Origin: Porphyrobacter sp.
Lineage (GTDB): Bacteria > Pseudomonadota > Alphaproteobacteria > Sphingomonadales > Sphingomonadaceae
Direction: 5' to 3'
Length of the DNA: 64,000 bases
NCBI GenBank assembly: GCA_016125555.1
Contig: WGLN01000004.1
Coordinates: 1 to 64,000 of the forward strand
The notes beneath the pieces were generated by a model, which saw only the letters and a list, made by a program, of their open reading frames with translations, did no database searches and was not told the origin of the DNA. Every line of letters begins with the position of its first letter. Within the stretch, counting starts at the first letter, position 1. Positions 1 to 64,000 of this stretch are shown in pieces. The position numbers were made by a program, and so were the translations under genes.

Positions 1-183
1 ATGTTGGTCTTGGTCATCGGGGTCTCCGTGTGGTCCGTGGTTGAAGTCGCCAAACTCCACCTCCACCATACACCTCGATGGCCACCCGGGATCACACCGT
101 CGACGGCGCTGAAATTACACCACGTGCTTGGACACTACCGTCAGTCGTCCCCGGGCACGAGCCCGGATACGAAAGGACGATTG

Positions 184-645
184 ATGCGAGACGATGACAA
201 TGCGCAGGTGCTGGCAAGGCTGGCGGCGCTGAAGGCCATGTCGGTCAGGGAACTGAAGGCCGACTGGGCAAAGCTGTTTGGCACCGAGGCGCCGAACAAC
301 AGCCGCCCGTTCCTGGAGCAGCGCCTGGCCTATCGGATTCAGGAGTTGACCTTCGGCGGCCTGTCGAAACCGGCACGCCAGCTGCTCGATGCCCTGGCCG
401 ACGAGGTCGAGGGCAAGAAGGTCAGGAAGTCGGTGATCAGCGACCCGCGCAACCCGGTGATCGGCACGCGCCTCGTGCGCGAATGGAACGGGGTGGAGCA
501 CGTCATCACCGTGCTGCGCGACGGGTTCGACTGGCAAGGCCGGCGCTACAAGACGCTCTCGGCAATTGCCCGCAAGATCACCGGCACGCAGTGGAACGGC
601 TACCGCTTCTTTGGCCTGCGGCCGACCCGGGGTAGCGCGGCATGA
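184..645 (+). CDS. DUF2924 domain protein of a recombinase module
   Basis: This encodes a 153-residue protein matching DUF2924, a short family usually found beside serine recombinases in alphaproteobacterial mobile elements. It is basic, with conserved-looking segments such as WNGVEHVITVL and GFDWQGRRYKTLSAIA in the C-terminal half. I chose the ATG at 184 because AGGA precedes it at good spacing; an upstream ATG at 1 is in frame, but its codons look non-coding. The stop overlaps the recombinase start (ATGA), so the two are probably translationally coupled. The biochemical role of the family is unknown; a recombination accessory or DNA-binding role is inferred from context. The first 183 bases of the window show no gene. 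Confidence 0.8.
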   Translation: MRDDDNAQVLARLAALKAMSVRELKADWAKLFGTEAPNNSRPFLEQRLAYRIQELTFGGLSKPARQLLDALADEVEGKKVRKSVISDPRNPVIGTRLVREWNGVEHVITVLRDGFDWQGRRYKTLSAIARKITGTQWNGYRFFGLRPTRGSAA

Positions 646-1964
646 GGGACGGCATTGCACCGGTGCGCCGCCTGCGCTGCGCCATCTACACCCGCAAGAG
701 TTCCGAAGAGGGGCTCGACATGGAGTTCAACAGCCTCGACGCCCAGCGCGAGTCCTGCGAGGCCTATATTGCCAGCCAACGCGCCGAAGGCTGGGTCTGC
801 ATGCGCGAACGCTACGACGACGGCGGATATTCAGGCGGATCGCTCGAACGGCCCGGCCTCAAGGCCCTGCTCGAAGACGTGGAGGCGGGGCTCGTCGACG
901 TCATCGTCGTCTACAAGATCGACCGCCTGTCGCGCTCGCTGATGGACTTCGCCAAGCTGGTCGAGGCCTTCGACCGCAACAACGTGACCTTCGTGTCGGT
1001 CACGCAGGCGTTCAACACCACGACCTCGATGGGCCGGCTGACGCTGAATATCCTGCTGTCGTTCGCCCAGTTCGAGCGCGAGGTCACCGGCGAACGCATC
1101 CGCGACAAGTTCGCTGCCAGCCGCGCCAAGGGCATGTGGATGGGCGGGTTCGTGCCGTGGGGTTACGACGTGGTCGACCGCAAGCTGGTCATCAATGAGG
1201 CCGAGGCCGAGCAGGTCCGCAATGTGTTCGAGCGGTTCGTCCGGCTGGGATCGGCGACCCTGCTGACCCGGGAGCTTGTGGCGGGCGGCACCCTGAACAA
1301 GCGCGGCAAGCCGATCGACAAAGGGTTCCTTTACAAGCTGTTTCGCAACCGGCTCTATCTTGGCGAGGCTGTCCACAAGGGCACCAGCTATCCCGGCGAG
1401 CATCAGGCGATCATCACGCCTGAACTGTGGGATCAGGTCCATGCGATCCTGCAGGAAAGTCCGCGCCAGCGCGCGGCGAACACTCGGGCGCAGGTGCCGG
1501 CGCTGCTGAAAGGGCTGATCTTCACCGACCGCGGCATTGCCATGACGCCGACGTTCACCCGCAAGGGGCAGCGGCTTTATCGGTACTACACGTCAATGGA
1601 TGCGATCCGGAATCGGGCGTGCGAAGGCCGCGAGGCATTTGTCCGGCTGAACGCCGGGGTGGTCGAGGGCGCGGTCATCCAGCAGATCCGCAAGCTGGTG
1701 CGCACGCCTGAAATTGCGGCCAAGGTCGCGGTGGTCCTGATGGACTGCGATTCCGTTTCGAACGACAATGACGTGGCCACCGCGCTCTCGGACTTCGACA
1801 GCCTCTGGGCCTCGCTGTTCCCGGCCGAGCAGGCCCGCATCGCCCGGCTGCTGATCGACCGGGTCACTGTCAGCGCCGAGGGCCTTGTGGTCGACCTGCG
1901 CACTGAAGGCCTCGGATCGGTCATCCGGGAAATGGTCACCCCCGAACGGAGACAAGCAGCATGA
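642..1964 (+). CDS. Serine recombinase (resolvase/invertase family)
   Basis: This encodes a 440-aa site-specific recombinase. The N-terminal resolvase domain carries the catalytic serine in the YTRKSSEEG motif near residue 17, followed by the usual IDRLSRSLMDF and FNTTTSMGRL segments and the FAQFERE helix. A central recombinase domain follows (KGFLYKLFRNRLYLGE). The zinc-ribbon stretch that usually follows (GLIFTDRGIAMTP) lacks the expected first CxxC pair, and the coiled-coil tail is short, so this is a compact member. It overlaps the DUF2924 gene by 4 bases and the next gene by 4 bases. It probably mobilised, or still mobilises, the island that carries the CRISPR locus; that link is inferred. 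Confidence 0.92.
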   Translation: MRDGIAPVRRLRCAIYTRKSSEEGLDMEFNSLDAQRESCEAYIASQRAEGWVCMRERYDDGGYSGGSLERPGLKALLEDVEAGLVDVIVVYKIDRLSRSLMDFAKLVEAFDRNNVTFVSVTQAFNTTTSMGRLTLNILLSFAQFEREVTGERIRDKFAASRAKGMWMGGFVPWGYDVVDRKLVINEAEAEQVRNVFERFVRLGSATLLTRELVAGGTLNKRGKPIDKGFLYKLFRNRLYLGEAVHKGTSYPGEHQAIITPELWDQVHAILQESPRQRAANTRAQVPALLKGLIFTDRGIAMTPTFTRKGQRLYRYYTSMDAIRNRACEGREAFVRLNAGVVEGAVIQQIRKLVRTPEIAAKVAVVLMDCDSVSNDNDVATALSDFDSLWASLFPAEQARIARLLIDRVTVSAEGLVVDLRTEGLGSVIREMVTPERRQAA

Positions 1965-2344
1965 GCACGCCCAGCACCATGCGGGTGTTTATCCCGCTCA
2001 CCATCCGCAAGCGCAACGGACGGCCGAAGATCGTCCCGCCTGCGGACATGGTGCCCGACACCGGCGGGGTTGATCCGCATGTGCTGAAGGCGATCGCCAA
2101 GGCGTGGAGCTGGCGGCGGAAGCTGGAAAGCGGCACGGTGGGGACCATTCAGGACATCGCGGATGCCGAGAAGGTGACACATCCCTACGCGGGCCGACTG
2201 CTCAGGCTGGCCTATCTCGCGCCTGACGTACTTAAACGGCTGCTAATCGCACGCAACGTGCCCGCCGCCTCGCTCAAGGAACTCATCGCTGCCGCCGACC
2301 TGCCATGGTGCGAGCAGCCAGCGGCGGTGTTCGGGGCGGAATAA
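1961..2344 (+). CDS. Small HTH-like protein of the recombinase module
   Basis: This encodes a 127-aa protein of unknown function. It starts with a basic segment (IPLTIRKRNGRPKIV) and then a predicted helical region. In that region, GTIQDIADAEKVTHPYAGRL resembles the helix-turn-helix often found at the end of alphaproteobacterial recombinase operons. Its ATG overlaps the recombinase stop codon, so it is the third gene of the same coupled unit. A role as a recombination directionality or DNA-binding factor is plausible but inferred only from position and the HTH-like sequence. Confidence 0.72.
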   Translation: MSTPSTMRVFIPLTIRKRNGRPKIVPPADMVPDTGGVDPHVLKAIAKAWSWRRKLESGTVGTIQDIADAEKVTHPYAGRLLRLAYLAPDVLKRLLIARNVPAASLKELIAAADLPWCEQPAAVFGAE

Positions 2345-2484
2345 CGGCGCGCCCCGGAGCCACGCCATTTTGCGAAACCTCGTAAAAGTGGTTGTCGCTT
2401 GATACTTGCTACTGGCATGAAACAATCGGGCGAACACTGAGTGGGGCCACAGATAATGTATGCCGCGCCCTTCCAAGAGGCGAT
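2345..2484. other. Gap between recombinase module and tracrRNA
   Basis: There is no coding sequence here. It is the left part of the 289-bp gap upstream of cas9. No clear promoter or terminator was found except the strong stem at its right edge, which is assigned to the tracrRNA 3' end. Confidence 0.5.
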
Positions 2485-2597
2485 GCGGCGCCCTCGCTAT
2501 ACGAAGGCGCCGCAAGGAACCGGCCGTGTCTTTGGGATGCCGAGCCCACACGAAGAGACTTTTGCTTGCGAAAAGCAGCCCCTTCTCGTTCTGCTAG
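2485..2597 (-). ncRNA. tracrRNA of the type II-C system
   Basis: Positions 2575-2597 match the CRISPR repeat at 22 of 23 bases and form the anti-repeat. Read on the minus strand, the RNA begins with the anti-repeat (CTAGCAGAACGAGAAG...) and continues into a CTTTT/AAAAG stem-loop at about 2560-2576. It then has a GGGCTCGGCATCCC segment and ends in a 12-bp stem at 2485-2513. The pair that is T.G on the minus strand would be a C.A mismatch on the plus strand, which favours the minus orientation. From memory, the order and wording of these elements closely resemble the tracrRNA of Parvibaculum lavamentivorans. The exact 3' end is uncertain because no T-run follows the last stem. Confidence 0.85.
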
Positions 2598-2600
2598 GAT
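2592..2600 (+). promoter_or_regulatory. Candidate cas9 extended -10 inside the anti-repeat
   Basis: TGC TAGGAT (2592-2600) is a good extended -10 facing cas9, with no convincing -35. It would start a transcript near 2607, about 16 bases before the GGAGGT ribosome-binding site. It lies in the anti-repeat DNA, so it overlaps the tracrRNA 5' end. Confidence 0.4.
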
Positions 2601-2603
2601 TTC

Positions 2604-2631
2604 ATGCTAGCAATATGCGCCGGGAGGTCAA
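2604..2631 (-). promoter_or_regulatory. tracrRNA promoter
   Basis: On the minus strand, TTGACC (2626-2631) is separated by 16 bases from TAGCAT (2604-2609), which is preceded by TGC as an extended -10. A start about 7 bases further falls at about 2597, the first base of the anti-repeat. The -35 overlaps the cas9 Shine-Dalgarno sequence. This is a sequence-based prediction. Confidence 0.65.
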
Positions 2632-2633
2632 GT

Positions 2634-5600
2634 ATGGCATCAGAACTCATCTTTGGTTTCGACATCGGCACCACGTCCATCGGGTCGGCCGTCGTAAGGA
2701 TGGACAGCACTTCTGGCACTGGCGACATTGTTCATTTGGGGGTTCGCATCTTTCCTGAAGCGCGCGACCCAGACGGCGTCCCCTTGAACCAGGAACGCCG
2801 GAAGCGGCGCATGATGCGTCGCCAGTTGCGGCGGCGACGCACAAGACGGCGCGATCTCAACCAATTTCTGCACGAGGCGGGTCTGCTGCCCGAATTCAGC
2901 AAGGCGAAAGGTTCGGCGTGGGCCGAAGCTATGGCGCTGGATCCATGGCAGTTGCGAGCGAAAGCAACGAGCGAGCAACTCGGTTCTGTCGAACTTGGCC
3001 GCGCGCTCTATCACCTCGCGCAACGCCGCCATTTCCGGGGCCGCGATCTGGAAGGTTCTGCCGAAGTAGCTGATGGCAACACGGACACGGCGAGTGCCGA
3101 AGAACAGAAAGCGGCATCCCAGCGCGAGAAGGATCGCGGCGCCCTGAAGGCCTCGGGCCGCACACTTGGCGCCTTCATTGCCGCCATCCCGGAACGTGGG
3201 GAGCGGCGGCGCGGGCATCATTTTTCACGGGACGATGTCGCCGCCGAGTTCCGCGCCATCGTCGCGGCGCAGGCGTCCCATTACGCGCAGCTGCGCGATG
3301 CCGACTTCGTGTCGGCGCTTGAACAGACGATCTTCGACCAGAAGCCGGTATTCTGGCGCAAGGCCACGCTCGGGGAATGCCGCTTCGTGCCCGGCGCTGA
3401 ATTGGCCGCCTCGGCCTCCTGGGTGGCGCAGGAAAAGCGCATGCTCGAAAAGCTCAACAATCTGCGCATCGAGGAGGGCAATGGCCGCCCGCTGGACGAG
3501 CAGGAGCGCGCGGCCCTGCTCGCCCTACTGCGCACGCAGGATAGTGCGACCTGGGGTGGAATCCGCCGACACCTCAAGCTCTATTGGCGCAAGCATGATC
3601 TGCCCGAGAAGCCGACGTTCAATCTGGAACGCGGCGGCGAAAAGGGACTGGTTGGCAACCGACTGGAAAACCGGCTGGCGGCGATCATGGGCGAGCGCTG
3701 GAATGCCGATCCGGACCTGCGAGACCGGATGCGCCGTGAAATCCATGCCCGCCTCTATGCCTGCGATTATGGCCAGATCGGCAGACGCATCGTCATCCTG
3801 CGCGAGGCAAAGCGACGGGCCGAGCGCGCCGCCGAGCGTGATCGCCTCAAGGCGGATTTCGCTCTGACCGACGAACAGGCCGATTGCCTCGCCAATCTGA
3901 CCTTTGCCTCGGGCTGGGAGCCGTTCTCTGAGGATGCCCTATGGCAATTCCTGCCGCGCCTGCAAGCGGGCGCCATCTTCGGTAGCCTCCTGGCCAGCCA
4001 CGAAGAGGAAGGCTGGCGCACCACCACCTTTCCAAACCGCGTCCAGCCGACGGGCAGCTGGGTCGATCGCCTGCCCACGCCCGGCAAAAGCCGAGACGAG
4101 GTTGAGCGCCAGAAGTCCATCCGCAACCCCACCGTGCTGCGTGTGCAGAACGAATTGCGCAAGGTGGTCAACAACCTGATCGCCGTTCACGGGCGGCCCG
4201 ACCGCATCCGGGTTGAAGTGGCGCGTGAGGTGGGCAAGTCGGCCCGCGAGCGGTCCGAGGATCTGAAGCGCAACCGGGACCGTGAGAAGGAGCGCAAGAA
4301 AGCCGCAGAGGAACTCCAGAAGGGCGGCATTGCCCAGCCTACCCGTGACGATATCGAAAAGTGGCTGTTGTGGGAGGAGTGCAATCGCCAATGCCCCTAC
4401 ACCGGGAAGATGATCAGCTTTGACGCCTTGTTCAAGCACGGCGAGTTCCAGGTGGAACATATCTGGCCGCGCTGGCGCTCGCTGGATGACAGCTTCGCCA
4501 ACAAGACGCTCTGTCATCGCGACTTCAATCTGACAAAGTCCAATCGCACGCCGTTCGAGGCGTTCGAGCATGATGCCGAGGGGTGGGAAGCTGCGCTCAC
4601 GCGGGTTCGTGCCTTTGCCGGTCCGCCGGGACGTGCAGCCATCAAGGTCCGCCGTTTTGCCGCAACTGAAATCCCTGCTGACTTCGCTGCCCGCCAGCTC
4701 ACCGACACCGGCTATGCCGCGCGCCAGGCGGTGGGGTTCCTGAAAATGCTGTTCCCTGATCTTGGGCAGGCGGGTGAGGTGCGCGTAGCCACTCTGTCCG
4801 GTCGGGTCACGTCGCGGCTGCGGCACAATTGGGGCCTGAACAACATCCTTTCGGACAACGGCGAGAAGACCCGCGCTGATCATCGGCATCATGCCATCGA
4901 CGCGCTGGTGGCGGCACTCGCTCATCCCGGCTTCACGCAGCGCCTGTCGCGCTGGTTCCAGGCGCGCGATGCGGCGACGCCGCAGCCCGAGCCGCCGCTT
5001 GATCCGCCGTTCGCCGATGTGCGAGCGCAGGCGACGCGCAAGGTAGCGGACATCGTTGTGTCCCACCGCGTCCGTCGCAAGGTCTCCGGCCCCCTGCACA
5101 AGGACACCACTTATGGCGATGCCGGCCCTGCTGAGGGAAGCGGCGGCATCGCCTACCGCTGGTTCGTGACGCGAAAACCGGTGGAGGCGCTGACGAAATC
5201 GCTGCTGGCCGATGACGAGGCCTGGCCCGACACGCATGTGCACGACCGGGTCCGCGCCTGGGTCGAAGCGCATGGCGGTGATCCCAAGAAGGCCTTTGTG
5301 AACGGCTATCCCACCGTGTCCGACGGCGGCACGCCGATCCGCAAGGTGCGCATCCGCTTCAAGCAGCAGGCAAAACTGATGGCGCCCCTGAAGAACGGCT
5401 ACGCCGATCTGGGCAACAATCATCATATGGCTGTGTTCCGGCATCCTGATGGCCGGGTCGAAACCGAGATCGTCAGCTTGTTCGAAGCGGCTGACAGATT
5501 GCGCAAACACCAGCCGGTGATCCACAAGTCGCTGAACGGCGCACCACTGGTGATGTCGCTGGCACAGGGGGACACGCTGTCTTTCCCCGATGGCAAGCTA

Positions 5601-5774
5601 AAAGGGCTGTGGATCGTGCAAGGCGTGTGGTCCGCCGGCCCCATCGTGCTCTGGCGCGCCGAGGATGCCACCGGCAGTAGCGTGTTCCGCCCGACCGCTG
5701 CCTCTATCCTGAAGTCTGGCGGCCGAAAGGTGGCAGTTGATCCCATCGGCCACATCCGCCCGGCGCGCGACTGA
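2634..5774 (+). CDS. cas9: Cas9 endonuclease, type II-C
   Basis: This encodes a 1046-aa RNA-guided DNA nuclease. The start at 2634 follows GGAGGT (2623-2628). Domains in order: RuvC-I (FGFDIGTTSIGSAVV, D10), an Arg-rich bridge helix (about 50-75), the REC lobe, RuvC-II (IRVEVARE, E528), HNH (CPYTG, then EHIWPR with E608/H609 and N623 in NKTL), RuvC-III (HHAIDALVAAL, H753/D756), and a C-terminal PAM-interacting region. All catalytic positions expected by comparison with SpCas9 are present, so it should be active. The size and the lack of csn2 or cas4 indicate subtype II-C. The stop overlaps the cas1 start by one base. The PAM cannot be deduced here. Confidence 0.98.
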   Translation: MASELIFGFDIGTTSIGSAVVRMDSTSGTGDIVHLGVRIFPEARDPDGVPLNQERRKRRMMRRQLRRRRTRRRDLNQFLHEAGLLPEFSKAKGSAWAEAMALDPWQLRAKATSEQLGSVELGRALYHLAQRRHFRGRDLEGSAEVADGNTDTASAEEQKAASQREKDRGALKASGRTLGAFIAAIPERGERRRGHHFSRDDVAAEFRAIVAAQASHYAQLRDADFVSALEQTIFDQKPVFWRKATLGECRFVPGAELAASASWVAQEKRMLEKLNNLRIEEGNGRPLDEQERAALLALLRTQDSATWGGIRRHLKLYWRKHDLPEKPTFNLERGGEKGLVGNRLENRLAAIMGERWNADPDLRDRMRREIHARLYACDYGQIGRRIVILREAKRRAERAAERDRLKADFALTDEQADCLANLTFASGWEPFSEDALWQFLPRLQAGAIFGSLLASHEEEGWRTTTFPNRVQPTGSWVDRLPTPGKSRDEVERQKSIRNPTVLRVQNELRKVVNNLIAVHGRPDRIRVEVAREVGKSARERSEDLKRNRDREKERKKAAEELQKGGIAQPTRDDIEKWLLWEECNRQCPYTGKMISFDALFKHGEFQVEHIWPRWRSLDDSFANKTLCHRDFNLTKSNRTPFEAFEHDAEGWEAALTRVRAFAGPPGRAAIKVRRFAATEIPADFAARQLTDTGYAARQAVGFLKMLFPDLGQAGEVRVATLSGRVTSRLRHNWGLNNILSDNGEKTRADHRHHAIDALVAALAHPGFTQRLSRWFQARDAATPQPEPPLDPPFADVRAQATRKVADIVVSHRVRRKVSGPLHKDTTYGDAGPAEGSGGIAYRWFVTRKPVEALTKSLLADDEAWPDTHVHDRVRAWVEAHGGDPKKAFVNGYPTVSDGGTPIRKVRIRFKQQAKLMAPLKNGYADLGNNHHMAVFRHPDGRVETEIVSLFEAADRLRKHQPVIHKSLNGAPLVMSLAQGDTLSFPDGKLKGLWIVQGVWSAGPIVLWRAEDATGSSVFRPTAASILKSGGRKVAVDPIGHIRPARD

Positions 5775-6706
5775 TGCTGCGGAAGACGATCGAGATTGCC
5801 ACGCCCGGCACCCGCCTGTCGGTCTCGCACCGGCAGCTGGTGATTGAACGGCCGGAACTGCCCAAGGCGACCGTGCCGATCGAGGATCTAGGCGTACTGG
5901 TAATCGACGACGGCCGGGCCAGCCATACCCAGGCGGTGTTCATCGAATGCCTAGCCGCCGGCGCCACCGTCATCATCACCGGCCGCGATCACCTGCCGGC
6001 CGGCATGATGCTGCCGATGGACGGGCATCATGCACTCACCGAACGGCACTGGGCGCAGGTGGAGGCTGGCGCGCCTTTGCGCAAGCGACTCTGGCAGGCG
6101 CTTGTTGCGGCCAAGCTGCGCCAGCAGGGGCGCGTGTTGAAAGAGACCGGCAAGGACGACGCCGGCCTGACGGCACTTGCCGGCCGTGTCCGCTCCGGAG
6201 ACCCGGACAATCTGGAGGCACAGGGCGCGCAGCGATATTGGCCGAAACTGTTCGGCCGGAAGTTCCGCCGGGATCGCAGCGCGGACGATGCCAATGCTCT
6301 GCTCAACTATGGCTATGCCATCGTGCGCGCCGCCTGTGCCCGTGCGCTAGTGGCATCCGGCTTGATCCCCTCGCTTGGCGTCTGGCACCGCAACCGTTCC
6401 AACCCCTTCTGCCTTGCCGATGATCTGCTGGAACCCTGGCGGCCGATCGTGGACTGGAAGGTGCACGGCATCATGCAGGATGCCGAAGCGCCGAAAAACC
6501 TGGACGACCGGTCGACCCGCGCCGCCCTGCTTGCTATCTTCAACGAGACAGTGCTGCTGGCCAGCAGGCGCTGGCCGCTGCTGCTCGGCATCGAACAGTC
6601 GGCCGCCAGTCTCGCCAAGGCGCTGACGCAGAACAACCGCGACGCGCTCATCCTGCCCGAAAGCCTGCCGCTGCCGCCGGACCTGCTCGACAATGGCGCG
6701 GGCTGA
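5774..6706 (+). CDS. cas1: Cas1 spacer integrase
   Basis: This encodes a 310-aa type II Cas1, the integrase subunit that inserts protospacers at the array with Cas2. An N-terminal beta domain is followed by the helical catalytic domain. The metal-binding triad is visible as E148 in NLEAQGAQRYW, H205 in GVWHRN and E220 in DDLLEPWRP. It starts one base inside the cas9 stop (TGATG) and overlaps cas2 by 14 bases, so cas9-cas1-cas2 is one translationally coupled operon. Length is normal for type II Cas1 and no disruption is seen. Confidence 0.97.
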   Translation: MLRKTIEIATPGTRLSVSHRQLVIERPELPKATVPIEDLGVLVIDDGRASHTQAVFIECLAAGATVIITGRDHLPAGMMLPMDGHHALTERHWAQVEAGAPLRKRLWQALVAAKLRQQGRVLKETGKDDAGLTALAGRVRSGDPDNLEAQGAQRYWPKLFGRKFRRDRSADDANALLNYGYAIVRAACARALVASGLIPSLGVWHRNRSNPFCLADDLLEPWRPIVDWKVHGIMQDAEAPKNLDDRSTRAALLAIFNETVLLASRRWPLLLGIEQSAASLAKALTQNNRDALILPESLPLPPDLLDNGAG

Positions 6707-7055
6707 AGCACCATCGACCTATCCCATCCAACCCTGGGGGTGGCGCAGCATGTGGGTGATCGCCATGTTCGATCTGCCGGTGGACACCAAGGCGGCCCGC
6801 CGCGCGTATGCCCGCTTCCGCAAGGACCTGCTGGAAGACGGCTTCACCATGATGCAGTTTTCCATCTATATTCGCCACTGCGCGTCCATCGACAATGCCG
6901 AGATGCACGCCACACGCATGGGCGCCAAGGTGCCGGAAAAGGGAGAGGTGCGATTCCTGACCATCACCGACAATCAGTTCGGCCGGATCAAGGTGTATGT
7001 CGGCAAAAAGCGGGACAAGCCCGCCCCCGCGCCGTCCCAGCTTCAGCTTTTCTGA
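6693..7055 (+). CDS. cas2: Cas2 adaptation protein
   Basis: This encodes a 120-aa Cas2, the dimeric partner of Cas1 in spacer acquisition. The ferredoxin-like fold begins at MWVIAMFDLPV, where the conserved Asp follows the first strand, and continues through FRKDLLEDGFTMMQFSIYIR. A roughly 19-residue N-terminal extension precedes the domain if the ATG at 6693 is used. That start overlaps the end of cas1; an internal ATG at 6750 is the alternative. It is the last gene of the cas operon and converges on the minus-strand array transcript. Confidence 0.95.
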   Translation: MARAEAPSTYPIQPWGWRSMWVIAMFDLPVDTKAARRAYARFRKDLLEDGFTMMQFSIYIRHCASIDNAEMHATRMGAKVPEKGEVRFLTITDNQFGRIKVYVGKKRDKPAPAPSQLQLF

Positions 7056-7059
7056 ACGC

Positions 7060-7102
7060 AGAAAAGGAAAAGCCCCCGCGTTTCCAGATGGTTACGCGAG
7101 GG
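7060..7102 (-). terminator. Intrinsic terminator of the CRISPR array transcript
   Basis: On the minus strand a 9-bp stem (7094-7102 with 7073-7081, one T.G pair, 12-nt loop) is followed by the T-rich CTTTTCCTTTT tail. On the plus strand the wobble becomes a mismatch and no T-run follows. It lies 3 bp beyond the first repeat, which supports transcription of the array towards cas2. Confidence 0.75.
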
Positions 7103-7105
7103 CGG

Positions 7106-7341
7106 GTTCTAGCAGAACGAGAAAGGGCTGCAATCCGCAGCAAGTAGGTCTGCGGCTTCCTGCGCCCGAGCGTTCTAGCAGAACGAGAAAGGGCTGCAAT
7201 CCGCAGCATGGCTAAGGTGCCTCACCTTCCGCTCCGGGGTTCTAGCAGAACGAGAAAGGGCTGCAATCCGCAGCGCCCGCGCGCTGCTCTCCAGCGTCCC
7301 TTGGGGTTCTAGCAGAACGAGAAAGGGCTGCAATCCGCAGC
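7106..7341 (-). CRISPR. Type II-C CRISPR array, 4 repeats and 3 spacers
   Basis: Four identical 36-nt repeats lie at 7106-7141, 7172-7207, 7239-7274 and 7306-7341. The spacers are 7142-7171 (30 nt), 7208-7238 (31) and 7275-7305 (31). In the inferred crRNA orientation (minus strand) the repeat begins GCTGCGGATTGCAGC, a 5-bp hairpin, and ends CTGCTAGAAC. The minus orientation rests on the tracrRNA, the terminator at 7060-7102 and the embedded promoter. All repeats are perfect, with no decayed end, so the array looks young or has been reset. No AT-rich leader is visible. Spacer targets cannot be determined here. Confidence 0.97.
7306..7333 (-). promoter_or_regulatory. Repeat-embedded crRNA promoter (present in all four repeats)
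   Basis: Within each repeat, read on the minus strand, TTGCAG is followed after 16 bases by TAGAAC, preceded by TGC. Positions given are for the rightmost repeat. Spacing and extended -10 match those of the tracrRNA promoter. Starts would fall about 6-7 bases into each spacer and leave about 24 nt of guide, as known for Neisseria meningitidis type II-C. The prediction comes from sequence only. Confidence 0.55.
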
Positions 7342-7526
7342 ATATCGCTTCCCAACCGGGCTGAAGCACGGCTGGAAAGCGATCGCCGCTGAAGCGGCGG
7401 GCTCGGCAGCGAATGTGCCGCAAGGGGAGGAGAGCAGGATCCACGCCCACTTGCACCGCCGAGCATTGTCGTCACGGTACTGGCGGTTGCAGCCATCTCG
7501 CCTGCCGGGATTGGGCACAAAAGGTA

Positions 7527-7539
7527 TCGAACCCTCGAT
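7527..7539 (-). repeat. 13-bp duplicate of the tRNA-Ser T-arm
   Basis: TCGAACCCTCGAT occurs here and again inside tRNA-Ser at 7761-7773, in the same orientation and 234 bp apart. It could be a remnant attachment site of an element that used the tRNA 3' end. Thirteen bases is short, so chance or conserved T-loop wording remains possible. Confidence 0.35.
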
Positions 7540-7717
7540 CATCAAAAACGTCTGAAATCTGTCACTTTTTGGACCGGTACCGTTTAGCGCGAGGTTTCGG
7601 TGAAAAGAGACAAAAGCCCATCAGAGACCGATTTTGGCGGTTTTGGTAGTCTCTGAGGTTGCGGTGCCAGCCGCAAAACGGCGCAGAAACGTGGGATTTT
7701 TGGCCTCCCACAAGGTC

Positions 7718-7740
7718 ATCTCATTGATTCGCAATGAGAT
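7718..7740 (-). terminator. Stem-loop directly downstream of tRNA-Ser
   Basis: A perfect 9-bp stem (ATCTCATTG/CAATGAGAT, 5-nt loop) begins two bases after the tRNA CCA end on the minus strand. It is likely involved in 3' end formation. No T-run follows it, so rho-independent termination here is uncertain. Confidence 0.45.
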
Positions 7741-7742
7741 AG

Positions 7743-7833
7743 TGGCGGAGCAGGAGGGATTCGAACCCTCGATACGGTTTTGCCGTATACACACTTTCCA
7801 GGCGTGCGCCTTCGACCACTCGGCCACTGCTCC
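7743..7833 (-). tRNA. tRNA-Ser (GGA anticodon)
   Basis: Read on the minus strand, GGAGCAG (7827-7833) pairs with CTGCTCC, and G plus an encoded CCA follow. The anticodon loop reads CTGGAAA, giving anticodon GGA for UCC/UCU serine codons. A long variable arm (TATACGG...CCGTAT) identifies a class II serine tRNA, and the T-arm GGTTCGAATCC is intact. The 3' end faces the recombinase/CRISPR island, which makes it a possible integration landmark. Confidence 0.96.
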
Positions 7834-8134
7834 GTGCTCCTCGGTGCGCTGCCGCTTCGCTGCCTGAGCGCGTTTTTGCGCGCTACCGCCTCGCTGCTTG
7901 AGCGCCCGATGGGGCAAGCCCGCGCCGATAGCGGCGAACGGCGGGCTTCGCAAGGCAGTCTGCAGGGCGGAGATTGGCGGGCGCGCGCAATCGTGGTAAA
8001 AGGAAGCCACGGGAGCAGCGTTGCGCGGATCCGGCATTCCCTGTGAACGCTGCTGACCAAGAACCCCTTTCCGCCAGCCTGGGCGAGCGGAAAGGGGTTT
8101 TTGCTTGGGCTGAGAGTGTGTCACAACCCGTTCC
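7834..8134. other. Intergenic region right of tRNA-Ser
   Basis: No gene is supported in these 301 bases. An imperfect 22-base direct repeat (7851-7872 and 7884-7905) lies upstream of the tRNA on the minus strand. It is near the place where a tRNA promoter is expected. A strong plus-strand hairpin terminator lies at 8062-8102. Confidence 0.5.
8062..8102 (+). terminator. Strong intrinsic terminator, plus strand
   Basis: A perfect 13-bp stem (8062-8074 with 8087-8099, 12-nt loop) is followed by T residues to 8102. No plus-strand gene is recognised upstream of it, so it may end an unrecognised small RNA from 7834 onwards or act on read-through. Confidence 0.7.
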
Positions 8135-9130
8135 ATGAGAACCGCACTCCTCGCCGCCACAACGGCTCTTGCCCTTGCGCTGCCCTTGTCCGCGCAAGAG
8201 GCAGCCAAATCCGCCTACCCCAGCCCCAACGAAATCGTCGCCGCTGCGCCCGAGGGCGAGTGGGTGGCGATCCCCGAGGAAGACCTGCTGGTGATGACCC
8301 TCGCCCCCGACGCCGAGGGCAAGCCGCGGCAGGTGGTGATCCAGCTCATGCCGGCGCCCTTCTCGCAGGGCTGGGTCCACAACATCCGCCTGTTCGCGCG
8401 CTCGGGCTGGTATGACGGGATCTCGGTGAACCGGGTGCAGGACAATTACGTCACCCAGTGGGGCGATCCGAATTACGACAACCCCGAGGCGACGGGAAAG
8501 CCGAAGCCCTTGCCGGAGGGGCTGAAGGTGATGGGGGAAGCGGAATACATTCTCGGTGACAAGCCCAATGACGATTATTGCGGGCATCATGTTTGCCCCC
8601 CCAATCAACAGGTGAAGTTGGGGAGCATCCGAACCTTTGAACCTTACGCTACGGGCGCTTTTGTTGCGGGTTGGCCCGTAGGATTGGGCGGCAATCAGGC
8701 TTGGCCCACCCACTGCTACGGCATGGTCGGTGTCGGCCGGAACATGTCGCCCGACACCGGCTCGGGCGCGGAACTCTACACCGTGATCGGCCATGCGCCC
8801 CGGCACCTCGATCGCAACATCGCGCTCGTCGGCCGGGTGATCGAGGGGATGGAGCACCTTTCCTCGCTGCCGCGCGGGTCGGGCGATCTCGGGTTCTACA
8901 CCGCCGAGGAAGCCGCTAAGCGCACGCCGATCCTGTCGGTCAGGGTGGCGAGCGACCTGCCCGCCGCCGAGCAGCCGAAGTTCGAATATCTCTCGACGAC
9001 AAGCGACACCTTCGCCCGCTACGCCGAGGCCATCGCCAACCGCCGCGATCCGTTCTTCATCACTCCCGCCGGCGGCGCCGACATCTGCAACATCCGCGTG
9101 CCGGTGCGGCGGGTGGCCGAAGGGGGCTGA
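8135..9130 (+). CDS. Exported cyclophilin-type peptidyl-prolyl isomerase
   Basis: This encodes a 331-aa protein with a signal peptide (MRTALLAATTALALALPLSAQ). A cyclophilin-like domain follows, with ISVNRVQDNYVTQWGDP and SGAELYTVIGHAPRHLDRN typical of the large sphingomonad PPIases. It probably assists folding of envelope proteins in the periplasm. The internal stretch around residues 139-190 (8551-8700) is noticeably less GC-rich than its flanks. It carries an unusual Cys-containing segment (DDYCGHHVCPP) while staying in frame. The gene ends 2 bp from the convergent rsh gene. Confidence 0.85.
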   Translation: MRTALLAATTALALALPLSAQEAAKSAYPSPNEIVAAAPEGEWVAIPEEDLLVMTLAPDAEGKPRQVVIQLMPAPFSQGWVHNIRLFARSGWYDGISVNRVQDNYVTQWGDPNYDNPEATGKPKPLPEGLKVMGEAEYILGDKPNDDYCGHHVCPPNQQVKLGSIRTFEPYATGAFVAGWPVGLGGNQAWPTHCYGMVGVGRNMSPDTGSGAELYTVIGHAPRHLDRNIALVGRVIEGMEHLSSLPRGSGDLGFYTAEEAAKRTPILSVRVASDLPAAEQPKFEYLSTTSDTFARYAEAIANRRDPFFITPAGGADICNIRVPVRRVAEGG

Positions 9131-9132
9131 GC

Positions 9133-11223
9133 CTACTGCCGTTCCGCCTGTGCCACGGCATCACTCGCCCGCAGGGCGGAGAGGATGCGGTTGAGGTGCG
9201 CGACATCCTGCACCTCGATCTCGATGTCGTAGCTGGTGAAGGGATGGTCGATCTGGGTCTGCACCAGGCTCGTCACGTTGGCCTTGTTCTGCGCGAAGAT
9301 GCCCGCCATTTCCGCGAGCGTGCCGGGCCGGTCGTAGAGCGTCACCGACAGCTGCCCGAGCGCCCCGACCGAGCGGTTGCCCCAGGCAAGGTCGATCCAG
9401 TCATTGTCCACGCCGCTCGCCAGTTCGAGACAGTCGATCGCGTGGACCAGCACCGTCTCGCCCTTGCGGCGGATGCCGACGATGCGGTCGCCCGGCACCG
9501 GGTGGCAGCAGGTGGCCAGTTCGAAGGCAACGCCGGGGGTGAGGCCGCGGATCGAGATCGCCCGCTCGCGCCGCGTCCAGTGCTCGTCCTCCTCGATTCC
9601 CGCCGTGCAGCCGGGGACCAGCGCCTCCATCACCTCGCGGTCGGTGATCTTGGCCGCGCCGATTGCGTACATCAGGTCGTCGGGCTCATCCATGCCGAGC
9701 CGCTGGATCGCGCTGCGGATCGCCTTCTTGCCGATCTTGGCGGGAACGCGCGCGGCGATCTCGTCAAACAGTTTCGAGCCGATCGCGGCGACCTCGTCGC
9801 GCTCCTTCAGCCGCACCGCGCGGCGGATCGCGGCGCGCGCCTTGCCGGTGACGACGAAGGCGAGCCATGACAGCTGCGGCGCGGCGCACGGGTTCTTGAT
9901 GATCTCGACCACGTCGCCGTTCGCCAGCGGGGTGCGCAGCGGCATGTGCCGACCGTTGATCTTGGCGCCCACACAGGCGAGGCCGAGATCGGTGTGCACC
10001 GCGAAGGCGAAATCGACCGCGGTCGCGCCCTTGGGCAGCTGGAACAGCGCGCCCTTGGGGGTGAAGGCGAAGATCCGGTCCTGGTAGATAGCGAGCCGCG
10101 TGTGTTCGAGCAGTTCCTCGGCATCGTGGCTCTGCTCGACGATCTCGATCAGGTCGCGCAGCCAGCCGACCTGCCCGTCGGCCTTGTCGTGCTGCTTGTA
10201 GGCCCAGTGCGCGGCGAGGCCGAATTCGTTGCGGCGGTGCATCTCGCGGGTGCGGATCTGCACTTCGACGCGCATCGAGTTCTCGTACATCAGCGAGGTG
10301 TGCAAGGAGCGATACCCGTTGGTCTTGGGCGTCGAGATGTAGTCCTTGAACTTGCCGGGGAGGAACTGCCAGGTGGTGTGGAGGATGCCCAATGCGCGGT
10401 AGCAGTCCTCCTCGGTCTCGGTCAGCACGCGGAAGGCCATGATGTCGGTCACCTGTTCGAAGCTGACATGGCGTTCGGACATCTTGTGCCAGATCGAATA
10501 GGGGTGCTTCTCGCGGCCCGAAACCTCGACCTTCAGCCCCGCCTCGGCGAGGCGCTGCTTGACCTTCAATGCGATGGCATCGACCTGCCCGCCGTCCTGA
10601 CTGCGCAGCTGTTCGAGCCGGGTGGTGATCGTGGCATAGCCTTCCGGCTCCAGTTCGCGGAAGGCCAGCGCCTGCATCTCGCGCATGTATTCGTACATCC
10701 CCACCCGCTCGGCGAGGGGGGCGTAGATATCCATCGTCTCGCGGGCGATGCGCTGGCGCTTTTCGGGCGACTTGATGAAGTGCAGCGTGCGCATGTTGTG
10801 GAGCCGGTCGGCAAGCTTGACCAGCAGCACGCGGATGTCCTCGGACATGGCGAGCAGGAACTTGCGCAGGTTCTCCGCCGCGCGCTCGTTCTCGGGCATG
10901 GTCTCGATCTTGGAAAGCTTGGTCACCCCGTCGACCAGCCGCGCGACCTCGGGTCCGAAATGGGCCTCGATGTCGTCGATCGTGGCAAGCGTGTCCTCGA
11001 CCGTGTCGTGCAGCAGGGCGGTGATGATCGTCGCCTGGTCGAGCTTCAGGTCGGTCATCAGCCCGGCGACCTCGACCGGGTGCGAGAAATAGGGATCGCC
11101 GCTGGCGCGCTTTTGCGTGCCGTGCTTCTGCACGGTGTAGACATAGGCACGGTTGAGCATCGCCTCGTCGGCGGCAGGGTCGTAATCGAGGACCTTCTCG
11201 ACGAGTTCGTACTGGCGCAGCAT
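9133..11223 (-). CDS. rsh: Bifunctional (p)ppGpp synthetase/hydrolase Rsh
   Basis: This encodes a 696-aa RelA/SpoT homologue controlling the stringent response. The HD hydrolase domain is intact (H48 in YFSHPVEVA, H72/D73 in LHDTVEDT). The synthetase domain contains FKDYISTPKTNGYRSLHT. TGS (FTPKGALFQLPKGATAVDFA) and ACT (LYDRPGTLAEMAGIF) domains follow. The start at 11223 gives the normal N terminus MLRQYELVEK. Alphaproteobacteria usually have a single such enzyme, which fits here. It is transcribed divergently from the GH16 gene across a 138-bp gap. Confidence 0.96.
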   Translation of the reverse strand: MLRQYELVEKVLDYDPAADEAMLNRAYVYTVQKHGTQKRASGDPYFSHPVEVAGLMTDLKLDQATIITALLHDTVEDTLATIDDIEAHFGPEVARLVDGVTKLSKIETMPENERAAENLRKFLLAMSEDIRVLLVKLADRLHNMRTLHFIKSPEKRQRIARETMDIYAPLAERVGMYEYMREMQALAFRELEPEGYATITTRLEQLRSQDGGQVDAIALKVKQRLAEAGLKVEVSGREKHPYSIWHKMSERHVSFEQVTDIMAFRVLTETEEDCYRALGILHTTWQFLPGKFKDYISTPKTNGYRSLHTSLMYENSMRVEVQIRTREMHRRNEFGLAAHWAYKQHDKADGQVGWLRDLIEIVEQSHDAEELLEHTRLAIYQDRIFAFTPKGALFQLPKGATAVDFAFAVHTDLGLACVGAKINGRHMPLRTPLANGDVVEIIKNPCAAPQLSWLAFVVTGKARAAIRRAVRLKERDEVAAIGSKLFDEIAARVPAKIGKKAIRSAIQRLGMDEPDDLMYAIGAAKITDREVMEALVPGCTAGIEEDEHWTRRERAISIRGLTPGVAFELATCCHPVPGDRIVGIRRKGETVLVHAIDCLELASGVDNDWIDLAWGNRSVGALGQLSVTLYDRPGTLAEMAGIFAQNKANVTSLVQTQIDHPFTSYDIEIEVQDVAHLNRILSALRASDAVAQAERQ

Positions 11224-11361
11224 CGCTGCCGAATATGTGGCCCGCCCGGGACACGGGCAAGCGGCAAATGGCCGCGCCTGCTGAATTCGTCTGCACCCGG
11301 GTGGCACGCACCCGGCACACGGTGCTATCGCCGGGTCCGACCCCAGCGGAGAGACGAGCAC

Positions 11362-12252
11362 ATGATCCGAACCCTTTTCCTCGCGGCCACCGCCGCGCCC
11401 GCGCTGCTCGCCGGCACGGCGGGCCAAGCGCAGGTCGCGCAAACCTCCGCCGAGGCCGAGGCGCGCAAGCTGGTCTTCGCCGACGAGTTCGACGGCCCCG
11501 CGCTCGACCGCGCCAAGTGGAACGTCGTCGGCATGGATTTCTGGGTCAACAACGAGCAGCAGGCCTATCTCGACAGCCCCGAGACGATCGCGATCGCCAG
11601 CCATGTCGAAGGCGCGGATGGCGGCGCGCTGGTGCTCCGTCCGGTCTATCGCCCCGGCATCGACACGCGCAAGGATCGCAAGGCGGACTTCGTTTCAGGA
11701 CGCATCAATTCGCTGGGCAAGGCCGAATTCACCCATGGCCGGATCGAGGCGCGCATCAGGATGCCCGATGCGACCGGGGTGTGGCCCGCCTTCTGGATGC
11801 TCGGGGACGGCAAGTGGCCCGACACCGGCGAGATCGACATCATGGAATATGTCGGCGAACGCGACTGGACCGGCGTGGCGCTGCACGGGCCCGGCTATTC
11901 GGGCGAAACGCCGCTGGTGAACAAGTTCGTGTTCGATCCGGCTACCGACGTCACCGACTGGCACGTCTACGCCGTCGAATGGACCAGCCAGTCGATCCTG
12001 TTCGAAGTCGATGGGCGGCTGACCTATCGCGTCACGCGGCCGATGGTGGAGCATTACGGCCCGTGGCGCTTCGACAATCCCAAGCACCTGATCCTCAATT
12101 TCGCGATCGGCGGGGCCTATCCGGTCAAGACCAACGGCATCAGGCGCCCCTATAACGGGATGCCGCGGGCCACGGTCGATGCGATCAAGGCCGGCCAGGT
12201 GGCGATGTATGTCGACTGGGTGCGGGTCTACGAACCGCTCGAGAGCGAATAG
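11362..12252 (+). CDS. Secreted GH16 family glycoside hydrolase
   Basis: This encodes a 296-aa protein with a signal peptide (MIRTLFLAATAAPALLAGTAGQ) and a GH16 beta-jelly-roll domain. The catalytic signature is EIDIMEYVGE, with nucleophile E157, D159 and acid/base E162. Such enzymes hydrolyse beta-1,3(4)-glucans or related marine polysaccharides; the precise substrate cannot be told. FADEFDG near residue 40 is the usual start of the domain. The start at 11362 follows GAGACGAG. The gene abuts the convergent hemF with no gap. Confidence 0.92.
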   Translation: MIRTLFLAATAAPALLAGTAGQAQVAQTSAEAEARKLVFADEFDGPALDRAKWNVVGMDFWVNNEQQAYLDSPETIAIASHVEGADGGALVLRPVYRPGIDTRKDRKADFVSGRINSLGKAEFTHGRIEARIRMPDATGVWPAFWMLGDGKWPDTGEIDIMEYVGERDWTGVALHGPGYSGETPLVNKFVFDPATDVTDWHVYAVEWTSQSILFEVDGRLTYRVTRPMVEHYGPWRFDNPKHLILNFAIGGAYPVKTNGIRRPYNGMPRATVDAIKAGQVAMYVDWVRVYEPLESE

Positions 12253-13110
12253 TCAGCTCCAGGTCGCCCGCGGCGGCAGGCTCATCAGGATCGCGTCGAT
12301 ATTGCCGCCGGTCTTGAGACCGAAGATCGTGCCGCGGTCGTAGACGAGGTTGAACTCGGCATAGCGCCCCCGGTATTCGAGCTGCTTCGCCTCGTCCTCC
12401 GGCGTGAAGTCGCTGTTCATGCGCTTTCTCACCAGCTTGGGAAAGATGTCGAGAAAGGCCTTGCCGACATCCTGGGTGAAGGCGAGGTTGCGCTCGAAAG
12501 CGGCCTCGTCGGCGCATTCGAGATGGTCGTAGAAGATGCCGCCGACGCCGCGATGCACCTCGCGGTGGGGGATGTAGAAATATTCCTCCGCCCACTTGCT
12601 GTAGCGTTCGTAATAGGTCGGGTTGTGGCCCATGCAGGCCGCGCGCATCGCGGCGTGGAATTCCTCGGTGTCCTCGGCGTAGGGGATCGGCGGATTGAGA
12701 TCCGCGCCGCCGCCGAACCACGCCTTGGTGGTGGTGAGGAAGCGGGTGTTCATGTGCACCGCCGGCACGTGCGGGTTGGCCATGTGCGCAACGAGGCTGA
12801 TGCCGGTCGCGGCGAAGCCGGGGTTCTCGACGCTCGCCCCGTTGATCGACCCGGCGAACTCCTTGGCGAAGCTGCCGCGCACGGTCGAGACGTTGACCCC
12901 GACCTTTTCGAACACCTTGCCCTTCATCAGGCCCTGCGTGCCCCCGCCGGGATCGGCATTGCCCTCTTCCTCGCGGTTCCAGGGGGTGTAGGTGAAACTT
13001 GCCTCGGACCCCGCCTCGCGCTCGATCGCCTCGAATTCGGCGCAGATCTGGTCGCGCAAGGATTCGAACCACCCGCGGGCGCGCGTGGTGTGCTGTGTCC
13101 AGTCCGTCAT
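12253..13110 (-). CDS. hemF: Aerobic coproporphyrinogen III oxidase
   Basis: This encodes a 285-aa HemF, which oxidatively decarboxylates coproporphyrinogen III to protoporphyrinogen IX in heme (and, where present, bacteriochlorophyll) synthesis. Family hallmarks include NVSTVRG, TKAWFGGGADLNP, the His-containing HREVHRGVGGIFYD segment and the C-terminal ILMSLPP. The length matches the family (about 300 aa). The start MTDWTQ at 13110 is the first good ATG. It is divergent from pdeM. Confidence 0.97.
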   Translation of the reverse strand: MTDWTQHTTRARGWFESLRDQICAEFEAIEREAGSEASFTYTPWNREEEGNADPGGGTQGLMKGKVFEKVGVNVSTVRGSFAKEFAGSINGASVENPGFAATGISLVAHMANPHVPAVHMNTRFLTTTKAWFGGGADLNPPIPYAEDTEEFHAAMRAACMGHNPTYYERYSKWAEEYFYIPHREVHRGVGGIFYDHLECADEAAFERNLAFTQDVGKAFLDIFPKLVRKRMNSDFTPEDEAKQLEYRGRYAEFNLVYDRGTIFGLKTGGNIDAILMSLPPRATWS

Positions 13111-13224
13111 ACATCCCCGTCCGTCATTTGCGCGCACAATAGGCCAGCCAGCGGCCCGCACAAGTCCTGCTTTGCCCTCGCTTGAGGCTTGCCGCGGCGG
13201 GCAATTGCAGGCACAGACACACGC

Positions 13225-13932
13225 ATGGTTCGCGCTATGTTCGCCCCCTTCCCGTTCGCCGGACACGAGCTTGTGCTCGGGCAAGGCCGCGCGCTCTACT
13301 GGCCGGCGGAACGCGCGCTGCTGGTCGCCGACCTGCACCTTGAGAAGGCGAGCTGGTTCGCGCAGCGCGGTGCGATGCTCCCGCCCTACGACAGCCGCGA
13401 CACGCTCGAACGGCTGGCCGACGCGGTGAAGCAGACGGGGGCGCGACGGGTCATCACGCTGGGCGACAATTTCCACGATGATTCGGGCGCGCTGCGGCTC
13501 GATCCGCATTGCACCGGGATGCTGGAAGCGCTGACGCGGGCGCTCGACTGGGTGTGGATCACCGGCAACCACGACGAGGAACTGCCCCGCGGCTTTGGCG
13601 GGACGATCGTGCCCGAGCTGGAACTCGGCGGCGTGATCCTACGCCACGAAGCGAAGCGCGGAGAGACCGCGCCGGAACTGTCCGGCCACTACCACCCCAA
13701 GCTGCGGGTGAACGTGCGCAACCGCCATATCGCCCGCCCCTGTGCGGTGCTGGGGCGCGGCGCCGGAGGGGCGGAGCGCATGATCCTGCCCGCCTTCGGC
13801 ACGCTCACCGGAGGGCTTGACGCGGGCCACCCCGAAATCCTCGGCGCGCTGCAACCCGCGCGCGCGATCGAGGCGCTGATGCCCGCCAAGGGCCGGATTG
13901 CGCGCTTCCCGCTGTGGCAGGCGGCGGTGTGA
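13225..13932 (+). CDS. pdeM: Ligase-associated DNA damage response endonuclease PdeM
   Basis: This encodes a calcineurin-like metallophosphoesterase of about 235 aa. The metal-binding motifs appear in order: DLHLEK, GDNFHDD, GNHDEE and SGHYHP. The family is normally linked to a LigD-like ligase/exonuclease repair module; no partner genes are seen here, although they may lie elsewhere. I chose the ATG at 13225 (MVRAMFAPF); 13189 and 13237 are in-frame alternatives. The stop overlaps the next start (TGATG). Confidence 0.88.
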   Translation: MVRAMFAPFPFAGHELVLGQGRALYWPAERALLVADLHLEKASWFAQRGAMLPPYDSRDTLERLADAVKQTGARRVITLGDNFHDDSGALRLDPHCTGMLEALTRALDWVWITGNHDEELPRGFGGTIVPELELGGVILRHEAKRGETAPELSGHYHPKLRVNVRNRHIARPCAVLGRGAGGAERMILPAFGTLTGGLDAGHPEILGALQPARAIEALMPAKGRIARFPLWQAAV

Positions 13933-14363
13933 TGGAGTTTGCGCCGTTGGCCTATTTGTGGGGCACACTAACGGTGTGGCACGTGGCGATCTGGATTGCA
14001 TTCCTACTGCTGATGGGAGTGGTTTTGCAATTGCGCGCTGACAAGCCAGTGCTCTGGAAAGTGCTCCCACTCTACCTGATCATTCTCGCGATCGCTTATG
14101 GCATCTTCGCGCTGATCTTCGGTCAAATTTTTGGCGACAAGTACTCTTGGTCGCAGCTCTGGCCGAGCGGTGCGCTGCTTGGCGGATCGTTCGGCGCGCT
14201 GATTTTTGCCGACCGCTCTGCCACCAGGCCACCTGCCGCTTTTGCTCTGGTTGGCGTGGCTTTCGCTGCCGTGTTCTTCACGTTCTGCATTTGGCTGTTC
14301 CCCCGCGTCATCGGCTTCGGCCTGATCGACTTCCCCAAGGCCGCGTGGGGCGTGCAGCTCTAG
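13932..14363 (+). CDS. Hypothetical four-helix membrane protein
   Basis: This encodes a 143-aa protein of unknown function. Four hydrophobic segments are visible: VAIWIAFLLLMGVVL, a segment around LYLIILAIAYGIFAL, SGALLGGSFGALIF, and FALVGVAFAAVFFTFCIWLF. It starts within the pdeM stop codon, so it is translationally coupled to pdeM. The codon choice is visibly less GC-biased than in neighbouring genes, which may indicate later acquisition. No enzymatic motif was recognised. Confidence 0.75.
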   Translation: MEFAPLAYLWGTLTVWHVAIWIAFLLLMGVVLQLRADKPVLWKVLPLYLIILAIAYGIFALIFGQIFGDKYSWSQLWPSGALLGGSFGALIFADRSATRPPAAFALVGVAFAAVFFTFCIWLFPRVIGFGLIDFPKAAWGVQL

Positions 14364-14445
14364 CACCCCGCAAGACTCCACCTAGCGCTGGGGCGCGTTT
14401 CGCACTACATAACCGCCATCAATCGCAACGACAGGAGAACACCCC

Positions 14446-14988
14446 ATATCTCGTCCACCCCGGCGCTCGATGGCCCCGCCCGTGAAAAGCGGCCCTCGCT
14501 ACGACAATTTCATCCAGGTTCCCAAGGTCCGCGTCATCGATGACGAGGGCGAGAACCTCGGAGTCATGTACACCCGCGAAGCGATCGAACAGGCCCAGGA
14601 AAAGGGCCTGAACCTGGTCGAAGTGTCCCCCAACGCGGACCCCCCGGTGTGCAAGTTCCTCGATGTCGGCAAGTATCGCTACGAGGCCCAGAAGAAGGCC
14701 AACGCGGCGCGCAAGACGCAGAAGACGCAGGACATCAAGGAAGTGAAGATGCGTCCGAACATCGACACGCACGATTACGACGTGAAGATGCGCAACGTGA
14801 ACAAGTTCATCGAGCACGGCGACAAGGTCAAGATCACCCTGCGCTTCCGCGGGCGCGAGATGGCGCACCAGCACCTCGGCATGGATCTGCTGAAGAAGGT
14901 GCAGGACGACGTGGCGGAAATCGCCAAGGTCGAGGCCTTTCCCCGCCTCGAAGGGCGCCAGATGCTGATGGTGCTCGCACCGAAATAG
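14446..14988 (+). CDS. infC: Translation initiation factor IF-3, AUA start
   Basis: This encodes IF-3 of 180 aa, which binds the 30S subunit, prevents 50S joining and proofreads start codons. The N-domain ([32 protein letters not shown]) and C-domain ([13 protein letters not shown]) are complete. The first ATG (14470) has no Shine-Dalgarno sequence. In contrast, AGGAGA (14433-14438) lies 7 bases before an in-frame ATA at 14446, giving the N terminus [14 protein letters not shown]-3 genes are known to use rare starts (AUU in enteric bacteria) for autoregulation, so AUA is the better call. Confidence 0.9.
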
Positions 14989-14993
14989 GCGCA

Positions 14994-15020
14994 GGCGCCC
15001 GGAGCCCGGGCGCCGACTTT
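14994..15020 (+). terminator. infC terminator
   Basis: A perfect 9-bp GC-rich stem (14994-15002 with 15006-15014, 3-nt loop) starts 5 bases after the infC stop, followed by a weak GACTTTC tail. The next 250 bases up to 15272 hold no gene and are probably the promoter region of the DUF547 gene. Confidence 0.65.
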
Positions 15021-15272
15021 CGACCAACCGCGCGACGCAATCGACTGGCGGCGCCCGCTCCGGCGCCCGTTCGGCTATGCGGTGACGGAGCGCGGCGCCG
15101 GGCGGGTTCCCTTGCCGGCCCGTCCGCCGTGCCGTCCGCGCTTCGAGGGGGTTGCCGCGTCATCGCGTCTCCGCCGCCGGGGCGGATGTTCGGCGGCAAG
15201 CCCTTGTTTGCGATTGGCCTTTTTCCGGAAATTCTGCTAGTGTTCCGGGATTGTTTTCGTGGGAGACAGCAC

Positions 15273-16466
15273 ATGCATCTTCGCCTGATCGTCGCCGGTC
15301 TCGTCAGCGCCGGCCTTGCCGCTCCGCTCGCGGCCGAAGTCGCGACGCCCGCTGCCCAGGGGGCGGAGGGGCGCAGCACGTCTGCGGATCGCAGCGGCTT
15401 TGCGCAGTTCGTTCCCGCCCCCGATCGCGGCGATCACCGCCTCGATTACGGCTATTGGGACGAAGCGCTCGGCTGGTTCGTCATCCCGATGGGCCCCTCG
15501 ATCCGCGAAGGTGCGCGCAAGGTCGATCCGACCGTCGGCACCCGCGTCGTGTTCGGCCATACCTCGCGCTTCCGCCTCGAGGGCAACCGCGTCGCCTTCT
15601 CCTACCTCACCGACGAGATTCGCGCCTCGCTCACAGAGTATCGCCAGGATCTCGAGCGGATCGGCACCGAGCTCGATCTCTCGCGCCTGCCGCGCAACGA
15701 GCAGCTCGCCTTCTGGCTCAACCTGCACAATGTCGCGGTGATCGAGGCGATCGCGAACCAGTATCCGATCTCTTCGCCCGACCGGGGCCAGTTCGGCAGC
15801 AATCAGGCCCCGCTGCAGGATGCCAAGCTGGTGACCGTTAAGGGCGTCACCCTCAGCCCGCGCGACATTCGCGAGAAGATCGTCTTCCCCAACTGGCACG
15901 ACCCCAAGGTCGTCTACGGGTTCTGGCGCGGTGAGATCGGGGGACCCTCGATCCAGCGGCTGGCCTTCACCGGCGCCAACGTGGACCAGTTGCTGACCCT
16001 CTCGGCGGAGGAATTCGTCAATTCGCTGCGCGGCGTGGAAGGTCGCGGCGACACCCTGCAGGTCAGCCGCATCTATGACGAGGCGGCCCCGTTCTATTTC
16101 CCCGATCCCGCGGCGCTGCGTGCGCATCTCGCCAAATATGCGGGCGATGACGTCAAGGCGCTGCTCGCGAAGACGTCGCGCACCACCTATGGCGCCTACG
16201 AGGACGACATCGCGGACCTGACCCGCGGCGAGCGGGACATCGGATTGAACAACGTCTGCGAGAGCCGGGACTACGGCTTCGGCCTTGCGGCGGGCGCAGG
16301 AAATTGCACGCCCCAGCGCGCCAATATCGACCGCTCGATCGTGCGCCTGATGCAGGAGCGCGACGAGAAGCTCGGCAAGGCCGTGCGTCGCGGCCTGCGC
16401 ACCGGCACCGTCATCTACGGCGATGGCAGCGCCAATGATGGCGACGGCCCCAGCGAAGTCGAATAG
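15273..16466 (+). CDS. Exported DUF547 domain protein
   Basis: This encodes a 397-aa protein with a signal peptide (MHLRLIVAGLVSAGLAAPLAAE) and a central DUF547 domain. Recognisable segments are NEQLAFWLNLHNVAVI, AKLVTVKGVTLSPRDI and WHDPKVVYGFWRGEIG. DUF547 may be a distant papain-like fold, but its function is not established. GGGAGA precedes the start by about 7 bases. A Cys pair (NNVCES, GNCTPQ) lies near the C terminus. It is not clearly co-transcribed with its neighbours. Confidence 0.85.
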   Translation: MHLRLIVAGLVSAGLAAPLAAEVATPAAQGAEGRSTSADRSGFAQFVPAPDRGDHRLDYGYWDEALGWFVIPMGPSIREGARKVDPTVGTRVVFGHTSRFRLEGNRVAFSYLTDEIRASLTEYRQDLERIGTELDLSRLPRNEQLAFWLNLHNVAVIEAIANQYPISSPDRGQFGSNQAPLQDAKLVTVKGVTLSPRDIREKIVFPNWHDPKVVYGFWRGEIGGPSIQRLAFTGANVDQLLTLSAEEFVNSLRGVEGRGDTLQVSRIYDEAAPFYFPDPAALRAHLAKYAGDDVKALLAKTSRTTYGAYEDDIADLTRGERDIGLNNVCESRDYGFGLAAGAGNCTPQRANIDRSIVRLMQERDEKLGKAVRRGLRTGTVIYGDGSANDGDGPSEVE

Positions 16467-16549
16467 CGAGGCCCGCGCCGCAGGCTTGCCCATCGCGCCC
16501 CGGTCCTGATAGGCCCTGCGGGGCACGCCAAGAGGGGAGCCTGCCGCAC

Positions 16550-17986
16550 ATGACCGCCAGCCGGATCGGCCTTGCCCTCGGCCCGCTGGCCTTCGCCCTC
16601 GCCGCGCTGCTGCCGCCGCCTTCCGGAATGGCGCCGGGCGCGTGGCTGGTCGCGGGGCTGGTGGTGTGGATGGCCGCCTGGTGGATGACCGAGGCGGTGC
16701 CGATGGCGGTGACCGCACTGCTGCCCTTCCTCGTCCTGCCGCTCGCCGGGGTGTCGAGCGCGAAGGCAACCGCCAGCGACTATTACTCGCCGATCCTGTT
16801 CCTGCTGCTCGGGGGAGCCTTCATCGCGCTGGCGATCGAGCGCACCGGGCTGCACCGCCGGCTGAGCCTCGCGATCCTGCGGCTGGTGGGCACGGGCGGC
16901 GGACCGGGGCGATTGCTGCTGGCCTTCATGATCGCCGCGGCGCTGCTCTCGATGATCATCTCGAACACCTCGACCGCGCTGATCATGATGCCGATGGCGC
17001 TCGCCGTGCTGGAAGGCGGCTCCGAGGCCGATAACGGCAGCGCGCAGGAGGGCCTCGGAGGCGCTCTGCCGATGGGGATCGCCTTCGCCGCGAGCATCGG
17101 CGGCCTGGGGACGATCGTCGGCTCGCCGACCAATGCCATCGCGGTGGGCCTGCTCGATACCATCGCGGGCGTGCGGATCACCTTTGCGCAGTGGTCGCTC
17201 TACGGCGTGCCGCTCGTGCTGCTCGGCGTGCCGCTCGTGCTGCTCGGCGTGCCGCTCGCCGCGTGGATCATCGCCCGGGTGCAGGCGGTCGCCCGGCACC
17301 CCTTCGACCTCGCAGCCGCGCGCGATGCGATTGCCCTCGCGGCGAAGTGGAGCGCGCCCGAACGGCGTGTGGCGGCGGTGGTCGCGCTGACCTTCGCGGC
17401 GTGGGTCACCCAGCCGCTCGCGGCCCCGCTGCTGCCGCCCGATTCGTGGACCGACGGCACCATCGCCACGCTCGCCGCGCTGGCGCTGTTCGTTCTGCCC
17501 GACGGGACCGGCCGCCCCCTGCTCTCGTGGGAGGAGGGCGCCCGCGCGCCGTGGAGCGTGATCTTCCTGTTCGGTGGCGGGCTGGCGCTGGCGGGCGGGA
17601 TGCAGGCCTCGGGGCTGACCGACTGGCTAGGCGCGGCGCTGCTCCCGCTCGAGGCCTGGCCCATGCTGCTGGTCGCGCTCGCGGTGACAGCACTGGTGGT
17701 AGCGGTGACCGAATTCGCGAGCAATGTCGCCACCGCGACCGGGATCATCCCGGTGGTAGCCGCGCTGGTGGTCGCGCTCGGGGCCGATCCGGTGCTGCTG
17801 GCGCTGCCCGCCGCGCTGGCGGCAAGCTGGGGCTTCATGCTCCCCGCCGGCACCGGGCCCAACGCCATCGCGTGGAGCACCGGACGCATCCGCATCGGGC
17901 GGATGGTGGCCGCGGGCGCGGTGCTCGACCTTCTTGGCGTGTTCCTGATGGTTGGCGTCGTGTGGGGGATCGCGACGCTCGTCTGA
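16550..17986 (+). CDS. DASS/SLC13 family anion:Na+ symporter
   Basis: This encodes a 478-aa inner-membrane transporter with about 11-12 hydrophobic helices. DASS signatures include WWMTEAVPMAVTALLPF, MIISNTSTALIMMP and GSPTNAIAVG in the first half. The second half has TEFASNVATATGI and LPAGTGPNAIAW. These fit Na+-coupled uptake of dicarboxylates, sulfate or related anions; the substrate is unknown. One hydrophobic segment near residue 220-238 contains a 7-residue tandem duplication (GVPLVLL repeated), encoded by a 21-bp DNA repeat. It ends 16 bp from the convergent nuclease gene. Confidence 0.9.
   Translation: MTASRIGLALGPLAFALAALLPPPSGMAPGAWLVAGLVVWMAAWWMTEAVPMAVTALLPFLVLPLAGVSSAKATASDYYSPILFLLLGGAFIALAIERTGLHRRLSLAILRLVGTGGGPGRLLLAFMIAAALLSMIISNTSTALIMMPMALAVLEGGSEADNGSAQEGLGGALPMGIAFAASIGGLGTIVGSPTNAIAVGLLDTIAGVRITFAQWSLYGVPLVLLGVPLVLLGVPLAAWIIARVQAVARHPFDLAAARDAIALAAKWSAPERRVAAVVALTFAAWVTQPLAAPLLPPDSWTDGTIATLAALALFVLPDGTGRPLLSWEEGARAPWSVIFLFGGGLALAGGMQASGLTDWLGAALLPLEAWPMLLVALAVTALVVAVTEFASNVATATGIIPVVAALVVALGADPVLLALPAALAASWGFMLPAGTGPNAIAWSTGRIRIGRMVAAGAVLDLLGVFLMVGVVWGIATLV
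17204..17263 (+). repeat. 21-bp tandem repeat inside the transporter gene
   Basis: GGCGTGCCGCTCGTGCTGCTC occurs as two perfect copies (17204-17224, 17225-17245) and a third copy that holds for 12 bases before diverging. It keeps the frame and adds GVPLVLL heptads to a membrane segment, so copy-number changes would lengthen or shorten one helix by two turns. Confidence 0.9.
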
Positions 17987-18002
17987 ACGGCCTCCAGCCG
18001 CT

Positions 18003-18746
18003 TCACCACATCTTGGGGACAGTGCTCTTGAGCTTATGCATGTCGCGGCCGTTCGCGCGGTCCCAGAACCGTCCGCCGATCAGCTGTTCTGCATCGTAGG
18101 TGTTGGTGAGGTAATCCGCGGGAACGCCGTCGAGCTTGGCGTTGTCCATGCGGAAGGTCCACAGCTTGAGCGAGCCGTTGCGGTGCTCGGCCAGCACCGA
18201 CTTGATGAAGCCGTGCGGCACCGGGATGTGGATGCCGTACTTGTCCTGCTTGTCCCCGATCAGCTTGATCGGCTTGGTGAAGTCGAACAGCGGGCAATTG
18301 AGCACGTAGACCTCGAGCACCTCGTCGCGGGCATTCAGCTCGCGCACCTGCTCCTCGAGGTCTTTCCAGATGCCCTGGTTGAAGCCCGGTTCCTGCGGGC
18401 TCATGTTCGAGAGCAGGAAGGTCTCGCTGTTCTCGATGTGGCTGAGCGTGGCATTGGCGCTCGAGACGAGGTGCCCGCGATCATAGCCGTTGCCTTTGTA
18501 GGCGTTCAGCGAGGCGCGGAAGCGATGCGGGACGCGCACGTCGGCGCGGAAATTGTTGAGCCGCTGCGCCCGCGTGAAGGCCTCGGGAGCGAATTCGTTG
18601 CCGCCCCGGCTGACGATTTCCAGCGTCCATTTGGCCTGCCGGAAATACCAGGAATAGCCGATCGTGAAATAGCGCCCGATCAGCAGCTCGTCACACACCG
18701 GATAGCCATAGCGCAGCTCGCGCTGCATCAGGAAAGGATCGTCCAT
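18003..18746 (-). CDS. DNA/RNA non-specific endonuclease (NUC1 family)
   Basis: This encodes a 247-aa His-Me finger nuclease. The signature YDRGHLVSSANA carries the catalytic His of the DRGH motif, and NMSPQEPGFNQGIWKDLE carries the metal-ligand Asn further on. No signal peptide is visible at MDDPFLMQREL, so the enzyme may be cytoplasmic, exported by another route, or start elsewhere. No immunity gene is adjacent. Related proteins degrade nucleic acids for nutrition or act as effectors; which applies here is unknown. Confidence 0.88.
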   Translation of the reverse strand: MDDPFLMQRELRYGYPVCDELLIGRYFTIGYSWYFRQAKWTLEIVSRGGNEFAPEAFTRAQRLNNFRADVRVPHRFRASLNAYKGNGYDRGHLVSSANATLSHIENSETFLLSNMSPQEPGFNQGIWKDLEEQVRELNARDEVLEVYVLNCPLFDFTKPIKLIGDKQDKYGIHIPVPHGFIKSVLAEHRNGSLKLWTFRMDNAKLDGVPADYLTNTYDAEQLIGGRFWDRANGRDMHKLKSTVPKMW

Positions 18747-18949
18747 CGCGATTCTCCCGCGGGTCCAAAGCGGTCCCCGACACGCCCCGGATGACAGCGC
18801 AGCATTGCCCCGTCGTGACACGCAGCATCGCGCAGCATCCGGAATCCGGCAACCTGCCTTTTCCTGTAGATGCGCGCCCCGCGCTTGCTTGAAAGGGTCA
18901 CCCGGCCGCGATACCTCCCCGCCCAGCACAGCGCGCGGCAGCGGAGAGG

Positions 18950-19015
18950 CGTTCCTGCGGAGGTTAGGAACGGGCGCCCTGCCCAACGCCGATCTGCTCC
19001 CGCCTTCCTGGGAGC
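18950..19015 (+). promoter_or_regulatory. Structured leader of the Cys/Met PLP enzyme gene
   Basis: Two hairpins lie in the 293-bp gap before the gene: a 7-bp stem at 18950-18972 (CGTTCCT/AGGAACG) and a 6-bp stem at 18996-19015 (GCTCCC/GGGAGC). The second ends 13 bases before the ribosome-binding site. The rest of 18747-18949 shows no gene. I could not match it to a known SAM riboswitch class. Confidence 0.35.
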
Positions 19016-19039
19016 GTGAGCACAGGAAGGAAATCCGTC

Positions 19040-20353
19040 ATGACCGACGCTGTCGACGCCGTCGAAACCCCCACGCCCCGTCGCAAGCCCAAGCCCGCCA
19101 AGCGCGAAATTGGCGGACGCCCCTTGAAGCCCTCCACCCTGATGATGGGCCACGGCTATGACCCGGCGCTGTCGGAAGGCTCGCTGAAAGCGCCGATCTT
19201 CCTCACCAGCACCTTCGCCTTCGAGAATGCCGCCGCCGGAAAGCGCCACTTCGAGGGCATCACCGGCCTTCGCGAAGGGGGCGCGGAGGGCCTCGTCTAT
19301 TCGCGCTTCAACGGGCCGAACCAGGAGATCCTCGAGGATCGCCTCGCGGTGTGGGACGGGGCCGAGGACGCGCTGACCTTCTCCAGCGGGATGACCGCGA
19401 TCTGCATCCTGATGATGGCCTATTGCGACCAGAACGACGTGATCGTCCATTCCGGCCCGCTCTATGCCGCCTCCGAGGGCTTCGTCGCCAAGGTGCTTTC
19501 GCGCTTCGGCGTCACCTATGTCGACTTCCCCGCCGGAGCGAGCCGCGAGGAACTGGACGCGGTGCTGGCCAAGGCCAGGGCGCAGGCCGAGGAACAGGGC
19601 GGCAAGGTGGCGATGATCTACCTCGAAAGCCCCGCCAACCCGACCAACGCGCTGGTCGATGTCGAAGCGGTGCGCGATGCGCGCGATGCCGCCGTTCCCG
19701 ATTGCCCCATCGCGATCGACAACACCTTCCTCGGTCCGCTGTGGTCGCGTCCGCTCGAACATGGGGCGGACATCGTCGCCTATTCGCTGACCAAGTATGT
19801 CGGAGGCCATTCGGACCTCGTCGCGGGCAGCATCGCGGGTGCGAAGAAGTGGATGGACCCGGTGCGCGCGCTCAGGAACACGATGGGCGGCATCGTCGAT
19901 CCCAACACCGCATGGATGCTGCTGCGCAGCCTCGAGACGGTGGAGCTGCGCATGCAGCGCGCGGGCGAGAACGCGGCGAAGGTGTGCGAATACCTGCGCA
20001 GCCACCCCAAGGTCGAAGGGCTCGGCTATCTCGGCTTCATCGCCGATGCGCGGCAGAAGGACATCTATGATCGCCATTGCCTCGGTGCCGGGTCGACCTT
20101 CTCGCTGTTCATCAGGGGCGGCGAGGCGGAGTGCTTCCGCTTTCTCGACAACCTCACCATCGCCAAGCTCGCGGTCAGCCTCGGGGGGACCGAGACCCTG
20201 GCAAGCCACCCGGCGAGCATGACCCACCTCTCGGTCCCGCACGCCCGCAAGACGATGCTGGGGATCAGCGACAACCTCGTGCGCATCAGCATCGGGATCG
20301 AGGACCCGGACGATCTGATCGCCGATTTCGAACAGGCGCTGGAACATGTGTGA
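19040..20353 (+). CDS. Cystathionine gamma-synthase family PLP enzyme
   Basis: This encodes a 437-aa PLP-dependent enzyme of the Cys/Met metabolism family (cystathionine gamma-synthase, methionine gamma-lyase or O-succinylhomoserine sulfhydrylase). The PLP lysine sits in YSLTKYVGGHSDL. The phosphate-binding SSGMTAIC and the YLESPANPTN segment are typical. A roughly 25-residue basic N-terminal extension (RRKPKPAKREIGGRP) precedes the domain. The start at 19040 follows AGGAAGG. The C-terminal GGTETLASHPASMTHL identifies the synthase/lyase side chain-binding region. The exact reaction cannot be fixed. Confidence 0.88.
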   Translation: MTDAVDAVETPTPRRKPKPAKREIGGRPLKPSTLMMGHGYDPALSEGSLKAPIFLTSTFAFENAAAGKRHFEGITGLREGGAEGLVYSRFNGPNQEILEDRLAVWDGAEDALTFSSGMTAICILMMAYCDQNDVIVHSGPLYAASEGFVAKVLSRFGVTYVDFPAGASREELDAVLAKARAQAEEQGGKVAMIYLESPANPTNALVDVEAVRDARDAAVPDCPIAIDNTFLGPLWSRPLEHGADIVAYSLTKYVGGHSDLVAGSIAGAKKWMDPVRALRNTMGGIVDPNTAWMLLRSLETVELRMQRAGENAAKVCEYLRSHPKVEGLGYLGFIADARQKDIYDRHCLGAGSTFSLFIRGGEAECFRFLDNLTIAKLAVSLGGTETLASHPASMTHLSVPHARKTMLGISDNLVRISIGIEDPDDLIADFEQALEHV

Positions 20354-20405
20354 GTTTTCTCCCCTCGCCTGCTAGTTCATTGGCAGTGCGAGGGGAGAGA
20401 CGACC

Positions 20406-21242
20406 ATGACCGACAGCCGCAAACCCGTGTTCCTGGTGATCGGCGCAGGGGCCGGGATCGGGGGCAATGCCGCGCTGCGCTTCGCCGCCGGGGGCTATCA
20501 CGCGGTGATGGCGCGGCGCTCGGATGAGGCGGGGCTTCAGCGGCTGGTCGGCGAGATCGAGGCGGCGGGCGGTTCGGCCAGCGGCGCCCTGCTCAACGCC
20601 GCCGAGGACGGCGCGATCGAGGAACTGGTCGCCCGGACGGAAGCGGATGTCGGCCCGATCCATTGCGCGCTCTACAACCTCGGTGCGCAGATCGGGAACC
20701 GCAGCCTCGACCAGACCCCGCACCGCATCTTCGAGCTCGGCTGGCGGCTGGCGACCTTCGGGGTGTTCCGCCTCGCCCACGCGCTGTTCCCGCACATGGT
20801 GGAGCGCGCGGAGACCGGGGCGCATGGCACGCTGCTGGTCACCTCGGCGACCGCGGCGATGCGCGGCAATGCCGGGCAGCACAGCCACGCCGCGGCGATG
20901 GGCGGGCGGCGGATGCTGTGCCAGACATTGAACGCCGAATTCGCGCCGCAGGGCGTCCATGTCGCGCACGTGGTGGTCGACGGCGCGGTCGATGCGCCTG
21001 ACACGCTCGGCAAGCTGCTCGGCGACAAGTACGAGGCGTTCAAGCAGCGCAAGGGCCACGAGGGCATCATCGACCCGGCAGCGCTGGCCGAGACCTACTG
21101 GCACCTCGCCCACCAGCCGCGCAACTGCTGGAGCCACGAGGTCGATGTGCGCCCCTGGACCGATGTTGCATGGTGGAACGACAACCCCGACCCGCAGATC
21201 GACGCGAGGGGCAAGGGCTTCGCGGGACCTTCCGCCGACTAG
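20406..21242 (+). CDS. Atypical SDR-family oxidoreductase
   Basis: This encodes a 278-aa Rossmann-fold protein of the short-chain dehydrogenase family. The nucleotide-binding glycine motif (VIGAGAGIGGNAALRFA) is present and the LLVTSATAA strand supplies the catalytic Ser/Thr region. The usual YxxxK catalytic pair is not visible: the corresponding stretch reads HSHAAAMGGRRML. It may therefore be a divergent reductase or lack classical activity. It follows the PLP enzyme by 52 bp on the same strand and may be co-transcribed. Confidence 0.82.
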   Translation: MTDSRKPVFLVIGAGAGIGGNAALRFAAGGYHAVMARRSDEAGLQRLVGEIEAAGGSASGALLNAAEDGAIEELVARTEADVGPIHCALYNLGAQIGNRSLDQTPHRIFELGWRLATFGVFRLAHALFPHMVERAETGAHGTLLVTSATAAMRGNAGQHSHAAAMGGRRMLCQTLNAEFAPQGVHVAHVVVDGAVDAPDTLGKLLGDKYEAFKQRKGHEGIIDPAALAETYWHLAHQPRNCWSHEVDVRPWTDVAWWNDNPDPQIDARGKGFAGPSAD

Positions 21243-21246
21243 TGCC

Positions 21247-21780
21247 TCAACCCCGCCATTCCCGCCGGTCCTCGGCGGCGCGCAGGACCTCGTAGGCGGT
21301 CTGGATCAGCTGGAACTGCCGGGCGGCCTCTTCATCTCCCGGCTTGACGTCAGGGTGCACTTCCTTGGCGCGGGCACGATAGGCCTTCTTGATGAGGACG
21401 AAATCGGCATCCGCCTCCAGCCCCAGCACCTCGAGCGCGCGCATCTCGTCGGCCGAGCGCGACCCGTCCCCCGATCCCGACCAGCCGTAATGCGCCGCCT
21501 CGGCATAGCCCGCGTTCTCGGCCCGCTCGGCGCGGGCGCGCTCTTCCTTCTCGGCCTTCTCGAGCCCTTCGAAATAATCCCACTTGGCGTTGTATTCGGC
21601 CGCGTGGCGCTGGCAGAAATACCACCTCTCGCGGCTGTTGGGGGCCTTGGGGGCCGGGCAATCGCCCGGCGCGTCGCAGCCGTGGCGGTCGCAGATGCGC
21701 ACGTTCGCGGCCTCCTGCGAGGAGCCGTAGCCGCGCCAGCGCGGGAAGCCCCAGTCCATCGAGCGGCGCGCGCGGCTCAT
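21247..21780 (-). CDS. J-domain (DnaJ-like) protein
   Basis: This encodes a 177-aa protein with a C-terminal J domain (about 113-175). The signature HPD lies in AKEVHPDVKPGDEE, preceded by ALEVLGLEADADFVLIKKAYR. The N-terminal part is specific to alphaproteobacteria and contains two Cys-His-like clusters (CDRHGCDAPGDCP, WYFCQRHAAEYN). J domains stimulate the ATPase of DnaK; this type lacks the G/F and zinc domains of canonical DnaJ. It converges on the SDR gene. Confidence 0.9.
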   Translation of the reverse strand: MSRARRSMDWGFPRWRGYGSSQEAANVRICDRHGCDAPGDCPAPKAPNSRERWYFCQRHAAEYNAKWDYFEGLEKAEKEERARAERAENAGYAEAAHYGWSGSGDGSRSADEMRALEVLGLEADADFVLIKKAYRARAKEVHPDVKPGDEEAARQFQLIQTAYEVLRAAEDRREWRG

Positions 21781-21976
21781 GCGCGGCCGTTCCGGGGGCG
21801 AGGCATCATGTCGTTTGTCGATGGGGTCACGCGGTCAATCTAGACGCGGTGGCGCGCAATGCAATGCGATGGAACACGGGAACCGGTTGCAATGTGAAAT
21901 GTTGCGTTGCAATAGGATGACCGGGCCTCCGCCATCGCGCGGGGCCGCAAGGACGCGCCGCAAGGACGCAAAGCCG

Positions 21977-22138
21977 ATGAGCCCGCAACTGACCCTCTCC
22001 AGCCTGTTCTGCGTGCTCGCGCTCGCGGGGCTGTGCGTGGTCGGCGCCGCGCACGAGCTGTCCGGCGGCGACCCGCGCCCCGCGCCTGCCCCCCTCGCGG
22101 CGCAGGCCGAGCTTGCGCCCGGCCTGTTCCACGGCTGA
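21977..22138 (+). CDS. Small hypothetical membrane protein
   Basis: This possible 53-aa protein starts MSPQLTLSSLFCVLALAGLC, one hydrophobic helix followed by an Ala/Pro-rich tail. It lies in the gap between the J-domain gene and pal. No clear Shine-Dalgarno sequence is seen; a 13-base tandem (GCCGCAAGGACGC) lies just upstream at about 21946-21970. Support is limited to an open frame with a plausible membrane segment. Confidence 0.4.
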   Translation: MSPQLTLSSLFCVLALAGLCVVGAAHELSGGDPRPAPAPLAAQAELAPGLFHG

Positions 22139-22141
22139 CGA

Positions 22142-22663
22142 TCAGTTGATGATGACGCTGGCGGCGCGGCGGTTCTGCGCCCAGGCCGCCTCGTTCGAGG
22201 CGAGCGCCACCGGGCGTTCCTTGCCGTAGCTCACCACCGCGATGCGGCCCGGGTCGACCCCGAGGCTGACGAGGAAGTTCTTGGCCGCATTGGCGCGGCG
22301 TTCGCCCAGCGCGAGGTTGTATTCGCGGGTGCCGCGCTCGTCGGTGTGGCCCTCGATGGTGAAGGTCACCTGCGGGTAGCGCGCGAAATACTGCGCCTGC
22401 GCCTGGAGTGCGGCGGCATCCTGCGTGTCGATGTTGTAGCGGTCGGTGTCGAAATAGATCGTCGTCGCCTGGCCGACCGCATCGGCGAAGTGCTGCTGCG
22501 TGCCGACGCGCGGCCCGGCGGTCTGGTTCGGCTGCGGCGTTGTCTGCACCTGGGTCACGCGCTCCACCGGCGGCGGCGGCAGGACTTCGGGCGCCTTCTT
22601 GGCGCAGGCCGCCAGGGTGGTGGCCGAAGCCAGGAGAAGGATGGTGGCAATCTTGGTGTTCAT
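22142..22663 (-). CDS. pal: Peptidoglycan-associated lipoprotein Pal
   Basis: This encodes a 173-aa outer-membrane lipoprotein. The lipobox is at LAAC with Cys20, and the OmpA-like peptidoglycan-binding domain contains IYFDTDRYNI and GHTDERGTREYNLALGERRA. It anchors the outer membrane to peptidoglycan and works with TolB during cell division. It is the last gene of the ybgC-tolQRAB-pal unit, 47 bp after tolB. Confidence 0.97.
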   Translation of the reverse strand: MNTKIATILLLASATTLAACAKKAPEVLPPPPVERVTQVQTTPQPNQTAGPRVGTQQHFADAVGQATTIYFDTDRYNIDTQDAAALQAQAQYFARYPQVTFTIEGHTDERGTREYNLALGERRANAAKNFLVSLGVDPGRIAVVSYGKERPVALASNEAAWAQNRRAASVIIN

Positions 22664-22710
22664 CGCTCTGTTTCCTTTCTGGTGAAGTCTGGAAGGCATG
22701 GGGCCTTGAT

Positions 22711-24111
22711 TCACGGACGGATCGGGCCCCACGCCGGGTCCGAGGCATCGACGGGGGTCGGCAGGCGGCGTTCATTCTGCCCCGTCAGATCGACCTGCCA
22801 GATCGAGGAGCGTCCGGTGTTCTTCTCGGTGCGGAAGAACTGGATGATGCGGCCATTGGGCGCCCAGGTCGGCGCCTCGTCCTGCCAGCCGCGGGTCAGC
22901 ACCCGCATGTTGCCGCCCGTGGGACTCATCACCGCGACATTGAAGTCTCCGGCGATGCGGGTGAAGGCGATCTGGTCGCCGCGCGGGCTCCATTCCGGGG
23001 TCGCGCAGCGGCCGCCGAAGAAACTGATGCGCTTCTGGTTTGTTCCATCGGCATCCATGACATAGCACTGCTGGCTGCCCGAGCGGTCGCTCTCGAACAC
23101 GATCCGGCGCCCGTCGGGCGAGTAGGACCCGCCCACGTCGATGCCGGGGTTGTTGGTCAGGCGCTCGCTCTGCCCGCCGGTCGCGGGGATGCGGTAAATG
23201 TCGGTATTGCCCGCCACTGCCATCGAATAGAGGATGTATTTCCCGTCGGGCGACCAGCGCGGGGCGATGGTGGGATTGCGGTTCTCGGTCACCAGCGTCT
23301 GCTTGCCGCTGCCGATGTCGTAGACATAGATGCGCGGATTGCCGTCGACATAGGAGAGATAGAGGATCTTCGAATAGTCGGGCGAATAGCGCGGGGTCAG
23401 CGCGGTGGCGCTGCCCAATGTTAGAAAGCGGTGGTTCGCCCCGTCCGAGTCCATCACCGCGAGCCGCTTGACGCGGTGGTCCTTGGGGCCGGTCTCGGCG
23501 ATGTAGGCGATGCGGCTGTCGAAGAAGGGGCTTTCTCCGGTCAGGCGGCTAAAGATCAGGTCCGCGCACTTGTGCGCCGAGCGGCGCCAGTCTGCGGGGC
23601 TCACCACCCAGCCCTCGCGCACCAGTTCGTCCTGCAGCGCGACGTCGTAGAGATAGCAGCCGACCACCAGCCGCCCGTCGTCGCGCGCGCGCACATAGCC
23701 GTGCACCAGCATCTCCGCCCCGCGCCCGCTCCAGGTGCCGAACACCGGGGCGGTGATCTGCGCGAAACCGGGCTGCGGCAGGCTGTCGGGGCCGACCGGC
23801 TTGAAGAGGCCGTTGTTCCTGAGGTCGGCGGTGATCACCCGCGCGATCTCGCGGCCCAGCGCGCCGGTGCCGTCCTGGTTGGCAGGCGTCGGGCGCTCGC
23901 GGTCGGTGGCGAAGGCGGGAATGGCGATGCCGATGTCGGACCACGCGCTTTCGTCGGTGACGGTGCCGCGCAGCGGGCCGGCCTCGCCCTCGCCTTCCAC
24001 TTGCACGCTTTCGACCGGCTGGTCCTCGCCCATCGGCGCGCCGAGGTCCTGCGCGGCGAGGGGCGCGGCGATCAGCGCGGCGGTGAGGAGCAGAAGAAGT
24101 TTCTTGGTCAT
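22711..24111 (-). CDS. tolB: Tol-Pal system periplasmic protein TolB
   Basis: This encodes a 466-aa periplasmic beta-propeller with a signal peptide (MTKKLLLLLTAALIAAPLAAQ). The N-terminal domain is followed by TolB repeats with SPDG-type turns (RWSPDGKYILYSM, SYSPDGRRIVFESD, EWSPRGDQIAFTR). It couples energy from TolQRA to Pal. The start is one base from the tolA stop. An acidic linker (EGEGEAGPLRG) after the signal peptide is longer than in enterobacteria. Confidence 0.96.
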   Translation of the reverse strand: MTKKLLLLLTAALIAAPLAAQDLGAPMGEDQPVESVQVEGEGEAGPLRGTVTDESAWSDIGIAIPAFATDRERPTPANQDGTGALGREIARVITADLRNNGLFKPVGPDSLPQPGFAQITAPVFGTWSGRGAEMLVHGYVRARDDGRLVVGCYLYDVALQDELVREGWVVSPADWRRSAHKCADLIFSRLTGESPFFDSRIAYIAETGPKDHRVKRLAVMDSDGANHRFLTLGSATALTPRYSPDYSKILYLSYVDGNPRIYVYDIGSGKQTLVTENRNPTIAPRWSPDGKYILYSMAVAGNTDIYRIPATGGQSERLTNNPGIDVGGSYSPDGRRIVFESDRSGSQQCYVMDADGTNQKRISFFGGRCATPEWSPRGDQIAFTRIAGDFNVAVMSPTGGNMRVLTRGWQDEAPTWAPNGRIIQFFRTEKNTGRSSIWQVDLTGQNERRLPTPVDASDPAWGPIRP

Positions 24112-24112
24112 G

Positions 24113-24931
24113 TCAAAGCCTTCGGTCGAATTGCCATTCGAGCGCCTTCCAGCGGTCGTAGAATTGTTCGGGCAGGTTGAAGGGGGCGGCGAGCTGCACC
24201 GCGCGGATCGCGCGCTCGCAATAGATCGCGGCCTGCGGCTGGTTGCTCGGCGTGATGCTGGCGGGATCGACCCGGCAGCGCGGGCGGCCCTTGATCGAGC
24301 CATCCGCGGCGAGTTCCCAGTTGACCACCGCCACCAGCTTCTCGGCGTCGACGCCTGAAGGCGCCTGCCCCTGCCAGTGCGGGCGGATCTGGCGGGTGAT
24401 CGCCGCGAACAGCGCGGCGCGCTCGGTGCTGCCGAACTTCGCTGCGGGGGCGCGCGTCTCGTCGGTGGTGGTCGAGGACCCCTTGCCCTCGAGAAAGTCG
24501 TCGCCGATCAGGCTGCCGCCGCGCTTCTCCGCGGTCCGCGCGGGCGCGGGGCTGGGCTTGGGCGCGGGGCTGCGGTCGGGGCGCGAGCGTTCGCGGGTCG
24601 GTGCGGGCTGGCTGGACGCCGTGCGCGCTGCGGGCCGTGGCGGAGTGGGCTGCGTGCGCTCCACCTTCTCGGCAGGCGCCGGGTCCGGAGCCGGGGCGGG
24701 CGCGGCGTCGAGCGTCGGGGCAATCGCGGCGCGGCTTTCGGCAACCGGAACGGGCGCGGCCGCATCCAGCGCGGTGTCGGTCACGAGGCTCACCGTCATG
24801 CGTTCGGGGAACACCGACACCTCGGAACGCAGCGTCTGCAAGGCCAGCACGCCCACCAGCGCGAGGTGCAGCGCAAGGGCGACCCCCAGGCCGACCTTCT
24901 CCTCGTTGCGAAAGGCGATGTCTCCCATCAT
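24113..24931 (-). CDS. tolA: TolA energy-transducing protein
   Basis: This encodes a 272-aa inner-membrane protein. A single N-terminal transmembrane helix (VGLGVALALHLALVGVLAL, about 13-31) leads into a Pro/Ala-rich periplasmic linker (about 55-145). The C-terminal domain (ITRQIRPHWQGQAPSGV..., CERAIRAVQLAAPFNLP) contacts TolB/Pal. It links the TolQR motor to the outer membrane. The gene order, and a 1-bp gap to tolB, support the assignment despite low sequence conservation. Confidence 0.93.
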   Translation of the reverse strand: MMGDIAFRNEEKVGLGVALALHLALVGVLALQTLRSEVSVFPERMTVSLVTDTALDAAAPVPVAESRAAIAPTLDAAPAPAPDPAPAEKVERTQPTPPRPAARTASSQPAPTRERSRPDRSPAPKPSPAPARTAEKRGGSLIGDDFLEGKGSSTTTDETRAPAAKFGSTERAALFAAITRQIRPHWQGQAPSGVDAEKLVAVVNWELAADGSIKGRPRCRVDPASITPSNQPQAAIYCERAIRAVQLAAPFNLPEQFYDRWKALEWQFDRRL

Positions 24932-24941
24932 CGTCCCCGGG

Positions 24942-25382
24942 CTATGGCGGCGTTACTGAACCGTCGGTGACCAGCGAGATCGAGGTGAAGCCCGCCCGGC
25001 CCAGCTCGCCCATAACCTGCATCACCCTGCCGTAGTCGAGGCTGCGGTCGCCGCGCAGCACGATCAGCGGCGGCTCCTCGCCCCGATCGAGCTGTGCAAG
25101 CGCCTCGGGAAGTCCGCCGGCGGGCACGGGATCGTTCTCGATATAGATGGTCCCGGCACGGTCGATCGAGATGGTGACCTGGTCGGGCTGCTCCTCGACC
25201 GGCGCGGCGCGGCTTTCGGGCAGTTCCACCGGCACGCCGACCGCGGGGAGCGTGACCGTCACCATGAAGATGATCAGCAGCACCAGCATCACGTCGACCA
25301 GCGGCGTGACGTTGATCTCGGCCATCGCCGCGCGCCGCGAACGCTTGCCGCGGCGGGCGGAGGAGGAAACGCCCATCCCCAT
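24942..25382 (-). CDS. tolR: TolR biopolymer transport protein
   Basis: This encodes a 146-aa ExbD/TolR family protein with one transmembrane helix ([19 protein letters not shown], about 28-47). The conserved Asp in [11 protein letters not shown] is the proton-path residue. The periplasmic domain ends [14 protein letters not shown]. Its ATG overlaps the tolQ stop (ATGA), so the two are coupled. Confidence 0.96.
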
Positions 25383-26089
25383 CAGGCGCGGTCCAGCTCG
25401 CGGCTCAGCCCGGCGTGGACTTTGTCGGCGAAGCGTTGCAGCTTCGCTTCGTAGCGGTTCACCGCGCCGGAGAAACGGTTGTAGGCGATGACCGCGGGGA
25501 TCGCCGCGAACAGGCCGATGGCGGTCGCGAACAGCGCCTCGGCGATGCCGGGGGCGACCACGGCCAGGGATGCGCTCTGCTGCGCGCCGATCTGGAAGAA
25601 CGAGTTCATGATCCCCCAGACCGTGCCGAACAGCCCGACGAAGGGCGCGACCGAGCCGACCGTGGCGAGGAAATTGAGGCGCCCGGCGAGTTCGTCCGCC
25701 TCTTCCGCGACCTGGCTCTCCATCGCCGCGCCGATCCGCTGGCGCGCCGCATCGCGGTCGACCGGCTGCTTGGCGGTCGATTTCTTCCACTCGTCGAGCC
25801 CTGCGCCGACCACGCGGGCGGCGGGGATTTCCTTGCGCTGCTGCTTGCCGACCAGCGCCTGACTGTCGCGCTCGCTCCAGAACTCGCCCTCGTATTCGCG
25901 GCTCGCCTTGTCGAGCCGGGCGATCCTTAGCGAAAAGGAGACAATGATCATCCACACCCAGATGCTGGCGAGGATCAGCCCCACCATCACCGCCTGCACG
26001 ATAATGTCGGCCTGCAGGAACAGTTCGACCGGATCGAGCCGGGTGGGGGCAGGAGCGGCTGCGGCGGCGCTGAGCAGGGCGAGCGTCAC
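25382..26089 (-). CDS. tolQ: TolQ inner-membrane motor protein
   Basis: This encodes a 235-aa MotA/TolQ/ExbB protein with three transmembrane helices: about 31-52, about 133-160 ([20 protein letters not shown]) and about 177-200 ([20 protein letters not shown]). With TolR it uses the proton gradient to power TolA. I chose a GTG start at 26089, which overlaps the ybgC stop (GTGA). No closer ATG gives the full N terminus. Confidence 0.95.
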
Positions 26090-26544
26090 GGGGTGGGGGT
26101 GTCCTCGTTCATGAAGGTGGCAAAGGCGGTGCGCCACCCGGCGGGCTGGCGGCGCGGGCGGCCGTCGAGGCTGATGAAACCGACGCGCAGATGCGCCTCG
26201 CACAGCACGTCCTCGCCCCGCCGCGCGATCTGGTGCATCCGGCAGGACGCCGCGCCGAGTTCGGTGCAGCAGGTCTCGATCGTCACGTCGTCGTCGAGCT
26301 TGGCGGGGCGCAGGTAGCGAAGGTTCACCTCGCTGAGGGCATAGGCGCCCTCGCCGCTCTCGATCGCGGCGCGCTGGTCGATGCCCAGCAGGCGCAAGAG
26401 GTCGCTGCGCGCGCGCTCGAACCAGCGCAGGTAGTTCGCGTGGTAGGTGATCCCCGAAAGGTCGGTGTCCTCGTAATACACCCGCACGGCATAGAGATGC
26501 CGCGCGCGGTCGAGGATGCCGCCGGGGGGATTTGGAGAGACCAT
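26086..26544 (-). CDS. ybgC: Tol-Pal-associated acyl-CoA thioesterase YbgC
   Basis: This encodes a 152-aa hotdog-fold thioesterase. The catalytic signature [24 protein letters not shown] is seen in two parts (YYEDTDLSG with the catalytic Asp, then [14 protein letters not shown]). It is the first gene of the tol operon and probably acts on acyl-CoA or acyl-ACP in phospholipid metabolism. The start MVSPNPPG at 26544 gives the normal length. Confidence 0.93.
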
Positions 26545-26633
26545 CACGCGCCACCTAGCGCAGCGCGGATTCGCTGCAAAGGCGGGTCTTGCGAATTGTC
26601 GATGAATGCCGGTGAAACGAGTCGCGCCAGCGA

Positions 26634-27014
26634 TCAACGCCGCGTGATCATCGGACCCAATGGTTGACCGCCGAAGATGTGGACATGCAGGTGCGGCACC
26701 TCCTGCCCGCCATGCGCGCCGATATTGGCGAGCAGGCGATAGCCGGGTTCGACAAGCCCCTTGGCGCGCGCCACCGCGCCGACCGCGCGCACGAAACCGG
26801 CGATTTCCTCCGCGCTCGCCTTGGCGGAAAAATCGTCCCAGCTGACATAGCGCCCCTTGGGCACCACCAGCGTGTGCACCTCGGCCTGCGGGTTGATGTC
26901 CTCGAAGGCGAAGGCCCACTCGTCCTCGTAGACCTTCTGCGAGGGGATTTCCCCGCGCAGGATCTTCGCGAAGATGTTGGCATCGTCATAGGGCAGGGTC
27001 GGGTCGATCGGCAT
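26634..27014 (-). CDS. HIT family nucleotide-binding protein
   Basis: This encodes a 126-aa histidine-triad hydrolase (HinT-like). The triad is HLHVHIFGG near residue 110 and the N terminus reads NIFAKILRGEIPSQKVYEDE. HinT proteins hydrolyse AMP-lysine and other phosphoramidates. It follows hisE on the same strand, but a 266-bp three-stem element intervenes. The left arm of that element reaches to within 2 bases of the ATG and covers the AGGA-type ribosome-binding site, so translation may depend on how the element folds. Confidence 0.95.
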   Translation of the reverse strand: MPIDPTLPYDDANIFAKILRGEIPSQKVYEDEWAFAFEDINPQAEVHTLVVPKGRYVSWDDFSAKASAEEIAGFVRAVGAVARAKGLVEPGYRLLANIGAHGGQEVPHLHVHIFGGQPLGPMITRR

Positions 27015-27016
27015 GG

Positions 27017-27282
27017 GGGTCTGTCCTGATGGGTTGGAAGCCTTAGCACGGAGCCGATTTTGGCCCAGCGCAAGGAGCGAGGAGGGAGCGATGCTTGCCC
27101 ATCGTAACCGACGAGCGACGCAGCGATGGGCCAAAATCGGCCCGCCCCTCCGGGGTTGCGTCAGGAAGCGCGCTGGCTTCGTCGCGGTGCTTGCAGGGGC
27201 AACCAGCTCCCGCTGCGCACCACTCCTGTCCAGCGCGCTTCCTGACGCAATGATAAGGTTTCCAACCCATCAGGACAGACCC
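27017..27282. repeat. Three-stem inverted-repeat element between hisE and HIT
   Basis: The outer stem pairs 27017-27045 with 27254-27282 (29 bp, one mismatch). Inside lie a 15-bp perfect stem (27053-27067 with 27127-27141) and a 21-bp perfect stem (27156-27176 with 27230-27250). Together they would fold as a three-way junction. The right arm includes the hisE stop codon and its last residues. The element resembles a dispersed intergenic repeat or a structured RNA; the family is unknown to me. Confidence 0.92.
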
Positions 27283-27596
27283 TGCTCGCTCCGTGATGCT
27301 TTTTCGGCGAGGCCCGAGGTGCCCTCGCGGCGGTCGAGTTCGGCGAGGACCCGTTCGAGCGCCACGCCCTTTTCTGCGAGCAGCACCATCAGGTGGAAGA
27401 TCACGTCCGCCGCCTCGCCCACCAACTCGGCCTCGTCCCCGGCGAGCGCGGCGATCACCGCCTCGGTCGCTTCCTCGCCCAGTTTCTGCGCGATTTTCTT
27501 GAGGCCCTTTTGGTGCAGCTTCGCGACATAGCTCTCCTCCGGCGAGGCGGTGAGGCGCTGGGCGATGGTGGCTTCGAGGCGGGTCAGGGTGTCCAT
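27270..27596 (-). CDS. hisE: Phosphoribosyl-ATP pyrophosphatase
   Basis: This encodes a 108-aa HisE, which hydrolyses PR-ATP to PR-AMP in histidine synthesis. The all-alpha NTP-PPase motif is seen in KLGEEATEAVIAAL and EAADVIFHLMVLL. The last few codons (QGLS) fall in the right arm of the inverted-repeat element, which suggests that insertion of that element altered the natural C terminus. It follows hisF by 15 bp. Confidence 0.95.
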   Translation of the reverse strand: MDTLTRLEATIAQRLTASPEESYVAKLHQKGLKKIAQKLGEEATEAVIAALAGDEAELVGEAADVIFHLMVLLAEKGVALERVLAELDRREGTSGLAEKASRSEQGLS

Positions 27597-27611
27597 GACG
27601 CTTCTTTTCCG

Positions 27612-28376
27612 TCAAACCCCGCGCGCGGGCAAGCCGGCGTCGCGCAGCGCCTTGTGCGCCTCGGCGATGGTGTGCTGCCCGAAGTGGAAGATGCTCGCGG
27701 CGAGCACCGCGCTGGCGTGGCCTTTCGTCACCCCCTCGACGAGGTGTTCGAGGCTCCCCACCCCGCCGCTGGCGATCACCGGCACGCTGACGCTGTCGGC
27801 AATCTCGCGGGTCAGGTCGAGGTCGTATCCGGCCTTGGTCCCGTCGCCGTCCATCGAGGTGACGAGCAATTCGCCCGCGCCCAGATCGGCGACCTTGCGG
27901 GCGTATTCGACCGCGTCGATGCCCGTGGGCTTGCGCCCGCCATGAGTGAAGATTTCCCAGTTCCCGCGCGGTGTGCGGCGCGCATCGACGCTGGCGACGA
28001 CGCACTGGCTGCCGAAGCGCTGCGCAATCTCGCCCACCAGTTCGGGCCGGGCGACCGCGGCGGAGTTGACCGCCACCTTGTCCGCGCCTGCCAGCAACAG
28101 CGCGCGCGCGTCCTCGGCCGAGCGCACCCCGCCGCCGACAGTGAGCGGCATGAAGCACACCTCCGCCGTGCGTCGCACCATGTCGAGCAGCGTCCCGCGT
28201 CCTTCGTGGCTGGCGGAAATATCGAGAAAGCACAGCTCGTCCGCCCCCGCTTCGTCATAGGCGCGCGCCTGCTCGACCGGGTCGCCCGCGTCCTTGAGGT
28301 CGACGAAGTTGACGCCCTTGACCACGCGGCCATTCGCGACGTCGAGACAGGGGATGACGCGGATGCGGACTGTCAT
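27612..28376 (-). CDS. hisF: Imidazole glycerol phosphate synthase, cyclase subunit
   Basis: This encodes a 254-aa TIM-barrel HisF, which with HisH converts PRFAR and glutamine-derived ammonia to IGP and AICAR. Catalytic Asp residues lie in [16 protein letters not shown] (first strand) and [12 protein letters not shown] (half-barrel). Phosphate-binding loops ([17 protein letters not shown]) are intact. Its start overlaps the stop of the upstream unknown gene (ATGA). Confidence 0.98.
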
Positions 28377-28918
28377 GCCTTCGGCTCCATCTCGGCCTGG
28401 TGCACGAGCCTAAGCGATCCGCCGTTCTCAACGAAGAATTCAACGAGACAACGGTCGCCCGGCGCTGCGCCTGTCACCACGATCAGCCGACTTTCGGCCC
28501 TGTAGTAATAGGCAGCCCGCACGCGCTTGCCCGCCCGGTCCTTGTACCTTGGTGCACAGTCCTTGAAAGCATCACCTTGGCGAATGTCGACGTCGATCGG
28601 CTTGCCGGTTGAAAGGTCCAGCCCGAGCATGACAATCGGAACGTCTCCGCAGCATCCGATTGGCGCGCCGTGAAGGACGTAGCGACCTGCGAAGTTGGGT
28701 TCCTGCTCGCGGGCGTCGTCATAGGTTCGGCGCCAGTACTCCTGTTCTTCCGTTAACTGGAGCGGCGGCTTCGATCCTCTGAAGACCTCGACAGGGTAGT
28801 CGGCGAACTTCGGCGTGGAGGAAGGCAGTGCGCGGGTGTGCGCAACGCCAAGCGAAGCCACGGCTGCGAGCACTCCTCCCGCAACGCAAACGAACATCAG
28901 TCTCGCGCGTCGCATCAC
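28373..28918 (-). CDS. Exported protein of unknown function inside the his operon
   Basis: This encodes a 181-aa protein with a signal peptide ([21 protein letters not shown]). The mature part holds a small conserved-looking core: [20 protein letters not shown], then four Cys in total (the CC pair, [15 protein letters not shown]). Comparable hypothetical proteins are found singly in proteobacteria, but no function is known to me. It sits between hisA and hisF, overlapping both by 4 bases. It is less GC-rich than the his genes, so it looks like an insertion into an otherwise standard operon. Confidence 0.8.
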
Positions 28919-29652
28919 ACCCGCGCCCCCATCGCAATCGCCGCCGCGAGGTCCAGCCGCCCTTCGTAAAGTGCCCGCCCCGTAATCACGCCCTCGATCC
29001 CCTCATGCGCGTGGAGCGAGAGGATGTGGATGTCGTCCAATCCCTTCACCCCGCCGCTGGCGATCACCGGGATGTCGACCCGGCGGGCGAGGTCGACGGT
29101 GGCCTCGATGTTCACGCCCTTGAGCAGGCCATCTCTGCCGATGTCGGTGAACAGCAGCGAGGCGACGCCGGCATCCTCGAAGCGGCGGGCGAGGTCGGTG
29201 ACGGGGACGTCGGAGACCTCCGCCCAGCCCTCGGTCGCGACCATGCCTTCACGCGCGTCGACCGCGACGACGATGCCGTTCTCCCACTCGCGCGCCATCT
29301 CGCGCACGAAATCGGGATTCTTGAGCGCCGCCGAGCCCATCACCACCCGCGCCACGCCGAGGTTGAACCAGCCCTCCACCGCCGCCGCATCGCGGATGCC
29401 GCCGCCCAGCTGCACATAGCCCGGGAAGGCTTCCACGATCGCCTCGACCGCCGCGCGGTTGCGGCTTTCGCCTGCGAAGCTGCCGTCGAGATCGACCACG
29501 TGGAGGTGCTCCGCTCCCGCCTCGGCGAAGATCAGCGCCTGGGCGGCGGGGTCATCCCCGTAGATCGTGGCACGCGACATGTCGCCCTCCGCAAGGCGGA
29601 CGACCTGCCCGCCCTTCAAGTCGATCGCCGGGAAGATGATCACGGATACCAC
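28915..29652 (-). CDS. hisA: ProFAR isomerase
   Basis: This encodes a 245-aa (beta/alpha)8 HisA, which isomerises ProFAR to PRFAR. The catalytic Asp is in FPAIDLKGGQVVRL and the second in FTDIGRDGLLKG. The start MVSVIIFPAID overlaps the hisH stop by 13 bases. The C terminus ends against the unknown exported protein gene. Confidence 0.97.
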   Translation of the reverse strand: MVSVIIFPAIDLKGGQVVRLAEGDMSRATIYGDDPAAQALIFAEAGAEHLHVVDLDGSFAGESRNRAAVEAIVEAFPGYVQLGGGIRDAAAVEGWFNLGVARVVMGSAALKNPDFVREMAREWENGIVVAVDAREGMVATEGWAEVSDVPVTDLARRFEDAGVASLLFTDIGRDGLLKGVNIEATVDLARRVDIPVIASGGVKGLDDIHILSLHAHEGIEGVITGRALYEGRLDLAAAIAMGARV

Positions 29653-30266
29653 TCCAGAAATCGCCGGAGGGTCGCCAGCCCGTAGGCCTGGCTCTTTTCC
29701 GGGTGAAACTGCACGCCCAGCACGTTGCCCTTGGCCACCGCCGCCACCAGCCCCTCGCCGTGATCGGTCATCGCGGCGACGTCCGCGCCCTGTTCGGCGG
29801 CGAAGTGATAGGAGTGGAGGAAATAGGCCTCGCCCTCCTCGATGACGGCGTGGTCGCGCGCGTGGGGCAGCACGGCGACATCGTTCCAGCCCATGTGCGG
29901 AACCTTGATGCTGGCGTCGGTGGGTTCGATCAGCCGCACCTCGCCGGGTATCCAGCCAAGCCCCGGCGTCTCGCCGTGCTCGAGCCCGCGATCCGCCAGC
30001 AGCTGCATCCCGACGCAGATGCCGAGGAACGGCGCGCCGCCCACCTGCACCCGCTCGGTCATCGCCTCGACCATGTGCGGCACGGCGCGCAGCCCCTCGG
30101 CACAGGCCCGGAAGCTGCCGACGCCGGGCAGCACGATGCGGTCGGCGGCGCGCACCACGTAAGGGTCTGCGGTGACGGTGACGCTCGCCCCGGCGGCCTT
30201 GAGCGCATTGTGCACCGAATGGAGGTTGCCCGCGCCGTAATCGACCAGGGCAACAACCTCAGCCAT
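29640..30266 (-). CDS. hisH: Imidazole glycerol phosphate synthase, glutaminase subunit
   Basis: This encodes a 208-aa class I glutamine amidotransferase. The nucleophile Cys lies in FLGICVGMQLLAD, and the His-Glu pair in GVQFHPEKSQ. It feeds ammonia to HisF. It overlaps both the YciI gene upstream and hisA downstream, consistent with tight operon packing. Confidence 0.97.
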   Translation of the reverse strand: MAEVVALVDYGAGNLHSVHNALKAAGASVTVTADPYVVRAADRIVLPGVGSFRACAEGLRAVPHMVEAMTERVQVGGAPFLGICVGMQLLADRGLEHGETPGLGWIPGEVRLIEPTDASIKVPHMGWNDVAVLPHARDHAVIEEGEAYFLHSYHFAAEQGADVAAMTDHGEGLVAAVAKGNVLGVQFHPEKSQAYGLATLRRFLEWYP

Positions 30267-30555
30267 TGAACGCCTCCAGCCCCGGGAAGGCCATGCGCGG
30301 GGTCCATTCGATGATCTCGAGCCACGCGAGCTGCCCGGTCATGAAGGGGTCGCTCGCGAGCAGTTCCTCGGCCGCGGCGCGGCTCGGCGCCTTGACGAAG
30401 ATCAGCCCCCCGTCGCGCGGTTCGCGCGGCCCCCAGGCGATGAAGTGCCCCGCGGCGTGCCCGGCCTTGAGCCAGGCGAGGTGATCGGCCAGCGCCGCGT
30501 CGATCTTCTCGATCGGCACGGTGTAGGTCAGCGAAGCGATGAAGATGCTAGCCAC
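30259..30555 (-). CDS. YciI-like protein
   Basis: This encodes a 98-aa ferredoxin-like protein of the YciI/YCII family. Typical residues are the HLAWLK helix and [15 protein letters not shown], plus the [16 protein letters not shown] strand. The family has a conserved His-Asp pair thought to be catalytic, but its reaction is unsettled. It lies between hisB and hisH, overlapping each by 8 bases; this position is common in sphingomonads as I recall it. A role in histidine synthesis is not shown. Confidence 0.88.
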
Positions 30556-31156
30556 CCAGCTGCCCCTTGGTGCTCGGCACGGCCTCGCCCTTCCGCGGAT
30601 CGCGTTCCACCGCCTGCCGCATGGCGCGCGCGAAGCCCTTGTAGAGGCTCTCGCAGATGTGGTGGTTGTTGGTGCCGTAGAGCACTTCCATGTGCAGCGT
30701 GATGCCCGCCGCCTGCGCCACCGAGTGAAACCAGTGCTCGATCAGCTCGGTGTCCCATTCGCCGAGGCGCTCCTGGGTGAACTTCGCCTTCCACACCAGA
30801 TAGGGCCGCCCCGAGATGTCGAGCGCGACGCGCGAAAGCGTCTCGTCCATCGGCGAATAGGCCGCGCCGTAGCGCCCGATGCCCGCCTTGTCGCCGAGCG
30901 CCTGCGCAATCGCCTGCCCGAGCGCGATGGCCGAATCCTCGGTGGTGTGGTGCTGGTCGACATGCAGGTCGCCCTCCACCTTCATCGTCACGTCGATCAG
31001 CGAATGGCGGCTGAACTGTTCGACCATGTGATCGAGAAATCCGATACCGGTCGAGACCGCATAAGCGCCCGTCCCGTCGAGGTCGACGCGGATCGCGATC
31101 TTCGTCTCGGTGGTGTTGCGCGACACGGCGCCGGTGCGGGCGGGAAGCTTGGCCAT
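30548..31156 (-). CDS. hisB: Imidazoleglycerol-phosphate dehydratase
   Basis: This encodes a 202-aa monofunctional HisB. Manganese-binding histidine motifs are [28 protein letters not shown] and [12 protein letters not shown]. It dehydrates IGP to imidazole acetol phosphate. It is the first gene of the his cluster; the start MAKLPARTG at 31156 faces the divergent sspB across 131 bp, where the operon promoter must lie. Confidence 0.97.
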
Positions 31157-31287
31157 ATCCCGCGCGCTATAGTCCTCCCGGCGCCGCTGGCAAGCGCCTG
31201 CGCCGCGCCGATGTCCCCTGTCAAACGCGCGAGGACAAGCGGGAAAGGCTTGACCAAGTCCGCGCACAGCGTCACGATTCAGGCCTG

Positions 31288-31773
31288 ATGAGCAACGACA
31301 CGCCCGACAGCCTGATCCCTTACGACGAGATCGTGCAGGAAGCGCTGCGCGCGGTGGTCGGCCGGGTGCTCGGCTCGATCGTCAGCGGCGGCGGGACGCT
31401 GCCGGGCGCGCATCATTTCTACATCACCTTCAAGACCGGGGCACCGGGGGTCTCGATCCCGCCGCACCTGCGCGAACGCTTCCCCGACGAGATGACGATC
31501 GTGCTCCAGAACAAGTTCTGGGACCTCGAGGTCGCGCAAGGCGGTTTCTCGGTCAGCCTCACCTTCAACCAGGTGCCGGCCAAGCTCACCATCCCCTTCG
31601 CCGCGATCACCGCCTTCGTCGATCCGGCGGTCGATTTCGGGCTGCAGTTCCAGGCCGCGGTCGAGGAGCTCGAACCCGAAGCGCACGAGGATGCGGAGAA
31701 CGACGGGTCGGACCCCGACGGGGACGGCGACGGCTCGAACGTGGTCAGCGTCGATTTCGGGCGGAAGAAATAG
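31288..31773 (+). CDS. sspB: SspB-alpha type ClpXP adaptor
   Basis: This encodes a 161-aa SspB family protein which, in alphaproteobacteria, tethers ssrA-tagged substrates to ClpXP. The folded domain (about 5-125) has [15 protein letters not shown] and [14 protein letters not shown]. It is followed by a long acidic linker ([16 protein letters not shown]) and the short [10 protein letters not shown] tail, which by analogy docks on ClpX. It precedes a small basic membrane-associated gene by 4 bp. Confidence 0.92.
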
Positions 31774-31777
31774 GGCG

Positions 31778-32152
31778 ATGGCGCGGCGCAAGCTCCTCCC
31801 CAAGCGCGCCGGGACCGGCAAGGCCGGCGAAACCCCCATGCCCTCGCCCGATCCGGTGACCAACCTCGTGATCGCCGACATCGTGCTGCGCGGGGCGGGG
31901 ATGTTGCTGCGCAAGCGGCTTGAAAAGGGCCTGCTCACCGGTCAGCTCGCGTCCGACAAGGCGCGCCGGGCCGTCGAGAACCGCGGCATGGTCAGCACCG
32001 TCGCGCTGTGGAGCGCGAGCCGCCTCGCCACCCGCTCGCCGGTCGGCCTCGCGGTGGTCGCGGGCGGGCTCGCAGCGAAGGTGCTCTACGACCGCGGCAA
32101 GCGTGTGGGCCCGAAGCGGCGCGGCACCGGGATGTCCGACACCAAATCCTGA
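31778..32152 (+). CDS. Conserved hypothetical protein, basic
   Basis: This encodes a 124-aa protein starting MARRKLLPKRAG, 4 bases after the sspB stop. The middle (SRLATRSPVGLAVVAGGLAA) may form one membrane-associated helix and both ends are strongly basic. A similar protein follows sspB in other sphingomonads, as I recall. No function is known. Confidence 0.78.
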   Translation: MARRKLLPKRAGTGKAGETPMPSPDPVTNLVIADIVLRGAGMLLRKRLEKGLLTGQLASDKARRAVENRGMVSTVALWSASRLATRSPVGLAVVAGGLAAKVLYDRGKRVGPKRRGTGMSDTKS

Positions 32153-32194
32153 CCGCCCCTTGATTCGCAGGGCCCTGTTGGTGCAACGGGACCT

Positions 32195-32845
32195 ATGGGC
32201 GACACTCCGCACAATCCTGCCGACACGCTCCAGCGCCGGGGCCTGATGTTCATCCTCTCCTCGCCCTCCGGGGCGGGCAAGACCACGCTGTCGCGGATGC
32301 TTTTGGCGCAGGAGAGCGAGATCAAGCTGTCGGTCTCGGCCACCACCCGCCCGCCGCGTCCGGGCGAAATCGACGGGGTGCACTATCACTTCGTCACGCC
32401 CGAGCGCTTCCAGCAAATGGTCGACGAGGATGATTTCTACGAGTGGGCCGAGGTGTTCGGCCACCGCTACGGCACGCCCAAGGGCATCATCCGCGCGGCG
32501 CTGAAGGAGGGGCAGGACTTCCTCTTCGACATCGACTGGCAGGGCACGCAGCAGCTCTACCAGAAGGACCAGCAGGACGTGGTGCGGGTCTTCATCCTGC
32601 CGCCCTCGCTCAAGGAATTGCACCGCCGGCTCAAGGCCCGCGCCACCGACAGCCCCGAGGTGATCGCCGCCCGCATGGAGCGCGCGCGGGCCGAGATCAG
32701 CCACTGGGACGGCTATGACTACGTCATCATCAATGACGACGTGGACGTGTGCTTCGCGAAAGTGCGCGCGATCCTCGCGGCCGAGCGCATGAAGCGTGCG
32801 CGGCAGACGGGCCTCATCCCCTTCGTGCGCGGCCTGATGGCCTGA
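32195..32845 (+). CDS. gmk: Guanylate kinase
   Basis: This encodes a 216-aa enzyme that phosphorylates GMP to GDP. The P-loop SSPSGAGKTTLSR and the GMP-binding segment VSATTRPPRPGEIDGVHYHF are complete, as is DFLFDIDWQGTQQL. Start MGDTPHNP at 32195. It is probably part of the sspB-linked transcription unit. Confidence 0.97.
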   Translation: MGDTPHNPADTLQRRGLMFILSSPSGAGKTTLSRMLLAQESEIKLSVSATTRPPRPGEIDGVHYHFVTPERFQQMVDEDDFYEWAEVFGHRYGTPKGIIRAALKEGQDFLFDIDWQGTQQLYQKDQQDVVRVFILPPSLKELHRRLKARATDSPEVIAARMERARAEISHWDGYDYVIINDDVDVCFAKVRAILAAERMKRARQTGLIPFVRGLMA

Positions 32846-32963
32846 GCGGCGCGGCAGCCCCGCTCAGGGCCGTCCCAACCTGCTTGAGCCTCACAGGTTC
32901 TGGCCGTTCGTCGCACAGGCGGCAAGGTTTGCGCCAGAAAGTGCAGGGAGCGGGGCAGAATTG

Positions 32964-33866
32964 ATGGCAAAATGGCAGGTCCGCATCGCGGCCAATTCGC
33001 TCAAGGCCTGCGTGCCGTTTCAGGCGGCGCTTCGCAGGGTCAAGCACGCGATCCGGCCGCCACGGCCCGGCCAGCACCACGACCTCGTGCTCGACGGGAT
33101 CCGCGACCAGCTGGCGATGATCCGCAAGGCGGGCGGGCAAATCGCGGGGGCGCGGGTGCTGGAAATCGGCAGCGGCTGGATCCCGGTCGCGCCGCTGCTC
33201 TACCGGCTCGCCGGTGCGCGGGAGGTGATCCTTTCGGACCAGCACCGCCTCCTCCACGCGCGCTCGGTCGAGGCCGCGGTCGCCTTCCTGGAATCGCGGC
33301 GGGCGCGGCTGGAGGACGAATTCGGGATCGCCCCCGAACGCATTCGCGAAGTGCTCGACGTGCCGCTCGATGGCGGTCTCGACGCGATGCTCCGCGCGCT
33401 CGGTCTCGCCTATGCCGTGCCGCTCGATGCGCAGGCGATCGGCGGGACGATCGACATGGCCTACAGCCACACCGTGCTCGAACACGTCCCCCCGGCGGCG
33501 CTGGCGGAGATCTTCGCGCTGGTGCGCGGCCATCTGAAGCCCGGCGGGCTGTTCTGCAACGGCATCGACAACAGCGACCATCGCCGCGGCTACGATCCCG
33601 CGGTGCCGCTGGTCGATTTCCTGCGCTATTCCGAGATCGGCTGGAAGCTGCTCTGCATCAACCCGCAGGACTACACCAACCGGCTGCGCCACTCGGACTA
33701 TGTGGAACTGCTCGGCGATGCGGGTTTCCGACTGATCGATTCCGAGGTCCACGTCTCGCGCCGCGAGATGGAACGGCTCGAACCCGCCGCGCTTCCCGAG
33801 CGGTTCCGCGCCAAGAGCGCCGCAGACCTGTGCACCACCTGGAGCCTGATGCTCGTGCGCGCCTGA
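32964..33866 (+). CDS. SAM-dependent class I methyltransferase
   Basis: This encodes a 300-aa protein. Motif I reads VLEIGSGWIPVAPLLYRL, followed by an acidic loop (VILSDQHR). A late motif (MAYSHTVLEHVPPAALAEIF) resembles the motif 4-5 region of small-molecule methyltransferases, followed by LKPGGLFCNGID. The substrate is unknown. It has its own upstream gap of 118 bp after gmk, and lies end-to-end with the hemerythrin gene. Confidence 0.82.
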   Translation: MAKWQVRIAANSLKACVPFQAALRRVKHAIRPPRPGQHHDLVLDGIRDQLAMIRKAGGQIAGARVLEIGSGWIPVAPLLYRLAGAREVILSDQHRLLHARSVEAAVAFLESRRARLEDEFGIAPERIREVLDVPLDGGLDAMLRALGLAYAVPLDAQAIGGTIDMAYSHTVLEHVPPAALAEIFALVRGHLKPGGLFCNGIDNSDHRRGYDPAVPLVDFLRYSEIGWKLLCINPQDYTNRLRHSDYVELLGDAGFRLIDSEVHVSRREMERLEPAALPERFRAKSAADLCTTWSLMLVRA

Positions 33867-33876
33867 GGCGCGAAGC

Positions 33877-34392
33877 TCAGACCTTCCCGCCGCTTTCGAC
33901 GTAATCCTCGGGGTCCTTCTCGCGGCGGTCGTATCCGGCGGGATGGGCGGATTCGAAAGCGAGATATTTGACGCCCAGCTTGACCCGCTCCTCGACCGGC
34001 ACGTGGCGGCGAAGATCGCTGAGGCCCTGGCGCTCCTCTTCCGAGAGGTGCTTGGAGTTCTGGTAGTGCGCCTCGTCGACGCACTTCCACCAGTCGTCCG
34101 AGCCGACCTCGTGCGCCATCGCCTTGTCGGCGGCCGCGCCGATGTCGTTGTGATCGTCGATCGCGTCCTCGGTGGTCTCTGCGGCGCTGTCGGAATCCAG
34201 CGCGCCCTTCCCGCATTCGAGCAGGCGCGGGTAGAAGAAGCGTTCCTCGGCCGCGGCGTGCGCTTCGAGGAACTCGCGTAGATGCGCGAAAATGGCTCCC
34301 GCCGCCTCGGTGTCGCCGCGGGCCTCGTCGAGCGCGGCGAACAGGCGGCGCTGGCGGTCGTGGTCGGCGAGGATGCAGTCTACGATGTCCAT
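33877..34392 (-). CDS. Hemerythrin HHE domain protein
   Basis: This encodes a 171-aa four-helix protein with the hemerythrin-like cation-binding pattern. Candidate ligands are His in CILADHDRQR, HLREFLEAHAAAEERFFYP (the H...E core) and DDHNDIG. Such proteins bind a di-iron site and sense or buffer oxygen, NO or iron. The start MDIVDCILADHD is at 34392. Confidence 0.88.
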   Translation of the reverse strand: MDIVDCILADHDRQRRLFAALDEARGDTEAAGAIFAHLREFLEAHAAAEERFFYPRLLECGKGALDSDSAAETTEDAIDDHNDIGAAADKAMAHEVGSDDWWKCVDEAHYQNSKHLSEEERQGLSDLRRHVPVEERVKLGVKYLAFESAHPAGYDRREKDPEDYVESGGKV

Positions 34393-34496
34393 GTGGGTGT
34401 TCTCCCTCTGTGGCGTGGCGTGTGGCTTGGCCCCTGTCACCAAAGGGAATGCGAAAGACAGGCCCCGTGTTCCATCGCCCGCGCGCACAAGCGAAA

Positions 34497-34522
34497 GGGC
34501 CGCCGGATCGCTCCGACGGCCC
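34497..34522 (-). terminator. Hairpin in the 157-bp gap upstream of the hemerythrin gene
   Basis: An 11-bp stem (34512-34522 with 34497-34507, one T.G pair on the minus strand, 4-nt loop) is followed by CTTTCGC on the minus strand. It fits the end of the SDR/acyl-CoA dehydrogenase operon that stops at 34550. Confidence 0.65.
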
Positions 34523-34549
34523 CTGGTCTGTTCGCGCGGGGAGCGGCGC

Positions 34550-35359
34550 TCAGTTTTTCCCGCCCGGGTCGGCGAAATGGCTCGGCAGGTGAGCGTTGAC
34601 CACGCCGCCGTCGACGGTGAGCGTCTCGCCCACCACGTAATCGCCCGCACGGCTGCACAGGTAGATCGCGGCCGCCGCCATGTCCTCAGCGGTGCCGATG
34701 CGCTTCGCCGGAATGCCGGAGGCCGAAGCGTCGGGCGCGTCCTTCGCGGCGCGGTTCATTTCCGAAGGGAAGGCCCCCGGCGCGATCGAGGTGACGACGA
34801 TATTGTCCTGGATCAGCCGCGCCGCCATGCGCCGGGTGAGCTGGATCACGCCCGCCTTGCTGGCCTGATAGGCATAGGTCTCCCACGGATTGATGCGCTG
34901 CCCGTCGATCGAGGAGACGTGGATCACCTTGGCCGGGTGCCCGTGCTTGCCGCCTTCGACCAAGAGGTCGTGGAGCTTCTGGGTGAGGAAGAACGGCGTC
35001 TTGACGTTCAGATCCATCGTCCGGTGCCAGCCGGCCTCGGAGAATTCGAGATAGGGCTGGCCCCAGGCGGCCCCGGCATTGTTGATGAGGATGTCGAGCC
35101 GGCTCTCGCGCGACTTCAGCTCGTTGGCGAGGCTGACCATGCCGTCCATCTGGCTGAGGTCGGCGGGGATGCCAATGACGCGATCCGCGCCGAACTCGTC
35201 GATGGTCGCCTGCATCTGCTCGACCTTGCGCGCCGAGATGTAGACCTTGGCGCAGCCTGCCGCGAGCAGCCCTTCGACGAACATCTTGCCGATGCCCCGC
35301 GAACCGCCGGTGACGAGCGCGATGCGTCCTTCGAGGCTGAAGAGTGATTGAATGTCCAT
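34550..35359 (-). CDS. SDR-family 3-hydroxyacyl/alcohol dehydrogenase
   Basis: This encodes a 269-aa classical SDR. The glycine-rich motif is VTGGSRGIGKMF, the NAG motif NNAGAAW, and the catalytic pair lies in YAYQASKAGVIQL (Tyr and Lys). The C-terminal DYVVGETLTVDGG is typical. It is the last gene of a minus-strand operon with two acyl-CoA dehydrogenases, so a role in beta-oxidation-like steps is inferred. Confidence 0.9.
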   Translation of the reverse strand: MDIQSLFSLEGRIALVTGGSRGIGKMFVEGLLAAGCAKVYISARKVEQMQATIDEFGADRVIGIPADLSQMDGMVSLANELKSRESRLDILINNAGAAWGQPYLEFSEAGWHRTMDLNVKTPFFLTQKLHDLLVEGGKHGHPAKVIHVSSIDGQRINPWETYAYQASKAGVIQLTRRMAARLIQDNIVVTSIAPGAFPSEMNRAAKDAPDASASGIPAKRIGTAEDMAAAAIYLCSRAGDYVVGETLTVDGGVVNAHLPSHFADPGGKN

Positions 35360-35362
35360 GAT

Positions 35363-36502
35363 TTAATACCCGCTCAATTCGGCCACGCGGTTGGCGTGGA
35401 AATAGGCATCGCCCAGGAATTCGGCCAAGGCGCGGTCGCGCTTCATGTAGAGGCCGATGTCGTATTCGTCGGTCATCCCGATGCCGCCGTGCATCTGGAC
35501 GCCTTCCTGCACCGCAAGACGCGCGGCCTTGGCGACCTTGGCCTTGGCGACGCTCGCCATCAGGTCGGCCTGCTCGCTGCCCGCATCGAGGAGCTGCTGC
35601 GCCTTGATGGTCACCGCGCGGGCGATCTCGACCTCGGAATAGAGGTGGCTGGCGCGGTGCTGCAAGGCCTGGAACTCGCCGATGAGACGCCCGAACTGCT
35701 TCCTCTGCTTGAGGTAGTCGACCGTCATGTCCATCGCCCCGCGGGCAACGCCCACGCCCTCGGCCGCCGCGCCGACCCGGCCGGCGAGCAGCATCGCATC
35801 GAGCACGGCGCGCCCGCCGTCGATCTCGCCGATCACGGCATCGCCGTCCAGTTCGACCCCGTCGAACCTGGTGTGGGTCGCCATCGAGCTGTCGACCAGC
35901 CGCACCGCGTCATGGCTCATGCCGGCGGCGTCCTTGGGCACGGCGAAGAGCGTGATGCCCTCGGCGTCCTCGTCCGAGCCGCTGGTGCGCGCGGCGACCA
36001 CGATCATGTCGGCGCTCGCGCCCTGGATGACAAAGCTCTTGGAGCCGGTCAGGCGGAAGCCGTTGCCCGACTTCTCGGCGCGGGTGGCGATGCGCTGCGG
36101 GCGGTGCTTGGCGGTCTCGTCGATCGCCACCGCGAAGACCGAATCGCCCGCGATCAGGCCGGGCAGGTAGCGGCCCTTCACATCGTCCGAGCCGTGCTTC
36201 AGCGCGGTTGCGGCCAGCACGGACGAGGTCAGGAACGGCGAAGGGGTGAGGTTGCGGCCGATCTCCTCGAGCACGATGCCCGCCTCGACATGGCCCATGC
36301 CGAGCCCGCCGTCGGCCTCGTCCACCAGCATCCCGGTGAAGCCCATTTCGGCCATCTGCTTCCATAGTCCGTGGCCGAAGCCGTCCTTGCAATTGCGGTC
36401 GCGCCAGTGGCGCAGCTGTTTGGCGATATTGCCTTCTTCCGCCATGAAGCTGCTGGCGGTGTCGGCGAGCATCGCCTGATCGTCGTCGTGATACAGGGGC
36501 AT
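35363..36502 (-). CDS. Acyl-CoA dehydrogenase (ACAD-1)
   Basis: This encodes a 379-aa FAD enzyme that introduces the alpha-beta double bond in acyl-CoA. Conserved segments are GMGHVEAGIVLEEIGRNL and the C-terminal MHGGIGMTDEYDIGLYMKR. The catalytic-base position was not confirmed. It precedes the SDR by 3 bp. The start at 36502 (MPLYHDDD) follows GGAAAG. Confidence 0.93.
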   Translation of the reverse strand: MPLYHDDDQAMLADTASSFMAEEGNIAKQLRHWRDRNCKDGFGHGLWKQMAEMGFTGMLVDEADGGLGMGHVEAGIVLEEIGRNLTPSPFLTSSVLAATALKHGSDDVKGRYLPGLIAGDSVFAVAIDETAKHRPQRIATRAEKSGNGFRLTGSKSFVIQGASADMIVVAARTSGSDEDAEGITLFAVPKDAAGMSHDAVRLVDSSMATHTRFDGVELDGDAVIGEIDGGRAVLDAMLLAGRVGAAAEGVGVARGAMDMTVDYLKQRKQFGRLIGEFQALQHRASHLYSEVEIARAVTIKAQQLLDAGSEQADLMASVAKAKVAKAARLAVQEGVQMHGGIGMTDEYDIGLYMKRDRALAEFLGDAYFHANRVAELSGY

Positions 36503-36526
36503 CGGTCTTTCCCTCTCCAATTCTTC

Positions 36527-36608
36527 GTCATCCCGGCGCAGGCCGGGACCCAGTCCCGCGCGCGCCGCATCTGGCCCCCGGCCCCAAAACCCTTGGCGCC
36601 GGGGTGAC
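36527..36608. repeat. Dispersed palindromic repeat (REP-like)
   Basis: GTCATCCCGGCGC (36527-36539) pairs with GCGCCGGGGTGAC (36596-36608) at 12 of 13 positions. The left part (CATCCCGGCGCAGGCCGGGA) has the wording of a widespread extragenic repeat of alphaproteobacteria, as I recall it. It lies between the two acyl-CoA dehydrogenase genes and may affect mRNA stability. Confidence 0.7.
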
Positions 36609-36622
36609 GATTGTTTGCTAAA

Positions 36623-37816
36623 TCAGGCCCCCGGCAGATCGAGGATGCGCTTGGAGATCACGTTGAGCATGACCTCCGAGGTCCCGCCCTCGATCGAGTT
36701 GGCCTTGGTCCGCAGCCAGTTGCGCGCGGGCTTCCCGCCGCCGGTGTCCTCGCTCTCCCATTCGAGGCTGCGCGAACCGCCGGTCGCCATCATCAGCTCG
36801 TGGCGGCGCTTGTTCAGCTCGGTGCCGACATATTTCATCATGTTGGGCTGCGCGGGATGCGCCTTGCCGACCTTGATCTCGTCGAGGAACTTCTCGCCCA
36901 TCGCGGTGTAGGCCAGCGCGTCGACATCGAACATGGCGAGCTCGGCGCGCAGGACGGGATCGAGTTCGTCGCCGAGCTTCGCCGCATGGCGCTTCATCAT
37001 CGCCCCGATCGCCGCGGTGCGATCCCCGCCGCCCGCGCCCGAGATCATCTCGCGCTCGTGCCCGAGCAGGTATTTCGCCACGTCCCAGCCGCGATTGATC
37101 TCGCCCACGTAAGCGGGAACATCCTCGCCATAGGACTTGGGCACCTCCACATTGTCGAAGAAGGTCTCGCAGAAAGGACTGTTGCCGCTGATCAGCAGGA
37201 TCGGCTTGGTGCTCACCCCGGCGCTCGCCATGTCGAAGAGCATGAAGGTGATGCCGTGATACTTGTTCGCCTTGTCGGTGCGCACGAGGCAGAAGATCCA
37301 GTCGGCCTGGTCGGCATAGGAGGTCCAGATCTTCTGGCCGTTGACCACCCAGTGATCGCCTTTGTCCTCGCCATAGGTCTGCAAGCTGACGAGGTCCGAG
37401 CCCGAGCCCGGTTCCGAATAGCCCTGGCACCAGCGGATTTCGCCGCGGGCGATTTCATTGAGGAACCGCTGCTTCTGCCCCTCGGTGCCGAACTGCAGCA
37501 GCGCCGGGCCGAGCATCCAGATGCCGAAGGAGCTCAATGGCGGGCGGGCATTGATGCGGCCCATTTCCTCGCGCAGCACCTTGGCCTCGGCCGGGCTGAG
37601 CCCCGCGCCGCCATATTCCTTGGGCCAGGCAGGGACGGTGTAGCCCCTGGCCAGGCAGGCCTCGAACCACGCCTTCTGCGCGTCGTTCTTGAAGGTGGCG
37701 TTGCGGCCGCCCCAATAGACGTCCTCGTCGTCGCGCACCGGCTCGCGCATTTCGGGCGGGCAGTTCGCCTCCAGCCACGCGCGCGTTTCGCTGCGGAAGG
37801 TCTCCAGATCGGCCAT
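36623..37816 (-). CDS. Acyl-CoA dehydrogenase (ACAD-2)
   Basis: This encodes a 397-aa acyl-CoA dehydrogenase. Family signatures are GYSEPGSGSDLVSLQT (FAD/substrate loop) and WVVNGQKIWTSYADQADW. The end reads SIEGGTSEVMLNVISKRIL. It differs from ACAD-1 and probably pairs with it, since some two-subunit acyl-CoA dehydrogenases are encoded by adjacent, diverged genes. It is the first gene of the minus-strand operon and divergent from the transporter gene. Confidence 0.94.
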   Translation of the reverse strand: MADLETFRSETRAWLEANCPPEMREPVRDDEDVYWGGRNATFKNDAQKAWFEACLARGYTVPAWPKEYGGAGLSPAEAKVLREEMGRINARPPLSSFGIWMLGPALLQFGTEGQKQRFLNEIARGEIRWCQGYSEPGSGSDLVSLQTYGEDKGDHWVVNGQKIWTSYADQADWIFCLVRTDKANKYHGITFMLFDMASAGVSTKPILLISGNSPFCETFFDNVEVPKSYGEDVPAYVGEINRGWDVAKYLLGHEREMISGAGGGDRTAAIGAMMKRHAAKLGDELDPVLRAELAMFDVDALAYTAMGEKFLDEIKVGKAHPAQPNMMKYVGTELNKRRHELMMATGGSRSLEWESEDTGGGKPARNWLRTKANSIEGGTSEVMLNVISKRILDLPGA

Positions 37817-37846
37817 GCCGATTCTCCTCTCTCGGGTTTCCACTTG

Positions 37847-37865
37847 ACGCTTACGTTAGTGGCAT
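37847..37865. promoter_or_regulatory. Possible operator in the divergent ACAD/transporter promoter region
   Basis: The stretch CTTGACGCTTACGTTAGTGG around 37847-37866, 31 bases upstream of ACAD-2, is a loose ACG..ACGT palindrome. It resembles sites of TetR- or MerR-type regulators of acyl-CoA catabolism. It is imperfect, and the 200-bp gap shows nothing clearer. Confidence 0.3.
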
Positions 37866-38016
37866 TGCGCGCAGGTCTGCAAGCGCTCTTGAGCCGCGCC
37901 GCGATGCCGTAGCGTCAGCGCGTGGCCGATTGACGCCCCGCGCATTCGCTCTAGGTTCGCGGACCGAACGGGAGAGAGATTTTGGCCGAGACATCCGGGT
38001 GCACGGAGCATGGCGC

Positions 38017-39489
38017 ATGGGCGTGATCGCGGGCAAGGTGCCGATGCGCGTCAAGCTGATCGCGGGCTTCGGCGCGGTCGCCTTCGGGATCAAGGACAGC
38101 GGTTTCTCCTTCTTCCTGCTGATCTTCTACAACCAGGTGCTGGGGATGGACGCGGGGCTGGTCAGCCTTGCGCTGCTGATCGCGCTGCTGGTCGATGCGG
38201 TGGTCGATCCGATCATCGGCAATCTCTCCGACCGCACCTACACCCGCTGGGGGCGGCGCCTGCCGTGGCTCTATGCCGCCCCGGTTCCGCTCGCGCTGAT
38301 GTGGGTGCTGCTGTGGAGCCCGCCGGGCGGCGCGGCGCCGAGCTTTGGCGGACTGGTCGGCATCGCGGTGGGGGTGCGGCTGCTGCTGTCGGCCTGCGAG
38401 GTGCCCTCGATCAGCCTCGTGCCCGAGATCACCGCCGACTACGACGAGCGCACCACGCTGTTCCGCTACCGCTACCTGTCGGGCTGGGTCGGCGGGCTGG
38501 TCGCGATGCTGCTCGCCTACACCGTCTTCATGCCGGGGGCGGAAGGGCTGCTGGCGCGCGACGGCTATCACGCTTTCGGGATGTTCGGCGCGGTGCTGAT
38601 GGTGATCTCGGTGATCGGTTCGGCGGCGGGGCTGCACGGCCTCGTCGCACGGCTCCCCGATCACCGCCCGCCGCCCTTCTCGCTGAAGGGCGCCTTCGCC
38701 GAGATCGTCGAGGCCTTTTCCGAGCGCGCCTTCCTGATCTTCGCCGCCGGGGGCCTTGCCGCCTATGTCGCGCAGGGGATGACCTTCTCGCTGACCAATT
38801 ACCTCAACCTTTTCGTGTGGCGGCTGAGCGAGACGCAGCTTGCGGTCTACCCGATCGTGCTGTTCGCATCGGTGGTGCTGATGTTCGTGATCGTCGGCCC
38901 GATGCACCGCCGGCTCGGCAAGGCGCGCAGCGCGGCCTTCAGCGCGGTCGCGGCGGCGGTGCTGGGGTTCGTCCCCTATGCGCTGCTGCTCGCCGGGGTC
39001 TGGCCGGAACCCGGCAGCACCGCATCGACCGCCAGCTTCTTCGGCTTCCTCGTCTTCGCCAATGCGCTCGGCATCATCTCGCTGGTTTCGGCCACCTCGA
39101 TGATCGCCGAGATCGTCGAGGCCTTCGAAGAGCGCACCCATCGCCGCGCGGAAGGCTCGTTCTATTCGGGCAACTGGCTGATCCAGAAATGCGCGACCGG
39201 GGCGGGCATCTTCCTCACCGGTCAGATCATCGCGCTCGCGGGCCTCGCCACCGATGCACGGCCCGGCACCGTGCCGCAGACTGTGATCGTCCACCTGGTG
39301 CTGTCCTATGGCGGCGCGGCGCTGCTGCTGGCGGTCTTCTCCGCCTGGTGGCTGGCGCGCTTCCCGATCAGCCGCGCCGAGCACGAGGCGCGGCTCGAAC
39401 GGCTCGCCGAACGCCGCGCGCATGGCCCGGTCGATCCCCTTGGCGAAGCGGTGCGCGCCGATCCGGACGCCCACTCGATCGGCATCTAG
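38017..39489 (+). CDS. MFS transporter, glycoside-pentoside-hexuronide (GPH) type
   Basis: This encodes a 490-aa inner-membrane protein with about 12 hydrophobic helices. GPH/MFS_2 hallmarks are VDAVVDPIIGNLSDRTYTRWGRR between helices 2 and 3 and YDERTTLFRYRYLSGWVGG. Substrates range from sugars to organic acids, so the substrate here is open. The start at 38017 (MGVIAGKVPM) has no strong ribosome-binding site; 37930 is in frame. It is divergent from ACAD-2 and 93 bp upstream of ACAD-3. Confidence 0.85.
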   Translation: MGVIAGKVPMRVKLIAGFGAVAFGIKDSGFSFFLLIFYNQVLGMDAGLVSLALLIALLVDAVVDPIIGNLSDRTYTRWGRRLPWLYAAPVPLALMWVLLWSPPGGAAPSFGGLVGIAVGVRLLLSACEVPSISLVPEITADYDERTTLFRYRYLSGWVGGLVAMLLAYTVFMPGAEGLLARDGYHAFGMFGAVLMVISVIGSAAGLHGLVARLPDHRPPPFSLKGAFAEIVEAFSERAFLIFAAGGLAAYVAQGMTFSLTNYLNLFVWRLSETQLAVYPIVLFASVVLMFVIVGPMHRRLGKARSAAFSAVAAAVLGFVPYALLLAGVWPEPGSTASTASFFGFLVFANALGIISLVSATSMIAEIVEAFEERTHRRAEGSFYSGNWLIQKCATGAGIFLTGQIIALAGLATDARPGTVPQTVIVHLVLSYGGAALLLAVFSAWWLARFPISRAEHEARLERLAERRAHGPVDPLGEAVRADPDAHSIGI

Positions 39490-39582
39490 CACTTCACAAA
39501 TGAGAGCTTGGCGGTCGGCTCACGCTCTGCCACGGTCCCACCCAGATTCGGTTTTCATTCAGGACGAGAGAGGAACACCCCC

Positions 39583-40917
39583 ATGGATTTCGAACCCACC
39601 GAACGCCAGGTCTACTGGCGCAACCGCGTTCGCGATTTCATCGAGGCCCACGTGCGCCCCAACATGGACACCTACAAGGCGCAGGACATGGAGGGTGACC
39701 GCTGGAAGGTCATCCAGATCATCGAGGACAAGAAGAAGCTCGCCAAGGAGGCGGGCATCTGGAACCTGTTCATGCCGCCGCGCAACGACAGTCACCACCA
39801 CGTCGACGACACCTTCGAATTCGACGGGCCGGGCCTCACCAACCTCGAATACGCGCTGTGCGCCGAGGAGATGGGGCGCATCGGCTGGGCCTCGGAAGTG
39901 TTCAACTGCTCGGCGCCCGACACCGGCAACATGGAGGTGTTCCACCGCTATGGCACGCGCGAGCAGAAGGAAGAATGGCTGCGTCCGCTGATGAACGGCG
40001 AGATCCGGTCCGCCTTCCTGATGACCGAGCCCTTCACCGCCTCCTCGGACGCCACCAACATCGAGACCCGCATCGAGCGCGACGGTGACGAATACGTGAT
40101 CAACGGGCGCAAGTGGTGGTCCTCGGGCCTCGGCGATCCGCGCTGCAAGGTCGCGATCGTCATGGGCAAGACCGATTTCGGCGCCCAGCGGCACGCCCAG
40201 CAGTCGATGATCCTGATGCCGATCGACACCCCCGGCGTGAACATCATCCGCCACCTGCCGGTGTTCGGTTACGACGACGCCCCGCACGGCCACATGGAAG
40301 TCGAGATGAAGGACGTGCGCGTCCCGGCCTCGAACATCCTGCTGGGCGAAGGGCGCGGCTTCGAGATCGCGCAGGGACGCCTCGGGCCGGGCCGCATCCA
40401 CCACTGCATGCGCACCATCGGCGCGGCGGAGGAGGCGCTCGAGAAGATGTGCCGCCGGTTGCAGGAGCGCGAGGCCTTCGGAAAGCCGATCTACAAGCAC
40501 TCGGTCTGGGAGGAGCGCGTCGCACGCGCCCGCATCGACATCGAGATGACCCGCCTGCTGTGCCTCAAGGCCGCCGACATGATGGACAAGGTCGGCAACA
40601 AGGCCGCCAAGCAGGAAATCGCGATGATCAAGGTGCAGGCCCCGAACATGGCGCTGCGGATCATCGACGATGCCATCCAGGCCCACGGCGGCGGCGGCGT
40701 GTCGGAGGACTATGGCCTTGCGCGCTCTTATGCCAACCAGCGCACCCTGCGTCTCGCCGACGGGCCGGACGAGGTCCACGCCCGCTCGATCGCGCGCATG
40801 GAATTCGCCAAGCACGCCGCCCGCCCCGGCCCCACCGCCAACGCGCTGCGCGAGGGCCGCGCCCATGCCAATGACGGCGACGGCTTCAGCTCGGGCGACA
40901 TGGGCGTCGCGCGCTGA
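39583..40917 (+). CDS. Acyl-CoA dehydrogenase (ACAD-3)
   Basis: This encodes a 444-aa acyl-CoA dehydrogenase of the ACAD10/11-like group, longer than its neighbours. Signatures are [36 protein letters not shown] and [26 protein letters not shown] precedes the ATG. The C-terminal tail ([16 protein letters not shown]) is low in order. The following ADH and APH-type genes suggest joint action; eukaryotic ACAD10/11 fuse a kinase-like domain to such a dehydrogenase. Confidence 0.93.
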
Positions 40918-40945
40918 CAACCTGACCGAACGGAAAGCATTTCTG

Positions 40946-42034
40946 ATGGCAAAAGCCGCAATCCTCGAAACCCCCGGACAGGGCCTTCGCATTGCCGAAG
41001 TGACCTATGCCGAGCCCGGCCCGCACGAAGTCCTGATCGACACCAAGGCCTGCGGGCTGTGCCATTCCGACCTCCACTTCATCGACGGGCACTACCCTCA
41101 CGCCCTGCCCTGCATCCCGGGGCACGAGGCGGCGGGCGTGGTGCGCGCGGTGGGGAGCGAGGTGAAGACCGTGAAGCCGGGGGACCATGTCGTCTCCTGC
41201 CTCTCGGCCTTCTGCGGGCACTGCGAGTTCTGCGTGACGGGCCGCATGGCGCTGTGCCTGGGCGGTGACACACGCCGGGCGAAGGGTGAGGCTTCGCGCA
41301 TCGCCTTTGCCGATGGTTCGCCGGTCAACCAGATGCTCAACCTCTCGGCCCTGTCCGAACAGATGCTGATCCATGAACACGCCTGCGTTGCGATCGACAA
41401 GGACATGCCGTTCGATCGCGCCGCGCTGCTCGGTTGCGCGGTGACGACCGGGGCGGGGACGATCTTCAACGCCTGCAAGGTGACGCCGGGCGAGACCGTG
41501 CTGGTGGTCGGCTGCGGCGGGGTGGGCCTCGCCGCGATCAACGCCGCGAAGATTGCCGGCGCGGGCAAGATCATCGCCGCCGATCCGCTCCCCGAAAAGC
41601 GCGCGCTCGCCGAAGTGCTGGGCGCGACCCACACCGTCGATGCGCTCGCCGATGACGCCGCCAAGCAGATCGTCGCGATCTCCGGCGGCGGGGTGCATTG
41701 GGGGATCGAGGCGGTCGGCCGGCAGGCCTCGGCGGACCTCGCGGTCGCCTCGCTTCGGCGCGGCGGGACGGCGGTGATCCTCGGCATGATGCCGCTCGAT
41801 TGCAAGGTCGGCCTCTCGGCGATGGACCTCCTCGGCGGCAAGAAGCTGATGGGCGCGATCATGGGGATGAACCACTTCCCCGTCGATCTGCCGCGCCTCG
41901 TCGATTTCTACCTGCGCGGGCTGCTCGACCTCGACACGATCATCGCCGAGCGCATTCCGCTCGAGAAGGTGAACGAGGGCTTCGACAAAATGCGCGCCGG
42001 CCACTCCGCGCGCAGCGTGGTGGTGTTCGACTGA
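40946..42034 (+). CDS. Zinc-dependent alcohol dehydrogenase (class III-like MDR)
   Basis: This encodes a 362-aa medium-chain dehydrogenase. Catalytic zinc ligands lie in CGLCHSDLHF and PGHEAAG. The structural zinc lobe reads CLSAFCGHCEFCVTGRMALC, and the cofactor fold is VLVVGCGGVGLAAINAAKIA. It oxidises an alcohol or reduces an aldehyde of unknown identity. It starts 28 bp after ACAD-3 and its stop overlaps the next start by one base. Confidence 0.93.
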   Translation: MAKAAILETPGQGLRIAEVTYAEPGPHEVLIDTKACGLCHSDLHFIDGHYPHALPCIPGHEAAGVVRAVGSEVKTVKPGDHVVSCLSAFCGHCEFCVTGRMALCLGGDTRRAKGEASRIAFADGSPVNQMLNLSALSEQMLIHEHACVAIDKDMPFDRAALLGCAVTTGAGTIFNACKVTPGETVLVVGCGGVGLAAINAAKIAGAGKIIAADPLPEKRALAEVLGATHTVDALADDAAKQIVAISGGGVHWGIEAVGRQASADLAVASLRRGGTAVILGMMPLDCKVGLSAMDLLGGKKLMGAIMGMNHFPVDLPRLVDFYLRGLLDLDTIIAERIPLEKVNEGFDKMRAGHSARSVVVFD

Positions 42035-43104
42035 TGGACATCGACTACGACAAGGAAATGGTCGGCACGGTCGAGGTGACCGAGAAGGACCGGCTCGACA
42101 TCGACAGCCTGACCCGCTGGTTCGAAGCCAATGTCGAAGGCTTCGATGGCCCGATCAGCTACACCAAGTTCAAGGGCGGCCAGTCGAACCCGACCTACAA
42201 GATTGAGACGCCGGGCGCGAATTACGTGCTGCGCCGCCAGCCTTTCGGCAAGCTGCTGCCATCCGCCCACGCGGTCGACCGCGAATATGCGGCGATGACG
42301 GGGCTCTACCCCACCGGCTTCCCGGTGCCGCGCACCTATGGCCTCTGCGAAGACCCCGAGGTGATCGGCTCCAAGTTCTTCGTGATGAGCATGGCCGACG
42401 GGCGGAGCCTGTGGAACGGCGCGCTCCCCGGCATGAGCCCTGACGAACGGCGCGGCATCTACCACGCGCTGATCGACACCATGGCCGAATTGCACCTCAA
42501 TGATCCGCAGGCGATCGGGATGGGCGACTACGGCAAGCCGACCGATTACTGCGCGCGCCAGATCGCGCGCTGGACCAAGCAGTACAAGCTCTCCGAGACC
42601 GAGCACATGCCCGAGATGGAGCGGCTGATCGAATGGTTGCCGCAGACCATCCCGCCCCAGAACGCCTCGAGCGTCGTGCATGGCGACTACCGGCTCGACA
42701 ACGTGATCTTTCACAAGGAAGAGCCGCGGATCATCGCGGTGCTCGATTGGGAGCTGTCCACGCTCGGCGATCCGATCGCCGATTTCAGCTACCTGATGCT
42801 CAACTGGCACAACCCCGCCGATGGCCGCGCGGGGCTGCTGGGCCTCGATCTCGATGCGCTCGGCATTCCCTCGCAGGAGGAGGCGGTCGAACGCTATGTT
42901 GCGAAGACCGGCTATCCGGTGCCGCCGATGGACTGGTATTTCGCCTACAACCTGTTCCGCCTCGCCGGGATCATGCAGGGCATCAAGAAGCGCGTGATCG
43001 ACGGGACGGCTTCCAGCGCCCACGCACAGGCGATGAGCGAGCGCGTCCACCCGCTGGTCGAGCGCGCCTACCAGTTCGCGCTGGCTGCAGGAATGCCAGC
43101 GTAA
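42034..43104 (+). CDS. APH-family phosphotransferase (ACAD10-type)
   Basis: This encodes a 356-aa protein with the aminoglycoside phosphotransferase-like fold. Motifs are FKGGQSNPTYKIETPG (N lobe), VVHGDYRLDNVIF (catalytic Asp) and IIAVLDWELSTLGDPIAD. Bacterial members beside acyl-CoA dehydrogenases correspond to the N-terminal part of human ACAD10/11. That fused enzyme phosphorylates a 4-hydroxyacyl-CoA so that the dehydrogenase partner can dispose of it. The pairing with ACAD-3 here supports that function, which remains inferred. Confidence 0.9.
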   Translation: MDIDYDKEMVGTVEVTEKDRLDIDSLTRWFEANVEGFDGPISYTKFKGGQSNPTYKIETPGANYVLRRQPFGKLLPSAHAVDREYAAMTGLYPTGFPVPRTYGLCEDPEVIGSKFFVMSMADGRSLWNGALPGMSPDERRGIYHALIDTMAELHLNDPQAIGMGDYGKPTDYCARQIARWTKQYKLSETEHMPEMERLIEWLPQTIPPQNASSVVHGDYRLDNVIFHKEEPRIIAVLDWELSTLGDPIADFSYLMLNWHNPADGRAGLLGLDLDALGIPSQEEAVERYVAKTGYPVPPMDWYFAYNLFRLAGIMQGIKKRVIDGTASSAHAQAMSERVHPLVERAYQFALAAGMPA

Positions 43105-43172
43105 CGCTTGCCGAGTTTCCCCGGCGCGGCTAGCAGCGGCCACCCGCTGATTTCGCGCCGGAAGGAACACGC

Positions 43173-44009
43173 ATGAGTGACAGCCTGATCGCCACCATCG
43201 AGGATGCCTGGGAAAGCCGCGCCGAGCTCGTCGCCACCAGCGAGCTGCGCCACGCGGTGAACGATGCCCTCGCCCTGCTCGACAGCGGCGAGGCGCGCGT
43301 CGCCCAGCCCGACGGGAACGGGGGCTGGCAGGTCAACCAGTGGCTCAAGAAAGCGGTGCTGCTCAGCTTCCGGCTCAACGACAACCGCATCATGGATTAC
43401 GGCGCGGCCGGCGAATCCGCTTTCGACAAGGTGCCGCTCAAGTTCGCCGGCTGGGGCGACAACCGCTTCCGCGACGCCGGTTTCCGGGTCGTGCCGGGCG
43501 CGGTGGTGCGGCGCGGCAGCTTCATCGGCAAGGGCGCGGTGCTGATGCCGAGCTTCGTCAATATCGGCGCCTATGTGGGCGAGAACACCATGATCGACAC
43601 CTGGGCGACCGTCGGCTCCTGCGCGCAGATCGGCGCAAACGTCCACATCTCGGGCGGGGCTGGGATCGGCGGGGTGCTCGAACCGCTGCAGGCCGAGCCC
43701 GTCATCATCGGCGACAACGCCTTCATCGGCGCGCGCGCGGAAGTGGCCGAGGGCGTGCGCGTGGGCGAAGGCGCGGTGCTGTCGATGGGGGTCTATCTCG
43801 GCGCCTCGACAAAGATCGTCGACCGTGCCACGGGCGAGGTGCACATGGGGCAGGTGCCGCCCTATGCGGTGGTCGTCCCCGGCTCGATGCCCGGCAAGCC
43901 CCTGCCCGGCGGCTCGCCCGGTCCCTCGCTCTACTGCGCGGTGATCGTCAAGACGGTGGACGCGCAAACCCGCTCCAAGACCGGCATCAACGAGCTGCTG
44001 CGCGACTGA
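43173..44009 (+). CDS. dapD: Tetrahydrodipicolinate N-succinyltransferase
   Basis: This encodes a 278-aa DapD of the lysine/meso-DAP pathway. The left-handed beta-helix built of hexapeptides is visible around residues 105-240 ([40 protein letters not shown]). It succinylates tetrahydrodipicolinate. The start at 43173 follows GGAAGG. The product length is as expected. Confidence 0.97.
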
Positions 44010-44129
44010 GCGCCCACGCCGCCGCGCCGCTCGACCCGTCGCACCTCAGGCCCGTTCGGCCCCGTCGCCGGAACAGGCTCCCGCGCCCGGGCATAGGTCT
44101 CTTGCAACGTCTTGATGCAGGAGAACTTC

Positions 44130-44420
44130 ATGCCACGACCCGAGCGCGAGATTCACGTCGCGGACACCGATGCCAAAGCCGGCAGCAACGAGGGCGTGGT
44201 GCGCTGGGTGCTGCTGATCAGCACCGGCCTCGCCATCGTCGTCCTGACGATCATCTGGGTGACGGGCGCACTCACCGAAGGCCCGGTGGAAAGCGAGCGC
44301 ACCGCGTCCGGCCGCCTCGAGGCCGAGGCCGAACAGCAGCCCCCGGTGCGCAGCGACACCGATGGGATCGACCTCGAGGACGGCTCGAGCCTGTCCGAAC
44401 AGGGGCCCGCCCAGCCATGA
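44130..44420 (+). CDS. Small single-pass membrane protein
   Basis: This encodes a 96-aa protein with one transmembrane helix (WVLLISTGLAIVVLTIIWVTGAL, about 30-52) and an acidic C-terminal tail. The ATG at 44130 follows GCAGGAGAA. It overlaps the DUF2945 gene start by 4 bases, so it forms a three-gene unit with two stress-type proteins. Function unknown. Confidence 0.7.
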   Translation: MPRPEREIHVADTDAKAGSNEGVVRWVLLISTGLAIVVLTIIWVTGALTEGPVESERTASGRLEAEAEQQPPVRSDTDGIDLEDGSSLSEQGPAQP

Positions 44421-44641
44421 GCAACTCGTTCCGCACCGGCCAATACGTGACCTGGAACTGGGGCAATGGCGAAGGCAAGGGCCAGATCAAGGAGCGTTTC
44501 GAGCGCGAGGTGACCCGCAAGCTCAAGGGCTCGGAGATCACCCGCAAGGGCGACGCCGACAATCCCGCCTACCTCATCAAGCAGGACGATGGCGACGAGG
44601 TGCTGAAGCTCGGCAGCGAGCTGGAAGCGGTCAAGCACTGA
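44417..44641 (+). CDS. DUF2945 (Tudor-like) small protein
   Basis: This encodes a 74-aa protein matching DUF2945, also called hypervirulence-associated Tudor-like domain. Segments are FRTGQYVTWNWGNGEGKG and GDADNPAYLIKQDDGDEVLK. Such proteins usually occur in general-stress clusters. It overlaps its neighbours by 4 bases and 1 base respectively. Confidence 0.88.
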   Translation: MSNSFRTGQYVTWNWGNGEGKGQIKERFEREVTRKLKGSEITRKGDADNPAYLIKQDDGDEVLKLGSELEAVKH

Positions 44642-44976
44642 TGGACGACGAGGAGCGCGAGGACGCCTATCGCACCTTCGGCGAGCGGGTGAACATGGCG
44701 CCGGCGGAGCTCGAGGAATGGCTCGAGACCGAGGAATCGCGATCGGTCGGCGACACCCACGGGGATGGCGAGAGCACCGGCCACGCCTCGGGCCGCCGGA
44801 TCGTCAAGATCAAGCGCACCCGCAAGGCCGATCTCACCGACAGCGATTACGCGCACATGCGCAAGGTCAATGGCTACATCGCCCGCCACTGCGCCCAGCG
44901 TCCCGAGGGCGACGTGTCGAAGACCAACTGGCGCTACAGCCTGATGAATTGGGGGCATGATCCGCTGAAGGACTAG
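44641..44976 (+). CDS. DUF3140 small protein
   Basis: This encodes a 111-aa protein of the DUF3140 family, with NMAPAELEEWLETEESRSVG and KADLTDSDYAHMRKVNGYIARH as recognisable blocks. It is often encoded next to DUF2945 in stress-inducible loci. Function unknown. It starts within the previous stop codon. Confidence 0.88.
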   Translation: MDDEEREDAYRTFGERVNMAPAELEEWLETEESRSVGDTHGDGESTGHASGRRIVKIKRTRKADLTDSDYAHMRKVNGYIARHCAQRPEGDVSKTNWRYSLMNWGHDPLKD

Positions 44977-45032
44977 CCCGCTGTTCCGCTGCTCGCCGCA
45001 GCCCGGGAACCATTTGCCGCCTGCCGCTTTGA

Positions 45033-45065
45033 TTGACGTTACGGAAGATGTTTCCGTAACGTCAA
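45033..45065. promoter_or_regulatory. 14-bp perfect palindrome, likely operator
   Basis: TTGACGTTACGGAA (45033-45046) and TTCCGTAACGTCAA (45052-45065) are separated by 5 bases, 21 bases upstream of the next small gene. The dyad has the size of a TetR/AcrR-type operator and would also overlap a promoter. The cognate regulator is not in this window. Confidence 0.65.
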
Positions 45066-45086
45066 CCGGAAACGGGGAGAGAGCGA

Positions 45087-45248
45087 ATGGCCGATCCGAA
45101 AGAAGTGTTCCGCATCACCGACGACGCCGTGCGCGGCGCGGTCAGCAACACGGGCCTGCGTTACGTGCTGGCCTTCAGCCTCGCCTTCGCGATCATCGCG
45201 ATGAGCCTGGTGTGGATCATCCCGGCGCTCGCGCACGCGCATCACTGA
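45087..45248 (+). CDS. Small membrane protein under the palindromic operator
   Basis: This encodes a 53-aa protein starting MADPKEVFRITDDAVRG, with one hydrophobic helix (YVLAFSLAFAIIAMSLVWII) and a His-rich end (ALAHAHH). GGGGAGAG lies at good distance before the ATG. The palindrome at 45033-45065 is directly upstream, and the codon use is host-like. Function unknown; it may be a regulated accessory membrane peptide. Confidence 0.65.
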   Translation: MADPKEVFRITDDAVRGAVSNTGLRYVLAFSLAFAIIAMSLVWIIPALAHAHH

Positions 45249-46559
45249 TCATTCCGTCGCAGCGGACGGGGCGATCAGCGTCTCGATCGGTGCCATGTCG
45301 CGCACGCGCGCGGCGTGGGCCTCCGCCTCGCGCAGGACGCGCAGCGCATTGCGGCTCGCGATCATCTCGAGCTCGGCCTGAGAATAGCCGCGCCGCGCCA
45401 GTTCGGCGAACAGCGCGGGATAGCCGCGCACGTCCTCGAAGCCGACCGGGCCCGAACGCATCCCGTCGAAATCGCCGCCGATGCCGATATGCTCGACCCC
45501 GGCGATTTCGCGGATGTGGTCGATGTGATCGGCCATGTCGCTGACCGTGGCGGCAGGTTCGGGATTGGCCGTCTCCCACTCGGAAAGGCCGGCCGCGACC
45601 GCGTCGGGCTGCCCTTGGAACAGCGCCTTGAGCCGCGCTTCCTCGCCCGCGCGGCGCGCCGACCATTGGCGGACCTCCTCGCTGAGGAAGGCGGGGAGCG
45701 CGACCACCATCACGATCCCGCCGTTCTCCGGCAGCCGCGCAAGCACGGAATCGGGCACGTTGCGCGGATGGCCGTCGATTGCCCGTGCGCCCGAGTGGCT
45801 GAAGATCACCGGCGCCTGCGCGACGTCGAGCGCATCCATCATCGTCTTTTCGCTGACATGGCTGAGATCGACCAGCATCCCCAGCCGGTTCATCTCGCGC
45901 ACCACGTCCTTGCCGAAAGGGGTCAGCCCGTCGTGCGCGGGATCGTCGGTCGCCGAATCCGCCCACGGGGTGTTGGCGCTGTGGGTCAGCGTCATGTAGC
46001 GCACGCCCAGCGCGAAGAGCTGGCGCAGCACGGCGAGACTGGAGCCGATCGCATGGCCGCCCTCCATCCCCAGCAGCGAGGCGACGCGGCCCTCGGCGAT
46101 GGCGGTTTCGACCTGGTCGGCGGTGGTGACGAGGCGCAGGCGATCGGGATAGCGCGCGATCAGCCGCTTGGTGACGTCGATCTGTTCGAGCACCTGCTGC
46201 ACCGCCTCGGGCTCGTCGGGGTTGGAGGGTACGTAGACCGACCAGAATTGCGCGCCCACCTTGCCTTGGGCGAGCCGCGCCAGATCGGTGTGCATCGCGC
46301 CGTCCTCGCTCCCGTTCTGGCCGGTGTGGCTGGTGTCGGCGAAATCGAAATCCGCGATCTGGTTGTCGTAGCGCTCGCGCAGCTGGATCGGCACGTCGTT
46401 GTGCCCGTCGAAGACCGGCGCGACGGCGAGCGCGGCATTGGCGGTGGCGAAGTCGGCATCGCTCGGCGCCGCATCGTCGGAGGCCCCTTGCGCGGCCAGT
46501 GGCGGGGCGAGCAGCAGCGCGGCGGCAAGGACGAGACCCGAGGGCGCGAAGAGTTGCAT
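45249..46559 (-). CDS. Membrane dipeptidase (peptidase M19)
   Basis: This encodes a 436-aa zinc dipeptidase with a signal peptide ([21 protein letters not shown]). Metal ligands appear in [11 protein letters not shown], the bridging Glu in [11 protein letters not shown], and His residues in [21 protein letters not shown] and SHSGARA. M19 enzymes cleave dipeptides, including D-amino acid-containing ones. The gene is convergent with the small membrane gene. Confidence 0.94.
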
Positions 46560-46611
46560 GGGCGAGGCTCCCGAAGCTAGAGCGCCCGGACAGGCGGGCA
46601 AGGAATGACCC

Positions 46612-47052
46612 ATGGATAGCGCGGACGCCCTCATCGAACAATTGCGCCTCGCGCCCCACCCCGAAGGCGGGTGGTATCGCGAGACATGGCGGGGCGCGGC
46701 CGACGCCGAGGGCCGCGCGCAGGGCACTGCAATCCTGTTCCTGCTGCGGTGCGGCGAGGCCTCGCACTGGCACCGGGTCGATGCGAGCGAGCTGTGGCTG
46801 TGGCAGGCGGGCGATCCGCTCGAACTGCGCCTCGCGGACGGCGATGCGGGGCCGGTGCGCAGCGTCATTCTCGGCAGCGATGTCGCCGCGGGGCACCACC
46901 TGCAGGGGCTGGTCGCACCGCACGAATGGCAGGCGGCCCGGCCCGCGGGCGCGCCGCGTTTCGGCTACAGCCTCGTCTCCTGCGTGGTGGTGCCGGGCTT
47001 CGATTTCGCAGGCTTCACCCTCGCGCCCGAAGGCTGGGAGCCGGGCCGATGA
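46612..47052 (+). CDS. Cupin-type DUF985 protein
   Basis: This encodes a 146-aa cupin of the DUF985 family. The metal-site-like pattern [28 protein letters not shown] and the ending [20 protein letters not shown] fit the family. Its function is not established. It starts a three-gene unit coupled by 4-base overlaps. Confidence 0.9.
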
Positions 47053-47447
47053 TCCGCGCCGCGCTGCGCTGGCTGCTGGCGGCCTTCTATGCGCTGGCCG
47101 GGGTCATCCACCTCGCCTGGCCCGCGCCGTTCCTCGCGATCATGCCGGCCTGGGTGCCCGCTCCGCAGGCGGTGGTGCTATGGACGGGGGTGGCCGAGCT
47201 GCTCGGCGCGATCGGCCTCGTGCAGCCCTTTTCTCCCGCGCTGCGCCGCGCGGCGGGATGGGGCCTTGCGCTCTACGCGCTGTGCGTGTGGCCGGCCAAC
47301 ATCAACCACTTCGCGCTCGACCTGGCGCGCGCGGACGGCGGGCTGGGCCTCGCCTACCACGTCCCCCGGATGTTCGCGCAGCCGCTGATCATCTGGCTCG
47401 CGCTGTGGGTGGCGGGATGCCTGCCACTGCGCCGCCGCAGGGCATGA
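47049..47447 (+). CDS. DoxX-like membrane protein
   Basis: This encodes a 132-aa integral membrane protein with four hydrophobic segments and the DoxX-like pattern VIHLAWPAPFLAIMPAWVP followed by GVAELLGAIGL. The members are of uncertain function. It overlaps the DUF985 gene by 4 bases. Confidence 0.85.
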   Translation: MIRAALRWLLAAFYALAGVIHLAWPAPFLAIMPAWVPAPQAVVLWTGVAELLGAIGLVQPFSPALRRAAGWGLALYALCVWPANINHFALDLARADGGLGLAYHVPRMFAQPLIIWLALWVAGCLPLRRRRA

Positions 47448-47680
47448 GCGAAGCGCAGGAGGCGATCCTCGCGCTGCTCGCCGAGCGCGCTGCGGGCGCA
47501 ACCATCTGCCCGAGCGAGGCTGCGCGCCGCCTCGCCGGCCCGGGGGGTGACTGGCGGGCGCAGATGGAGGCGGTCCACGCCGCCACCGACGCGCTGGCCG
47601 CACGCGGCGCCATCGCGCTGTCGTGGAAGGGCGGCCCCATGCAAGAGCGGCGCGGACCCTACCGGATCGCGCGCCGCTGA
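47444..47680 (+). CDS. DUF3253 small protein
   Basis: This encodes a 78-aa protein with ATICPSEAARRLAGPGGDW and the C-terminal RGPYRIARR typical of DUF3253, a winged-helix-like family of unknown function. Its ATG overlaps the previous stop. It is convergent with the SWIB gene. Confidence 0.88.
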   Translation: MSEAQEAILALLAERAAGATICPSEAARRLAGPGGDWRAQMEAVHAATDALAARGAIALSWKGGPMQERRGPYRIARR

Positions 47681-47721
47681 TGTCGTGAGGTGGCAGGGCG
47701 CCCGCAGGCGCCCGGCGCGCC

Positions 47722-47973
47722 TTACTTGAGGTGCTTGGAGACCGCAGCGGTCATCTTGAACATCGAGATCTGGTCCTTGCCGATCACCGCGCCCAGCTTG
47801 GCGTCGGGATTGATCTGACGCTTGTCCTTGCTGTCCTGCAGGTTGTGCGCCTTGATGTAGTCCCACACCTTCGAGGTCACTTCGGCGCGGGTCATCGGCC
47901 CCTTGCCGATCACCGCTTCGAGTTCACCGGAAAGCTGCACCGGCTTCTGCAGTGCGTTCGTCGTGCCAGCCAT
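47722..47973 (-). CDS. SWIB/MDM2 domain protein
   Basis: This encodes an 83-aa SWIB-domain protein. The block VTSKVWDYIKAHNLQDSKDK and the QINPDAKLGAVIGKD core are family hallmarks. In bacteria such small proteins are seen mainly in chlamydiae and some proteobacteria, and are thought to act on DNA topology or chromatin; the function here is unproven. It has a clear start (MAGTTNALQ). Confidence 0.92.
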   Translation of the reverse strand: MAGTTNALQKPVQLSGELEAVIGKGPMTRAEVTSKVWDYIKAHNLQDSKDKRQINPDAKLGAVIGKDQISMFKMTAAVSKHLK

Positions 47974-48005
47974 CTTCTACTCCCTTGTCTTCAGTGGCAG
48001 GTTGA

Positions 48006-48596
48006 TCAGAAATCCTCGTCTTCGAAATCCGCATCCTCGTCCTCCCCGCCGCCGGTGAAGGTGGCGTGGAGCACTGCGCAGGCCGTAATCGTCCCTTGCA
48101 GCGATGCGATCAGTTCCGCTCGGCTTGCCCCTGGCATCAGCACCAGCGGCAGGTCGGTCGCGAAAATCTGGAACAGGTAGTGGCGCGTCTCGCCTTCGGG
48201 CGGATCGGGCAGCAGCCATTCGGAATTGCCGTGCGCGTTCTTGCCGGTGCGCGGCGGAACCTCGCCCTCGAGCAGCTTGCCGCGCTGTCCGGCGAGGCCC
48301 CAGACCAGCCAGTGGCAGGCCGGTTCGCCGCCCTTGGCTGAGGCGTCCTCGACCACGATCACCAGTTCCTGCGAACCCGGCGGCGGCGCGGTCCATTCGA
48401 GCGGCGGGGCGACGGCGTCTTCCTCGGTCGCGGTGAAGCTCGGATCGAGCGCCTCGCCCGCGCGGAAGGCGGGGCTGGAGAGCGCAAATCCGCCCTTGCC
48501 GAGCGTCTGGCCTGAGCCGAGCGCGGCCACCGCAACGCCAGGATGGCGCGCGGGAGCGGGCACGTTGCTGGCGAGCCAGGCGGGGAAATCAGTCAT
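48006..48596 (-). CDS. YbhB/YbcL-type PEBP family protein
   Basis: This encodes a 196-aa phosphatidylethanolamine-binding-protein fold. The conserved PPLEWTAPPPGSQELVIVVED and ACHWLVWGLAGQ-type ligand site are visible. The very acidic end (GGGEDEDADFEDEDF) is unusual. Function in bacteria is unclear. A T-rich hairpin lies in its leader (48687-48703). Confidence 0.9.
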   Translation of the reverse strand: MTDFPAWLASNVPAPARHPGVAVAALGSGQTLGKGGFALSSPAFRAGEALDPSFTATEEDAVAPPLEWTAPPPGSQELVIVVEDASAKGGEPACHWLVWGLAGQRGKLLEGEVPPRTGKNAHGNSEWLLPDPPEGETRHYLFQIFATDLPLVLMPGASRAELIASLQGTITACAVLHATFTGGGEDEDADFEDEDF

Positions 48597-48686
48597 GATT
48601 CTGTCGCTTCATCGCCCTCGTGCTAGTCCCTTCGCGGGCGAGAAACGAGGCTTGGGCGCGAGGTTTTCGCCGGATTCTGCGGAAAA

Positions 48687-48703
48687 GCCTGCAAAAAGCA
48701 GGC
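48687..48703 (-). terminator. Hairpin with T-runs in the ybhB-like leader
   Basis: GCCTGC (48687-48692) and GCAGGC (48698-48703) form a 6-bp stem around five T (minus strand), followed by TTTTCC. It lies 91 bases upstream of the YbhB start, in the 249-bp divergent gap. It could terminate or attenuate that leader. Confidence 0.4.
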
Positions 48704-48845
48704 AAAAACAGCGCAGGTGTGGCTTTTTTGGGTCACCCCGGCCGCGCTCCTTGCCCTCGCGCGCGCGACATTGCATCCCTTCCACAGCGGGAATCCCCTG
48801 TCCCGCGCCTCGCCTTTGCCCCTGCCGATGCCGGAGTCGCTCCCG

Positions 48846-50309
48846 ATGAACATCCGCCGCACCCTGATCGCCGCCCTCTCCTCCTGCGCCCTCGTCGGCT
48901 GCGGCGGCGGCGGAGGCTCGGCCCCGCCAACCGCGGGCGGAGGCACGCCGACGCCGACGCCCGCCACCGCGGCCTGCTCGCTGCGCGCCCAGCAGGACTT
49001 TGCCGATGGCGTCCTCAACGAATGGTACCTCTTCCCGACCCTGCTCGCCAACGCCAACCCCGCCGCCTACAGCACCCTGCAATCCTATCTCGATGCGCGC
49101 GTCGCCCCCGCGCGGGCGCAGAACCGCGACCGCTACTTCACCTACGCGACCTCGATCGCCGAAGAGAACGCGCTCATCAACTCGGGTGCCAGCGCGGGCT
49201 TCGGCATCCGCCTGTTCTACAATACCGGTGCAAACCGGGTGTTCGTGACCGAGGCCTTCGAGGGCGGCAACGGACTTGCCGCCGGGCTCGACCGGGGCAG
49301 CGAGATCACCGCGATCGGCACCTCGGCGAACAACCTGCAGAGCGTCGCCAGCCTGATGGCGAGCGGCGGGCCGCAGGCGGTGGTCGATGCACTCGGCCCG
49401 TCCGACCCCGGCGTCACCCGCGTGCTGCGTTTCGTCCAGCCCGGCGGCGCGACCATCGAGCGGAGCATCACCAAGACCGCATTCTCGCTCGATCCGGTTT
49501 CGGATCGCTATGGTTCGCTGGTGCTCGACGACGGGGGGCGCAAGGTCGGCTATATCAACCTGCGCACCTTCATCATCGCCGATGCCGCCGATCAGCTGCG
49601 CACCGCCTTCGGCCAGTTCCGCGCGCAGGGCATCACCGACCTCATCATCGACCTGCGCTACAATGGCGGCGGGCTGGTCGATGTCGCCGACACGCTGGGC
49701 GACCTGATGGGGCAGGGCCGCGTCGGGCAGGTGTGGAGCCGCACCGTTCTGAACGCCAACAAGTCGTCGCAGAACTCCACCCGCGCCTTCCGCAGCGAGG
49801 CCAACGCCATCGCGCCGATGCGGATCGCCTTCATCGGCACCAACGCCACCGCCTCGGCGAGCGAGCTGACGATCAATTCGATGATCCCCTATCTCGGCAG
49901 CAACATGGCGCTGGTGGGGGGCAACACTTTCGGGAAGCCGGTGGGCCAACTCGCCTTCGATCGCGATTCCTGCGACCTGCGCCTGCGCGTGATCGCCTTC
50001 AAGACGCTCAATGCCGCAGGGCAAGGCGATTACTACACCGGCCTTGCCCCGGTGGTGCCCAACACCTGCCGAGCCGGGGACGACATCACCCACCCGCTCG
50101 GAGACCCGCAGGAGGCCTCGATCGCGGCGGCGCTCGATTTCCTCGGCGGACGCGCCTGCACGCCGATCGCGGGAAGCGGCACGCCGGACACCGCGGTGGT
50201 GGGCGATTCCGCTCAGCGCGCGCGCATCGGGCTCGACCTGCCCGAACGCAAGCCGCTCGCGCCGCGCCGCCCGGGTGCGGGCGACGAGGAGATCCCGGGC
50301 AAGTTCTAG
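48846..50309 (+). CDS. Lipoprotein S41 family peptidase
   Basis: This encodes a 487-aa tail-specific-type protease anchored as a lipoprotein (lipobox LVGC followed by a poly-Gly stretch). A PDZ-like region precedes the S41 core. The catalytic Ser is in TASASELTINSM and the Lys in GGNTFGKPVGQ. The strand DLIIDLRYNGGGLVDVADTL is typical. It may cleave unfolded envelope proteins. The stop codon overlaps the convergent GFA gene by 4 bases. Confidence 0.93.
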   Translation: MNIRRTLIAALSSCALVGCGGGGGSAPPTAGGGTPTPTPATAACSLRAQQDFADGVLNEWYLFPTLLANANPAAYSTLQSYLDARVAPARAQNRDRYFTYATSIAEENALINSGASAGFGIRLFYNTGANRVFVTEAFEGGNGLAAGLDRGSEITAIGTSANNLQSVASLMASGGPQAVVDALGPSDPGVTRVLRFVQPGGATIERSITKTAFSLDPVSDRYGSLVLDDGGRKVGYINLRTFIIADAADQLRTAFGQFRAQGITDLIIDLRYNGGGLVDVADTLGDLMGQGRVGQVWSRTVLNANKSSQNSTRAFRSEANAIAPMRIAFIGTNATASASELTINSMIPYLGSNMALVGGNTFGKPVGQLAFDRDSCDLRLRVIAFKTLNAAGQGDYYTGLAPVVPNTCRAGDDITHPLGDPQEASIAAALDFLGGRACTPIAGSGTPDTAVVGDSAQRARIGLDLPERKPLAPRRPGAGDEEIPGKF

Positions 50310-50713
50310 AGCCCCTCGGGCACGGTTTCGAAGCCGGGCAGGTCGCCCAGGTCGACCCAGTCCTGCTTGCTCTTGGTGTAGCAGTGGAAGGCGGGCTTCA
50401 GGATGCTGGTGTCGTCGAGCGTGCCGGCCTTGATGAACATCATGCCCGGCGGGCTGTCGACGCGGGTGAAGACCGGCGAGCCGCAGTTGGGGCAGAACTG
50501 CCGCCGCACCGTCGCGCCACTATCGCCGGTGTCGTTGTAGGTGGCAAGCTCGCCCGTTTGGCGGACGGCATCCTCGGGTACGCCGATGATGACCGACAAC
50601 GCGCTGCCCGCCTGTTTCTGGCAATTCGTGCAATGGCAGGTGACACACAGCAGCGGATCGCTTTCGCAGGTGTAGCGCACGCTGCCGCACAGGCAGCCGC
50701 CGGTGATGGTCAT
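50306..50713 (-). CDS. GFA-type zinc protein
   Basis: This encodes a 135-aa protein of the glutathione-dependent formaldehyde-activating (GFA) family. Cys clusters are GGCLCGSVRYTC, CVTCHCTNCQK and FCPNCGSP. True GFA activity is doubtful in most members, so the substrate is unknown. It overlaps the lipoprotein gene upstream by 4 bases. Confidence 0.93.
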   Translation of the reverse strand: MTITGGCLCGSVRYTCESDPLLCVTCHCTNCQKQAGSALSVIIGVPEDAVRQTGELATYNDTGDSGATVRRQFCPNCGSPVFTRVDSPPGMMFIKAGTLDDTSILKPAFHCYTKSKQDWVDLGDLPGFETVPEGL

Positions 50714-51162
50714 GGCTTCTCTCCCCCGCTGGCCCTCGCGCTCTCGGCGAAAGGCTGGCTGTCGCTATAGCCGCAGCCCTCCAATGTCTCATCCCCCAAA
50801 GCGATAGTGGCGACGAAAGGATAGGCCCGCTCGCTCATGCCGTCGCTGCAATTGCCCGGGGTGAGCGAGGCGACCAGCGCCTTGCCTTCAAGCGTGCCGG
50901 TGAAGCCGAGACCGTTGTTGCCTGCGAAGCGGGTGACGGCGAAGCGGGTGCCGTCCTGATTGTCGGGCACGGTCCACAGCGCGCTCTCGCCCTCGATGCG
51001 CAGGTTCCAGAACGGCTCGGTGCCGGTCAGCGTCACGACCTCCCCGGGGCCGACCGCGTCGAAGGTGTTGCCCTTCGGGTCGATCGCATCGTCGGGCGCG
51101 CTGCATCCGCCCGCCACCAGCAGCGCCGCCAGCGCCGCCCCTGTCATCCTGCGCTTCGGCAT
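50710..51162 (-). CDS. Exported lipoprotein of unknown function
   Basis: This encodes a 150-aa protein with a lipobox (LLVAGGC). The mature part contains GTEPFWNLRIEGESALWTV, a pattern seen in COG3650-type predicted membrane or heat-shock-like proteins, and two further Cys (NCSDGM, EGCGYSD). Function unknown. Confidence 0.78.
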   Translation of the reverse strand: MPKRRMTGAALAALLVAGGCSAPDDAIDPKGNTFDAVGPGEVVTLTGTEPFWNLRIEGESALWTVPDNQDGTRFAVTRFAGNNGLGFTGTLEGKALVASLTPGNCSDGMSERAYPFVATIALGDETLEGCGYSDSQPFAESARASGGEKP

Positions 51163-51263
51163 CGCGCACCTCCTTTCATCCGGCCTGCAACAATAGGCCC
51201 CCGCCACGCTTCGCGAAAGACCCGCACGGGGAACCGCCCCGCCAGCGAGGGGTTTGCGAGGGG

Positions 51264-52499
51264 ATGGACTGGATCCCGACCCGCGCGCGCGGCCTTGCGC
51301 GCCTCACCGACTTTCTCCCCTCCGCAGGCCGCCTTTACGCCGAGCAGCGCAACCACGACAACGGCCCTGCCGAGGGGGGCGATCGCGGGAATGTCTCGCA
51401 GCTTTCGCCGTGGCTCCATGCGGGATTGCTGGGCGAGGCCGAGGTGCTCGATGCGGTGCTCGCGCAGCATGGCCCCGGCAAGGCGGAAAAGTTCGTCGCC
51501 GAGGTGTTCTGGCGGATCTATTTCAAGGGCTGGCTCGAACAGCGGCCCTCGGTATGGGCGAGCTACTGCGCGGGGCGCGACGCGGCGCTCGAAGGGCTCG
51601 CGCGCAACGCCGGTCTGGCGCGGGCCTATGCCGAGGCGACCGAGGGCCGCACCGGCATCGCCGCCTTCGACACCTGGGCGCGCGAACTGGCGGAGACCGG
51701 CTATCTCCACAACCACGCGCGGATGTGGTTCGCGAGCATCTGGATCTTCACCCTGAAGCTCGACTGGCAGCTCGGCGCCGATTTCTTCCTGCGGCACCTG
51801 ATGGATGGCGATGCGGCCTCGAACACGCTGTCGTGGCGCTGGGTCGCCGGGCTGCACACCCGCGGCAAGCACTACCTCGCGCGGGCCGAGAACATCGCGC
51901 GCTACACCGCCGGGCGTCCGGAGGGGCCGCTGGAGGCGCCGGGTCTCGTCGAAGATGCGGGGCCGCTCGAGGAGGCCGAGGAACACCCGCGCCGGCTTCC
52001 CGAGCTGCCGCCGCCGGCGCAGGCAGAGGACCTCGCCGCGCCCTTCGCGCTGCTGCTCCACGACGAGGCGGCACACCACGCGCCGCTCGGCCTGCCTGCC
52101 GCGCCCGCGCTGGTGATCGGGGCGAGCCGCGCGCAGGCACGCTCGCCCGGGGCGCTCGGCACCTGTGCGGCGCGCTTCACCGCCGGCGCCATGGCGGGCG
52201 GGCTCGCCGATGCGGCGCAGGCATTCGCCTGCCCTGCGGTGGAATGGCATGCCGGAGAACCGCTCGCACCGCTGCTTGCCGAAGCGGGGGTGGAGCGCCT
52301 TGCCGTGCCGTGGCTCCCCGTCGGGTGGACCCGCGACGCGCTGGCGCCGGACCTCGCCGACATGGCGGAAGCGGGGCGCATCGTCACGCTTCTCGCGCCA
52401 CTCGACCGGGCGACTTGGCCGCACGCCAAGGCGGGGTTCTTCGGGGTTGCCAAGCGGATCGACACGCTGCTCGGCGAATGCGGACTGCCCGCAGGCTAG
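51264..52499 (+). CDS. Photolyase-related protein with N-terminal FAD domain
   Basis: This encodes a 411-aa protein. Residues about 45-215 match the FAD-binding (C-terminal) domain of DNA photolyases/cryptochromes: TGIAAFDTWARELAETGYLHNHAR, then DGDAASNTLSWRWVAG. Instead of following an antenna domain, this domain comes first. A Pro-rich linker (LPELPPPAQAEDL) leads to about 160 residues that look alpha/beta and may be the permuted antenna domain. It starts MDWIPTRARG. Whether it repairs DNA or senses light is unknown. Its stop overlaps the convergent HPF gene. Confidence 0.85.
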   Translation: MDWIPTRARGLARLTDFLPSAGRLYAEQRNHDNGPAEGGDRGNVSQLSPWLHAGLLGEAEVLDAVLAQHGPGKAEKFVAEVFWRIYFKGWLEQRPSVWASYCAGRDAALEGLARNAGLARAYAEATEGRTGIAAFDTWARELAETGYLHNHARMWFASIWIFTLKLDWQLGADFFLRHLMDGDAASNTLSWRWVAGLHTRGKHYLARAENIARYTAGRPEGPLEAPGLVEDAGPLEEAEEHPRRLPELPPPAQAEDLAAPFALLLHDEAAHHAPLGLPAAPALVIGASRAQARSPGALGTCAARFTAGAMAGGLADAAQAFACPAVEWHAGEPLAPLLAEAGVERLAVPWLPVGWTRDALAPDLADMAEAGRIVTLLAPLDRATWPHAKAGFFGVAKRIDTLLGECGLPAG

Positions 52500-52840
52500 A
52501 TCTGCTTGTCGGGCGAGGGATCGTGGCTGTGCCGCCCGGCCTTGCCGAACATCCTCTCGAGCCGCTCGGCGAGAGTGTTCGCCGCGATCCGCGCCGCGGC
52601 GTCGACATCGGCGGCCTTGCCGGTCACGCCGATCGCACGGCCGCCGCGCGGGCGCGCCTCGATGGTGCAGTGCTTGTCGTCGCCGCCATGCTTGCGCCCG
52701 TTCACGTCGGTGACGTGGACCTCGACCCGCGTGAGCCGGTCCGCGAACCGCGCCAGGCGGCGCCGCACCTGATCCTCGATCCGCTCGGCGACGTTCTGCG
52801 TTCCCATCACCGAACTGTCGGTGTTGAACTGGAACTGCAT
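52496..52840 (-). CDS. HPF/RaiA-like ribosome-associated factor
   Basis: This encodes a 114-aa protein with the beta-alpha-beta-beta-beta-alpha pattern of hibernation factors. Features are the N terminus MQFQFNTDSSVMG, ERIEDQVRRRLARFADRLTRVEVHVTDV, and HCTIEARPRGGRAIGVTG. It is a short form, probably binding 30S in stationary phase. The neighbouring cold-shock gene supports a stress role. Confidence 0.85.
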   Translation of the reverse strand: MQFQFNTDSSVMGTQNVAERIEDQVRRRLARFADRLTRVEVHVTDVNGRKHGGDDKHCTIEARPRGGRAIGVTGKAADVDAAARIAANTLAERLERMFGKAGRHSHDPSPDKQI

Positions 52841-52981
52841 GGCCTTCCTCCTCGTGCTCTTATGGTTCTGTTGCCCCATCAATATGTGCACGAGGGAGGC
52901 GCTTTACCAGCCCGATCGGGCGGGCCGAAAGCGGGCGGCGGCGCCCCGCGATGGAGCCCCGCCGCCCGCCCTGTGCCAAGG

Positions 52982-53194
52982 TCAGTCGGCAGCCGAAAGA
53001 TTGACGGCGCTTTCCTTGCCGTTGCGGCCGCGCTCGAGCTCGTAGTTCAGGCGCTGGTCCTTATCGAGCGCGTGCATCCCGGCCGCCTGCACGGCGGTGA
53101 TGTGCACGAAGCTGTCCGAGGAGCCGTCGTCGGGCTGGATGAAGCCATAGCCCTTTTCGGTGTTGAAGAACTTTACGGTTCCGGTCTTCTGCAT
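52982..53194 (-). CDS. Cold-shock domain protein
   Basis: This encodes a 70-aa CspA-like nucleic-acid chaperone. RNP1 (KGYGFIQPD) and RNP2 (SFVHI) are present. The 5' region up to 53466 (272 bases) holds no other gene but carries two direct repeats at 53320-53354. A long leader is typical for csp genes. Confidence 0.95.
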   Translation of the reverse strand: MQKTGTVKFFNTEKGYGFIQPDDGSSDSFVHITAVQAAGMHALDKDQRLNYELERGRNGKESAVNLSAAD

Positions 53195-53319
53195 GGTTCG
53201 TTCCTTTCAGAGAACATGTCGTTGCCCCACCGCAGGATGCGGCAGGGAAGTGCGTCAAATCGTCCGATGAAAGGAAGTCGTCGTCTGGTTAACGCCGGGG
53301 CCCGGAGGCAAGCGGCGGA

Positions 53320-53354
53320 GCGCAAATTTCGAAGTCCGTCGCAAATTTCGACGT
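53320..53354 (-). repeat. Direct repeat upstream of the cold-shock gene
   Basis: CGCAAATTTCGAAGTC (53320-53335) and CGCAAATTTCGACGTC (53339-53354) differ in one base and recur with a 19-bp period, about two helical turns. They could bind a regulator or contribute to the promoter of the csp gene. Confidence 0.6.
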
Positions 53355-53466
53355 CAGCAACGCGGGTTGTATCATGGCTTTGCCTCATCGCCTAATTCGC
53401 TTCGTCCCGTTTGGCGCCCGGACGGGGACGCGAGCCTGCGATCGGCTTGACGAAGTTGACACCCTG

Positions 53467-54135
53467 TCAAGCATCGCCTTCCCACCCATGTTCCTGTAAT
53501 GCGGCCATTAATTCCTCGTCGCTCCAGCTTGACGGACAGGAATACCCCCCCTTGTCGGGCGCGCTGCCATACCTGCGGCGCAGCGCCTCCATCTCGCCCG
53601 GGTCCTCGGGGGTCAGCGCGCCGGTCTCCACCGCCTCGCCCCTCTCGAGCTTGCCGAGCAGCGCCTCGAAATCGCGCGCGTGGCGCTCGGCCATCGGGGC
53701 GAGCCGCCCGAGCATCGGGGTCCCGCCGATGGCGAAGCGGTGCAGCAGGTGCACGGTGAGCCGCTCGTCGAAGCGGCGGTAGGAGCCGACCTGCTCGCCC
53801 TGGAAGAACACCGGCACCTCGACCCCGTTCAGCGCCCGCTCGAGCGCCGCGTGGGCGAGCACGTCATAGGAATGGTGGAAGGCGACCTCCCACGCGAGAT
53901 CGAAGGGCTGCCCCTTGAGGCGTGAGCGCAGCCGGTAGGCCGACTGCCGGCTCATCCCCACCGACCGCGCGGCTTCCGAGACCGAGTGCGTGGCCGAAAG
54001 CGCGCGCAGGAAGGCGACCTGCTTGGCGCGCGTCCAGCCGTCGCCCCGCTGGGCGCGGGGGCTGTCGGGCGTGTCGGGAACAGCGCGGAGCTTGGGAGCG
54101 CCGCGCGGCGAGCGGGGGGATGGGGTGCGGGTCAT
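53467..54135 (-). CDS. HTH domain protein of unknown function
   Basis: This encodes a 222-aa protein with a helix-turn-helix near residues 35-72 (AKQVAFLRALSATHSVSEAA followed by RSVGMSRQSAYRLRSRL), which recalls phage terminase small subunit or transposase-like HTHs. The C-terminal half is largely helical. A similar gene is conserved in sphingomonads as I recall. Function unknown. Confidence 0.75.
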   Translation of the reverse strand: MTRTPSPRSPRGAPKLRAVPDTPDSPRAQRGDGWTRAKQVAFLRALSATHSVSEAARSVGMSRQSAYRLRSRLKGQPFDLAWEVAFHHSYDVLAHAALERALNGVEVPVFFQGEQVGSYRRFDERLTVHLLHRFAIGGTPMLGRLAPMAERHARDFEALLGKLERGEAVETGALTPEDPGEMEALRRRYGSAPDKGGYSCPSSWSDEELMAALQEHGWEGDA

Positions 54136-54176
54136 CTGGGGAGGATGACCTAAGGGTGGGGGTGTAGGAAAGGGGG

Positions 54177-54935
54177 CTACGGTTCTAATTCGAGCGGGTA
54201 TTCGTCATAAGTCCGACCGTGCAATTCTCGTCCGGTCGCCTTCTTGTTGCGACCGCCCCACTGCTTAAAGAAGAATGCCACGTCGTCGCGACGGCAGATT
54301 TCATAAAGCCGCTCGACCCATGCCTCTTCCATCAACCGAGCTCGAGGCCCAGACTCGCCACCAACAATCGCCCAATGAATGCCACGCAAATCGACCTCAT
54401 TTATTGGCCCAATCAAGGGTTCGAACGAAATGAATAGCGTAGCGTGCTTGATCGTCCTGAGGTGGGCAATTCGATCTACCACTTCGTCACTTTCGACTGA
54501 CGTCCCAACCCAAATGTGGGATTGCGGCACGATAAGGCCGAGATCGAACAAGTCGGCCATTCGATCTGGTCGCTTCGTCAGCACCTGAAAGTGGTGCTGC
54601 GGGCACGCAACCATCACGTCCCAGACTCGCTTGATGAATGCATCTGGCACGTCGGCATGGAACAGGTCCGACATTGAATTGACGAAAATGCGTTTAGGCT
54701 TGCGCCATTCGAGCGGCGCCGAGAGGCTTCCCTCGTCAAGGTTCACCTTGCCAGTCCAGACATAGCGAGCGCCGCTCTTGCGGGTCGTGCCGATATACTT
54801 CGGGTGCCCCATCGCTTCCAGACGCGCCGCCATTCGCATAGCGTAGCAATTGGTGCAGCCAGCGGACGCGACGCTACACCCCGCAACCGGGTTCCAAGTG
54901 ACATCGGTCCATTCGATATCGGAAGTAGCCGCCAT
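54177..54935 (-). CDS. DUF5131 (Gp37/Gp68-like) three-Cys-motif protein
   Basis: This encodes a 252-aa protein of the phage Gp37/Gp68 (DUF5131) family. The N terminus carries WTDVTWNPVAGCSVASAGC and then TNCYAMRMA, a CX6CX2C cluster that resembles a radical-SAM iron-sulfur site. Later segments include IFVNSMSDLFHADVPD, FQVLTKRPDRM and GGESGPRAR. It starts inside the tcmP stop (TAATG), so the two are coupled. The pair is less GC-rich than its surroundings, which indicates transfer. A role in nucleic-acid modification or defence is plausible but undemonstrated. Confidence 0.9.
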   Translation of the reverse strand: MAATSDIEWTDVTWNPVAGCSVASAGCTNCYAMRMAARLEAMGHPKYIGTTRKSGARYVWTGKVNLDEGSLSAPLEWRKPKRIFVNSMSDLFHADVPDAFIKRVWDVMVACPQHHFQVLTKRPDRMADLFDLGLIVPQSHIWVGTSVESDEVVDRIAHLRTIKHATLFISFEPLIGPINEVDLRGIHWAIVGGESGPRARLMEEAWVERLYEICRRDDVAFFFKQWGGRNKKATGRELHGRTYDEYPLELEP

Positions 54936-55834
54936 TACTTTAAAACTGCCGCTGCAAATTTTTTCGCCAACTCCTCTGCTCTCGAACTCGGATTTGCCCA
55001 AGCGAACATGAGCGAAAAATAGTGGACACCGTTCTTTCCGAGTGGAAGGGTTTTATCCAGAACGCGGCCACCGAATGCACTTGCTAACCTCTCTTTGGCG
55101 AACGTCTCAAAACCAACAATGTCCATAGCGCGCTTCGTATTGAAACGTTCAACTTCAAATAAATCCTGCGAAACAGGTTCAATTTTCACGGCGCTGTTTC
55201 GCCATGCGGTTGTGCCCAGCGCCGCATCGACACGCGGCCCGCCATCCGGGTTTATCTCACCGTCTCCTGATACCTGACGATACATCGCGAATACTGGAAC
55301 TAGATACCACAAGTCGATCGCGCGAGTTTGGGCAAGTATTTCAAGAGTTTCAAATTTTATTTGCAGCCCGAATGGATCAAGAAAAACGACGGCTCGGGTC
55401 TCTCGCCAATCATAGGACGCGGCCATCTGCCGGAGCATCTCGTTGGCATCAAGATTTGTAGTGATGATGCGCTCCTTAAGATGCGCAAACTCACCATCTA
55501 TCGCCTCAATCAAGGATTGTACATTCTTGCGATCCAAATCATTGAAGAGATAACGATGAAACGGTGGGGTCACAGACAAGGCCCTCAGCGCCGAACCAAT
55601 AACGATTTGATCACTGTCGACAACCGGCCTGCCGAACCCGTCCAAGGCTTGCTGGGCATCCTCTGCCTCTGACTTCGTCGCAGATTTAGGGATTGATGCG
55701 CCTGAACCTGCACAAGCATCGACATAGAGTAACTTGAATTTGCCGTTCAAAGCCGTGGCATATGGTTTAAGATATCGCTCAACTGTTTGGAGCTTTTGCT
55801 TCGTGTATTCGTCTCCAAACGACTGCGCCACCAT
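54935..55834 (-). CDS. tcmP: Three-Cys-motif partner protein TcmP
   Basis: This encodes a 299-aa protein of the TcmP family, defined by its genetic pairing with the three-Cys-motif protein. The core looks methyltransferase-like: LLYVDACAGSGASIP (motif I-like) and VVFLDPFGLQIKFETLEILA (a DPFG motif). It overlaps the DUF5131 gene by one base and starts at MVAQSFGDEYTKQKL. Codon use and base composition differ from the host. Function unknown; a nucleic-acid methyltransferase partner for the radical-SAM-like protein is an inference. Confidence 0.9.
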   Translation of the reverse strand: MVAQSFGDEYTKQKLQTVERYLKPYATALNGKFKLLYVDACAGSGASIPKSATKSEAEDAQQALDGFGRPVVDSDQIVIGSALRALSVTPPFHRYLFNDLDRKNVQSLIEAIDGEFAHLKERIITTNLDANEMLRQMAASYDWRETRAVVFLDPFGLQIKFETLEILAQTRAIDLWYLVPVFAMYRQVSGDGEINPDGGPRVDAALGTTAWRNSAVKIEPVSQDLFEVERFNTKRAMDIVGFETFAKERLASAFGGRVLDKTLPLGKNGVHYFSLMFAWANPSSRAEELAKKFAAAVLK

Positions 55835-55904
55835 AGCCACCCCCTCGAACAGAGAGGGAACGATACTGAAAAAGTGCGATAAATTCAACACTTGTTTTGG
55901 ATCG

Positions 55905-56110
55905 CCCTTCCCCGCCCCTCCACCATGCTGCGCATGGTCCCCCTCCCCTTGCAGGGGAGGATTGGCGCTTTAAGCCCCTTCCCTTGGGGGAAGGGGTTGG
56001 GGATGGGGGTTCGAGGTTCGCTAGGTCGCGCTGCCATAGCACCGCCGAGCCCCCACCCTCAGCCCCTCCCCTAGGGGGGAGGGGAGAAGTTGGTCCAGCA
56101 GGCTCACACC
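55905..56110. repeat. Multi-hairpin intergenic repeat
   Basis: There are four short stems in tandem: 55923-55939 (ACCATG/CATGGT), 55943-55961 (CCTCCCCT/AGGGGAGG), 55976-55997 (CCCCTTCCC/GGGAAGGGG) and 56064-56085 (CCCCTCCCC/GGGGAGGGG). Their C/G-run wording is typical of dispersed REP-like repeats. They border the transferred tcmP pair on its upstream side. Confidence 0.75.
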
Positions 56111-58690
<2,580 letters not shown>

Positions 58691-58731
58691 ATGGTGTGCG
58701 GATTAGAGGCTTTGGGCGAAGGTGTCGAGCC

Positions 58732-60009
58732 TCACTCGATCACCCGCCCGCGCACCATGACGAAATCGACCTTCTCGAGCACCCGCACATTGTCGAGCGG
58801 GTTGCCGGACACCGCGATGATATCCGCCGAATAGCCGGGCGCGATCCGGCCGATCTCGTTTTCCATGTCGAGCACCTTGGCGGCGTTGGTGGTGGCGGTG
58901 GCCAGCGCCTCGCGATTGGTCATGCCCTGGCCGACCATCAGCGCGAATTCGCCCGCGTTGCGACCGTGCTCGAACACCCCGGCATCGGTGCCGAAGGCGA
59001 TCGGCACGCCCCAGCGGCGGGCATTGCCCATGAACACCCGCGCGGTTTCCGAGACCGCGCGGATCTTCTCCTCGACGACGGGGGTGTAGATGCCCTTGCC
59101 GAGCCGCTCGGTCACGCCCTGGAAGGCCATCAGCGTGGGCACCAGCACCGTGCCGCGCGCGACCATCGCCTCGGCGGCGGGCTTGTCGATGTAGGTGCCG
59201 TGCTCGATCGTGTCGATCCCCGCCTCGGCGGCCTGCTGGATGCCGCGCGCGCCGTGGGCGTGGGCCATGACCTTGAGGCCCAGCGAGTGCGCCGTGTCGG
59301 CGATCGCCTTCATCTCGGCAGGCGTGAAATGCGCCTCCAGTCCGCGGCCCTGCTGGCTCAGGACGCCGCCGGTCGCGGTGATCTTGATGACATCCGATCC
59401 GTTCTGGCTGGCGAGCCGCACCTTGGCCGCGCATTCGACCGGGCCGGTGCAGGTGAAGCCCGAATCGAGCACTTCGTTGACCTCGGGGCGGAACCCGTTG
59501 ACGTCGCCGTGCCCGCCGATGATCGACAGCGGCGCGCCCGCGGCGACGATGCGCGGACCCGGGATCAGGCCCTCGGCGGTGCCGCGGCGCAGCGAGAAGA
59601 TCGCCTCGGGCGTGGCGCCCGCATCGCGCACCGTGGTGAAGCCGGCAAGCGCGGTGAGGCGCGCGTTCTTGGCGCCGACCACCACGCCCCATTCGTCGGG
59701 CTCGACCGCTTCCTTCCAGAAATCGCCGCCCGGATCGCCGGTGAGGTGGACGTGCAGGTCGACAAGGCCGGGAAGCACGGTCTTGTCGGACAGGTCGATG
59801 GTGCGGTCGGCGGCGACCGTGCCGGTGCCCGGGGTGATCGAGACGATCCGCCCGTCCTCCACCAGGATGGTCGCCGGGCCGGACGGCTCGCCCGCGGCAT
59901 CGGCGAGCACGCTGCCGGCGCGGATCGCGACCGTCTCGGCTGCAAGCGGCGCAGCCAGCAGGGCGGCAACGGCGCCCAGCAGCGCCGCGGCGGGCTTCAT
60001 CACATTCAT
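58732..60009 (-). CDS. Exported amidohydrolase
   Basis: This encodes a 425-aa metal-dependent amidohydrolase with a signal peptide (ALLGAVAALLAAPLAAE). Metal ligands lie in LVDLHVHLTGDP (HxH), KVMAHAHGARGIQQA and IEHGTYID; a late Asp is in AFGTDAGVFEHG. This group includes imidazolonepropionase-like and Xaa-Pro or prolidase-like enzymes, so the substrate is open. It is not coupled to thiC. The GGAGAA before ATG 60009 supports this start. Confidence 0.9.
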   Translation of the reverse strand: MNVMKPAAALLGAVAALLAAPLAAETVAIRAGSVLADAAGEPSGPATILVEDGRIVSITPGTGTVAADRTIDLSDKTVLPGLVDLHVHLTGDPGGDFWKEAVEPDEWGVVVGAKNARLTALAGFTTVRDAGATPEAIFSLRRGTAEGLIPGPRIVAAGAPLSIIGGHGDVNGFRPEVNEVLDSGFTCTGPVECAAKVRLASQNGSDVIKITATGGVLSQQGRGLEAHFTPAEMKAIADTAHSLGLKVMAHAHGARGIQQAAEAGIDTIEHGTYIDKPAAEAMVARGTVLVPTLMAFQGVTERLGKGIYTPVVEEKIRAVSETARVFMGNARRWGVPIAFGTDAGVFEHGRNAGEFALMVGQGMTNREALATATTNAAKVLDMENEIGRIAPGYSADIIAVSGNPLDNVRVLEKVDFVMVRGRVIE

Positions 60010-60082
60010 CGCAATTCTCCCCTCTCGTCGCCGCAGTGATGCGCCGCGCGGGGAGGTTTGGCAAGGTTCGCGGAGGCGCCGC

Positions 60083-61039
60083 CTAGAAGGTGTAGCCCAG
60101 CCCCAGCCCGGCAAGGAACTGGTCGGCGCTGCCGCGCTCGGCGGTGTAGGGCGTGTCCGCCGCATCGCCGAGCAGGCGCGAATAGCCGCCCACCGCGAAG
60201 ATGCTCCAGCCGCCGTTCAGCGCATTGCCGTCGAGGTCCTGCGCGAGAATGGTGACGATCCCGGCGCGGTTCAGCCCGCCCTTGGCGCGGAACTCCGGCA
60301 GGCCGGTGGCGGCGCTGTCGGCCGGGTCGATGGTGAAGTAGTAGTCGGCGAAGCGGTCGCTGACAAACTCGAGCCCCGCCTGCAGGTTGACCAGCGTGCC
60401 GCGCGAAAGCGGGGTCGAATAGCCGACCTGCGGCTCGACGATAACGCCGTCGTGCGCGCCGAGCACATCGCGGCGCACCTGGATGCCGAGGGTCACGGAA
60501 TCATAGGGGTTGATGACGCCCGGAATGCTCACTCCCGCATCGACCCCCAGTTCGAGCGCAACGTCGCGTTTCGAGGCGAGCGCCACCACCTCGTCCTTGA
60601 TGCGCGAATTGCGATCGTTGCGCAGGCGGAAGGCGGGGCCGAGCGAGAGCCGCGTCTTGCGCGTCCCCTGTCCGGGCGGGGTGGGAGGGGGCGAGAGCAG
60701 GTCCAGCGTCAGTCCAGCGCCGTTGGGGCGGATGCCGACGCCGCCGACCCTGCCGATCACCAGCGGCAAGGGAAAGACCACGTAATCGTCCGAGCCCGCG
60801 TAGCTCGGCACCAGCCCTGCCCCGAGGCCGACGCTCACCCAGGTCTCGTCGAACACCGAGGGCGGCGCGCCCGCCTGACGTGCGGCACCCGGCGCGTCCT
60901 GCGCTGCCGGCTGCGGCTGCGGCTGCGCGGCGCTGCCGGCCTCCGCGCTGTCCGGTTCCTCGGCGCGCAGCGGGGCGGCGGCGAGCGCCAGCGACCCGGC
61001 GACAAGCGCAAGCGGAGACAGGGCGGCGATGGGCTTCAT
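60083..61039 (-). CDS. MipA/OmpV family outer-membrane protein
   Basis: This encodes a 318-aa protein with a signal peptide (ALVAGSLALAAAPLRAEE) and beta-barrel strands. Typical are VGLGAGLVPSYAGSDDYVVF near the start of the barrel and the ending LGLGYTF (terminal aromatic). MipA proteins act as scaffolds for murein synthesis enzymes, and OmpV as a porin-like barrel; the role here is open. It is divergent from crtY. Confidence 0.9.
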   Translation of the reverse strand: MKPIAALSPLALVAGSLALAAAPLRAEEPDSAEAGSAAQPQPQPAAQDAPGAARQAGAPPSVFDETWVSVGLGAGLVPSYAGSDDYVVFPLPLVIGRVGGVGIRPNGAGLTLDLLSPPPTPPGQGTRKTRLSLGPAFRLRNDRNSRIKDEVVALASKRDVALELGVDAGVSIPGVINPYDSVTLGIQVRRDVLGAHDGVIVEPQVGYSTPLSRGTLVNLQAGLEFVSDRFADYYFTIDPADSAATGLPEFRAKGGLNRAGIVTILAQDLDGNALNGGWSIFAVGGYSRLLGDAADTPYTAERGSADQFLAGLGLGYTF

Positions 61040-61215
61040 GATGAAATCCTTGAAAATCGGGCGACGCGCTGGCGCTGGCTGCCGCAGTAGGAGACAGTCC
61101 CAGAACCGGCGGAGACAGGCTTATGTTCCCTCGCCCCCGGGTGCAACGCGGGTTGTTGCCCGCGCAGACGGGCCGCATTGCCGTATCGCTCGCCCTCGCC
61201 TAGGGCTTGGAAGGC

Positions 61216-62481
61216 ATGAGCGATTCACCGCCAGACGGCCCCGGCAGCACCCCTCGCGGCGCGCGCGATTGCGCGCCGCACGATGTCGTCATCGTCGGCG
61301 GGGGGCTGGCGGGCGGGCTGATCGCGCTGGCGCTGCACCGCCATGCGCCGCACTGCCGCTTCCTGCTGGTGGAGGCCGGACGCACGCTCGGCGGACACCA
61401 CCGCTGGAGCTGGTTCGAAACCGATCTCGCCCCGCCGGCGCGCGGGTTGATGGAGACCTTTCGTCTCAACGGCTGGGACGAAGGCTACGACATCACCTTT
61501 CCCGCCTATACCCGCACCCTGCCGACCGCCTACCGCTCGCTCGCCAGCGCCGAGTTCCACCGCGCGCTGATGGCCGAGCTGCCGCCCGAACGCGTGATGC
61601 TGGGCGCAAAGGCGGCGCGCCTCGATGCCGACGGGGTCACCCTGTCCGACGGCACCCGCATCGCGGCGCGGCGCGTGATCGATTGCCGGGCGTTCCGTGC
61701 CTCGCAGCACCTTGCGGGCGGCTGGCAGGTGTTCCTCGGCCAGCATTTCCGTTGCCCGGAACCCCACGGCCTGACCCGGCCCGTGATCATGGATGCGAGC
61801 GTCGATCAGGTCGCGCCCCATGGCAACGGTGCCGCCTACCGCTTCGTCTACGTCCTGCCCCTGTCGCTCACCGAGGTCTTCATCGAGGACACCTATTACG
61901 CCGACCAGCCGAGGATGGACGCCGAGGTGCTGAAGGCCCGCATCGCCGATTATGCCCGCCGCCACGGGTGGCAGGGCGAGGTGATCGACCAGGAGGCGGG
62001 CATCCTTCCGGTGGTCTCGGGCGGAAACCTGCGCGCCGCGCTCGACGAGATTGCCATCCCGGGCGTCGCGCTGGCCGGCGCGCGCGGGGGCTTCTCGCAC
62101 CCGCTCACCAGCTACACCCTGCCGTTTGCCGCCGACAACGCGCTGGCCATCGCCCGGCTGCTGGCGAACCGTCCGGGCACCTCGGGCAACGAACTCGCCG
62201 CCTTCTGCGCCGCGCGCGGCCGCCGCCACTGGCGCGCCACCGCCTATTACCGGATGCTGAGCCGGATGCTGTTCGAGGCCGCCGAGCCGGACAAGCGCGT
62301 CGTGGTGTTCGAGCATTTCTATGCCCTCAGGGGCCGGCTGGTGGAACGCTTCTATGCCGGCCGATCGACCTGGCCCGATCGCTTGCGCATCCTGACCGGC
62401 AAGCCCCCCGTAGCTATCCCGCGCGCTATCCGCGCGCTGTTTTCATCAGGCAAACCTCTCGACACGGAGACCCCGGCATGA
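61216..62481 (+). CDS. crtY: Lycopene beta-cyclase CrtY
   Basis: This encodes a 421-aa FAD/NAD(P)-dependent cyclase that closes both ends of lycopene to give beta-carotene. The dinucleotide motif is VVIVGGGLAGGLIALALH. Family segments are HHRWSWFETDLAP and VFIEDTYYADQP. The start at 61216 (MSDSPPDGP) follows GGAAGG. The gene overlaps crtI by 4 bases, giving the crtY-crtI order usual for Erythrobacter-type carotenoid operons. Confidence 0.96.
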   Translation: MSDSPPDGPGSTPRGARDCAPHDVVIVGGGLAGGLIALALHRHAPHCRFLLVEAGRTLGGHHRWSWFETDLAPPARGLMETFRLNGWDEGYDITFPAYTRTLPTAYRSLASAEFHRALMAELPPERVMLGAKAARLDADGVTLSDGTRIAARRVIDCRAFRASQHLAGGWQVFLGQHFRCPEPHGLTRPVIMDASVDQVAPHGNGAAYRFVYVLPLSLTEVFIEDTYYADQPRMDAEVLKARIADYARRHGWQGEVIDQEAGILPVVSGGNLRAALDEIAIPGVALAGARGGFSHPLTSYTLPFAADNALAIARLLANRPGTSGNELAAFCAARGRRHWRATAYYRMLSRMLFEAAEPDKRVVVFEHFYALRGRLVERFYAGRSTWPDRLRILTGKPPVAIPRAIRALFSSGKPLDTETPA

Positions 62482-64000
62482 ACGCCGACGTGAAGCTCGA
62501 CCTGTCCGGCACCAAGGGCGTGAACCCCGCACTCGCTGAACGTTACGAGGGGCGTACCGCCTGCGTGATCGGCGCGGGCTTCGGCGGCATGGCGCTCGCC
62601 ATCCGGCTGCAATCGGCCGGCATCGCCACGACCGTCATCGAAAGCCGCGACAAGCCCGGCGGGCGCGCCTATTTCTGGGAGAAGGACGGCTTCACCTTCG
62701 ACGCGGGACCGACCGTCGTCACCGATCCCGATTGCCTGAAGGAACTCTGGGCGCTGACCGGCCACAACCTTGCCGATGATGTCGAGCTGATGAAGGTCAT
62801 GCCCTTCTACCGCCTCAACTGGCCCGACGGGACCAATTTCGACTATTCGAACGACGAGGAAAGCCTCAACGCCGAGATCGCCAAGCTGAACCCGGCGGAC
62901 GTGGCGGGCTATGCGCGCTTTCTCGAATATTCCGAGCGGGTCTACAAGGAAGGCTATTTGAAGCTCGGCACCAAGCCCTTCCTCGATTTCAAGTCGATGC
63001 TGAAAGCCGCGCCCGCGCTCATCAAGGAGCAGGCGTGGCGGAGCGTCTATTCGATGGTCGCAAGCTATGTCGAGAACGAGAAGCTGCGCGAGGCGCTCAG
63101 CTTCCACACCCTGCTGGTCGGCGGCAACCCGATGAACACCAGCAGCATCTACGCGCTCATCCACAAGCTGGAGAAGGACGGCGGCGTGTGGTGGGCGCGT
63201 GGCGGCACCAACCGGCTGATCGCGGGGATGATTCGCCATTTCGAGCGGCTGGGCGGGACGCTGCGCCTCGGCGATCCGGTGGTGCAGGTGCATACGCTCG
63301 GCACGAAGGCGACCGAGGTGGAAACGAAGAGCGGCTTCCGCCAGCGCTTCGACGCAGTCGCCTCGAACGCGGACATCATGCACTCGTATAAAGACCTGCT
63401 GTCGGGCAGCAGCCGCGGCAGGCAGATGGCCAAGAGCCTCGGGCGCAAGAGCTTCTCGCCCAGCCTCTTCGTGGTCCATTTCGGGCTGGAGGGCACCTGG
63501 CCCGGCATCCCGCACCACATGATTTTGTTCGCCAAGCGCTACAAGGGCCTGCTCGACGACATCTACAGGAACGGCGTGGTGCCCGAGGACTTCGCGATCT
63601 ACCTCCACCACCCGACCGTGACCGACCCGGGCATGGCTCCCGAGGGCAAGAGCACCTTCTACGCGCTGGTGCCGGTCAGCCACATGGGCAAGATGCCATT
63701 GAACTGGGACGAGGTCGGCCCGCGGCTGGAAAAGATGATCCTCGACGAGCTGGAGCGGCGCCTGATCCCCGACATCCACAGCCGGATCGTCACCAAGTTC
63801 CACTACGCCCCCAAGGACTTCAAGGCCGATCTCAACGCCCACATGGGCAGCGCCTTCAGCCTCGAACCCGTGCTGTGGCAGAGCGCGTGGCTGCGCGGCC
63901 ACAACCGTGACGATGTGATCGAGAACTACTACCTCGTCGGCGCAGGCACCCACCCCGGCGCAGGCATCCCCGGCGTGGTCGGCAGCGCCAAGGCGACCGC
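62478..64000 (+). CDS. crtI: Phytoene desaturase CrtI (5' part)
   Basis: This is the beginning of the bacterial-type phytoene desaturase, which converts phytoene to lycopene in four steps. The FAD-binding motif is CVIGAGFGGMALAIRLQ and the substrate region includes KPGGRAYFWEKDGFTFDAGP. 507 residues lie in the window and the C-terminal signature AGTHPGAGIPGVVGSAKAT is just reached, so only a short tail is missing. The start at 62478 overlaps the crtY stop; crtB usually follows, beyond the window. Confidence 0.97.
   Translation, partial: MNADVKLDLSGTKGVNPALAERYEGRTACVIGAGFGGMALAIRLQSAGIATTVIESRDKPGGRAYFWEKDGFTFDAGPTVVTDPDCLKELWALTGHNLADDVELMKVMPFYRLNWPDGTNFDYSNDEESLNAEIAKLNPADVAGYARFLEYSERVYKEGYLKLGTKPFLDFKSMLKAAPALIKEQAWRSVYSMVASYVENEKLREALSFHTLLVGGNPMNTSSIYALIHKLEKDGGVWWARGGTNRLIAGMIRHFERLGGTLRLGDPVVQVHTLGTKATEVETKSGFRQRFDAVASNADIMHSYKDLLSGSSRGRQMAKSLGRKSFSPSLFVVHFGLEGTWPGIPHHMILFAKRYKGLLDDIYRNGVVPEDFAIYLHHPTVTDPGMAPEGKSTFYALVPVSHMGKMPLNWDEVGPRLEKMILDELERRLIPDIHSRIVTKFHYAPKDFKADLNAHMGSAFSLEPVLWQSAWLRGHNRDDVIENYYLVGAGTHPGAGIPGVVGSAKAT

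Follow-up and report, generated by a model that had tools for sequence, protein, structure and literature searches.

The CRISPR locus of Porphyrobacter sp. described here is, very probably, an ordinary alphaproteobacterial type II-C locus in which each repeat would carry its own promoter for the housekeeping sigma factor on the crRNA strand. The -10 element would be formed by the last six bases of the repeat, which follow GC (TANNNY), and a weak -35 element by bases 9-14. RNA polymerase would then initiate about 6-7 nt inside each spacer, so that each crRNA would begin in its own spacer with a guide of about 24 nt, continue into the next repeat, pair with the tracrRNA and be cut once, presumably by RNase III. 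The tracrRNA would be transcribed from its own promoter, again of this class, positioned for an RNA start at the anti-repeat.

The window, a contiguous stretch of 64 kb, contains a divergent tracrRNA gene followed by cas9, cas1, cas2 and an array of four identical repeats whose crRNA strand is minus. The cas9 gene (2634..5774, plus strand) encodes a protein of 1046 aa matching NCBIfam TIGR01865 with 575.4 bits (cut-off 100), cas1 (5774..6706, plus strand) matched the type II Cas1 model TIGR03639 with 241.9 bits (cut-off 120) and cas2 (6693..7055, plus strand) matched TIGR01573 with 59.9 bits (cut-off 24.5). A compact Cas9 together with a type II Cas1, both above the NCBIfam cut-offs, fits type II-C, and by its sequence the locus is an alphaproteobacterial CRISPR-Cas9 system of that type. 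Within this locus, neither csn2 nor cas4 was found in the cas9-cas1-cas2 operon; the cas genes adjoin or overlap one another and the array begins 50 bases after cas2, leaving no space for a further gene. Three upstream open reading frames were also scanned, one of which encodes a serine recombinase and two of which had no NCBIfam match. The start of cas9 was placed at ATG 2634, which is preceded by a Shine-Dalgarno sequence (GGGAGG, 2622-2627) and is ATG or GTG in eight aligned loci; the in-frame ATG 2604 was rejected as a start and lies within the tracrRNA promoter. The Parvibaculum lavamentivorans Cas9 locus, a putative close counterpart, would have a very similar repeat and tracrRNA scaffold.

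The array (7106..7341, crRNA strand minus) consists of 36-nt repeats at 7106-7141, 7172-7207, 7239-7274 and 7306-7341, separated by three spacers of 30, 31 and 31 nt. A 20-nt stretch of one of the three spacers had no match in viral contigs. Motif search of the minus strand revealed TTGCAG-16-TAGAAC in every repeat, with TGC before the -10 and the motif stopping at the last repeat base. These promoter-like elements lie at 7306..7333 in repeat 1 (distal and probably the oldest), 7239..7266 in repeat 2, 7172..7199 in repeat 3 and 7106..7133 in the cas2-proximal repeat 4, from which transcription would leave the array and run into the leader. The preliminary description had paired this motif with TTGACC-16-TGC-TAGCAT in front of the tracrRNA, and both are indeed present at the coordinates given there, with the same spacing and an extended -10. 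The pattern TTG-N16-TGNTANNNY occurred five times in the 64 kb, at the tracrRNA and the four repeats and nowhere else, compared with a mean of 0.35 and a maximum of 3 in 100 shuffles. Since the pattern was formulated after the sites had been seen and the four repeats are one event, this count is weak alone, and the comparative data carry the weight.

The repeat departs from the E. coli standard in having C at -7 and a poor -35, which in the window matches TTGACA at only 3 of 6 positions. Both features are normal for alphaproteobacteria. The Caulobacter sigma consensus is TTGaCg(c/g)-x11-14-GCtAxA(a/t)C (PMC5324124), and the window repeat written in that format reads TTGCAGC-x13-GCTAGAAC. Zymomonas promoters are reported as TTGNNN and TANNNN, with T-7 not conserved and with commonest spacer and discriminator lengths of 17 and 6 (PMC7566282). 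The earlier proposal of repeat promoters starting about 6-7 nt into the spacer agrees with the sequence, with the consensus known for the sigma factor in this group, and with the comparative evidence given below. No purine enrichment at spacer positions 6-8, as a start-site signal, was detected in 1235 spacers (0.48, 0.49 and 0.53).

The predicted tracrRNA (2485..2598, minus strand; both ends putative) comprises the anti-repeat (2597-2567), a conserved scaffold and a GC-rich hairpin (2513-2485), with a fold z of -3.2. Anti-repeat and repeat form 31-nt arms that are 87% complementary, and the anti-repeat is conserved in eight close loci. Rfam, at E values of 1 or less, matched the stretch 2000-8100 four times, in no case with a CRISPR RNA family. 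The -35 of the tracrRNA promoter (2604..2631, minus strand) overlaps the cas9 Shine-Dalgarno sequence in GGAGGTCAAG (plus strand), which was identical in 8/8 close loci, and the -10 had the form TANCNT in the seven close loci listed. TTGA[CT] was found in the 45 nt preceding the anti-repeat in 35 of 48 relatives' tracrRNAs (4.7 in shuffles), as expected with a shared sigma factor; the matching tracrRNA promoter, singled out earlier as a special feature, is by this sequence evidence no more than routine use of a common sigma factor. The similar TTG-N16-TGCTA layout at the tracrRNA and the repeats of the window could also come from copying of one promoter from the other, but we regard this as extremely improbable. 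Downstream of the tracrRNA promoter, the anti-repeat holds the repeat in reverse complement, and a promoter belonging to the repeat would therefore face the opposite way there, towards cas9. Moreover, the tracrRNA promoter varies among relatives in its -10 and its spacing (15-19 nt), and both promoters simply match the host sigma consensus. The anti-repeat itself was considered as a cas9 promoter (TGC-TAGGAT on the plus strand, towards cas9); this is not claimed because the last base of the hexamer varies (T, G, A) in the eight aligned close loci.

Relatives were taken from regions chosen by the author among the matches listed (27 of 298, 50 of 396 and 60 of 385 genomes matched, in overlapping sets). 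From a first set of 68 loci, 56 were left after removal of 10 loci with no array near cas9, L091 (same contig as L039) and L141 (not a CRISPR array). A held-out set of 38 loci included five with no array, and 33 were used; the returned regions L045 and L051 were left out. The counts below treat relatives with no correction for relatedness, and the controls for leaders, stems and spacers were made by simple shuffling, in which dinucleotide composition is not preserved.

In 82 of 83 distinct repeats of relatives, TA was placed precisely six bases before the 3' end. At bases 31-32 it was present in 50/51 distinct repeats of the first set and in 33/33 of the held-out set, the latter count with three two-copy repeats shifted by one base in register, and base 36 was a pyrimidine in all 51 and all 33, respectively. 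In 32 arrays (30 distinct repeats) the contiguous complementarity to the anti-repeat ended before base 31, and TA was retained in 30/30 of these repeats. When G-U pairs were allowed in a plain extension of the pairing, bases 31 and 32 were both pairable in 11 of the 32 arrays, and a single one of the two in 14; we discount this because the tracrRNA bases concerned coincide with the predicted tracrRNA start or precede it. At the level of sequence, these results show that contiguous tracrRNA pairing does not explain TA, with G-U extension as a remaining caveat. TTGACA-15..18-TATAAT with at least 9/12 matches and the -10 at bases 31-36 was found in 21 of the 83 distinct repeats, as against a mean of 0.10 and a maximum of 2 in 300 rounds of shuffled repeats. 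Over all registers, TATAAT matched best at base 31 (4.02/6, with 2.39 for the second-best register) and TTGACA at base 9 (3.33, with 2.66 for the second-best), which corresponds to a 16-nt spacing to the -10 at base 31. A TTG-type -35 was present in 25/51 distinct repeats of the first set, and the repeat of locus L174 reads TTGACA-16-TATAAT (12/12) with TGC before the -10.

The oldest, distal repeat was examined in the same arrays, 4 of 58 in the first set being left out since they were cut by a contig end. Mutations in bases 1-18, 19-30 and 31-36 numbered 140, 12 and 4 in the 53 unique ends of the first set and 59, 8 and 0 in the 21 held-out ends. Decay affected the distal end in 33/54 and 12/21 arrays and the opposite end in 4/58 and 0/21 (first and held-out sets), counts that include a few second arrays not adjoining cas2 and, among the 54, one end entered twice; the window's own repeats are all identical. 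Internal repeats had 13, 14 and 19 mutations in the first set, with no 5' excess, and 17, 7 and 0 in the held-out set, a mild 5' excess. The distal repeat, probably the oldest, decays in its 5' half, often losing the -35 region, and mostly retains its 3' half, which would be part of no mature crRNA if transcription starts internally. The 5' decay can be partly a matter of geometry, as it eats in from the outside and short stubs are hard to detect; repeat stubs of 10-14 nt were seen beyond four arrays. In II-C arrays the mutations of the oldest repeat are reported to fall mostly in the first 15 nt (PMC12080349).

A single upstream promoter transcribing the whole array is the classic arrangement of types I and II-A. 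Such a promoter to the right of 7341, with all crRNAs made by processing and the repeat motif due to coincidence or to a pairing constraint, is improbable here. A weak promoter-like site of the minus strand (7565-7538), GTGACA-16-GATGAT (9/12), faces the array; four sites of this quality were found in the region scanned, against 1.1 expected. On the other hand, the right flanks of the close loci compared shared no common sequence block by eye, and a strong hairpin (7344..7383, minus strand; 15-bp outer stem, z -6.9) ends two bases short of repeat 1 when read in the crRNA direction. Any RNA that came into the array from the right would, by the sequence, have its guide locked by this hairpin, and hairpins of this kind are reported to silence RNA entering II-C arrays (PMC12080349); similar ones occurred in L037 and L093 and were absent in the four other close loci folded. 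Nor does a single promoter account for the TA retained past the end of contiguous pairing, the convergence of relatives' repeats on the full sigma consensus at the same place, or the retained 3' half of the oldest repeat.

The preliminary description had seen no leader. A leader-like element does lie on the cas2 side (7056..7105; fold z -4.3). It contains TTCCAGATGGTTA, an IHF-like motif in relaxed form whose end is 11 nt away from the repeat. Read in the crRNA direction, the element also has a hairpin and then CTTTTCCTTTT, resembling a terminator, and it is common to relatives. The IHF-like motif CAANNNNTTR ended 10 or 11 nt from the repeat in 22/54 leaders (0.05 in shuffles) and in 13/33 held-out leaders, the window having its relaxed form only. 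A stem-loop scan for terminators found 18 in the crRNA direction and 5 in the opposite direction among 87 leaders (0-1 in shuffles), and 3 among 50 distal flanks; being stricter, it missed the window's hairpin because the loop is long. New spacers would most likely be added at the last repeat, the one nearest cas2, beside this IHF-like leader, which also resembles a stop for transcription leaving the array.

As the repeat end is likely to be the integration end too, Cas1-Cas2 could constrain it, and GCTANNNY might be conserved for recognition at the leader-repeat junction and not as a promoter. The conserved end does adjoin the leader, and in 29 first-set loci an inverted partial copy in the leader tracked the locus's own last four repeat bases (67/116 versus 38.7, sd 4.9; 0 of 5000 permutations reached the observed value). 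We nevertheless give recognition as the sole cause a low probability: TA was present in only 4/29 mirrored copies compared with 29/29 repeats, the tracking was not replicated in the held-out set (12/52 versus 14.2), the same end is mostly retained in the distal repeat, which is not expected to receive integrations, and recognition does not predict TTGACA and TATAAT at 16-nt spacing. Since in part of the family the leader mirrors the last four bases and not TA, the repeat end may be both promoter and integration site. The fuller form of this proposal is speculative and we consider it rather unlikely: some Alphaproteobacteria would have the final eight repeat bases double-coded, TA serving as -10 and the last four bases being mirrored by, and co-varying with, a palindromic leader of about 47 bp centred on IHF. 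If it were true, each spacer integration would produce a further copy of the promoter along with one of the docking half-site, and acquisition and expression would be tied to the same few bases.

The II-C system of Neisseria meningitidis differs from the present locus in its repeat family and tracrRNA position. It is named as having repeat-borne promoters (PMC3656092, PMC10281378) and was the precedent given earlier; such promoters are also known more widely, a promoter in each repeat having been stated in 2025 as general for II-C arrays (PMC12080349). Campylobacter jejuni has, as found or predicted for the present locus, cas9-cas1-cas2, an extended -10 at each repeat end and a crRNA 3' end made by tracrRNA and RNase III, and dRNA-seq placed its start sites at spacer position five (PMC3656092). 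Its epsilonproteobacterial -10 is GGTAAAAT with no clear -35 box, and its start sites were measured (PMC3656092), whereas the alphaproteobacterial -10 is GCTANNNY and the start sites proposed here are predicted. The 2025 II-C paper also describes acquisition at the last repeat and hairpins adjoining the first, and notes that the extra repeat may need its promoter kept; its available text contains no report of TA conservation beyond pairing or of a cas2-side element, and no mention of IHF (PMC12080349). The metagenomic EHCas9 system, whose closest Cas9s are alphaproteobacterial, similarly has a tracrRNA gene upstream of cas9 with a predicted promoter; its authors allow for promoters in repeats, but its array is truncated and the text available describes no analysis of them (PMC10281378).

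Repeat-borne promoters in II-C systems are therefore already published, and the alphaproteobacterial locus adds another case. What was measured in Campylobacter and reported for Neisseria is extended, by comparative argument, to alphaproteobacterial Cas9 systems, and the argument is independent of one consensus match, the -10 being retained even past contiguous tracrRNA pairing. Short arrays of such repeats would start their own guides, which suggests a bearing on the use of these Cas9s as tools.

The CRISPR array (7106-7341; four identical 36-nt repeats and three spacers) follows a cas9-cas1-cas2 operon (2634-7055), from which the tracrRNA diverges. The crRNA strand is the minus strand, since the repeat of that strand complements the tracrRNA anti-repeat (2597-2567), which is itself on the minus strand. 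Ahead of the tracrRNA, the start of the window carries the gene of a large serine recombinase, together with small ORFs. The recombinase (642-1964), just upstream of the CRISPR locus, is CcrB-like by NCBIfam, with a score of 138.7 bits, below the cut-off of 900 for that family, and a tRNA-Ser (GGA) lies on the opposite side of the locus at 7743-7833; the flanked region is possibly an island.

On the crRNA strand, with bases numbered 1-36, the repeat reads TTGCAGC-x13-GCTAGAAC. The pattern TTG-N16-TGNTANNNY, which was chosen post hoc, matched five times in the window, against 0.35 matches expected: once at the start of the tracrRNA, once in each repeat and nowhere else. PMC5324124 gives Caulobacter housekeeping promoters as TTGaCg(c/g)-x11-14-GCtAxA(a/t)C, and PMC7566282 describes Zymomonas promoters as TTGNNN plus TANNNN, with T-7 not conserved, a commonest spacer of 17 bp and a commonest discriminator of 6 bp. 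In sequence, the repeat motif thus agrees with the housekeeping promoters of the Alphaproteobacteria, the group of the host. The preliminary description had proposed such promoter-like layouts at the tracrRNA and the repeats, leaving a guide of about 24 nt, and the sequence agrees on both counts: a 6-bp discriminator would place the start at spacer nucleotide 7, with about 24 nt remaining.

Conservation of this arrangement was determined in Cas9 relatives (loci numbered L, genomes numbered G) taken from genome collections. The flanks of 60 were fetched and, with the window and seven further loci, gave a first set of 68, from which a duplicate, one false array and 10 array-less loci were dropped, leaving 56 arrays with 51 distinct repeats. 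Two separate Cas9 matches per genome were seen in G108, G310, G343 and G342. TA occupied bases 31-32 in 50 of the 51 distinct repeats, the sole exception, L102, having it one base later, and base 36 was C or T in all 51. The L102 36-mer ends in TAAGC, so that the spacer would supply the sixth base of the -10. An anti-repeat scoring at least 27 was found for 53 of the 56 arrays (49 distinct repeats, the first locus per repeat being counted). Contiguous complementarity to it stopped before base 31 in 22 of the 49, and TA and the final pyrimidine were kept in 22/22; by Watson-Crick pairing only, plain extension paired both TA bases in one of these 22.

Forty more regions were fetched as a held-out set, of which 38 were used and 33 had an array; TA at 31-32 and T at 36 were present in 33/33, three two-copy repeats having been re-registered by one base. 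In both sets together, contiguous complementarity ended before base 31 in 32 arrays (30 distinct repeats), and TA was kept in 30/30. If G-U pairs are counted as well, both bases could be paired by plain extension in 11 of the 32 arrays and one base in 14, but the tracrRNA bases reached in this way are probably absent from the RNA because they fall at the predicted tracrRNA -10 and start. Pooled, TA was in register in 82 of 83 distinct repeats, and 21 of the 83 agreed with the E. coli-type consensus in at least 9 of its 12 positions (shuffles: 0.10 on average, no more than 2). The register that fitted best across all repeats placed the -10 at base 31 and the -35 at base 9, a 16-nt spacing. The L174 repeat is a perfect TTGACA-16-TATAAT with TGC ahead of the -10, and those of L161, L162, L173 and L148 match at 11 of 12. 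We rank this pooled comparison of consensus and TA register as the strongest evidence for repeat-borne promoters. The proposal of a promoter in each repeat is confirmed at the level of sequence and strengthened by comparison; repeat-borne promoters are an already known phenomenon, and no priority is claimed for the conserved TA.

According to PMC12080349, type II-C arrays have their oldest repeat at the transcription-upstream end, which by this rule would be the end away from cas2 in the window. Terminal repeats were mutated at this distal end in 33/54 first-set and 12/21 held-out cases, compared with 4/58 and 0/21 at the other end. Distal mutations in bases 1-18, 19-30 and 31-36 numbered 140, 12 and 4 in the first set (53 unique ends) and 59, 8 and 0 in the held-out set (21 ends). 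Internal repeats served as a control. The 1198 of the first set had 13, 14 and 19 mutations in these three blocks, 10 of the last 19 falling at base 36, and were clean in this respect; the 404 of the held-out set had 17, 7 and 0, a mild 5' bias. Feussner and colleagues had already reported the 5' bias and suggested that the extra repeat may need its promoter kept (PMC12080349). Outside-in decay accounts for part of the bias, because stubs of 10-14 nt sit beyond four arrays. The distal -10 itself was broken in two first-set loci, L036 and L039. In L129 the oldest repeat begins with a run of 15 G, its 3' part being intact.

Alternatively, one promoter to the right of 7341 could read the whole array, all crRNAs arising by processing. 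A weak promoter-like site on the minus strand (7565-7538), aimed at the array, speaks for this; no common sequence block was seen by eye in the right flanks of the printed close loci. In the crRNA direction, this flank of the window forms a hairpin (7344-7383; 15-bp outer stem, z -6.9) ending two bases before repeat 1, the distal repeat; similar hairpins occur in L037 and L093 and in none of four other close loci. Such a hairpin fits the published proposal that RNA running into II-C arrays from upstream (extraneous crRNA) is silenced (PMC12080349).

The preliminary description had seen no leader, and this did not hold: the cas2 side (7056-7105) has a leader-like element, whose core is IHF-like in a relaxed form and whose hairpin resembles a terminator. 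Many alphaproteobacterial II-C loci have such an element in its strict or its relaxed form. The distance from the end of the strict core, CAANNNNTTR, to the repeat was 10 or 11 nt in 22/54 first-set leaders (shuffles 0.05 on average), and the relaxed core was present in 37/54, the window included (shuffles 0.19 on average). Held-out leaders had the strict core in 13/33 and the relaxed one in 19/33; among distal flanks the strict core occurred anywhere in 1/50. This core resembles the IHF consensus, WATCAANNNNTTR, and Santiago-Frangos et al. reportedly found IHF sites in some II-C leaders in 2021. Leaders folded in the crRNA direction with a mean z of -3.8, compared with -1.1 for distal flanks, and had an inverted repeat in 36/54 first-set (shuffles 4.3) and 15/33 held-out loci (2 in one shuffle). 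The window element closes with a T-rich stretch, and it resembles a stop signal for transcripts exiting the array. The L092 array starts nearer cas9 (+3806), after the apparent cas1 coding sequence (by eye); cas2 may have been deleted there.

Among first-set loci, 29 had an inverted repeat of 43-50 nt in the leader, and the bases just outside it mirrored the locus's own last four repeat bases at 67 of 116 positions (permutations 38.7, sd 4.9, 0/5000), a statistic that ignores relatedness. Several tetramers were mirrored (GGCC, TGCT, TGAC and TGAT; TTCT in one of three), whereas TA was mirrored in only 4/29 loci. An inverted repeat of about 47 nt with such an outer edge was noted in L096, L101, L106, L112, L116, L128, L129, L131, L146 and others. 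Mirroring was not replicated in the held-out set (12/52; permutations 14.2), where 13 loci were compared, all but one belonging to other orders. A double use of the repeat end, as promoter and as leader-mirrored bases, is a possible but rather unlikely reading of these sequences.

The tracrRNA promoter was counted in the 48 loci of the first set whose minus-strand anti-repeat scored at least 30. TTGA[CT] lay within 45 nt upstream of the anti-repeat in 35 (shuffles 4.7, maximum 11), and TTGNNN-15..19-TANNNN, a pattern without a shuffle control, occurred in 23, ending 3-7 nt before the anti-repeat in 17 of them. From these counts, a standard promoter with its start at the anti-repeat seems to be the general rule for tracrRNAs of these relatives. 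The likeness of tracrRNA and repeat promoters, put forward earlier as something special, needs no further explanation, a common sigma factor being sufficient. No cas9 promoter was found. In the clade of the window, the tracrRNA -35 lies within GGAGGTCAAG; this sequence doubles as the cas9 ribosome-binding site, and 8/8 close loci have it unchanged. Since both use the same bases (window 2604-2634), expression of tracrRNA and cas9 may not be easily changed independently.
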